A DNA stretch of 36,042 nucleotides, from contig JAISYS010000003.1 of NCBI GenBank assembly GCA_031269735.1, forward strand, positions 1 to 36,042. The letters are read 5' to 3'. This stretch comes from Candidatus Endomicrobiellum cubanum (lineage in GTDB: Bacteria > Elusimicrobiota > Endomicrobiia > Endomicrobiales > Endomicrobiaceae). The position numbers and the translations under genes are program-made. Below are positions 1 through 36,042 of the stretch, one piece after another. Position 1 is the stretch's first letter, and each line of letters opens with the position of its first letter. Under the pieces are notes generated by a model. It searched no databases. It was not told where the DNA came from and saw only the letters and a list, made by a program, of their open reading frames with translations.

Positions 1-10
1 AGTTGCTAAA

Positions 11-35
11 GAGTTCCTCTAAAAAATGAATATCC
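11..35 (+). repeat. Possible left-end fragment of interspersed repeat A
   Basis: The stretch reads GAGTTCCTCTAAAAAATG and resembles the left end of the repeat described at 5407-5550 (core GGGTTTCTCTAAAAACCC). It is short and the match was made by eye in AT-rich DNA, so chance is possible. The bases from here to the first gene show no other gene. Confidence 0.25.
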
Positions 36-84
36 TTTTGCTATACTGTGTTAAAAAACTTGTGTTTATCGTTTTTTCTTTGCT

Positions 85-111
85 TTGTCAAAAATTTATA
101 GCAATTATACT
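85..111 (+). promoter_or_regulatory. Weak candidate promoter upstream of transketolase
   Basis: TTGTCA (85-90) and TATACT (106-111) resemble sigma-70 boxes but are only 15 bp apart, shorter than the usual 16-18. A second TATACT at 42-47 preceded by TG (39-40) could be an extended -10. Either could start the tkt-deoB transcript; the evidence is weak. Confidence 0.3.
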
Positions 112-151
112 CATTAGAATTTTTAAGAGCCCATAAAAGGAGTTTTGTGAT

Positions 152-970
152 ATGACAAATTTAAAATTGGTGTCTGCTAATGTAAGAAAAGATATTATTA
201 AAATGCTTGAGTTTGCAGGTTCTGGCCATCCTGGCGGTAGTTTATCGTCTGTTGAACTTGTAGTAAGTTTATATTTTAAACATATGAAATTTTCTCCTAA
301 AAATACAAACGATCCAGACAGAGATTATTTCATTTTGTCTAAAGGGCATGCTTGTCCAGCCTTGTATGCAGTTTTGGCGCAACTTGAATGCTTTGATTTA
401 AATGAAATTTGTACTTTAAGGAAAGCTGGAAGTAGACTTCAAGGTCACCCTGCAAAAGATAAGGAGTTGCCAGGTATAGAGGTTTCTACTGGTTCTTTGG
501 GATATGGTTTATCAATAGGCGCAGGTATTGCTGTAGGAATGAAACAGGCAAAAAGGGATAATAAAGTTTATGTTCTTATGGGAGATGGAGAACAACAGGA
601 AGGTAGCATTTGGGAAGCTGCTATGTCGGCATCTCACTATGGATTAAATAATCTTTGCGCTATTGTTGATGACAATGGGTTACAAATAGATGGTTTAACA
701 AAAGATGTTATGAATGTTGAACCTTTAGTAGACAAATATAAAGCGTTTGGTTGGAATGTGATAGAGGTCGATGGACATAATTTAGATGAAATTGATAATG
801 CCTATTTAAAATTTAAAACGGAAAAGCAGAAGCCTACAGTAATAATAGCAAAAACAATTAAAGGTAAGGGCGTTTCGTATATGGAAAATCAGACTCAGTG
901 GCATGGGAAGGTTCCATCTAAAGAATTAATTGAACAAGCATTATTAGAAATTGACGAATCAATAAAATAG
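152..970 (+). CDS. Transketolase, N-terminal subunit
   Basis: This is the thiamine-diphosphate-binding half of a split transketolase, which moves two-carbon ketol units between sugar phosphates in the non-oxidative pentose phosphate pathway. The 272-residue protein covers only the pyrimidine/ThDP domain. Visible signatures are GHPGGS (residues 25-30), KGHACPA (64-70), GHP (98-100) and the ThDP motif GDG (144-146) ending at DDNGLQIDG (173-181). An AAGGAG ribosome site lies just before the ATG. The C-terminal half follows after 23 bp and the two must assemble together, as known for split transketolases of many bacteria and archaea. In an organism without an evident oxidative pentose branch it would make ribose-5-phosphate and erythrose-4-phosphate from glycolytic intermediates (inference). 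Identity is clear. Confidence 0.93.
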   Translation: MTNLKLVSANVRKDIIKMLEFAGSGHPGGSLSSVELVVSLYFKHMKFSPKNTNDPDRDYFILSKGHACPALYAVLAQLECFDLNEICTLRKAGSRLQGHPAKDKELPGIEVSTGSLGYGLSIGAGIAVGMKQAKRDNKVYVLMGDGEQQEGSIWEAAMSASHYGLNNLCAIVDDNGLQIDGLTKDVMNVEPLVDKYKAFGWNVIEVDGHNLDEIDNAYLKFKTEKQKPTVIIAKTIKGKGVSYMENQTQWHGKVPSKELIEQALLEIDESIK

Positions 971-993
971 ATTGTATTTTTAGGAGAAAATAT

Positions 994-1941
994 ATGGTGG
1001 AAACTTTTGGTAAAAAAGCTACGAGGTTTGGGTTTGGAGAAGGACTTGTTGAGCTTGGAAAGAAAGATTCCAAAGTGTTCGTTTTAGGTGCAGATACAAT
1101 TTCGTCCGTTGCGATAGATGGTTTTAAGAAAATGTTTCCAGATAGATTTTTAAATGTTGGAATTGCAGAAACAAACTTAGTCGGTATGGCAGCAGGTCTT
1201 GCTGTTGCGGGATTTATCCCTTTTGTTGCTACGTATGGTGTTTTTGCCTCAGGTAGACCTTGGGAGCAAATAAGAACAACTGTTTGTTATTCCAACTTAA
1301 ATGTTAAAATAGGAGGCTCTCATTCTGGTCTTATGGTAGGACCAGATGGTGCAACTCATCAAGCTTTGGAAGAAATTGCAATAATGAGATGTATTCCAAA
1401 TATGAAAGTTATATCTCCATGTGATTTAATTGAAACTAAAAAAGCTGTAATTGCAAGTGCTTATTGCGATGGTCCTGTTTATATAAGATATGGAAGAGAG
1501 AATACTCCAATATTTACAAAAGAAAATACTCCTTTTGAAATAGGCAAAGCTAATGTTTTAAGAGATGGGAAAGATGTTGCTATTCTAGCTTGTGGCACTA
1601 TGGTTTATGAATCTTTGATGGCCGCAGAAGTTTTAGAGAAAAAAGGTATTAAAGCAAGAGTTGTAAATATACACACAATTAAACCTATAGATGAAAATGC
1701 TATTATTGATGCAGCTAAAGACTGTGGCGCAATTGTAACTGCTGAAGAACATCAGATTTCCGGTGGGTTTGGTTCTGCAGTTAGTGAAGTTTTAGTAAGA
1801 AATTATCCAGTACCTGTTGAAATGATAGCTGTAAACGACAAGTTTGGGCAATCAGGTGAGGGAGTGGATTTAATAGTAAAATATGGATTAAAAGATATAA
1901 ATATTGCAGAGGCGGCATTAAAAGTGTTAAAGAGAAAATAA
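994..1941 (+). CDS. Transketolase, C-terminal subunit
   Basis: This is the partner of the preceding gene and completes the split transketolase with the pyrimidine-binding and C-terminal domains. The 315-residue protein starts MVETFGKKATRFGFGEGL and carries the family segments IAETNLVGMAAGLA (about 57-70), SHSGLMVGPDGATHQ and a C-terminal transketolase_C domain (from about 190) with EEHQISGGFGSAV. It starts at ATG behind TAGGAGA. The two halves together are close in length to an undivided enzyme. DXP synthase shares this fold, but the split arrangement and the motifs favour transketolase. Confidence 0.92.
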   Translation: MVETFGKKATRFGFGEGLVELGKKDSKVFVLGADTISSVAIDGFKKMFPDRFLNVGIAETNLVGMAAGLAVAGFIPFVATYGVFASGRPWEQIRTTVCYSNLNVKIGGSHSGLMVGPDGATHQALEEIAIMRCIPNMKVISPCDLIETKKAVIASAYCDGPVYIRYGRENTPIFTKENTPFEIGKANVLRDGKDVAILACGTMVYESLMAAEVLEKKGIKARVVNIHTIKPIDENAIIDAAKDCGAIVTAEEHQISGGFGSAVSEVLVRNYPVPVEMIAVNDKFGQSGEGVDLIVKYGLKDINIAEAALKVLKRK

Positions 1942-1943
1942 TT

Positions 1944-3125
1944 ATGAAAAAAAGAGTTGTGCTAATTGTTTTAGATAGTGCAGGTATTGGAGAACTTCCA
2001 GATTCTGCTATATATAAAGACAAAGGCACAAACACAATAGGTCATATTTTTGACTTTATTGGTAACTCTTTTTCTTTGCCTAATATGGCAAAGTTAGGGC
2101 TTTATAAAATAATAAATACTAAAAATGTTTTACCTGATGTTTTTGTAGAAGGATGCTATGGTAAGATGATGACCAAGTCTCCAGCTAAAGATACAACTGC
2201 AGGACACTGGGAAATGGCAGGTATAATTTTAAAAAGACCTTTCCCTGTATACCCAAATGGGTTTCCAAAAGAACTTATAGAAAGGTTTGAACAAAAAATA
2301 GGGACGCGCATAGTAGGTAATATTGTAGCTTCTGGTACTGAAATAATAAAAGATTTAGGAAAAAAACATCAAGAAACCGGTTTTCCTATAGTTTATACTT
2401 CTGCTGATTCTGTTTTTCAAATTGCAGCTCATGAACAGACTTTTGGTCTTGTAAGACTTTACGAAATTTGCCAAATAGCAAGAAATATTTTAGTGGGAGA
2501 CAATGCTGTTGGCAGAGTTATTGCTAGGCCTTTTATAGGTCAAGACGGTAATTATGTGCGAACTTCAAATAGGAAAGATTACTCATTAACTCCACTAGAA
2601 ACAACTATTTTAGATGAACTTAAAAGTTCTGGTTCAGATGTTGTAGGTATAGGGAAGATACCTGATATTTTTAATGCTAAGGGAATAACTAAATCTGTTC
2701 ATACTACAGGAAATTTTAATGGTATGGATGTTACTCTAGATGAATTGCATCAATCTTTTGAAAAAAATAAGTTAATTTTTACAAATCTTGTTGACTTTGA
2801 CATGCTTTGGGGTCATCGTAGAAATGTAGAAGCGTATGCTAAAGGATTAAAAGATTTTGACAGCTTTTTGCCAAAGCTCATAGAAAATTTACTTGAAGAC
2901 GATATTCTTATTATCACAGCAGACCATGGTTGCGATCCAACATATAAGCTGCACACTGATCATACAAGGGAATATGTTCCAGTTCTAATGTATGGTAAAA
3001 AATTAAAAAAAGATATAAATATAGGCGTAAGAGATACTCTATCAGATATAGCTCAAACTATGGCTGATATTTTTGGTCTTCCCAAAATGAATAATGGCAC
3101 AAGTTTTAAAGATGTGTTAATTTAG
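1944..3125 (+). CDS. deoB: Phosphopentomutase
   Basis: This enzyme interconverts ribose-1-phosphate (or deoxyribose-1-phosphate) and the 5-phosphate, linking nucleoside phosphorolysis to the pentose phosphate pool. It belongs to the alkaline-phosphatase superfamily. The 393 residues are family length. Residues seen: the N-terminal metal aspartate in LIVLDSAGIGELPDS (D11), the phosphothreonine segment AKDTTAGHWEMAG with T85 the likely acceptor, and the C-terminal metal cluster ADHGCDPT followed by HTDHTREYVPVL. The start lies 2 bp after the transketolase stop, so translation is probably coupled. The two nucleoside phosphorylase genes downstream are broken, so its usual substrate source is lost locally although this gene shows no damage. 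Confidence 0.95.
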   Translation: MKKRVVLIVLDSAGIGELPDSAIYKDKGTNTIGHIFDFIGNSFSLPNMAKLGLYKIINTKNVLPDVFVEGCYGKMMTKSPAKDTTAGHWEMAGIILKRPFPVYPNGFPKELIERFEQKIGTRIVGNIVASGTEIIKDLGKKHQETGFPIVYTSADSVFQIAAHEQTFGLVRLYEICQIARNILVGDNAVGRVIARPFIGQDGNYVRTSNRKDYSLTPLETTILDELKSSGSDVVGIGKIPDIFNAKGITKSVHTTGNFNGMDVTLDELHQSFEKNKLIFTNLVDFDMLWGHRRNVEAYAKGLKDFDSFLPKLIENLLEDDILIITADHGCDPTYKLHTDHTREYVPVLMYGKKLKKDINIGVRDTLSDIAQTMADIFGLPKMNNGTSFKDVLI

Positions 3126-3187
3126 TAAATAAAAAAGCATAAGTGAAAGAATTTTTTTATAAAATAAATGAGTTGAAAAAGAGAAAA

Positions 3188-3430
3188 ATGGAAAATAATG
3201 AAATTAAAGAAGTTGAATTGCCAAGTTCACTAGAAAATGAAGCAAGAAGAAAGACCATATATCATCTTGTAGAACAGATATACACTGTTTGCCAGGAGAA
3301 ACATTTAAGTATAAAAGCATTTGGGCTAACAGCTTCTGTCGGTTTGATGATACGCGAACACTTTCTGACAAAAAATGAACAAAAATATTACGATGAATTG
3401 TTCTATAAATGGGAATTAAATAAAAAATAA
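3188..3430 (+). CDS. Small hypothetical protein
   Basis: I do not recognise this protein. From ATG 3188 it is 80 residues; the frame stays open upstream to a GTG at 3143, which would give 95 residues but has no visible ribosome site. AAGAG precedes the ATG at usable spacing. The product is charged and soluble, predicted mostly helical, with no signal peptide or membrane segment. The middle part (YHLVEQIYTVC ... KAFGLTASVGLMIREHF) looks like a folded core. It sits between deoB and the broken phosphorylase genes on the same strand and could be part of that operon. It may be the surviving end of a larger gene, but base use matches its neighbours. Confidence 0.5.
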   Translation: MENNEIKEVELPSSLENEARRKTIYHLVEQIYTVCQEKHLSIKAFGLTASVGLMIREHFLTKNEQKYYDELFYKWELNKK

Positions 3431-3486
3431 ATTATTACGGATTTTTTTGTAGTGATAAAATAAATTTGATTTTTTAAGGGAGAAAT

Positions 3487-4155
3487 GTGGAGCAAAATGT
3501 ATTAGAAAAAATCAAAAAAACAACAAGGTACATCCTTTCTTTAAAAGGTCTTAAGCCGACAATTGCTATTGTTGCAGGTTCTGGTCTTAGCAATATGGAG
3601 AAGGGTTTTACGATCCTAAAGAAAATACAGTATTCAAAAATACCTCATTTCTCAAAAGTAACAGTCCAGGGACATAAAGGAGAGCTTCTTTTATGTTCCT
3701 ATAAAAACAATAACATTTTAATATTCAATGGTAGATTTCACTACTATGAAGGTTTTTCTCCAAAAGAGGTTGTTTATCCTATAAGGGTTATGAGTTTTTA
3801 TACCTAAAAACTCTTGTAATAACAGCAGCCGTTGGGGCAATAAATAAAAAATATTCAGTAGGTGATATCGTTTTAATAAAAGATCATCTTAATTTTAGTG
3901 GGTGCAATCCTCTAATAGGCGTGCATTTAGAAGATTTTGGTAAAATGAAGTAAGGGCCTTTCAAAAACTCGGTGCAGACGTTGTTGGAATGTCTGTAGTG
4001 TATGAGGCAATAGTTGCTAGCCAAATGAAGATAAATGTTTTAGGATTGCCTACTCAACAAAGTTTAATGGTAAGGCTTTAACTCATGAAGAAGTACTAAA
4101 GAATGGCAAAAAGGTAAGTGATAAAATCTCAAAAATCATAAAGAAGGTTATATAA
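3487..4155 (+). pseudogene. Purine nucleoside phosphorylase, broken
   Basis: A functional ancestor would split purine nucleosides with phosphate into base and ribose-1-phosphate. A GTG at 3487 behind GGGAGA opens a 106-residue frame with the family's phosphate loop VAGSGLSNME and the segments VQGHKGELLL and GRFHYYEGFSPKEVVYP; it stops early at 3807. Homology continues in another frame (TLVITAAVGAINKKYSVGDIV, then DHLNFSGCNPL), passes a stop near 3950, then resumes as GADVVGMSVVYEAIVA and ends near 4155 as KKVSDKISKIIKKVI. Part of the conserved C-terminal region is missing before the last segment. At least three lesions make activity implausible. It is the high-molecular-mass (PunA/DeoD-II-like) type rather than the hexameric DeoD type. 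A possible extended -10 (TGATAAAAT, 3453-3461) remains upstream. Confidence 0.85.
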
Positions 4156-5507
4156 ATGAGAGCTTACGATATAATATATAAAAAAAGACAAAACCAAGAG
4201 TTATCAAAAGAAGAAATAGACTTTATTGTTGCTTGTTACATGGTGATATTCCAGATTACAAAATGTCTGCATTTTTAATGGCAATTTTTTTTGTTGATAT
4301 GACAGACGAAGAAATTTTTTATTTAACGAATGCCATGATAAATTCCGGAGAGAAATTAGATTTGGCTATGTTAAATATGCCATCTGCTGATAAACATTCA
4401 ACTGGCGGTGTAGGCGATGGGACATCCTTGATAGTTGCTTCTATTTAGGTATATGTGTTCCTATGATGGCAGGACATGGGTTAGGGCATACCGATGGAAC
4501 ACTTGATAAACTAGAGTCTATTCCAGGATTTAGAACAAATATAGATAAAAAAGAATTTTTAAATATATTGGATTTAATTGGTGTTTCCATTATCGGGCAA
4601 ACTACAGAAATTGTTCCTGTAGATAAAAAAATATATGCCCTAAGAGACGTTACTGCTACTGTAGAATCTATACCTTTAATATGCTCAAGCATAATGTCTA
4701 AAAAAATTGCCGAAGGAGTAGAAAACCTTGTATTAGATGTTAAAGTAGGCACGGGTTCTTTTATGAAAACTTACGCTAATGCAACAAGACTTTCAGAAAA
4801 GATGATAAATATAGGTAAAAAGTTTAATGTAAATACCTCTGTAGTTATTAGTGATATGGATGCACCTTTAGGCAATTGTACAGGAAATAGTTTGGAAATT
4901 AAGCAGGCAATAGAAATATTGAAGGGAAACTTAAAAAATGACCTATATGAACTTTCAATTTTTTTGTCTGCTCTTATGATCTATAATGTAAAAAAAACAA
5001 TCACTTTGCAAGAAGCAAAAATTCTTGCTCAAAAACAAATAGAAAGCGGAGCAGCTTTAGAAAAATTTAAAAGAATGGTTCAATGTGAGAGCTATAGAAG
5101 ATCCACAACAATTTCTGCCTAAGGCAAAATATAAAATGGAAATAAAGTCTATAGAGGAAGGTTTTATTTCTTCTATGAATTCACAAAAAATCGGTATTGC
5201 AGAAATGCTTTCTGGTGCGGGAAGAGCAAAGAAAGAAGATACTATAGAGTACTCAGCAGGCGTTGTTTTTTATAAAAAAATTAACGAATATGTTAAAAAA
5301 AATGAGATTATTGCTGAGATTTTATACAATAGTCCAAGCCATATAGAAGAGGCTGTTGCTATGATAAACGATTCTTATACAATATCTGAAAATAAAAATA
5401 TTAAAAGGGGTTTCTCTAAAAACCCTAATGTGTATAATTACTGTGAATTTTCTGACAATGGTAAGATAAAAACTTGTGCTTATCACACGATAAGCACAAG
5501 TTTTTAA
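4156..5507 (+). pseudogene. Pyrimidine-nucleoside (thymidine) phosphorylase, broken
   Basis: Homology to thymidine/pyrimidine-nucleoside phosphorylase runs the full length but over several frames. ATG 4156 opens MRAYDIIYKKRQNQELSKEE, frame shifts occur near 4230 (HGDIPDYKMSAFLMAI follows) and near 4445 inside the phosphate-binding region after KHSTGGVGDGTS, and another near 5090, where RAIEDPQ continues in a different frame. The conserved GHGLGHTDGTLDKLESIPG and DVKVGTGSFMK are still readable, so decay is recent. The final open frame ends at 5507 inside repeat DNA: the last ~35 codons encode no family sequence, and the natural end was probably near 5400. It was probably the partner of the upstream purine phosphorylase. 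Confidence 0.88.
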
Positions 5508-5550
5508 TGCTTCAGTACCCAAAAAGGGACAGTAAGGATATGCGTTAAGG
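5407..5550 (+). repeat. Interspersed repeat A, long copy 1
   Basis: This copy begins GGGGTTTCTCTAAAAACCC, which can fold as a GGGTTT/AAACCC hairpin, and ends with GGGTTTTGAAACCC (5538-5551), a similar hairpin. Inside it are GTGTATAATTACTGTG, TTTTCTGACAATG, an 18-bp stem-loop (5467-5506) and CAGTACCC..GGGACAGTAAGGATA (5513-5540). The same blocks occur in the same order at 26738-26845. The left end overlaps the decayed end of the phosphorylase pseudogene. No transposase is present; it looks like a non-autonomous or palindromic element. The alignment was done by eye. Confidence 0.65.
5467..5506 (+). terminator. Strong stem-loop, likely bidirectional terminator
   Basis: An 18-bp perfect stem (5467-5484 with 5489-5506) with loop ACAC has an A-run on its left shoulder and a T-run on its right, the form of a bidirectional intrinsic terminator. 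It lies between the broken phosphorylase and recJ and forms part of repeat copy 1. Confidence 0.7.
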
Positions 5551-5582
5551 GTTTTGAAACCCATTAATAAAGGAAACTATTT

Positions 5583-7592
5583 ATGAGCAACGAAAGTGAA
5601 AGAAAATGGCATATAATGAAGGAAGATGTATCAAAAGTCGCCAAAATTGCTTTGTCTCTGCCAAAAGTCGCCAAAATTGCGGGAGTTTTAGTAAACAGAG
5701 GAATAGATACTGTAGAAAAAGTTAAAGAATTTTTAAACTGTGGAATAGAAAATTTACACAACCCCTTTTTGTTTTATGACACGCAAAAGGCAGTTGAAAA
5801 AATAAGAAAATCGCTCAAGCTTAAAGAAAAAATTTTAGTATATGGTGATAAAGATGTAGATGGCGTTACTTCTGTAAATGTTATTGTAAACACTTTAAGG
5901 ATTTTAGGTGGAGATATTTTATGGTATGTTCCAGCTGAAGAGGGGTATGGTATTTCTAAAGATGTACTTTCAAGATTTGCTTTAGAAAAAGTTAAACTTT
6001 TAATTACTGTTGATAGCGGTATTTCTGCTATAGAAGAAGTTGATTATGCAATACAGCTTGGAATGTATGTAATTCTTACAGACCATCATGAACCTCCTTA
6101 TGAAGGTATACCTAAGGCGGACGCAGTTATTAATCCTAAAATTTTTGACTCTGGATATCCTTTTAGAGATATTGCTGGTTGTACAGTGGCGCTGAAACTT
6201 ATGTATGCTTTAATATTTTCTTATCATGAGGAATATGATAAAGACATTTTATTATGCTATTGCCAAGAATCTTTGATAACATGTATACATATGAAAAATG
6301 GCATAAAATTGAATGAAAAAAAGTTTGATTCTGTTTCTGGAATAAAACATAATTTTAAAAATGTATTTAAAGTATATGTTAGTTCAAAAAATCTGAAAAG
6401 CAGTTTGTTGCAAGATATTTGTAATAGAATAGTAGTATTTAATGATATTATAGAAGATGTTTATTCTATTGAAAAAGCATACAAAAAAGAAATTTTAAAA
6501 GATAAAAATATAAAAAGTTTTTTTGAAAATAATCTTGACTTGTGTTGTCTTGGTACAATTGCAGATTCTGTGCCGTTAGTCCAAGAAAATAGAGCAATAG
6601 TAAAAAATGGTTTAGAAATAATAGAAAATAATCCGCATTCTCATACAGGTCTTGGTCTTTTAATAGATAATATTTTAATTTCAAAAGGAACTTCTAATAT
6701 AACAGCGAAGCTGGTATCTTGGAATGTTACTCCTGTACTGAACTCTTCTGGTCGTATGTCAAAAGGTATTCTTTCAGCTAAGCTTCTTATGACAAAAGAC
6801 TTAAAAAAAGCAAAAAAATTATATGAAGATATTCTTAAATTGAACAAGCATAGAAAGTATTTGCAGTCTGAAAATATTGAACAATTTAAACATCTTTTAA
6901 AAGAACAATGCAATTTAGAAAGCGATAAAGTTTTAATAGTAAAAGCGTCTAATCTAGAACACGGAGTTACAGGAATAATAGCTTCTCAGATGGTAAAGAC
7001 GTACTCTAAGCCAGCTTTTTTGTTCATTACTGATGGGAAAGAAGCCACAGGAGCAGCTCGTTCTATTGAGGGATTTGATGTAGTAGCAGCTCTAGAAAGT
7101 GTAAAGGATATATTAATAAAATATGGTGGCCACAATCAGGCAGCAGGGTTTACTTTAAATGACTCTAAAATAGGAGAATTTATAAGAAGAATTTCTGATT
7201 ATGCAAACAAAAATTTAGAAAAGACAAGTTATGATAAAACAATACTGATTGAAAATGAATTAAAAATATCTGATATTACTGTTGATTTTTACGAACAAGT
7301 TCAGACAATGGAACCTTTTGGTATGGGAAATGCTAAACCAATATTTTACATAAAAAATGTAACACCTACGGAAGTTACTGTTTTTGGTAATAAAGGAGAA
7401 CACTTAAAATTTAAAGTCTCTCATAAAGGTAGCAAAAATGTTCAAGCTGTTTTTTGGAATAAATCTAAATTTGCTAAAGCGGTAAAGTCTGAAGCTTTAT
7501 TAGATGTTGCATTTTACGTTGATATAATAGAAAGGAATAGAAATAAATTGGTACAATTACAAGTTGTAGATATAAGACCTGCGTTGGCTTAA
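5583..7592 (+). CDS. recJ: Single-stranded-DNA-specific exonuclease RecJ
   Basis: RecJ degrades single-stranded DNA 5'-3' in recombination and mismatch repair. The DHH-family motifs are present: GDKDVDG (88-94), DSGIS (144-148), TDHHEP (166-171), then the DHHA1 glycine motif GGHNQAAGF (about 519-527) and a C-terminal OB-fold segment beginning FGMGNAKPIF. Motif I is usually GDYDADG; here Lys replaces Tyr while all three aspartates remain. A poorly conserved insert lies about residues 210-300, making it longer (669 residues) than typical RecJ. The start follows AAAGGA; the conserved RKW near the N-terminus supports it over ATG 5616. A 30-bp in-frame duplication gives KVAKIA twice (18-23 and 28-33). 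Confidence 0.93.
   Translation: MSNESERKWHIMKEDVSKVAKIALSLPKVAKIAGVLVNRGIDTVEKVKEFLNCGIENLHNPFLFYDTQKAVEKIRKSLKLKEKILVYGDKDVDGVTSVNVIVNTLRILGGDILWYVPAEEGYGISKDVLSRFALEKVKLLITVDSGISAIEEVDYAIQLGMYVILTDHHEPPYEGIPKADAVINPKIFDSGYPFRDIAGCTVALKLMYALIFSYHEEYDKDILLCYCQESLITCIHMKNGIKLNEKKFDSVSGIKHNFKNVFKVYVSSKNLKSSLLQDICNRIVVFNDIIEDVYSIEKAYKKEILKDKNIKSFFENNLDLCCLGTIADSVPLVQENRAIVKNGLEIIENNPHSHTGLGLLIDNILISKGTSNITAKLVSWNVTPVLNSSGRMSKGILSAKLLMTKDLKKAKKLYEDILKLNKHRKYLQSENIEQFKHLLKEQCNLESDKVLIVKASNLEHGVTGIIASQMVKTYSKPAFLFITDGKEATGAARSIEGFDVVAALESVKDILIKYGGHNQAAGFTLNDSKIGEFIRRISDYANKNLEKTSYDKTILIENELKISDITVDFYEQVQTMEPFGMGNAKPIFYIKNVTPTEVTVFGNKGEHLKFKVSHKGSKNVQAVFWNKSKFAKAVKSEALLDVAFYVDIIERNRNKLVQLQVVDIRPALA
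5631..5690 (+). repeat. Two-unit 30-bp tandem repeat inside recJ
   Basis: Two 30-bp units (5631-5660 and 5661-5690) share AAAAGTCGCCAAAATTGC, with 19 of the first 20 positions identical. The second halves diverge. The duplication keeps the reading frame and adds ten residues before the conserved VNRGI segment. Confidence 0.85.
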
Positions 7593-7629
7593 AGATGCCC
7601 CTAGTACATTAATAAATAGAAATTTGATG

Positions 7630-7962
7630 CACATTGCAAAAAAGAAAGTTTCTTAAATATAGAGTTTTCCAATGAAGGACTAAAAGGTATACAAAAAATT
7701 TATAGTCTTGTTTGTTCCAATTTATCTAAAGTCTTGAACTCTTTTTATTTAGAGGATAAAAGTCTTAGTGAAAACATTATGTCAAATCTATATAAATCTA
7801 GAAATATCTTTAAAACAGAAGCATATAGCTCGTCTTCATGCAAATTTACAAGAATCTATTGAAACATCAGGACTACATATAGATATTTTAGAGCAGTACA
7901 TTAAAATAAATTCTTCTATTTCTATAGCAGATATTGTTAAAATACTTTCTCAGAGAGGATGA
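7630..7962 (+). pseudogene. Gene remnant, possibly a primase C-terminus
   Basis: The 475 bp between recJ and lysA hold no intact gene. One frame after TAG reads KKESFLNIEFSNEGLKG and on to SFYLEDKSLSENIMSNLY; homology-like sequence then changes frame near 7785 and runs IARLHANLQESIETSG to a stop at 7962. The charged, helical tail with an 'RLHANLQ...' pattern recalls the DnaB-binding C-terminus of DnaG, but this is a weak resemblance and no catalytic part is present. It has no plausible start and at least one frameshift, so it is a decayed fragment rather than a gene. Confidence 0.4.
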
Positions 7963-7991
7963 AGTCTAGCTTAGTTGATTGCTCCCGAGTT

Positions 7992-8020
7992 TTGACACTA
8001 TATGAAAGGTTTGATAAAAT
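7992..8020 (+). promoter_or_regulatory. Strong sigma-70 promoter for the lysine operon
   Basis: TTGACA (7992-7997) matches the -35 consensus exactly and TAAAAT (8015-8020) matches five of six -10 bases, with ideal 17-bp spacing. Transcription would begin near 8027, giving a leader of about 40 nt before lysA. Confidence 0.7.
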
Positions 8021-8046
8021 AACGCTTAGGTTTTTAGACAGGCCCA
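8020..8046 (-). repeat. Left-end fragment of interspersed repeat A
   Basis: On the minus strand this reads GGGCCTGTCTAAAAACCTAA followed by GCGTTATTT, close to the left end of the long copy at 26738 (GGGTGTGTCTAAAACC..GCGTATAAA). It occupies most of the lysA leader, directly after the -10 box. Confidence 0.5.
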
Positions 8047-8067
8047 TTATTTTCAGAGGTTTTAAGA

Positions 8068-9300
8068 ATGCTTAATTTTAAAGATAAAGATTTGTGTGTT
8101 GAACAAGTGAAGTTTATTGATATTGCAAAGAAATATGGTACAAGTGTATATGTTTACTCACAAAATAAAATAATAGAGAATTTCGAAAAATACAAAAGAG
8201 CATTACCTGTTAACAAGGGAATGATTTGTTTTGCATGTAAAACAAATTCAAATTTTTCAATTCTAAAACTTCTTTCTAACCTTGGAGCAGGTGCAGACAC
8301 AACTTCAGGTGGTGAAATTTTTAGATGTTTAAGAGCTAATTTTGTCCCTTCTAAAATTGTTTATGCTGGAGTAGGTAAAACTTTCCAAGAGATAGAATAT
8401 GCTTTAAAAAGTAAAATTTTTATGTTTAATGTAGAGTCTTTTGAAGAGCTTGAAGCTATAAACAAGATAGCTCAGAAATTAAAGGTTAAAGCTAGAATTT
8501 CTTTTAGGATAAATCCATACGTAGATCCAGATACACATTCTTATATAGTTACTGGTAAAAAAGGTACAAAATTTGGTATTCCTTATGAAGATGCTATAAG
8601 TGCTTATTTGTTGGCCAAAAAAAAGAAGAATATTATAATTTCTGGTATACATTCCCATATAGGTTCACAGATTTTAGAAGTTGCCCCATTTAAACTTGCG
8701 GCGCAAAAAATAAAAAAAATAGTTGAACAAGTAGAGAAGCAAGGCATAAATATTGAATACATAAATTGTGGCGGCGGGCTTGGTATAGAATATAAAAATA
8801 ATCAAAAAGTTCCATTAGTGAAAAATCTTATGTCTGAAATATTTTCTGTTTTTGATAAAGATAAAAAATTTATTTTTGAGCCAGGTCGTTCAATAGTAGG
8901 TGCTGCTGGATATTTGTTAACAAAAGTTATATATCGCAAAAAGTCTGGTGAAAAAAGTTTTCTTATTACAGATGCAGGAATGAACGACTTGATAAGACCT
9001 ACTTTGTATGGTGCATATCACGACATAATACCTATTAAAAAAACTTTAGCTAAAAAAGTTAAAAGTGACGTTGTAGGTCCTGTATGTGAAAGTGGAGACT
9101 TTTTAGGTAGAGATAGGATGCTTCCAATATTGCCACAGGGAGAGCATCTTGTAGTTAAGTGTGCTGGTGCTTATGGAGCGGCAATGTCTTCTTCCTATAA
9201 TTCTAGACCATTACTTGCAGAGGTTTTAGTTTCAAAAAATAAGACTTTTTTAATTAGAAAAAGAGCAAGCTACAACGATTTAGTAACGAATGAATGTTAA
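8068..9300 (+). CDS. lysA: Diaminopimelate decarboxylase
   Basis: This PLP enzyme removes CO2 from meso-diaminopimelate to give lysine, the last step of the pathway. The 410-residue length is typical. Fold III markers: CFACKTNSN with the PLP lysine K58, HSHIGSQI, the glycine-rich CGGGLGIEY, EPGRSIVG and the substrate-site CESGDFLGRDR near the C-terminus. AGAGG precedes the ATG. It is first in a five-gene cluster that holds all steps from aspartate semialdehyde to lysine, and the promoter 48 bp upstream should drive it. Confidence 0.96.
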   Translation: MLNFKDKDLCVEQVKFIDIAKKYGTSVYVYSQNKIIENFEKYKRALPVNKGMICFACKTNSNFSILKLLSNLGAGADTTSGGEIFRCLRANFVPSKIVYAGVGKTFQEIEYALKSKIFMFNVESFEELEAINKIAQKLKVKARISFRINPYVDPDTHSYIVTGKKGTKFGIPYEDAISAYLLAKKKKNIIISGIHSHIGSQILEVAPFKLAAQKIKKIVEQVEKQGINIEYINCGGGLGIEYKNNQKVPLVKNLMSEIFSVFDKDKKFIFEPGRSIVGAAGYLLTKVIYRKKSGEKSFLITDAGMNDLIRPTLYGAYHDIIPIKKTLAKKVKSDVVGPVCESGDFLGRDRMLPILPQGEHLVVKCAGAYGAAMSSSYNSRPLLAEVLVSKNKTFLIRKRASYNDLVTNEC

Positions 9301-9326
9301 AAGTTTTTTTAGAGAATCTCTAGAGG
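9301..9326 (-). repeat. Possible fragment of interspersed repeat A
   Basis: The minus strand reads GATTCTCTAAAAAAACTT, resembling the repeat core. It fills the lysA-dapF gap. It is the weakest of the fragments apart from the one at 11-35. Confidence 0.25.
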
Positions 9327-9334
9327 TAAAATAA

Positions 9335-10150
9335 ATGGAAATAAATTTTTCTAAATTGACAGCTGCAGGGAATGATTTTGTTTTAATAGATAACAGAAAT
9401 AATATAATTCCTAAAGAAAATTATCAATCTCTTGCAAAAAAGCTTTGTGATAGAAAGTATTCAATAGGAGCAGACGGTTTAATTTTACTTGAAAATAGTC
9501 AGAACAAAGATTTTAAAATGAAATACTTCAATTCAGATGGGTCATGCGCTTGTATGTGTGGTAATGGTGGCAGATCTGTTACTAAATTCGCGTATGATTT
9601 GGGTATTGTCGATTCAAAAATGATTTTTGAAACAGATGCAGGGGTTGTTAATGCAGAAGTTTTAGCACAAGATAGAGTAAGGCTCAGTTTGTATGCTCCT
9701 AAAGATTTAAAACAGAATATAAAATTACAAGTAGAAGGTAAAACTTTTAACTCTGATTTTATAAATACTGGCGTTCCGCACGTAGTTATATTTGTTGATG
9801 ATATAGAGTCCGTAGATGTTTTTAAATATGGTAGATTGATAAGACATAACAAAACTTTTAGTCCACAGGGAGCAAATGTCAATTTTGTTCAAGTTTTAGA
9901 GGGAAATAGACTTCTTGTACGTACATATGAAAGAGGTGTTGAAGATGAAACTTTAGCGTGTGGTACTGGTATTACAGCTTCAGGCATTGTGTCTGCACTA
10001 AAAGGCTTTACGAAATCTCCTGTCAGTATAGTTTCAAGAGGCGGGGATGAATTATCTGTTTCTTTTGATGTAGATTCTAATTTACAAATAAATAATGTAG
10101 TTCTTGAGGGGCCAACTATAATATCTTTTAAAGGTATAATTAATATCTAA
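9335..10150 (+). CDS. dapF: Diaminopimelate epimerase
   Basis: This enzyme converts LL-diaminopimelate to the meso form used in peptidoglycan and by LysA. It is a cofactor-free, two-cysteine racemase. Both catalytic cysteines are present: C75 in MCGNGGR and C209 in ACGTG. The N-terminal FSKLTAAGNDFVLIDN and the segment NTGVPHVV are family hallmarks, and 271 residues is the usual length. AGAGG upstream with ATG at 9335 gives a normal start. It is essential in the DapL pathway, which yields only the LL isomer. Confidence 0.96.
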   Translation: MEINFSKLTAAGNDFVLIDNRNNIIPKENYQSLAKKLCDRKYSIGADGLILLENSQNKDFKMKYFNSDGSCACMCGNGGRSVTKFAYDLGIVDSKMIFETDAGVVNAEVLAQDRVRLSLYAPKDLKQNIKLQVEGKTFNSDFINTGVPHVVIFVDDIESVDVFKYGRLIRHNKTFSPQGANVNFVQVLEGNRLLVRTYERGVEDETLACGTGITASGIVSALKGFTKSPVSIVSRGGDELSVSFDVDSNLQINNVVLEGPTIISFKGIINI

Positions 10151-10172
10151 ACAGACCCTTTAGAAAAACCCA
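10149..10172 (-). repeat. Left-end fragment of interspersed repeat A
   Basis: The minus strand reads ATGGGTTTTTCTAAAGGG followed by TCTGTTT. It begins at the dapF stop and lies before the dapA ribosome site. Confidence 0.4.
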
Positions 10173-10199
10173 TAGTAGTTAGCATATATTGGAGGATTT

Positions 10200-11075
10200 A
10201 TGTTTTCTGGAGTATATACAGCATTAATAACTCCGTTCAAAAATGGCAAGATTGATTTTGATTCTCTTAGAAAATTGATTGATAATCAGTGCCAGAGTGG
10301 TATTAGTGGTATAGTGCCATGTGGTTCAACAGGAGAATCTCCAACATTGTCACATCAAGAACATGAAGAAATTTTAGAGTTTTGTGCAGAATACGTAAAA
10401 GGAAGGTTAAAAGTTCTTGCAGGGACAGGGTCTAACTCTACTGATGAAGCTTTGCGTTTTACTCAGTTTGCAAAAAAAGTTGGTTGCGATGGAGCGTTAG
10501 TTGTTTCTCCTTACTATAATAAGCCTACACAAAAAGGTTTGTACTTACATTTTAAAACTATAGCCGATAATAGTGATATTCCAATAGTTCTCTACAATAT
10601 ATCTGCAAGAACGTCTGTTAATATTGAACCTGAAACAATAGCAACACTTTGTAGCGATTGCAAAAATATAGTTGGTATAAAAGAAGCATCCGGTTCATTA
10701 TCGCAAATGAGTATTATAAAATCTTTAGTTACAAATATTGAACTTATTTCAGGCGATGACGCTTTAACACTGCCTGTTTTGTCTATAGGTGGAATAGGTG
10801 TTATCTCTGTTTTGTCTAACATAATTCCTATAGAAGTAAATGCTCTTATAAAGTCTTATAATAATGGGAATATAAAAGAGGCCCAAAAGATTCACTATAA
10901 ACTTCTTCCATTGGCAAGGGCAATGTTTATTGAGACAAATCCTATACCTGTGAAGGTTACAGCTAACATTTTAGGAATGTGTGAACAAGATTTAAGACTT
11001 CCATTGTGTTCTATGAAAAATGAAAATAAATTGAAATTGATAGATGCATTAAAATCTTTTGGTTTAATTAAGTAA
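10200..11075 (+). CDS. dapA: 4-Hydroxy-tetrahydrodipicolinate synthase
   Basis: This enzyme condenses pyruvate with aspartate semialdehyde, the first committed step toward diaminopimelate and lysine. It is a class I TIM-barrel aldolase. K161 in VGIKEASG is the Schiff-base lysine, Y132 in LYN the proton-relay tyrosine, and CGSTGESPTL (41-50) the substrate loop. The length of 291 residues is standard and TTGGAGG sits before the ATG. It lies in the lysine operon between dapF and dapB. Confidence 0.96.
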   Translation: MFSGVYTALITPFKNGKIDFDSLRKLIDNQCQSGISGIVPCGSTGESPTLSHQEHEEILEFCAEYVKGRLKVLAGTGSNSTDEALRFTQFAKKVGCDGALVVSPYYNKPTQKGLYLHFKTIADNSDIPIVLYNISARTSVNIEPETIATLCSDCKNIVGIKEASGSLSQMSIIKSLVTNIELISGDDALTLPVLSIGGIGVISVLSNIIPIEVNALIKSYNNGNIKEAQKIHYKLLPLARAMFIETNPIPVKVTANILGMCEQDLRLPLCSMKNENKLKLIDALKSFGLIK

Positions 11076-11077
11076 AG

Positions 11078-11115
11078 GGTTTTTCTAAAAATCTTAATGT
11101 ATATTTTAATTATAT
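11078..11115 (+). repeat. Left-end fragment of interspersed repeat A
   Basis: GGGTTTTTCTAAAAATC forms a small hairpin and is followed by TTAATGTATATTTTAATTA, matching the order seen in long copy 1 (CTAATGTGTATAATTA). It begins 3 bp after the dapA stop and fills most of the dapA-dapB gap. Confidence 0.55.
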
Positions 11116-11150
11116 GTATTAGGTTAAAGAAAGTATAAAGGTGGATGGAA

Positions 11151-11924
11151 ATGAAAATAGTTGTTTGTGGTGCTGCTGGTAGAATGGGGAAGACTATAAT
11201 TAATCTTGCAATAGAGAACTCTGATTTTGAAGTTATAGTTGCTTTAGAATATGAGGGTAATAAAGCGATAGGTACAGGAGATCCTATTATTTCTTCTATT
11301 AATGATTTAGGAAAAGTATTGAAGGGAGCTGATGTTGTAATAGATTTTACAAATCCAGAAAGCACTTTAAACAATTTAGAGCGCATAAAACAGTATAATG
11401 TTCCTGTTGTTATTGGTACTACTGGTTTTAGCGTTGAGCAAAGACAGAAAATTGAAGAATTTTCAAAAAGTATACCCATCCTTCTTTCTCCAAATATGTC
11501 TGTAGGTGTTAACATTTTGTTTAAACTTGTCAAAGAAGTTACAAAAAAAATTCCTGATTATGATATTGAAATATTAGAACTTCACCATAACAAAAAGAAA
11601 GATGCTCCTTCAGGTACGGCGGCAAGACTTGCCGAGATTGCAGCGTCTGCAAAGTGTGAGAATATTAAAGATATTGCTGTTTATGGAAGCCATGGTTCTT
11701 TCTGTACAAGAGCAAAAGAAGAAATAGGGGTTTTTTCTATAAGAGCAGGAGATATAGTTGGTGACCATACCGTATATTTTGTTGGACAAGGAGAAAGAAT
11801 AGAATTAACTCATAGAGCTAGTTCCAGGGATACTTTTGCAGCAGGTGCTTTAAAGGCTGCAAAATGGCTTGTAAAGCAAAAATCTGGTCTTTATGATATG
11901 GCAGATGTTTTAAACTTAAAATAA
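11151..11924 (+). CDS. dapB: 4-Hydroxy-tetrahydrodipicolinate reductase
   Basis: This enzyme reduces the DapA product with NAD(P)H to tetrahydrodipicolinate. The N-terminal Rossmann motif is VVCGAAGRMG and the active-site segment is ELHHNKKKDAPSGTA with H145/H146. I place the start at ATG 11151 because AAAGG is about 9 nt away; an in-frame ATG at 11145 almost touches that site and would add two residues. The protein is then 257 residues, which is typical. It is the fourth gene of the lysine operon. Confidence 0.95.
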   Translation: MKIVVCGAAGRMGKTIINLAIENSDFEVIVALEYEGNKAIGTGDPIISSINDLGKVLKGADVVIDFTNPESTLNNLERIKQYNVPVVIGTTGFSVEQRQKIEEFSKSIPILLSPNMSVGVNILFKLVKEVTKKIPDYDIEILELHHNKKKDAPSGTAARLAEIAASAKCENIKDIAVYGSHGSFCTRAKEEIGVFSIRAGDIVGDHTVYFVGQGERIELTHRASSRDTFAAGALKAAKWLVKQKSGLYDMADVLNLK

Positions 11925-11926
11925 AC

Positions 11927-11952
11927 ATAAGCGTTTTAGACAGACATGTAAG
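11927..11952 (-). repeat. Left-end fragment of interspersed repeat A
   Basis: The minus strand reads ATGTCTGTCTAAAACGCTT followed by ATGTTTAT, close to the long copy at 26738. It occupies the dapB-dapL gap. Confidence 0.4.
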
Positions 11953-11979
11953 TATATCCTACATAGGAGCACATATATT

Positions 11980-13146
11980 ATGAAAATCAATTATAATGAA
12001 AAATTAAAAAAGTTGTCTCCTTATCTTTTTATTGAAATAGATAAAAAGAAAAAAGAAGCTATAGATAGAGGAGCTGATATTATTTCTTTAGGTGTTGGAG
12101 ATCCTGATCTTCCAACTCCAGAACATGTAATTAAGTCCATGCAAGCTGCTGTTGCAAATCCGGCCAATCATCAATATCCTTTTGGAGCAGGTCTTATTTC
12201 TTATAGGAAAGCTGTGTGTGACTGGTATAAAAAAAGATTTAATGTAGATTTAGAAGTAAATGAAGTTTGTTCTTTAATAGGCTCTAAAGAAGGTATTGGT
12301 CATATTCATTTGGGTTTTATAAATCCTGGAGATGTTGTCTTGATTCCAGAACCTGGATATCCTGTATATAATACAGGTACAATTTTTACAGATGGCATAC
12401 CGTACTTTATGCCTCTTCTTGAAAAAAATAATTTTTTACCAGATCTAGATGCTATACCAAAAGAAATTGTTAAAAAAGCTAAATTAATGTTTGTAAATTA
12501 TCCTAATAATCCTACGGCTGCAGTAGCTCCTAGAAATTTTTATATTAACCTTATAAAATTTGCTAAAGACAATGACATAATTATTGCAGCTGATGCAGCA
12601 TATTCTGAAATATATTATGATGAAGAAGAAAAACCTTTAAGCTTTTTAGAATTGTCCGGAGCAAAAGAAGTTGGCGTAGAATTTCATTCTCTTTCTAAAA
12701 CATATAATATGACTGGTTGGCGTATAGGCTGGGTTTGTGGCAATAAAGAAATTGTTGAGGGCATTTCAAAAGTAAAAGATAATTACGATTCCGGAGTTTT
12801 TCAAGCGGTCCAAGAAGCGGCCATTACTGCCCTTTCTTCAAGTCAAGATTGTGTTAAAACTGTTAGGCAAATATATAAAGAACGTAGAGATGTTTTGGTA
12901 AAAGGTTTAAAAGAATTGGGATGGGAAGTTAATTTACCAAAAGCTTCTTTTTATGTATGGGCAAAAGTACATAAAGGATACACTTCATCGCAAGTTGTTA
13001 GTAAATTATTAGATAAAGCTGCTATTATTTGTACACCTGGTAATGGTATGGGTTCTAGTGGAGAAGGGTATATTAGGTTTGCTCTTACAGTTTCTGTGTC
13101 TAGAATCAAAGAGGCTTTAGAGCGTATATCAAAAATACAATGGTAG
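11980..13146 (+). CDS. dapL: LL-diaminopimelate aminotransferase
   Basis: DapL converts tetrahydrodipicolinate to LL-diaminopimelate in one step, replacing the succinylase or acetylase branch (DapD/C/E). It is a fold-type I PLP aminotransferase of 388 residues. Features: LGVGDPDLPTPEHV (37-50), NYPNNPTAA, the cofactor lysine K240 in FHSLSKTYNMTG, and GWRIGW. The N-terminal sequence and clustering with dapA, dapB, dapF and lysA favour DapL (the second DapL type) over an ordinary aspartate or alanine aminotransferase. TAGGAG lies upstream of the ATG. It is the last gene of the operon; a palindrome follows about 120 bp later. Confidence 0.88.
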   Translation: MKINYNEKLKKLSPYLFIEIDKKKKEAIDRGADIISLGVGDPDLPTPEHVIKSMQAAVANPANHQYPFGAGLISYRKAVCDWYKKRFNVDLEVNEVCSLIGSKEGIGHIHLGFINPGDVVLIPEPGYPVYNTGTIFTDGIPYFMPLLEKNNFLPDLDAIPKEIVKKAKLMFVNYPNNPTAAVAPRNFYINLIKFAKDNDIIIAADAAYSEIYYDEEEKPLSFLELSGAKEVGVEFHSLSKTYNMTGWRIGWVCGNKEIVEGISKVKDNYDSGVFQAVQEAAITALSSSQDCVKTVRQIYKERRDVLVKGLKELGWEVNLPKASFYVWAKVHKGYTSSQVVSKLLDKAAIICTPGNGMGSSGEGYIRFALTVSVSRIKEALERISKIQW

Positions 13147-13174
13147 GTACGCTAAAATATATACAGTAAGTTGA

Positions 13175-13264
13175 TTTAAAGAAGAAAGCAATATAGAAGA
13201 TTTTAGGAAAGTAATTTTAGAACCTGACTTGACTAAGGAAAAATACAAGAATTTTTTAGAATGA
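13175..13264 (+). pseudogene. Short gene-end remnant
   Basis: After TGA a frame reads FKEESNIEDFRKVILEPD and on to KEKYKNFLE with a stop at 13264. It has no start codon and is only 29 codons long. The sequence is protein-like (charged helix), so it may be the tail of a deleted gene. I cannot name the family. Confidence 0.25.
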
Positions 13265-13318
13265 TAATAAAGAGTCAACTGCTATGGACTTAAGTCCATA
13301 GCAGTTGACTCTTTATTA
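13265..13318 (+). terminator. Perfect 54-bp palindrome, likely terminator of the lysine operon
   Basis: The 27-bp arms (13265-13291 and 13292-13318) are exact reverse complements with no spacer; the centre is GGACTTAAGTCC. The transcript could form a very stable hairpin between dapL and the rpsO promoter and could stop transcription from either side. The right flank lacks a true T-run, so an intrinsic terminator is not certain. A protein-binding site or element end is possible. Confidence 0.6.
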
Positions 13319-13375
13319 AATGCATGTTTTTATCTTTGTCTAAAAGTACAATATGTTGTGAACTACTACACTTTA

Positions 13376-13404
13376 TGGACAGAAAAAAAAATATTTGGTA
13401 TAAT
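13376..13404 (+). promoter_or_regulatory. Strong sigma-70 promoter for rpsO-pnp
   Basis: TGGACA (13376-13381) and a perfect TATAAT (13399-13404) are separated by 17 bp, with an A-tract in the spacer. Transcription should begin near 13411, about 55 nt before rpsO. Confidence 0.75.
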
Positions 13405-13465
13405 TTTTATAGTTAATATTTTTTTATAGTAATTAAATTAGTTAAATAATAAGAGGTAATAAAAG

Positions 13466-13726
13466 ATGGCATTTGTAAAAAAAGATGTAGTTGAACAGTA
13501 TAAAACACATGAGACAGATACAGGTTCTCCTGAAGTTCAAGTTGCTCTTCTTACAACAAGAATTAAGTATCTTTCTGAACATTTTAAAAAATTTCCTAAA
13601 GATTTTGCTTCAAGAATTGGATTCCTTAAGATGATAGGGCATAGAAGAAGATTGTTAAATTATATTAAAAAGAATAATAAAGAAAGTTATACTACTTTGA
13701 TTAAAAAATTAGATCTTAGAAAGTAA
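13466..13726 (+). CDS. rpsO: 30S ribosomal protein S15
   Basis: S15 binds the central domain of 16S rRNA early in 30S assembly. The 86-residue protein has the family segments HETDTGSPEVQVALLT, FPKDFASRIG and IGHRRRLLNYIKKN. It is slightly shorter than the usual 88-89. AAGAGG precedes the ATG. It forms the widely conserved rpsO-pnp pair, with a strong promoter upstream. Confidence 0.97.
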   Translation: MAFVKKDVVEQYKTHETDTGSPEVQVALLTTRIKYLSEHFKKFPKDFASRIGFLKMIGHRRRLLNYIKKNNKESYTTLIKKLDLRK

Positions 13727-13741
13727 ATTTGTATATTAAAT

Positions 13742-13824
13742 TTAGCACAAACCACAAAGGATGCAAGGAAACGCTTTATGATGGTATAGGCGTTTGCTTG
13801 GATCTTTTGTGTGGTTGGTGTTAG
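13742..13824 (+). promoter_or_regulatory. Long stem-loop in the rpsO-pnp leader, candidate RNase III site
   Basis: Bases 13742-13774 pair with 13790-13824 around a 15-nt loop. The inner part (AAACGC with GCGTTT, then GGATGCAAG with CTTGGATC) is interrupted by two G-G mismatches, and a 2-nt bulge lies farther out; the outer part pairs CACAAACC with GGTTGGTG with one mismatch. The whole stem is about 30 bp. In E. coli an RNase III-cleaved hairpin at this place lets PNPase repress its own mRNA. Position and shape fit that role; the control itself is inferred. Confidence 0.65.
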
Positions 13825-13838
13825 ATAATGGAGTTAAA

Positions 13839-15908
13839 ATGGAATATTTAAAAAAAGAGATGGACATTGCTGGTAAAAAAATTATTGTTGAGTCTGGCAA
13901 AGTAGCAAAACAAGCAAGTGGATCTTGTACTGTAAGAGTTGGAGATACTATTGTATTAGTTACTGCTGTTGCTGCAAAAGAGCCTAAGCTTGGTGTGGAT
14001 TTTATGCCTTTAACTGTAGACTATAGAGAAAGAACTTATGCTGCTGGTAAAATACCGGGAGGTTTTTTTAAAAGAGAGGCAAAACCAAAAGAAAGTGAAA
14101 TTTTAGTAAGTAGACTTATAGATAGAAGTGTTAGACCTCTTTTTAGTGAATATTGGAGAAATGATACTCAAATTTCTGCTATTGTGCTTTCTCATGATGG
14201 GGAGAATGATGCTGATTTGCTTTCCATTATAGGTGCCTCTGTTGCTTTATATACTTCAGATTTGCCTTTTGCTATACCAGTGGCTTCTGCTAGGATAGCT
14301 AAAGTTGATGGAAGGCTTATTATTAATCCAACTATTTCAGAACAAAAACTCAGTGTCTTAGATTTAGTAGTAAGTGGAACTCAAGAAGCTTTAACTATGG
14401 TTGAGGCGGGAGCTCAAGAGATTTCAGAAGAAGAGATGTTAGAAGCTTTAAATCTTGCTAAGGATACAATAAAGGAAATTTGCTTATTTATAAAATCTCT
14501 TCCAAGTAAGGTTAAAACAGAAGTTTCAGAGCCTGTATATAATGTAGATTTAAAGAAAGATATAGAATCCGAAGCAATTTCTAAAGCACAAGAAGCTGTT
14601 ACAATAAAAGAAAAAGGTGAAAGAGACTTTTTTTGGTCGTCGTTTAAAAAAGATATATCTGTAAAAATGATTGAGAAATATCCACAAGAAGACCCATCTA
14701 TAATAAGCGTTATATTGGAAGATGTTTTTTATAAAAAAGCTAGAGAACTTGTCTTAAATAAAAAAGTACGTACTGATGGGCGTGGTTTGGAAGAAATAAG
14801 ACCTATAACTTGTGAAACAAATATTTTACCAAGAGTACATGGTTCTAGTTTGTTTACAAGAGGGCAAACCCAAGCTTTGGTAACTGTAACACTTGGTACT
14901 CCTGGAGACATGCAGATCATGGATGAGCTTGTAGGAGAATATAAAGAGCGTTTTATGTTACATTATAATTTCCCTGGTTTTTCAACGGGAGAGGCTAAAG
15001 GCGAAAGATTTACAAGTAGAAGAGAAATTGGCCATGGTAATTTAGCAAAAAGAGCTTTAAAAGCTATTTTGCCAAGCGAGCAGGATTTTGGTTACACGAT
15101 AAGAGTTGTATCAGACATACTAGAGTCAAATGGTTCTTCTTCAATGGCTTCTGTATGCGGAGGTTCTCTTGCTTTATTTAATGCGGGTGTTCCTGTAAAA
15201 GCTAGTTGTGCTGGTGTTGCTATGGGTCTTATGAAAGAAGGAGATAATTATGTAATTCTTACAGATATTATGGGAATGGAAGATCATTTGGGAGATATGG
15301 ACTTTAAAGTGGCAGGTACGAGAAATGGTATTACTGCTCTTCAAATGGATATAAAAATTTCTGGTCTTACAACAGAAATTATGGCTCAAGCTCTTGCGCA
15401 AGCTAAGAGAGGAAGATTTTTTATATTAGATAAAATGGATGCGGCGATCTCTATACCAAATAATAAACTTTCTAATTATGCTCCCCGTATTGCGACCTTG
15501 TCAATTCCTCAATCTAAAATAGGCGAACTTATAGGTCCTGGTGGGAAAAATATAAGAAAGTTGCAAGAAGAAAACAATGTAAAAATAGATATAGAAGAAA
15601 CTGGTAAAGTTTTTATATCTGGTACTGATACTGGTGTGGATGTGGTAAAAAAGTATGTTGAGTCTATGACTGTTGAAGTCGAAATTGGTAAAATATATAA
15701 AGCAAAAATCACAAAAATTATGGCATTTGGGGCTTTTGCAGAATTTTTGCCTGGTAAAGAAGGGCTCATACATATTTCTCAACTTGCAAGTGGACACACT
15801 AAAAAAGTAGAAGATATTGTTAAAGAAGGAGATGAAGTTAAAGTCAAAGTTACAGAGATAGATAAGCAGGGAAGAATAAATTTGAGTATGAAAGCAGTTA
15901 CTAACTAA
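13839..15908 (+). CDS. pnp: Polyribonucleotide nucleotidyltransferase (PNPase)
   Basis: PNPase degrades RNA 3'-5' by phosphorolysis and takes part in mRNA decay. Domain order: RNase PH 1 (about 1-215), helical linker, RNase PH 2 (about 310-540) with FTRGQTQAL and GDMDFKVAGT, KH domain with GPGGKNI (566-572), and a C-terminal S1 domain (about 617-686) with AFGAFAEFLPGKEGLIHIS. I place the start at ATG 13839 behind GGAG, giving 689 residues. An in-frame start at 13794 would lie inside the right arm of the leader stem-loop and add sequence not found in the family. Confidence 0.96.
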   Translation: MEYLKKEMDIAGKKIIVESGKVAKQASGSCTVRVGDTIVLVTAVAAKEPKLGVDFMPLTVDYRERTYAAGKIPGGFFKREAKPKESEILVSRLIDRSVRPLFSEYWRNDTQISAIVLSHDGENDADLLSIIGASVALYTSDLPFAIPVASARIAKVDGRLIINPTISEQKLSVLDLVVSGTQEALTMVEAGAQEISEEEMLEALNLAKDTIKEICLFIKSLPSKVKTEVSEPVYNVDLKKDIESEAISKAQEAVTIKEKGERDFFWSSFKKDISVKMIEKYPQEDPSIISVILEDVFYKKARELVLNKKVRTDGRGLEEIRPITCETNILPRVHGSSLFTRGQTQALVTVTLGTPGDMQIMDELVGEYKERFMLHYNFPGFSTGEAKGERFTSRREIGHGNLAKRALKAILPSEQDFGYTIRVVSDILESNGSSSMASVCGGSLALFNAGVPVKASCAGVAMGLMKEGDNYVILTDIMGMEDHLGDMDFKVAGTRNGITALQMDIKISGLTTEIMAQALAQAKRGRFFILDKMDAAISIPNNKLSNYAPRIATLSIPQSKIGELIGPGGKNIRKLQEENNVKIDIEETGKVFISGTDTGVDVVKKYVESMTVEVEIGKIYKAKITKIMAFGAFAEFLPGKEGLIHISQLASGHTKKVEDIVKEGDEVKVKVTEIDKQGRINLSMKAVTN

Positions 15909-15968
15909 CTTGCTTGAATGTCGTTGGGTTGTTTTTAGAACATAGTTGCAAAATTAAAAAGGATTAAT

Positions 15969-16415
15969 ATGGCTAACGATATTAAAAGCAAGGTGAAATC
16001 TCTTTACGCAATAATGAAGGAAGAAAAAATTGGTGAACTTGAAATAAGTTCAAAAGATTATAGTATTTCCATAAAGCGCAAAAGTAATAAATCTCCAGTA
16101 ATGTCGCAAGTTAAACCTGTTGTAGAGCCTGAAGTTTCTGTTGTAAAAGAAGAGCAAAAGCAAGATAAAGCTTTAGCTGAAACAATAAAATCTCCAATAA
16201 CTGGTGTCTTTTATGCATCTCCATCACCGTCTTCTCCTGTATTTGTCAATGAGGGGGATATTATAGAAGTTGGAGATACAATTTGTATAATTGAAGCCAT
16301 GAAAGTTATGAATGAAGTAAAAGCAACATTCAAGGCTAAAATAGTTAAAGTTCTTACTGAAAATGCTACTTCTGTAAACTTGGCACAGGATTTATTTGAA
16401 GTTAAAAAGATATAA
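15969..16415 (+). CDS. accB: Biotin carboxyl carrier protein of acetyl-CoA carboxylase
   Basis: AccB carries the biotin that AccC carboxylates and AccA/D uses to make malonyl-CoA for fatty acid synthesis. The 148-residue protein has an N-terminal helical part (1-60), a charged linker, and a biotinyl domain (about 75-148) with EAMKVMNE, where K112 is the biotinylated lysine. AAAAGG precedes the ATG. accC is not next door, unlike in many genomes; a small winged-helix gene follows instead. Confidence 0.93.
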   Translation: MANDIKSKVKSLYAIMKEEKIGELEISSKDYSISIKRKSNKSPVMSQVKPVVEPEVSVVKEEQKQDKALAETIKSPITGVFYASPSPSSPVFVNEGDIIEVGDTICIIEAMKVMNEVKATFKAKIVKVLTENATSVNLAQDLFEVKKI

Positions 16416-16426
16416 TGGTGAGTTAA

Positions 16427-16624
16427 ATGCAATCAAGTATTGGTTTGTTAGCAGGTGATATCTGGAAGTATTTGATTGAAAATGGAGATTCTTCTACAAT
16501 AAAAATTAGAGTTAGTTTAGGCATTTCAAATACTATGTTATATTTAGCTTTAGGATGGCTTTCAAGAGAGGATAAAATTAATATTATACCTATGGATTAT
16601 AGTTATAAAATTTCTTTAAAATAG
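16427..16624 (+). CDS. Small winged-helix protein (DUF2582-like)
   Basis: The 65-residue protein resembles the stand-alone winged-helix family DUF2582 (PF10771): AGDIWKYLIENG begins a helix, KIRVSLGISNTMLYLALGWL the recognition region, and EDKINII a beta wing. It has no membrane segment. It starts 11 bp after accB, behind GTGAG, and probably shares the transcript. Members of this family are often found near acyl or biotin genes, but their role is not established. It could regulate transcription or bind a protein. Confidence 0.7.
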   Translation: MQSSIGLLAGDIWKYLIENGDSSTIKIRVSLGISNTMLYLALGWLSREDKINIIPMDYSYKISLK

Positions 16625-16656
16625 TTTCCTCTATGTTTTAAAAAGAGGTCATTTTA

Positions 16657-18780
16657 GTGCCGAAAAGAAAAAAAAATAAATTAAAAGAACAAGAAAGTAT
16701 TAAAGTGAACAGGGAGATGTCAGCCCTGTTTTTTGCTTTATTGTCTTTTTTAAGTACTTATGTTTTTGTTGTTCCAGAAAGGTCTGGAATAATTGGACAT
16801 GCGTTTTTTGTAATTGTTTTTAGTATATTCGGTATGGCTTCATACGCATTATCATTTATATTTTTTTGGTATTTTATTATATACATAAGACAATCTATAA
16901 AAATAAAAGAAAGAATAGATTTTATTTTTGCTGTACTTTCATTAATTTCTTTATCGATATTGTTTGAATCTATGCGATTAGTATTTAAAGTGAGACTTTT
17001 TGGTGGTTGGATAGGTGTAACTTTCTATCCATTTTTTGGTGAAATGTTTGGAGATGCCCTTTCATTTATATTGATTTTTGTTATATTTTTTATAATTAGT
17101 GCTAGTTTTTTAAGAATTTCTATAGTTAGTTTGTTGTACAATTTTGTAAAAAAACTTATAAAAGATATAAAAGCTTCTAAACATACAGAAAGTATATTAC
17201 AAAAGCAAACAATAGAAACTTTTGACCAATTTATAAAACCTAATATTGTAAATAGGAGTGAAAGAGAAGATAAAAAAATTACAGAAATAGATAATAGTGC
17301 TGTTATTAAGCAAGAAAGTCTTAACAGTAAAAGTTTTAACTATAAGTTGCCTCCAGTAGAACTCCTAAAAAACGATGCAACATCGAATTTTTTTACAAGC
17401 AAGGACGATCTTCTTAAAAGAGCAGAACTCCTAAAAAATACTTTACGTGATTTTGGTATTGATGCTGAAATTAAAGATATCATACCAGGGCCTGTAGTAA
17501 CAAGATATGATTTAGTTTTAGCACCTGGTGTAAGAATACAAGTACTTTATAATATAGCAGATAATATTTCTCTTGCTATGAGGACATCATCAATAAGAAT
17601 AGTTCCTATACCTGAAAAAGCTGTTGTTGGTATAGAAGTACCAAATCCTCAAAGTACAGTAGTTGGCCTTAGAGGGATTTTAGAGAGCAGAGCTTTTATA
17701 AATGCTAGTTCCTTACTTTCTTTAGCTTTAGGAAAAACAATGGATGGTATAGGATATGTAACAAATTTAGTGCAAATGCCTCATTTGTTAATTGCTGGAG
17801 CTACAGGTTCTGGAAAGAGTGTAGGAATACACACAATAATATTATCTATTTTATATAAAGCTAGACCAGACGAAGTAAAGTTTTTACTTATAGATCCTAA
17901 ACGTGTAGAAATGCCAATTTATAGAGATATACCTCATCTTTATAATCCCTGCGTTAGTGCAAGTCAAGCAGATATTATAACTAATCCAAGAGAAGCTTCT
18001 GTTGCTTTAAAAAAATTAGTTATAGTGATGGAAGAAAGATATGAAAAATTTGCAAAGCTTATGGTGAGGAATATTGAAGAATACAATTCAAAAATGATAG
18101 AAACTTCTGGAGAAAAAGAATTTTATATAGTTGTTATTATTGATGAGCTTGCAGATTTAATGTTAATAGTCCAAAAAGAAATAGAGGATTCTATACAACG
18201 TTTAGCTCAAATGGCAAGAGCAGTGGGTATACATCTGATTCTTGCAACACAAAGACCATCAGTTAACGTCATAACAGGTGTTATTAAGGCCAATTTTCCA
18301 GCTAGATTATCGTTTCAAACCACATCTAAAATAGATTCTAGAGTAATTTTAGATACGCTTGGAGCTGAAGCTCTTATGGGAAAAGGCGATATGTTATTTT
18401 TACCTCCAGGTGAGGCAAGGCCTACCCGTCTTCAAGGTGCTTTTGTATCTTTACAAGAGGCAGAAAAAATTATTTCTTTTATTAATGCTCAAAATTTTCC
18501 AAAATTTTACGAACCTATAATTACAGAAGTTGATGCTAAGAGTAATGTTGATTTAAATAAAGAAAAAGGATCGGATATAATTTCTGCTTTAAAATTAATA
18601 AATGAGCGAAAGAGAATATCGCAAGATTTATTAAAAGCTAATTTTGGAGGATCTGCTCGAGCTACAAATATATTAAGTATTTTGGAAGTAGAAGGATTTA
18701 TATCAAAGCCAGAGGGTACTAATAAGTGGCATATAGATTTTGATAAAATATCCAAGTATTTAGAGAATGTTGGTAATTAA
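16657..18780 (+). CDS. ftsK: DNA translocase FtsK/SpoIIIE
   Basis: FtsK pumps chromosome ends across the closing septum and activates dimer resolution. The 707-residue protein has four or so N-terminal membrane segments (about 25-165), a short linker, and the motor domain: Walker A GATGSGKS (381-388), Walker B VVIIDELADL (492-501), and ATQRPSVNVITG. A C-terminal gamma winged helix (about 640-700) with INERKRISQDLLKANF would read polar DNA motifs. The linker is much shorter than in E. coli FtsK and close to SpoIIIE length. It starts at GTG behind AAGAGGT; an upstream CCTCT (16628-16632) can pair with that ribosome site. Confidence 0.94.
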   Translation: MPKRKKNKLKEQESIKVNREMSALFFALLSFLSTYVFVVPERSGIIGHAFFVIVFSIFGMASYALSFIFFWYFIIYIRQSIKIKERIDFIFAVLSLISLSILFESMRLVFKVRLFGGWIGVTFYPFFGEMFGDALSFILIFVIFFIISASFLRISIVSLLYNFVKKLIKDIKASKHTESILQKQTIETFDQFIKPNIVNRSEREDKKITEIDNSAVIKQESLNSKSFNYKLPPVELLKNDATSNFFTSKDDLLKRAELLKNTLRDFGIDAEIKDIIPGPVVTRYDLVLAPGVRIQVLYNIADNISLAMRTSSIRIVPIPEKAVVGIEVPNPQSTVVGLRGILESRAFINASSLLSLALGKTMDGIGYVTNLVQMPHLLIAGATGSGKSVGIHTIILSILYKARPDEVKFLLIDPKRVEMPIYRDIPHLYNPCVSASQADIITNPREASVALKKLVIVMEERYEKFAKLMVRNIEEYNSKMIETSGEKEFYIVVIIDELADLMLIVQKEIEDSIQRLAQMARAVGIHLILATQRPSVNVITGVIKANFPARLSFQTTSKIDSRVILDTLGAEALMGKGDMLFLPPGEARPTRLQGAFVSLQEAEKIISFINAQNFPKFYEPIITEVDAKSNVDLNKEKGSDIISALKLINERKRISQDLLKANFGGSARATNILSILEVEGFISKPEGTNKWHIDFDKISKYLENVGN

Positions 18781-18783
18781 AAA

Positions 18784-19440
18784 ATGAAAAAGGGCAACAT
18801 AACTCTAATAAGCTTATTTATGTTTTGTGTCTGTAATATTTTTGCTCAAGATTCAAATGATAGATTAAATCTATTATTTTCAAAAATAGAAAGTGTTTAT
18901 AAATCTATAAATACTTTAAAAATTGACTATACAGAAGATATTCTTTTTGACTCTACTAATGAAAAACAAAAAGTTTCAGGTACTTTGTTTTTTTATAGCC
19001 CAAGTAATATCTATATATCTCACAAAACTCCAAAACAGCAAAAAATTTATATTGACGATAAAAATATAACAATATATAATTTAGAAAATTCTCAGGTTAT
19101 TATTGACAGTTGGCAAAATGTTTTTGATGGAGATTTTTCTGTTGCAACTATTATAAATTTTGGCAATAATTTAGAAAAAATAAAGAAGACAAATGTTATA
19201 AGTATTTCAGGGGAAAACGAAAAGTATATAATTTTAAAAGCTGTCCCCATAAAAAGAAAAGATTTGGTCGTAGAAATATATATTTCTAAAACTACTATGT
19301 ATCCTGTAAAAGCTATTTTACGATCTTCTCTTGTAAGAGTAGAGACGATATTTGAAAGTTATGTAGTCAATCCTATTCTAGATAAGAAAAACTTTAAATT
19401 AAATGTCTCAAATGATGTCGAAGTAATAAGACTTAATTAG
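18784..19440 (+). CDS. lolA: LolA-like outer-membrane lipoprotein carrier
   Basis: LolA ferries lipoproteins through the periplasm to the outer membrane. The 218-residue protein has a signal peptide (1-21, ending NIFAQ), then the LolA-type start INTLKIDYTEDI, and beta strands with GTLFFYSPSNIYI and KQQKIYIDDKNITIYN. It starts 3 bp after ftsK; ftsK-lolA adjacency is common in bacteria. The protein family also contains DUF-type relatives, so exact function is likely but not certain. Confidence 0.82.
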   Translation: MKKGNITLISLFMFCVCNIFAQDSNDRLNLLFSKIESVYKSINTLKIDYTEDILFDSTNEKQKVSGTLFFYSPSNIYISHKTPKQQKIYIDDKNITIYNLENSQVIIDSWQNVFDGDFSVATIINFGNNLEKIKKTNVISISGENEKYIILKAVPIKRKDLVVEIYISKTTMYPVKAILRSSLVRVETIFESYVVNPILDKKNFKLNVSNDVEVIRLN

Positions 19441-19448
19441 GAGATATA

Positions 19449-20246
19449 ATGAAAGAAATAGGGAAAATGCTTAAAGAAAAAAGAGAGAAGTTAAATTTGT
19501 CTTTATCTGATGCACATAAAGCTACAAAAGTTCAAGAGAAGTATCTAAAAGCAATTGAAGGTGGCGATACTACTATTTTTTTTGCAGACGTATACTACAA
19601 AAGTTTTGTAAGGTCTTATTCAAAATTTCTTGGATTTGAACCTGAAGAAATAATAAACATGATAAATCTTAAGAATAAAGAGAGAGCTTTAAAAGAAGAT
19701 CCTGAAAGTAAAAGTATAAAAAAAGGTAATTGTAAAAATCAAAGTGATATAAAGAAATTGTTGATAATTTTAGGTATAGTAATCGCTGTTATTTTAAGTA
19801 TTTTTATTTTGACTTTTGGTGGAAAGGTTATAAAAGAAGCTGAAAATTCTCATGATGAGAGTTATCAAGAATTATCTTCAAAGCAAGCTGAAAATGATAC
19901 TCTGGAAGAAAGTGCTAATAGTAATGCCAATAATGAAGAAGAAAATGTGTTAGATAAACAAGAATCTGATATTGTATTAGTAGAACATGAACAGCAAGCG
20001 ACACCGTTAAATAAACAAGAAGTTGAACTTGTAGCAAAAGATACTGTCTGGATTAGATTAGACAAAGATGGGAAAACTGTTTATGAGGGGAATTTAGGTA
20101 AGGGTCAAAGAAAAGTATGGAAAGCTGATAAAAGTTTTATATTAAAAGTAGGTTATGCTCCAGGGCTTAGAGTTTTCTTCAATGGAAAAGAAGTTGACAT
20201 TACTAAAAATGCAGTTCAAGATGTCAATACAATTATTTTAGAGTAA
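19449..20246 (+). CDS. rodZ: RodZ-like cell-shape protein
   Basis: RodZ links the MreB cytoskeleton to the elongation machinery. The 265-residue protein has a cytoplasmic HTH domain (about 1-65, with LKEKREKLNLSLSDAH and VQEKYLKAIE), a basic stretch, one membrane helix (about 97-119), an acidic low-complexity linker (125-190) and a C-terminal periplasmic DUF4115 beta domain (about 195-265) with VWIRLDKDGKTVYEGNL. The architecture is the hallmark of RodZ. GGAG precedes the ATG, 8 bp after lolA. Confidence 0.88.
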   Translation: MKEIGKMLKEKREKLNLSLSDAHKATKVQEKYLKAIEGGDTTIFFADVYYKSFVRSYSKFLGFEPEEIINMINLKNKERALKEDPESKSIKKGNCKNQSDIKKLLIILGIVIAVILSIFILTFGGKVIKEAENSHDESYQELSSKQAENDTLEESANSNANNEEENVLDKQESDIVLVEHEQQATPLNKQEVELVAKDTVWIRLDKDGKTVYEGNLGKGQRKVWKADKSFILKVGYAPGLRVFFNGKEVDITKNAVQDVNTIILE

Positions 20247-20285
20247 ATAGTTTAAGATAGTTGTCTTTAATAAAGGTAAGAGTTT

Positions 20286-21590
20286 ATGCAAAAAATAGCT
20301 GTAATTGTTTTAGGTTGTCCAAAGAATGTTGTAGAAGTTGAATACTTACTGGGGATTCTAAATAGTAAAGGTTTTAAAATAACTAATGATGTTTATGATG
20401 CAGACATTGCAATAATACATACTTGTTCTTTTATAAAAGAAGCGAAAAAAGAATCAGAAGAAGCAATATACAACATTTTAAATATAAAAAAGACAACTAA
20501 TTTATTAGTTTATGTTTCTGGTTGTTTACCACAACTGTTACAAGATAAAATATTGAAACTATTCCCTGATATAGATGGTTTTGTTGGTACTGGGACATTA
20601 AAAAAAATACCTGAGTTAATTCTAAATAAAAAATTTGATAAAGGCCTTTTACCTCCAGGTGGACTTAATAATTCAAAATTTAGAATCCTTTCGTCTAATG
20701 TACCTTCAACATATTTAAAAATTGCTGAAGGTTGCCAGCATAGATGTAGTTTTTGCATAATTCCTTCTTTGAGGGGAAATTATGAAAGCAGAACAATAGA
20801 TTCTTTAGTTACTGAAGCTAAAGCTTTAGTTGAGCATGGTGTTAAAGAACTTATTTTGATAGCTCAAGATACAACAAGTTATGGTAAAGATATTTATGGA
20901 ACTTTTGTTTTAGATAAGCTACTTGCAAAACTTGCAAAGATTGATAACTTAAAATGGATTCGTTTGTTATATGCATACCCATCTAGTATAACTGACAATC
21001 TTCTTGACGTATTTAATGAATATAAAAATATATGTAATTATATTGATATTCCCATACAGCATATTAGTAAAAGTATTTTGTCGAGTATGAAAAGGCCATT
21101 AAATACAGCAAAAATTATAGAAAAAATAAAAACAAAATTGCCAGAAGTTGTTTTAAGGACTTCTATAATAACAGGTTTTCCTGGTGAGACAAAAAAAGAT
21201 ATTAGTGAATTAATTTCTTTTTTAAATAAAGGTGTTTTTCAATATGTTGGAGTTTTTGAGTATTCTAATCAAAAAGAATCTGAATCTTCAAAATTAAAAA
21301 AACAAATAAAAAATTCTGTTGCAAAACAAAGAAAAATAGAGATAGAAAATACACAATATGAAATTTTTAAGTCAAAAATTGCTAAAATATTACATACTAA
21401 AATAGATATTTTAGTTGAAAAATGCACAAAAGAAGTTGGTAAATACTGCATTGTAGCAAGAAGTTATTTTCAATCACCAGAAATTGACGGGAATATAGTA
21501 TTAAAACAAGATAAACCTTTACAAATCGGGAAATTTTATACTTCTACGGTAACAGGATTAATAGGATACGATATAAGTGCAAAGATTTGA
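20286..21590 (+). CDS. rimO: Ribosomal protein S12 methylthiotransferase
   Basis: RimO adds a methylthio group to an aspartate of S12 using radical SAM chemistry. Three N-terminal cysteines of the UPF0004 domain are present (C11 in LGCPKN, C47 in HTCSF, C80 in SGCLPQ), followed by the radical SAM motif C150-x3-C154-x2-C157 and a C-terminal TRAM domain. Length is 434 residues. GCPKN and the segment SFCIIPSLRG favour RimO over the tRNA enzyme MiaB. It starts behind AAAGG. Confidence 0.93.
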   Translation: MQKIAVIVLGCPKNVVEVEYLLGILNSKGFKITNDVYDADIAIIHTCSFIKEAKKESEEAIYNILNIKKTTNLLVYVSGCLPQLLQDKILKLFPDIDGFVGTGTLKKIPELILNKKFDKGLLPPGGLNNSKFRILSSNVPSTYLKIAEGCQHRCSFCIIPSLRGNYESRTIDSLVTEAKALVEHGVKELILIAQDTTSYGKDIYGTFVLDKLLAKLAKIDNLKWIRLLYAYPSSITDNLLDVFNEYKNICNYIDIPIQHISKSILSSMKRPLNTAKIIEKIKTKLPEVVLRTSIITGFPGETKKDISELISFLNKGVFQYVGVFEYSNQKESESSKLKKQIKNSVAKQRKIEIENTQYEIFKSKIAKILHTKIDILVEKCTKEVGKYCIVARSYFQSPEIDGNIVLKQDKPLQIGKFYTSTVTGLIGYDISAKI

Positions 21591-21610
21591 ATTGTTTTTA
21601 GGGGAAATTT

Positions 21611-22213
21611 ATGAATTTAGCAAACAAACTTACGCTAGCAAGAATATGCATTGTTCCTTTATATATTTTGTTAATGGAGTTAGGTGGTTTTATTGGTACA
21701 ACTTTAGCGTTATTTTTATTTACCCTTGCTTCTATTACAGATTTTTTTGATGGTAAAATTGCTAGGAGGAATAAAACTGTAACTTCTTTAGGTATATTTT
21801 TAGATCCGTTAGCAGATAAAATGCTAATTTCTACATCTTTTATTTGTTTTACTAGTATTCCATTTTTAAGGGTCCCAGCATGGATGGTTGTTGCAATAAT
21901 AGCAAGAGAATACTTAATTACAGGACTTCGTTCCATAGCAGCCTATAAAAATATAATGATTCCAGCTGATAAGACAGGAAAATTTAAAACTACTTTTCAA
22001 ATTGTAGCTATTTTATTAATAAGTGTAATTCTAATACTAAATGAATATTTTATAGCTAATCCAACTTCTGTTTATTTAAATAAATATTTTTTGCAATATG
22101 CTAATTTTGTAAACAAAATTCCATTTTGGATAACTTTTACGGTAGTTGTTTTTACTGTAACTTCTGGATTAAATTATATGCGTAAATATAGAGGTTTATT
22201 AAATGAAAAATAA
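21611..22213 (+). CDS. pgsA: CDP-diacylglycerol-glycerol-3-phosphate 3-phosphatidyltransferase
   Basis: PgsA makes phosphatidylglycerophosphate in the inner membrane. The complete CDP-alcohol phosphotransferase signature is visible: D44, D47, G48, A51, R52, G61, D65 and D69. The 200-residue protein has several membrane helices. TAGGGG precedes the ATG. It overlaps the next gene, pgpA, by 11 bp, and the two catalyse consecutive steps. Confidence 0.94.
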   Translation: MNLANKLTLARICIVPLYILLMELGGFIGTTLALFLFTLASITDFFDGKIARRNKTVTSLGIFLDPLADKMLISTSFICFTSIPFLRVPAWMVVAIIAREYLITGLRSIAAYKNIMIPADKTGKFKTTFQIVAILLISVILILNEYFIANPTSVYLNKYFLQYANFVNKIPFWITFTVVVFTVTSGLNYMRKYRGLLNEK

Positions 22214-22652
22214 AATCGTATTGTTTTTATCTTCTGTATTTGGTGTAGGTTATGTAAAGCTTGCTCCAGGCACATTTGGAACATTGGCAGGGCTTGTTAT
22301 TTGGGCTTTGTATGCTCCTGCTCAATATAATTTACAACTTTATTGGATAATATCAATTTTGGTTATTTCTATAGTGAGTTCCTCTTTAGCAGAGCAGATT
22401 TACGATGTAAAGGATGATAAGAGGATAGTTATTGATGAGGTTGCTGGCATTTGGTTTACTTTAGCGTTTCTTCCAAAGACTTTTGTGTTTTTATTTTTTG
22501 GTTTTGTTTTATTTAGATTTTTTGATATTAAAAAACCATGGATTATAGTTAAAATGGAAAATTTAAGAGGAGGGTTAGGTATTACAGCAGATGATGTAGT
22601 GGCTGGTATATTTGCAAACTTTATATTACAGATTATAAATTGGTATTTCTAA
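22203..22652 (+). CDS. pgpA: Phosphatidylglycerophosphatase A
   Basis: PgpA removes the phosphate from phosphatidylglycerophosphate to yield phosphatidylglycerol. The 149-residue membrane protein has GYVKLAPGTFGTLAGL near the N-terminus, the metal-binding VIDEVAGIW and a late GGLGITADDVVAGI segment, all family marks. Its overlap with pgsA suggests coupled translation. Confidence 0.92.
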   Translation: MKNKIVLFLSSVFGVGYVKLAPGTFGTLAGLVIWALYAPAQYNLQLYWIISILVISIVSSSLAEQIYDVKDDKRIVIDEVAGIWFTLAFLPKTFVFLFFGFVLFRFFDIKKPWIIVKMENLRGGLGITADDVVAGIFANFILQIINWYF

Positions 22653-22759
22653 AAGCTTGACGTATATTCTTATAGCACCATTTATATTTGATTTTGTATA
22701 GTAGCAATATGGATAATAATTAAGAATATGTTGTTTCCATTGTTGCATGGGAGAATGTA

Positions 22760-23386
22760 GTGATAAAGATAAAAAAAATAATATCTGGTATTTTAGAAGT
22801 AAATTGTTACATAATTTACGATTCTGATACTTTACATGCTGTTATTGTTGATCCTGGCCAAGATGGCAATAAAGTAATTAATGAAATAGAAAAAAATTCT
22901 CTTGTACCTGAAATGCTCATTAATACTCATGGCCATTATGATCATGTACTTTCAGATGATCAAATACGTTTAAGATTTAGTATTCCTTTAGCAATTGCTA
23001 AAGAAGATTCTTATATGCTTACTGATGCAAATAAAAACTGTTCTTCTTTAGTTGCTATACCTACAACTGTGAAAAATGCTGAAATTTTTTTAGAAGATAA
23101 TCAAGAGATAAAGCTTTCGTTTACATCCTTTAAGACTATAAGTACTCCTGGCCATACAAAAGGGGGAATATGTCTTTTATTTGATGGTTTTTTACTGACA
23201 GGAGATACTCTTTTTGCTGGTACTATAGGGAGAACTGATCTTGGTGGGGGAGATTATCAAGAAATGCTTAATTCTCTAAAGAGGTTAAAAGAATTAAATC
23301 CGTCTCTTATAATTTATCCTGGTCATGGTAGTATAAGTACCCTGGCAAATGAACTTAAACATAATCCATATATTGCAAGTTTATAA
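22760..23386 (+). CDS. Metallo-beta-lactamase-fold hydrolase (glyoxalase II-like)
   Basis: This is a single-domain MBL hydrolase of 208 residues. Metal ligands: THGHYDH (H57, H59, D61, H62), TPGHTKGG, TGDTLFAG and PGHGSIST. It resembles YcbL-type thioesterases such as type II glyoxalase II, but the substrate cannot be read from sequence. The start is GTG 22760 behind GGGAGA. The 107-bp gap upstream has TTGACG at 22657 without a good -10 at standard spacing, so a promoter here is uncertain. Pal follows after 22 bp. Confidence 0.85.
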   Translation: MIKIKKIISGILEVNCYIIYDSDTLHAVIVDPGQDGNKVINEIEKNSLVPEMLINTHGHYDHVLSDDQIRLRFSIPLAIAKEDSYMLTDANKNCSSLVAIPTTVKNAEIFLEDNQEIKLSFTSFKTISTPGHTKGGICLLFDGFLLTGDTLFAGTIGRTDLGGGDYQEMLNSLKRLKELNPSLIIYPGHGSISTLANELKHNPYIASL

Positions 23387-23408
23387 TTTATTAAAACAAG
23401 GAGATCTA

Positions 23409-23909
23409 ATGAAGAACATTTTGTTGTCCATTCTTTTGTTAGTAGTTCTATTTTCAATAGGGTGTAAAAGGCAGGACATAAAACCTAACAATAATGATCA
23501 AGAAAATACTATTGAAACTGTTTCTTTTAGTGATGAACCATCAATAAGAGTTGATAGTGAAAGTGAAGAAGAGCTTAAAACAGTATATTTTGCTTTTGAT
23601 AAAAGTGAACTAACTCAAGACTCTTTGGAAACTTTAAAAGAAAATGCTGCTTATCTAATAAGAAATAACAGGTCTAATGTTGTAGTAGAAGGCCATACAG
23701 ACAATAGAGGAACGATAGAATATAATTTATCTTTAGGGCAGCGTAGAGCATTGAAAGTAAAAGAGTATTATGTGCAACTTGGAATTCTACCAAATAGAAT
23801 AGCTACAATTTCTTATGGAAAAGAAAAACCAGTTGATCTTGAAAATAATGAGGTTGCTTGGTTGAGAAATAGAAGGGCTGTAACAAAAGTTTTAGAGAGT
23901 AAAAGATAA
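23409..23909 (+). CDS. pal: Peptidoglycan-associated lipoprotein
   Basis: Pal anchors the outer membrane to peptidoglycan and works with TolB. The 166-residue protein has a lipoprotein signal with cysteine C19 (LVVLFSIGC), a short acidic linker, and an OmpA-like domain (about 55-166) with VYFAFDKSELT, VEGHTDNRGT and NLSLGQRRALKV. I start it at ATG 23409 behind AAGGAG; an in-frame start at 23349 would bury the signal peptide. Its last base is the first base of the next gene (TAATG). Confidence 0.94.
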   Translation: MKNILLSILLLVVLFSIGCKRQDIKPNNNDQENTIETVSFSDEPSIRVDSESEEELKTVYFAFDKSELTQDSLETLKENAAYLIRNNRSNVVVEGHTDNRGTIEYNLSLGQRRALKVKEYYVQLGILPNRIATISYGKEKPVDLENNEVAWLRNRRAVTKVLESKR

Positions 23910-24598
23910 TGAAATATTTAGTTGGAATTTTTTTATTATTTGGCCTATTTTTTTATAGCTGTGCAACTTATTCGTTAAAATCTAAAGATATTATAAGCCT
24001 TAAAGAAGATGTATCTCAATTGCAAATAGAAGATAGAGAACTCAAACAAAATCATGCTGATTTGTATGCTAAAGTGGATTCTTATTCCAATCTAATAGAT
24101 ACTCTTAATGCGAGTGTTTTGGAGCTGCAAAATAAAATCTCTTTTTTAAGTCAAATTATAAATGATCTAGAAACAAATTTAGATCAAACAAAGTCTGGGA
24201 ATACTTTAATTCCATCTTCTTTATATCAAAGAGCATATGCTGATTATTTAACTGGTAAATTTGAACTTGCCTATTCTAATTTTAAGTCTTTTATAGAAAA
24301 ATATCCTAGCGCAGAACTTGCTGCCCAAGCTCAGTTTTATATGGGAGAATGCTTATATTCTCGTAATATGTATGTTGAAGCTATAGATGAATATAAAAAA
24401 GTTGAACAGAATTATAAAAAATCTAATTTTGTAGTAACCTCAAGACTTAAAATAGCTTTGTGCTATGAAAAAATTTCTGAACGTACTTCTGCTGTGAAAA
24501 TATTTACATCTATAATTAGAGATTTTCCAAAAAGTCAAGAGGCTGTAACTTCTAAGGAGAAATTGAAAAAGTTTGATCATAATGCTCAAGAAAAATAG
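23909..24598 (+). CDS. CpoB/YbgF-like lipoprotein with TPR domain
   Basis: CpoB coordinates Tol-Pal with peptidoglycan synthesis. This 229-residue protein has a lipoprotein-like N-terminus (FFYSC, C18), a coiled coil (about 28-92, LKEDVSQLQIEDRELKQ), and tetratricopeptide repeats (about 105-220) starting YQRAYADYLTGKFELAYSNF, the typical YbgF/CpoB pattern. E. coli CpoB is periplasmic, not a lipoprotein; the cysteine here suggests membrane anchoring. It sits between pal and tolA. Confidence 0.85.
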   Translation: MKYLVGIFLLFGLFFYSCATYSLKSKDIISLKEDVSQLQIEDRELKQNHADLYAKVDSYSNLIDTLNASVLELQNKISFLSQIINDLETNLDQTKSGNTLIPSSLYQRAYADYLTGKFELAYSNFKSFIEKYPSAELAAQAQFYMGECLYSRNMYVEAIDEYKKVEQNYKKSNFVVTSRLKIALCYEKISERTSAVKIFTSIIRDFPKSQEAVTSKEKLKKFDHNAQEK

Positions 24599-25394
24599 AT
24601 TTTTTTCGTGCCTGCTAATTTCTTCCATACTACATGCGATTATTTTATGTTTTGTGTGGAGTATTGTTAAGAAGGATATTTATATATCTACTCCAATAGA
24701 GGTTGTTTTTTACTCTGAGTCAAGACAAATATCAGACCAATTTTTTGATACAACCAGTAGACATGAAGAAGAAGAAATTAAAAATCCTTCTCTTGATAAA
24801 AATAATTTTGAGTCTCCTGGAGAAAAAGAAGAGATTGTAAAAGATGCTGTTATTGATAAAGATATTGTTACCATAGATAAAAAAGAGAAAATAAAAAAAA
24901 TATCTGTTAAGAAAAATCTACAGAAACAAGCAAAAAATGGAAAAAAACTTTCAGATAATAAGGTGCCCAAAAAAGATGGAGTTAAATCGATTAGACAAAC
25001 ATCAGATGCCACTGGTATTGGCAATAACTCTAATATACAAACGCATAATGCTCAAGACAATGATTCTTCCAAGTTTGGGATAGGTTCTCAATATGAGAGT
25101 CTCGCTTTTGAGGATAAAAATTTTAAATTTTCTTATTACGCAAGCCAAATTGTTAGTAAAATTAAAAGAAGTTGGAGCTGGTCACTAAGCTATAGCAAAT
25201 TAAAAGCCATAATCTACTTTAAAATACATCGAGATGGATCAGTTTCTGGTGTTTCGGTTAAAAAATCATCAAAAAATAGCGAGTATGATAAATTTGCAAT
25301 AGATACAATAATTAGAGCTTCTCCTTTTCCTCAATTACCAGATGGATATAATGAGGATTTTCTTGGAGTATATTTTGAATTCGTAGCCAACTGA
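24582..25394 (+). CDS. TolA/TonB-like energy-transducing protein
   Basis: TonB and TolA use inner-membrane proton energy to act on the outer membrane. The 270-residue protein has an N-terminal membrane anchor (about 6-27), a charged Lys/Glu/Asp-rich linker (about 45-150) and a C-terminal TonB/TolA domain (about 180-270) with YASQIVSKIKRSWSWS and FKIHRDGSVSGVSV. Position between cpoB and tolB argues for TolA. The linker is much shorter than that of E. coli TolA. ATG 24582 or TTG 24573 could start it; both lie inside the cpoB end and AAGGAG is farther than usual from the ATG. Confidence 0.78.
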   Translation: MLKKNRFFSCLLISSILHAIILCFVWSIVKKDIYISTPIEVVFYSESRQISDQFFDTTSRHEEEEIKNPSLDKNNFESPGEKEEIVKDAVIDKDIVTIDKKEKIKKISVKKNLQKQAKNGKKLSDNKVPKKDGVKSIRQTSDATGIGNNSNIQTHNAQDNDSSKFGIGSQYESLAFEDKNFKFSYYASQIVSKIKRSWSWSLSYSKLKAIIYFKIHRDGSVSGVSVKKSSKNSEYDKFAIDTIIRASPFPQLPDGYNEDFLGVYFEFVAN

Positions 25395-25428
25395 TTGTTT
25401 TAGTTGGCACTAGGAGCAGAAACTAGCT

Positions 25429-26724
25429 ATGAGAATCAATAAATATTTAATTTTTATCATTTTGTTTTTTTATTCAATTTGTTTTGCACAAAAAGATGTC
25501 TATTTGTCGCTTTCTGCTACAGCAAAAAGATCTGATATTGGTGTTGATGATTTTTTTGTTATTACTAGTAAAAATGAAAGATCTTTTAGTTACGCCAGAT
25601 CATTACAAAGTACCATAGAAAATGATTTGGTACTTTGTAGATATTTTAATGTGATTAAAAATAAATCTGAAGATTTAAGTACCCAAAATAAAGAAAAGCT
25701 TCTTGCTTGGGAGCAAAAAGGTGTAACTGTTCTTGTTTGTGCCACTGTTGCAGTTGAAACTGAAAATATTATTTTAAATATAAAAATGTTAGATGTTGGT
25801 AGTGGTGAAACTATATGGAGTCACGAATATAAAAGTCAAATTTCTAAAATTAGATATTTAGCTCATCAAGTAAGTGATGAAATTATTAAACGCTTTACTG
25901 GCGAAATTGGAATATCAACTTCAAAAATAGTTTTTGTAAATGATAGCACAAGATTTAAAGAGTTGTATATTGTAGATTATGATGGCTACAATCTTAGAAG
26001 ATTAACTAGAGATAAAAAAATTAATATTTTACCTAAATGGTCTCCAGATGGAGAACAAATAATATACACTAGTTATCTCTATAGAAATCCTGATTTATTC
26101 TCTTTAAACCTTGTAAAGAATAAACGTAGTATTATTTCAAAATATCAAGGTTTAAATGTTACAGGTTCTTTTTCACCAGACGGTAAAAAAATATTGCTTA
26201 CTTTGTCTAGAGGAAAGTTTCCAAATCTTTATTTAATAAATATTAACGGGGAAATTATTCAAAAAATGACAAATGGATCCTATATAGATACAAGTCCATC
26301 TTTTTCTCCAAGTGGGCAAGAAATTATTTTTATTTCTGACAGATCAGGATATCCTCAGCTATATTTAATGAGTATTGATGGTGGCAATGTAAGACGGCTT
26401 ACTACAAGTGGATTTTGTGATTCTCCAGCTTGGTCACCTAGAGGAGATAAAATTGTTTTTACAATGAGAAAATCTAAAAGTAATTACGATTTATACGTTT
26501 ATGATTTGCCTACAAGTAAAATAATTCAACTAACAGATAATCAAAAAAGAAATGAAAATCCAACATGGTCGCCTGATGGGAGGTTTGTTGTTTTTTCTTC
26601 AACAAGATTCGGCAAGAGTGAAATTTATATAATGGCAATAGATGGGTCTGGAGTTAGAAAACTTGTAGAAATGTCAGGCTCATCTTATACTCCATCTTGG
26701 TCGCCTGTTTTAAAAAATGACTAA
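25429..26724 (+). CDS. tolB: Tol-Pal system protein TolB
   Basis: TolB is the periplasmic beta-propeller that binds Pal. The 431-residue protein has a signal peptide (1-20, ending CFA), an N-terminal alpha/beta domain (about 22-165) and a propeller built of PD40-type repeats: PKWSPDGEQIIYTS, GSFSPDGKKILLTL, PSFSPSGQEIIFIS, PAWSPRGDKIVFTM and PTWSPDGRFVVFSS. It closes the pal-cpoB-tolA-tolB group. tolQ and tolR are not in this window. Confidence 0.94.
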   Translation: MRINKYLIFIILFFYSICFAQKDVYLSLSATAKRSDIGVDDFFVITSKNERSFSYARSLQSTIENDLVLCRYFNVIKNKSEDLSTQNKEKLLAWEQKGVTVLVCATVAVETENIILNIKMLDVGSGETIWSHEYKSQISKIRYLAHQVSDEIIKRFTGEIGISTSKIVFVNDSTRFKELYIVDYDGYNLRRLTRDKKINILPKWSPDGEQIIYTSYLYRNPDLFSLNLVKNKRSIISKYQGLNVTGSFSPDGKKILLTLSRGKFPNLYLININGEIIQKMTNGSYIDTSPSFSPSGQEIIFISDRSGYPQLYLMSIDGGNVRRLTTSGFCDSPAWSPRGDKIVFTMRKSKSNYDLYVYDLPTSKIIQLTDNQKRNENPTWSPDGRFVVFSSTRFGKSEIYIMAIDGSGVRKLVEMSGSSYTPSWSPVLKND

Positions 26725-26737
26725 ACTAAAAAGATAC

Positions 26738-26845
26738 GGGTGTGTCTAAAACCTTTAAGAAGCGTATAAATGCTGTATTTTTGACAATGCAAGTTATTGT
26801 GTGATATGCAGCAGTGCCAAAAAAGGGACCAGTAAGGATACTAGG
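26738..26845 (+). repeat. Interspersed repeat A, long copy 2
   Basis: This copy matches copy 1 (5407-5550) block for block: CGGGTGTGTCTAAAACC, GCGTATAAATGCTGTATTTT, TGACAATG, TTATTGTGTGATATGCA (against TTATCACACGATAAGCA), and CAGTGCC..GGGACCAGTAAGGATA (26812-26840), where 26 of 29 aligned bases agree. It lacks the long A/T shoulders of the hairpin in copy 1. It begins 13 bp after tolB. Confidence 0.65.
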
Positions 26846-26865
26846 CAAAAGAATTTTTTGAGTAA

Positions 26866-27128
26866 GCAAAAGATAATAGTGTAGTTATATCTTATGGATG
26901 TGCAAGTCAAACAAGAGAAGTATCGCATGAAATATGGAAGAAGAGATTCAAAGTATACGATAAAGATATTGAAATTAAGTATTTATATAAAAGACAAATA
27001 TGTATGATAATCATATACTTGTAACAAATCAGTATTTATCAGAAATAAAAAACTTTAGTGAGAAAGTAAAGACACTAGGGAAAATGCATATAAACGATCC
27101 TCTTATTATTGATATAATCAAAAGGTAA
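26866..27128 (+). pseudogene. Remnant of a 2-oxoacid:acceptor oxidoreductase subunit (tentative)
   Basis: The 426 bp between tolB and the next gene hold no intact gene. After a stop, a frame reads AKDNSVVISYGCASQTREV, then HEIWKKRFKV, resembling the late alpha-subunit segment of ferredoxin-dependent 2-oxoacid oxidoreductases (VISYG...ARxAxEAV...GxKV). After a frame change, 27000-27128 reads NQYLSEIKNFSEKVKTLG and ends INDPLIIDIIKR, like the usual I..IK ending of that subunit. Most of the gene is missing. Identification is by eye and tentative; the remnant status is clearer. Confidence 0.4.
27110..27118 (+). promoter_or_regulatory. Extended -10 promoter candidate
   Basis: TGATATAAT is a perfect extended -10 element (TGn plus TATAAT at 27113-27118), about 33 bp upstream of the PHP gene start. 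No -35 box is obvious, which extended -10 promoters can lack. It lies in the tail of the gene remnant. Confidence 0.5.
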
Positions 27129-27150
27129 GTAACATATTCGAGGAGTTGAG

Positions 27151-28497
27151 ATGAAATATAAGTCAGTCAACTTTTTTTTGATTTTACTGTTTCTAATGAT
27201 AGTGACATATATTATTTTTAATAATCCAATTAATTTATACGATTTGGTAAATCAAAAGGAAATATCTAATTTTTCTATAGTTTGGCCAAAAATAAGGATT
27301 CTTATAGAGCCCATCTATTCTTTTATATTCTATGCTTTAACTTTAAACAGAAATTTTTATAAGCCTGTAATTATTTCTTGGATATTGTGGACTGTTAGTA
27401 TTGCAATATTATATTCTTTGTTAAACAAACAAGCTTTATTGAAATGGTTGCATAATATATTTTACTCTTTAATGTTGTTATTTACTTTATTTTCTTTTGT
27501 TGCCTTAGTTCCTATACCAGGCCCTAGGTTAGAAAAACCTAAAAATTATGTTGCTATTGATATTCATTCTCATACATTAGTATCACATGATAATGTTGCC
27601 CCAGACTATATAAGTTTAAAGGCACACATTTGGCAAGGATATGATGTGTTTTTTAATACGGAGCATAATCATTCAGATGGTTTTGCTAATTTTCCAAATA
27701 AACTTAAATATAAAATTGTTTATCCTGGAATGCAAATGCAAACAAAAGATAAAATATCTGTTCTTATGTTATCATCAAAGGAATTTAATGGAAATGATTA
27801 TAAAAATTTGTCTTTAGAAGAACTGATTAGGAAAGCTCATAGTAATGGCATGATTGTCATTATGCCTCACTGGTGGAAATGGCATATAAAGACCTTTAGT
27901 GAGCTTAAAAATTTAGGAATAGATGGTTTTGAAATATATAATTGTGGATACAGAAATTTTAATATTAATGAACGTGATCAACTTATAAAATTTTGTATAA
28001 AGAATAATTTGCCAATGTTTGGTGTTACAGATTGGCATGGATGGGGTTATATGTCTGACGTGTGGACAGTTTTTGAAGGTGATTTATCTGTTAATATAGA
28101 GGAGCAACTTGCAAAAAAGATAAAAACTAATGTAATATTATATAGACAAGAGCAATCTGATTCGACTTTAAGGTTTGTTTTTGAGCCATTTTGCGCTTTT
28201 TATTATTATGTTAAGAATGTTCAATTAAAATATTTTGTATCTTTTATTATTTGGATTTTAGTTATATTTTATGTAGTCTTTAACAAATTTTTTAAATATA
28301 TAAAAAAGTATCTTTCTTTATTTATGACTTTGTTATATTCTTTTACTATAGTTTATTTTTACATTATAGTAAAGAATATTAGTACTAATAATATAGTTAT
28401 AAAGTCTGTAATACCTATGTTAATTACTTTTTGTTTATTATGGTTTGTTTTATGGAGACTAGATGATACAAACAAATCCCAAAAACACAAGACTTAA
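27151..28497 (+). CDS. Membrane-anchored PHP-domain protein
   Basis: This 448-residue protein has three N-terminal membrane segments (about 5-24, 71-91, 100-122), a PHP-type metal-dependent domain (about 131-340) and three C-terminal segments (361-379, 388-408, 417-436). PHP metal motifs: DIHSHT (137-142), TEHNHSDG (170-177), a histidine in IMPHWWKWH (237-245) and TDWHGWG (293-299). PHP domains hydrolyse phosphoesters, but the substrate here is unknown and the placement between membrane segments is unusual. GAGGAG precedes the ATG. It overlaps the downstream ankyrin gene by 35 bp, so the two are probably co-expressed. Confidence 0.75.
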   Translation: MKYKSVNFFLILLFLMIVTYIIFNNPINLYDLVNQKEISNFSIVWPKIRILIEPIYSFIFYALTLNRNFYKPVIISWILWTVSIAILYSLLNKQALLKWLHNIFYSLMLLFTLFSFVALVPIPGPRLEKPKNYVAIDIHSHTLVSHDNVAPDYISLKAHIWQGYDVFFNTEHNHSDGFANFPNKLKYKIVYPGMQMQTKDKISVLMLSSKEFNGNDYKNLSLEELIRKAHSNGMIVIMPHWWKWHIKTFSELKNLGIDGFEIYNCGYRNFNINERDQLIKFCIKNNLPMFGVTDWHGWGYMSDVWTVFEGDLSVNIEEQLAKKIKTNVILYRQEQSDSTLRFVFEPFCAFYYYVKNVQLKYFVSFIIWILVIFYVVFNKFFKYIKKYLSLFMTLLYSFTIVYFYIIVKNISTNNIVIKSVIPMLITFCLLWFVLWRLDDTNKSQKHKT

Positions 28498-29818
28498 GTT
28501 TTTCTTTCCTTTATTTTTTCTAATATTTTTTTCTTCTTTTTCATTTTGTGATGTTAATGATGATTTGGTTAAAGCAATTAAAAATAATGATTACAAAAAT
28601 TTTGAAATTGCTCTTAAAAATGGTGCAGACCCAAATGCTAAAGATGCATATTCTTCTGTCCTACTTCTTACTTTATCTAATAGTCAAGAACAAATGGCTA
28701 TAGATCTTATATCAAAAGGTGCAAATATTAATGATGGTTATAGTGTTAGCACAAATGCTATTTTTTTAGCAGTTAATAATAAACTGTCTAAGGCTTCTAA
28801 TTTATTGATTAATTTAGGTGCTGATATCACACAATTACGTCAAGATGGGATTAATATATTAATGATGGCAGTTAACAGAGATATGCAAGAAGTTGCTTTA
28901 AATATTATTTCTAAAAAAAAATTAGATATAAATGCTGTTGACAAAGCTGGCGATACGGCTTTATCTTTAGCTTTAAATAAAAATTATTTAGAAATGGCCA
29001 AGATTTTATATAAGCACGGTGCTAAACCTAGAAATATGTTTGAGGCAATTCCCATAAAAGATATAGAATCTGTTAAAAATTTTATTGAAGATACTAGGCA
29101 GCTTATGTCAATAGATAAAGAGGGAAATACTCCATTACATACTGCTTATATTTATAGTAATTATGAAATAGCGCATTTGATTTTGAAGAAAAAATCTATC
29201 AATATTGATTCAGAAAATAAAAATCATTTAACCGCATCTATGATTGCTGCAATGAATAATGATTTAAAACTCATTAGTTTGGCTATGGGTTATGGAGCAG
29301 ATATTTTGATACCAGATAGAAATGGACTTACTCCATTGATGTATGCTGTGTTTTATAGAAATTATGAACTAATTTGGAAAATTTTAGATTACAACAAACA
29401 TGCTGCTTTTAGTATTGACAACGATGGTTCCAGTGCTTTTAGCTATGCTGTTGCATATAGAGATAAAAAAATTTGTCAGAAATTGTTAAAAATAAATGGT
29501 GTTATGAATCAAAGAAAAGCTAAAAGTCCATTAAGTATTGCTATAGCTAATCTAGATGAGAATATGGTTGAACTTCTTTTGAAAAACGATGTTGCAATAA
29601 ATGTAAAAGACTGTTTTGATCTGACACCATTGTCTATGGCAATTAAAATGAATTCTCCAAAAATGGTAAAGTTTTTACTTGCTAAAGGTGCAGATCCACA
29701 ACTAACAGATAGAGATGGGAAGACTCCTTTATATTATGCTCAAATATATGGAAATCAAGATATTTTAGATTTGCTAGATACCAATACAGAACGTCATGTT
29801 GATTATTATAAAAAGTAG
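28463..29818 (+). CDS. Exported ankyrin-repeat protein
   Basis: The 451-residue protein has an N-terminal signal peptide or anchor (about 10-29) and then some ten ankyrin repeats to the C-terminus; clear ones include LKNGADPNAKDAYSSVL, GNTPLHTAYIYSNYE, DRNGLTPLMYAVFYRNYE and LLAKGADPQLTDRDGKTPL. Ankyrin repeats bind proteins. The signal sequence puts it in the periplasm or outside, unlike the cytoplasmic or type IV-secreted ankyrins of many intracellular bacteria. Its start lies inside the PHP gene. A role in host contact is possible but not shown; it may equally act in the envelope. Confidence 0.85.
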   Translation: MIQTNPKNTRLKFFFPLFFLIFFSSFSFCDVNDDLVKAIKNNDYKNFEIALKNGADPNAKDAYSSVLLLTLSNSQEQMAIDLISKGANINDGYSVSTNAIFLAVNNKLSKASNLLINLGADITQLRQDGINILMMAVNRDMQEVALNIISKKKLDINAVDKAGDTALSLALNKNYLEMAKILYKHGAKPRNMFEAIPIKDIESVKNFIEDTRQLMSIDKEGNTPLHTAYIYSNYEIAHLILKKKSINIDSENKNHLTASMIAAMNNDLKLISLAMGYGADILIPDRNGLTPLMYAVFYRNYELIWKILDYNKHAAFSIDNDGSSAFSYAVAYRDKKICQKLLKINGVMNQRKAKSPLSIAIANLDENMVELLLKNDVAINVKDCFDLTPLSMAIKMNSPKMVKFLLAKGADPQLTDRDGKTPLYYAQIYGNQDILDLLDTNTERHVDYYKK

Positions 29819-29824
29819 GTGTAT

Positions 29825-30265
29825 ATGCTTAAAAAATTATTATATTTTTTATTTGTTAACGATACTTTGAAAAAAAACATTGTGTTTTTAAAGAAAAATC
29901 CTTTATTTACGGGTCTGTCTAAAAAATCTTTAGCAAAAATAGCTTTGTTAATTTTTAGAAAAGAGTATACTCAATATGAGAAAATTTATGAAGAGAATAA
30001 AGAAGCTAATGTTTTGTATATATTGAAAGCTGGGCAAGTCCGTATAACAGAAAAAAATTCCAGTAAAGTGCTTGAAGGCGGTGATTTTTTTGGTGAAATA
30101 TCATTAATTGGCAATTGTACTCATAAAAACAATGCATCTGCTTTAAAAAAAAGTGAGCTTTATCTGATTTATCGTGCTAAAATTGTTGATTTGTTTGAAT
30201 CTGACAATAAAGTAGGATTAATAATAATGAAAAACTTAGCTAATATTCTTGCTAAAAAGCTTTAG
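29825..30265 (+). CDS. Cyclic-nucleotide-binding-fold protein
   Basis: The 146-residue protein has a short N-terminal extension and a cNMP-binding (CAP-like) beta-roll, from FLKKNPLFTGLSKKSLAKIA to the phosphate-binding-cassette position FFGEISLIGNCTHKNNASA. No DNA-binding helix-turn-helix follows. The Arg normally used to hold the cyclic phosphate (FGE...RxA) is not visible; Asn stands there, so it may not bind cAMP. I choose ATG 29825 with TAGGTG as ribosome site; GTG 29819 would add two residues. Confidence 0.75.
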   Translation: MLKKLLYFLFVNDTLKKNIVFLKKNPLFTGLSKKSLAKIALLIFRKEYTQYEKIYEENKEANVLYILKAGQVRITEKNSSKVLEGGDFFGEISLIGNCTHKNNASALKKSELYLIYRAKIVDLFESDNKVGLIIMKNLANILAKKL

Positions 30266-30286
30266 GTTTTTTAGAGAAATCCTTTA
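30262..30286 (-). repeat. Left-end fragment of interspersed repeat A
   Basis: The minus strand reads AAAGGATTTCTCTAAAAAAC followed by CTAA, close to the left end of long copy 1. It begins at the stop codon of the cNMP-fold gene. Confidence 0.5.
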
Positions 30287-30317
30287 AATTTTTTTATTTG
30301 TTTAGATAGGAAAAGAA

Positions 30318-31382
30318 ATGACAGAATCTTTAAAAAATAGAATGTTTGTTTTATTAATATTAGTTTTTATTATAGTTTGTTTATTTTTATATTTTGCAAG
30401 AGAAATTTTAGCTCCCTTTATTATTGCAGCTTTTATTGCATATATAATGTACCCTTTAGTTGTGAAATTAGAAGCTTACTGTATTAAAAGATGGGTTTGT
30501 GTTGTAATAATAGGAATACTTTTATTAGCTATATTGACAAGTTTGCTGCTTATTTTGATTCCCTTGTTAATTAGCGAATTTGATAAATTAAAAAATTGTT
30601 TTCCTGAATATTATGAATATATCTCAAACCATCTAGTTATTATCAAAGAAAAATTGGAAAATTCTCTTCCTGTATTAAAACGATATGATTTATATGATGT
30701 TGTTTTAATAAAAATAAAAGAGTTTTTTGTTTCTGAAGCTCAAAAAATTCCTAATTATCTTATAAACATTTTCTCTATTTTTTCAGCTATTGTGTTAATA
30801 CCTATGCTTGTTTTGTTTATTCTTTTTAATGCTGATAAAAGTATAAATACATTAATGGCTATGTTACCGTCAAGGCATATTGAAATTGTGCTGTCTATTG
30901 TTTATGAAATGGATACGCTTTTTGGTAGATTTATAAGAGGTCAATTATTAGAGGCTTCTTTTGTTGGAATAATGTCTATAATATTTTTAAGTGTTATAGG
31001 TGTAAACTTCGCACTAATAATAGGTATTGTAGCAGGTATTGCAAATATAATTCCATACCTTGGTCCTTTTGTTGGTTTATTTGTTGCTTTATTGGTTGGT
31101 ATATTTCAATTTCATACGATTGGCATAGTTGTCAAGATAGTTATAGCTTATGCTATAATACAGTTTCTAGATAATAATTTTGTGCAACCTATAGTTGTTG
31201 GGAGAAATGTAAATTTAGGGCCAGTAACTATGGTTTTTGCTATGTTAACAGGAGCACAGATATTTGGATTTTTGGGAATTATTTTTGCAGTGCCAGTAGC
31301 AGCTATTATAAAAGCTATATTTATTATGCTTGTTCAGAAATATAAGACAGTGTCTGTATCTAGTATAAATGGGTCTGTCTAA
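30318..31382 (+). CDS. AI-2E family transporter (PerM/YdiK-like permease)
   Basis: This 354-residue integral membrane protein has the family layout: N-terminal helices (about 10-85), a soluble loop (90-145), and C-terminal helices with the conserved GQLLEASFVGIMS, NIIPYLGPFVG and DNNFVQPIVVGR. The family was named for AI-2 export but also includes Na+/H+ antiporters, so substrate is unknown. TAGGAAAAG precedes the ATG. Its last codons and stop (NGSV, then TAA) lie inside a repeat A fragment, so its C-terminus may have been replaced. Confidence 0.85.
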   Translation: MTESLKNRMFVLLILVFIIVCLFLYFAREILAPFIIAAFIAYIMYPLVVKLEAYCIKRWVCVVIIGILLLAILTSLLLILIPLLISEFDKLKNCFPEYYEYISNHLVIIKEKLENSLPVLKRYDLYDVVLIKIKEFFVSEAQKIPNYLINIFSIFSAIVLIPMLVLFILFNADKSINTLMAMLPSRHIEIVLSIVYEMDTLFGRFIRGQLLEASFVGIMSIIFLSVIGVNFALIIGIVAGIANIIPYLGPFVGLFVALLVGIFQFHTIGIVVKIVIAYAIIQFLDNNFVQPIVVGRNVNLGPVTMVFAMLTGAQIFGFLGIIFAVPVAAIIKAIFIMLVQKYKTVSVSSINGSV

Positions 31383-31392
31383 AAAATGAGCT
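31371..31392 (+). repeat. Left-end fragment of interspersed repeat A
   Basis: GGGTCTGTCTAAAAAATG matches the repeat core. It encodes the last three residues (GSV) and the stop codon of the upstream permease. Confidence 0.45.
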
Positions 31393-31424
31393 GGAAATAA
31401 AAGTTTATCTTAAGAGAGGGTTTG

Positions 31425-32387
31425 ATGACTAAAAAAATTGGCGTCATAACTTCTGGAGGAGACGCTCCAGGGATGAATGCAGCTCTTAGAGCTGTTACTA
31501 GACGAGCAATTTCATTAGGTTATGAAGTTATAGGTATTAAAAGAGGTTTTAAAGGGTTGCTAGATGGTGAGTTTACAAATCTTACAATTCGTTCTGTGAG
31601 TGGAATAATAAATGTTGGTGGTACAATACTTCATACTGGAAGATGTCCTGAAACAAAAACTACTGCAGGTATGAGCAAGACTGTTAAAGTAATTAAAGAG
31701 TTAAATCTTGAAGGACTTATAATAATAGGAGGAGATGGTTCCTTAGCTGCAGGGAATGCTTTGGTAAAAAGAGGAATAAAAGTTATTAATATTCCAGCCT
31801 CTATTGATAATGATATTTATGGAACGGATGAAACTATAGGATATGACACTGCTTTAAACACTGCTGTTGATGCTATAGATAAAATAAGAGATACTGCAAC
31901 AAGTCACGATAGGATTTTTGTTGTTGAGGTTATGGGTAGAGAACACGGTTTTTTAACAGCAGATGTAGCTCTTGCTGCAGGGTGTGAATTCATAGTTGTT
32001 CCTGAACTAAAGGTAGATGTTAATAAGTTAGCTTTAGAATTAAAAAAAGGCAAAGAAAGAGGGAAAACTTCTGAAATTATTGCTTTTGCTGAAGGGTGTG
32101 GTTCTTCGCATAAGTTTGGAAAACAAATAGAAAAACTTACTAAACTTGAAGTTAGGGTAAGTACTTTAGGGTATATACAGCGTGGTGGAAGGCCAACAGC
32201 AAGAACAAGAATTTTAGCTTCGTGCTTTGGTCACTTTGCTATGAATTTATTTCATATAGGAAAAACAAATATTTTAGTTGGAATAACAAAAGCAAATTTG
32301 TCTGTTATTCCGATTGAGAACGCAATAAAACACAAGAAAGAGTTTAATAAAAATACTGCAAAAGTTTTAAAAAACTTGGCAGTTTAA
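31425..32387 (+). CDS. pfkA: 6-Phosphofructokinase
   Basis: PfkA phosphorylates fructose-6-phosphate in glycolysis. The 320-residue protein has [16 protein letters not shown], the nucleotide segment GGDGSLAAG, the catalytic [18 protein letters not shown] and [10 protein letters not shown]. PPi-dependent enzymes usually have GGDD and PKTIDND; here GGDG and PASIDND point to ATP use. The start is ATG 31425 behind AGAGAGGG rather than the adjoining TTG. Together with the split transketolase it indicates working sugar-phosphate metabolism. Confidence 0.93.
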
Positions 32388-32436
32388 TAAGTGGTGTTTG
32401 ATCAATGTATATTTAATATATAAGAGGAGAAGTTAT

Positions 32437-33597
32437 ATGCAGGGAGTGTTAGCAAAAATTAAACGAGGAACAAATGAAATTATTTCAGAAGAAGGTCTTA
32501 AAAGAAAGCTTGCCTCTGGTAAAAAGTTTCGTGTAAAATTAGGAGTAGACCCTACAGCTCCAGACTTACATCTGGGACATACGGTTATAATAAATAAACT
32601 TAAAACTTTTCAAGATTTGGGACATCAAGTGGTATTTTTAATTGGCGATTTTACTGCTAAAATTGGAGATCCATCAGGACGCTCAGAAACACGTCCTATG
32701 ATGGCAGATGAGCAGATAAAAGCAAATATCAAAACTTATACAGAACAAGTATTTAAAATTTTAGATAAAGAAAAAACAGAGGTTGTGTATAATAGCAAGT
32801 GGATAAATGAGCTTGGCATTACTGGATTTATGAATCTCATTGCAAAAAGCACTGTAGCACAGATGCTTGTAAGAGACGATTTTAAAAAAAGATATACTGA
32901 AGATAGACCTATAAGTATAGTTGAGTTTATGTACCCTCTTTTACAGGCATATGATTCTGTAGCACTAAATGCAGATATAGAGCTTGGGGGTAGTGATCAA
33001 AAATTTAATCTTCTTCTTGGTAGACAAATACAAAGAGATTATGGGATAGAAGATCCTCAAGTTGTAGTAACTATGCCTCTTTTAGAAGGGACTGAAGGGA
33101 TAAGAAAGATGTCAAAATCTTATAATAATTACATAGCTTTAAATGATTTGCCTAAAGATATGTTTGGAAAAATAATGTCTATTTCTGATGAACTGATGTA
33201 CAAGTACTATGAGCTTCTTACAGAAAAAGACTTAAGTGAAGTTAAAAATATGCACCCTAGAGATGCAAAAGTTGATCTTGCTTGCCAGATAGTTGAAAGG
33301 TATTATAGTAAAAATGAGGCATTAGATGCCAAAGAAGAATTTAATAAAGTTTTTACAAAAAAAGATATACCAGATAATATAGAAGAATATATTTTAGAGT
33401 CTAATAATTTAAAACTTTCTAATATCTTAGTTAAGAGTTCTGTTGTATCAAGTAAAAATGAAGCAAGGCGTCTAATAGAGCAGGGGGCTGTAAAAATAAA
33501 TTCTAAAAAAGTAGAAAATGATTTTGTAATAAATGACAATAAAGGATTTATTCTTCAAGCTGGAAAAAGAAAATTTAAAAAAATAGTTCAAAAATAA
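32437..33597 (+). CDS. tyrS: Tyrosyl-tRNA synthetase
   Basis: TyrRS charges tRNA-Tyr. The 386-residue class I enzyme has the HIGH-type motif as HLGH (45-48, in [12 protein letters not shown]), the KMSKS loop (224-228) and a C-terminal S4 RNA-binding domain (about 325-386). ATG 32437 sits behind AAGAGGAGA; an earlier in-frame start at 32398 lacks a ribosome site. The start ([12 protein letters not shown]) is that of the TyrZ-like subgroup. No T-box or other leader structure is evident in the short gap upstream. Confidence 0.95.
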
Positions 33598-33619
33598 TTT
33601 TTGGAGAAGGAGATAATGA

Positions 33620-34228
33620 ATGAAAATTAAACAAATTGGAAGTTTTCTATTAACATTTATGTTATCTTTTATGTTGTTTGCGTGTTCTGGACCACAGGTA
33701 ACTAGAATAGACTCAAATGAAGAAGTTGATTTAAGTGGATATTGGAACGACACGGACTCTCGTTTGGTAGCAGAAGAAATGCTTAATGATTCTTTCGCTA
33801 ATACGTGGCTTGCTGATTTTAAAAAGACTAACGGCAGAAAACCTAGAGTTATAATAGGTTTGGTTTTAAATAAAACAGAAGAACATATAAGTACAGAAAC
33901 TTTTGTTAAAGATCTTGAAAGAAGTTACATTAATTCGGGAAAGGTAACATTTGTTGCTTCAAAAGATCAACGTGTTGAAGTTAGAGCAGAAAGGGCAGAC
34001 CAAGCTGTTAATGCTAAAGCTGGGACGGCAAAAAATCAAGTACAAGAAACAGCTGCAGACTTTATGTTAAAAGGTCAAATAAATTCTATTTTTGATGCAA
34101 ATAAAAAAGCACAGCTTAAGTACTACCAGGTAGAACTTGAGCTTATAAATTTAGAAACTAATGAAACTGTTTGGATTGGCCAGAAAAAAATAAAAAAAGT
34201 AGTTTCAAGAAAATCTTATAAAGTCTAA
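33620..34228 (+). CDS. LpoB-like lipoprotein (penicillin-binding protein activator)
   Basis: LpoB-family lipoproteins reach from the outer membrane to activate peptidoglycan synthases such as PBP1b. The 202-residue protein has a lipoprotein signal with C22 (FMLFACSG), then the family-type segments DLSGYWNDTDSRLVAEEM, RPRVIIG-like RKPRVIIGLV, ADFMLKGQINSI and LINLETNETVWIGQKK. ATG 33620 follows AAGGAG; an overlapping ATG at 33616 is out of frame. It pairs with the next lipoprotein gene. The exact partner synthase is not in the window. Confidence 0.85.
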   Translation: MKIKQIGSFLLTFMLSFMLFACSGPQVTRIDSNEEVDLSGYWNDTDSRLVAEEMLNDSFANTWLADFKKTNGRKPRVIIGLVLNKTEEHISTETFVKDLERSYINSGKVTFVASKDQRVEVRAERADQAVNAKAGTAKNQVQETAADFMLKGQINSIFDANKKAQLKYYQVELELINLETNETVWIGQKKIKKVVSRKSYKV

Positions 34229-34236
34229 AATTAAAA

Positions 34237-35664
34237 ATGTGCAACTCTATACAAGTAAATAATATTATTAGCCTTGGGTTGCTTGTTTTTTCTAGTTTGT
34301 GTTTTTTTAGTTGTGCTTCTAATATGACGGCTTACTACGGTAAGCTTAGAACAAAAATAGATGCTGGAGATTATCAAGGCACTACAAAATTTGTGGATAA
34401 GTCAAAGGGTACATATGGAAGTAAAAATATGCTCATGTACTTTTTTGATTCTGGTATAGTAAACCATTTTGCAAAAGATTATGACGCAAGCTCTAAGAAG
34501 TTTGAAGACGCAAAAAATCTTTATAGCCAGTACTATCAAAAAAGTATTTCTGCAGGTGTAGGGTCCATGTTTTTTAATGATAGTACGATTCCATATTATG
34601 GAAATGATTTTGAAAGAGCACATGTATCTATTTTTGAAGCATTAAATTATATTTTACAAGGTCGTGACAATGAAGCAGTTGTTGAAGCGCGTCAAATAGA
34701 TACTCTTTTTAAAAATTGGGCAGTTGAACAAAACTATAAAAATTTTTATAGGGATGATGGTTTTATAAGATATTTTATGGGGCTTGTGTATGAAAAAGCA
34801 GGGTATTTAAATGATGCACATATTTCATATTATAGAGCTTTACAAGCTTATAAAAATGGGATACTAACACTAAAAATTCCGTCAGATCTAATTGATGATG
34901 CATACACATCTGCTCTTACTCTTGGGATGATACAAAGAGCAAACGAAATAAAAAATAGTTATCCTCAAGCTAAAAAGCGCATTATTCCAGATGGGTTCGG
35001 AGAGTGCGTTATAGTTAGCTATAATGGTTTTGTTCCAGAAAAAGTTGAAAATATTTTGGAATTTGCTCTAGGTAAAATTTGGGGATATGTTAGTAGTGTT
35101 GAGGTTGATAATGACCAAGAAGTACAAGATTTCCAAAAAGCAAAATCTATAGGAGTATCTCTTTTTGCAAACGATTATATAAAGGTTTCTTTTCCAAAAT
35201 ATAAGGATATAGAAAACAAAATAGTTGCTTTTAATGTTAACGTTGAAAATAAAGAAATTAGAAGTGTTTTAGTACAAAATATTGGCGTTATAGCTAAAAA
35301 GGTTTTAGATGATAAGATAGGTACAATATATGCAAAAACTTTAGCAAGAGCTGCTGTAAAATATGTTATAGGCAAGTCAGTTTCAAGAAAAGTTGAAGAA
35401 AGTTCTGGAAGTACCTTGGGGGTATTGTCCCAAATCACATTTAATTTATATAATTCCTTATCTGAACAAGCAGACAAGAGGGCTTGGAATACCTTGCCAG
35501 ATACAATTTTAATGGCTAGGTTTTATTTACCTAAAGGCAAGCGCAATATTACTATTAATTATTTAGATAAAAATGAGAAAATTATAAATTCTCAAGATGT
35601 TGAAGTAGATATTTCTGAAGCTAAAAAGAATTTTTATGTTGTAAGAGCTTCTGTGATGGAATAA
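34237..35664 (+). CDS. COG3014-like lipoprotein with TPR-type helices
   Basis: This 475-residue protein has a lipoprotein signal (C26 in LCFFSCAS) and a helical N-terminal half with TPR-like repeats: GIVNHFAKDYDASSKKFEDA, RAHVSIFEALNYILQGR, YFMGLVYEKAGYLNDAH. The C-terminal half is beta-rich (from about 260). It resembles the uncharacterised family COG3014, which often lies next to LpoB-type genes. It follows the LpoB-like gene by 8 bp with a poor ribosome site, suggesting coupling. A joint role in cell-wall synthesis at the outer membrane is inferred from context. Confidence 0.7.
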   Translation: MCNSIQVNNIISLGLLVFSSLCFFSCASNMTAYYGKLRTKIDAGDYQGTTKFVDKSKGTYGSKNMLMYFFDSGIVNHFAKDYDASSKKFEDAKNLYSQYYQKSISAGVGSMFFNDSTIPYYGNDFERAHVSIFEALNYILQGRDNEAVVEARQIDTLFKNWAVEQNYKNFYRDDGFIRYFMGLVYEKAGYLNDAHISYYRALQAYKNGILTLKIPSDLIDDAYTSALTLGMIQRANEIKNSYPQAKKRIIPDGFGECVIVSYNGFVPEKVENILEFALGKIWGYVSSVEVDNDQEVQDFQKAKSIGVSLFANDYIKVSFPKYKDIENKIVAFNVNVENKEIRSVLVQNIGVIAKKVLDDKIGTIYAKTLARAAVKYVIGKSVSRKVEESSGSTLGVLSQITFNLYNSLSEQADKRAWNTLPDTILMARFYLPKGKRNITINYLDKNEKIINSQDVEVDISEAKKNFYVVRASVME

Positions 35665-36042
35665 TATAAGCTAAAATACCATGTTTTTTATAATACACAC
35701 TTGATTTTTTTATGTTATTTAACTAATATGCTTCTATATAAATTTGACAAAATAATGTAAAACATATAGATCTAAATGATTTCTCAAAATATATGGCTAT
35801 AAATAAAAATCCTTATTCAAATATGTATTTGCATTTATTAAAATCTATAAGAGAATTTGAGTATTTCAGCTTCTTATACTTCATTTGTATCCCTTGCAAA
35901 CTCATACATTATTGAGAGTAATGAAAATGCCCTATAATGTATATTATGTTTTGTTCAGGAATGCCTGCTTTAATGTATCCTGAAATTTGGTAATCTAAAA
36001 TACACTTCCCGCAAACGTTGTAATAGGTAATAATCTAATCCC
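35665..36042. other. Region without an intact gene; possible remnant
   Basis: The last 378 bp hold no convincing gene. A minus-strand stretch (about 35905-36005) reads DYQISGYIKAGIPEQNIIYI before a stop, weakly like the C-terminal 'LxxAGIPxENI' of the YfiH/PgeF polyphenol-oxidase family, but lacks the rest. A plus-strand frame (about 35763-35910) reads KYMAINKNPYSNMYLHLL and matches nothing I know. TTGACA (35744-35749) with TATAGA (35765-35770) could be a weak promoter at 15-bp spacing. Confidence 0.4.

Follow-up and report, generated by a model that had tools for sequence, protein, structure and literature searches.

Known leaders of pnp

A stem in the pnp leader is cut by RNase III and PNPase then attacks the new duplex 3′ end, the outcome of this joint action being a shorter-lived pnp mRNA (PMC7866481, PMC5371410). 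Cleavage by RNase III of the hairpin between rpsO and pnp lowers pnp expression in both Escherichia coli and Streptomyces coelicolor (PMC10126417). The Streptomyces hairpin is itself cut by RNase III and loss of rnc raises PNPase activity, 2-4-fold in the S. coelicolor rnc null mutant (PMC10126417). In E. coli, an RNase III site has been reported at 3311286 (PMC5371410). This corresponds to position 387 of the E. coli leader used here (L148), where our fold of the stem has its first G.G mismatch. Another element, Actino-pnp (Rfam RF01688), is a conserved structured cis-regulatory candidate restricted to Actinomycetales (PMC2864571). No such element was found described in Elusimicrobiota by literature term searches, which covered sources other than subscription papers and unpublished motif lists.

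The rpsO-pnp spacer of an Endomicrobium-like genome

The window analysed here is a stretch of 36,042 nucleotides of Candidatus Endomicrobiellum cubanum (contig JAISYS010000003.1). The host genome, of 1.33 Mb, is that of a termite-gut bacterium and is Endomicrobium-like (Elusimicrobiota) and the nearest named pnp, 88% identical, is from Candidatus Endomicrobiellum. The rpsO gene is followed by a spacer of 112 nt and by pnp, which starts with ATG at 13839 and encodes a full-length PNPase carrying both KH and S1 (Pfam). A good sigma-70-like promoter with extended -10 (11 of 12 matches) is observed before rpsO at 13376-13404, and the promoter scan gave nothing comparable or strong directly before pnp.

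The spacer RNA folds as one long interrupted stem from 13740 to 13826, with a minimum free energy (MFE) of -42.8 kcal/mol. Dinucleotide shuffles reached -20.3 +/- 2.9 kcal/mol and none of 200 was as low (z -7.7). A sequence-only reading had placed a leader stem-loop with about 30 bp of interrupted pairing at 13742-13824, just upstream of the pnp ribosome site. Folding bore this out: both proposed ends lie within 2 nt of those of the stem, the extent of pairing is right in the MFE fold, and 3 nt separate the end of the hairpin from the pnp Shine-Dalgarno. In the window's own MFE fold, pairing in lower P1 is displaced slightly and includes a 2-nt bulge; the parts below are given in the register backed by relatives.

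13466-13726, + strand: rpsO (ribosomal protein S15), the operon gene upstream of pnp (ORF; Pfam PF00312, E 3.3e-33)
13740-13826, + strand: complete pnp-leader hairpin, outer helix included (MFE fold; outer helix in relatives)
13753-13811, + strand: conserved core, match of models R1 (74.4 bits) and R2 (covariation)
13753-13762, + strand: P1 5′ arm, CACAAAGGAU (alignment A4, pair counts)
13763, + strand: G, opposed to 13801 in the conserved purine-purine 1x1 mismatch (48 cores compared)
13764-13767, + strand: P2 5′ arm, CAAG (pair counts)
13768, + strand: G, opposed to 13796 in the second 1x1 mismatch, which is G.G in this window (cores compared)
13769-13774, + strand: P3 5′ arm, AAACGC (covarying pairs)
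13775-13789, + strand: apical loop, from a few nt to more than 100 nt among relatives (folded relatives)
13790-13795, + strand: P3 3′ arm, GCGUUU (covarying pairs)
13796, + strand: G, partner in the second mismatch (cores compared)
13797-13800, + strand: P2 3′ arm, CUUG (pair counts)
13801, + strand: G, partner in the conserved mismatch (cores compared)
13802-13811, + strand: P1 3′ arm, AUCUUUUGUG (alignment A4, pair counts)
13830-13833, + strand: pnp Shine-Dalgarno GGAG, 3 nt past the stem base (sequence)
13839-15908, + strand: pnp, PNPase with two RNase PH cores, KH and S1, the presumed controlled gene (Pfam)

Two other observations were made in the window. An inverted repeat whose 27-bp arms match perfectly and directly abut (13265-13318), single copy in the genome, lies between an aminotransferase gene and the rpsO promoter region. 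It is possibly a terminator, though a clear T-run on the + strand is absent. At 3487-5507, nucleoside-salvage genes comprise a short phosphorylase-like ORF (3487-3807) and frame-shifted thymidine phosphorylase-like fragments (4233-5507), which suggests that they are broken, as pseudogenes.

Comparison with the described leaders

The hairpin resembles the E. coli pnp leader in its position between rpsO and pnp and in its long stem with 1x1 G.G mismatches, as folded here. The two systems also share the features associated with autocontrol: a stable rpsO-pnp stem, an encoded RNase III and a KH-S1 PNPase. On the other hand, no sequence similarity was found, the base of the E. coli stem stands farther from pnp and is followed by a second stem-loop, and the internal promoter of E. 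coli pnp (PMC10126417) has no clear counterpart here. The proposed match to the E. coli RNase III substrate thus holds for place, loosely for form and not for sequence.

The operon position is identical to that of the Streptomyces hairpin. Compared by description, the S. coelicolor hairpin differs in being cut at a 4/4 internal loop, where the present stem carries 1x1 mismatches. Like Actino-pnp, which takes its name from pnp, the element is conserved, structured and confined to one group, but the RF01688 model, searched up to E 10, matched neither the window hairpin nor seven diverged Elusimicrobiota loci. No Rfam family matched the hairpin either at gathering level or up to E 10, the weak miRNA and sRNA matches belonging to the perfect palindrome at 13265-13318. 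Judged by its anatomy, the element would work like a pnp autocontrol leader, and by sequence it is no member of the known ones. It is apparently unrelated to the E. coli and Streptomyces hairpins, homology with them not being recognisable.

Conservation and covariation among relatives

The comparison covered about 110 pnp loci. Its sources were 80 named contigs and, overlapping with them, some 65 family genomes, together with upstream regions from 40 further Elusimicrobiota genomes. When each spacer was folded, most of the family displayed a common architecture composed of an outer helix, P1, a mismatch, P2, P3 and an apical part. P1 has 10 bp, with the consensus arms listed above, and P2 3-4 bp. 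The first mismatch is purine-purine in all 48 distinct cores (GG 41, GA 4, AG 2, AA 1) and a Watson-Crick pair in none of them. P1 is near-invariant, and its adjacent G.U and G-C pairs are kept in 45/48 and 46/48 cores. The second 1x1 mismatch, between P2 and P3, is usual in relatives without being universal; hand reading showed U.U and C.C forms among them, sometimes one position nearer.

Of 51 homologous leaders, 48 have the core enclosed by an outer helix of at least 5 bp. Its base lies at a median of 13 nt upstream of the start codon (51 leaders) and its sequence diverges widely, for instance CCGGCA/UGCCGG versus GUCCGUC/GGCGGAC. In alignment A4 (27 core sequences), 91.9% of cells are paired against 85.2% in shuffles, with 41 double changes against 12.4; moving the partner by 1-3 columns brings pairing down to 34-55%. 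In the 15 more diverse sequences of alignment A6, the proportion paired is 91.7% versus 74.0% in shuffles, with 57 double-change cells versus 19.6 and a score of 0.55 versus 0.21. Double changes concern 13 of the 20 pairs and the slid-register control is clean. The aligned sequences were excised around the two conserved arms, which biases them toward structure, but slid controls and shuffles fail to reproduce the signal. The pnp-leader hairpin is a conserved RNA element with strong covariation. The sequence-only reading, which had staked its proposal partly on covariation in relatives and had suggested conservation at pnp, is upheld on both points, as the element covaries and also tracks the pnp start.

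Indeed, the core lies 23-35 nt upstream of the pnp start throughout nearly the whole family, whereas its distance to the rpsO stop varies widely. The near-constancy of the first distance and the variability of the second point to pnp, not rpsO, as the regulated gene.

Several leaders depart from the common form. In L017, L018, L024, L026 and L072, long extra hairpins replace the apical loop, with cores of 137-149 nt and P1-P3 largely intact. In L187, L029, L030 and L031, different hairpins occupy the same place and the conserved motif is absent, hinting at the replacement of one leader hairpin by another.

Distribution within and beyond Elusimicrobiota

R1 and R2, the models used for searching, were derived from the element. 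In the phylum sample, R1 matches with E <1e-6 were found at the pnp leader in 42 genomes, the hairpin being single copy in the host genome. The R2 search adds families f18, f20 and f23, all three within its training set. Two loci outside both training sets were matched exactly at the pnp leader: L192 (family f17, 32 bits) and L073, the latter being the top match of its own genome. The leader is absent from many other families of the phylum, in which rpsO and pnp are separated by about 10 nt.

Outside the phylum, 151 Chloroflexota genomes gave 3 matches with E <0.01, near chance expectation, and single genomes from several other groups gave weak matches only. For Proteobacteria, represented by the E. 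coli leader, R2 found no match even with filters off. A match in G221 (E 4.7e-5) was rejected as it is not at pnp, lying between dapF-like and dapA-like genes.

From its spread over several families of Elusimicrobiota and the lack of anything convincing in the other groups searched, the element is, as judged by sequence searches, old within the phylum and not recognisably shared with Proteobacteria. The initial proposal left a choice between ancient conservation and convergence. The first part stands within Elusimicrobiota and does not extend recognisably to Proteobacteria, since the E. coli leader gave no match. Between phyla, convergence or divergence beyond recognition would fit better.

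Presence and loss of rnc

The host genome carries an intact rnc on another contig (TIGR02191, E 1.4e-70), whose product has RNase III and dsRNA-binding Pfam domains. The absence of RNase III, which the initial proposal could not have accommodated, is therefore not the case.

In three genomes of the family survey (G029, G040 and G013), synteny-verified rnc pseudogenes or remnants (L253, L254, L255) lie between fabF and an acyl-CoA dehydrogenase gene; these are reduced, Endomicrobium-like insect-gut symbionts in which RNase III has been lost. Two tiny genomes (G023 and G026) gave no rnc match. None of these five genomes has an intact element. Leader fold z values are -1.7 for G029, -0.4 for G040, 0.6 for G013 and -0.4 for G026, and the rpsO-pnp spacer of G023 has only 19 nt. 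In the G029 leader, P1 arms survive but pairing is mostly disrupted in P2, P3 and the outer helix; in that of G040 the 5′ arm is gone and a 3′-arm-like remnant alone is left. We did not count G017, where the element is kept and rnc is seemingly absent, its whole rnc neighbourhood being missing from the assembly.

These cases make a link between rnc loss and decay or absence of the element suggestive. Yet the element has also been lost from several reduced genomes in which rnc is intact (G005, G006, G010, G014, G035 and G057). In the pnp/rpsO tree, G013, G040 and G023/G026 fall inside clades whose other members are also without the element, leaving G029 as the only separate event. Since three of the four rnc losses are thus nested in element-less clades, the association may reflect genome reduction only, which could explain both losses.

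Proposed function and alternatives

The hairpin is conserved with compensating changes and always stands just before pnp. By analogy with E. coli and Streptomyces, we consider it probable that RNase III processes the rpsO-pnp read-through transcript at this hairpin, which would limit PNPase and set its level. The computed basis consists of structure, conservation, covariation and strict placement before pnp, together with a genome that encodes RNase III and a KH-S1 PNPase. Cleavage, cut position and PNPase feedback are inferred from the two studied systems. The cut made by RNase III in the stem would most likely fall beside the conserved purine-purine mismatch, and the nicked duplex would offer a free 3′ end open to PNPase attack. 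Loss of the duplex would then expose the pnp mRNA to decay, or reduce its translation, so that PNPase would limit itself.

The same fold and covariation would also fit an RNase III cut that merely separates rpsO from pnp mRNA, or starts decay, with no PNPase feedback. We regard this as rather improbable, given that PNPase action follows the cut in studied systems (PMC10126417, PMC7866481) and that the stem base is fixed beside the pnp Shine-Dalgarno, an arrangement better suited to controlling pnp than to simply separating the two mRNAs. No likelier, in our estimation, is that a protein (S15, PNPase via KH/S1, or another) binds the conserved helix and mismatch, thereby occluding the ribosome site next to them. 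This would account for the near-invariance of P1 and for a purine mismatch that never turns into a pair, and the adjacent G.U and G-C pairs recall the G-U/G-C feature of S15 sites. However, the element tracks pnp and not rpsO, stands downstream of rpsO, and is matched by no Rfam S15 leader family.

Two other readings are far less credible. A stable hairpin between two genes could be an intrinsic terminator or attenuator, but there is no U-run after the stem, on which ground we rejected a terminator identity. Moreover, the terminator scan omits the hairpin, conserved mismatches are a poor fit and no strong promoter stands ahead of pnp itself. All this makes termination very improbable. Least probable of all, to the point of being barely tenable, is that the structure is due to chance or is a DNA palindrome, either bound by a protein or left by a mobile element. 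The - strand does score with R1, because the hairpin is nearly palindromic, but at 46.5 bits it stays 28 bits below the + strand. The conserved G.U pair and purine mismatches are explained by RNA and not by DNA pairing, the sequence is single copy, and the shuffles never folded as well. Judged from the aligned sequences, this reading is already contradicted by covariation with conserved G.U pairs.

Returning to the RNase III processing site, the strong primary-sequence conservation of P1 exceeds what a plain RNase III substrate would need and there may be another binder. We tentatively envisage, with the odds against it, that P1 and the purine mismatch form a sequence-specific site and that the element belongs to a distinct class of pnp regulator, of an origin independent of the E. 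coli and actinobacterial ones. Candidate readers of such a site would be the KH/S1 domains of PNPase, S15, or a phylum-specific preference of RNase III.

Significance

The element appears to be a further pnp-leader hairpin, unrelated in sequence to those described and found at the same operon spot in a phylum without prior description in the sources searched. If the same control has been invented recurrently, limitation of PNPase through RNase III would be strongly favoured. The conserved purine-purine mismatch clearly predicts where the cut would be located, and reduced Endomicrobium genomes with a broken rnc offer natural losses in which this control could be tested.
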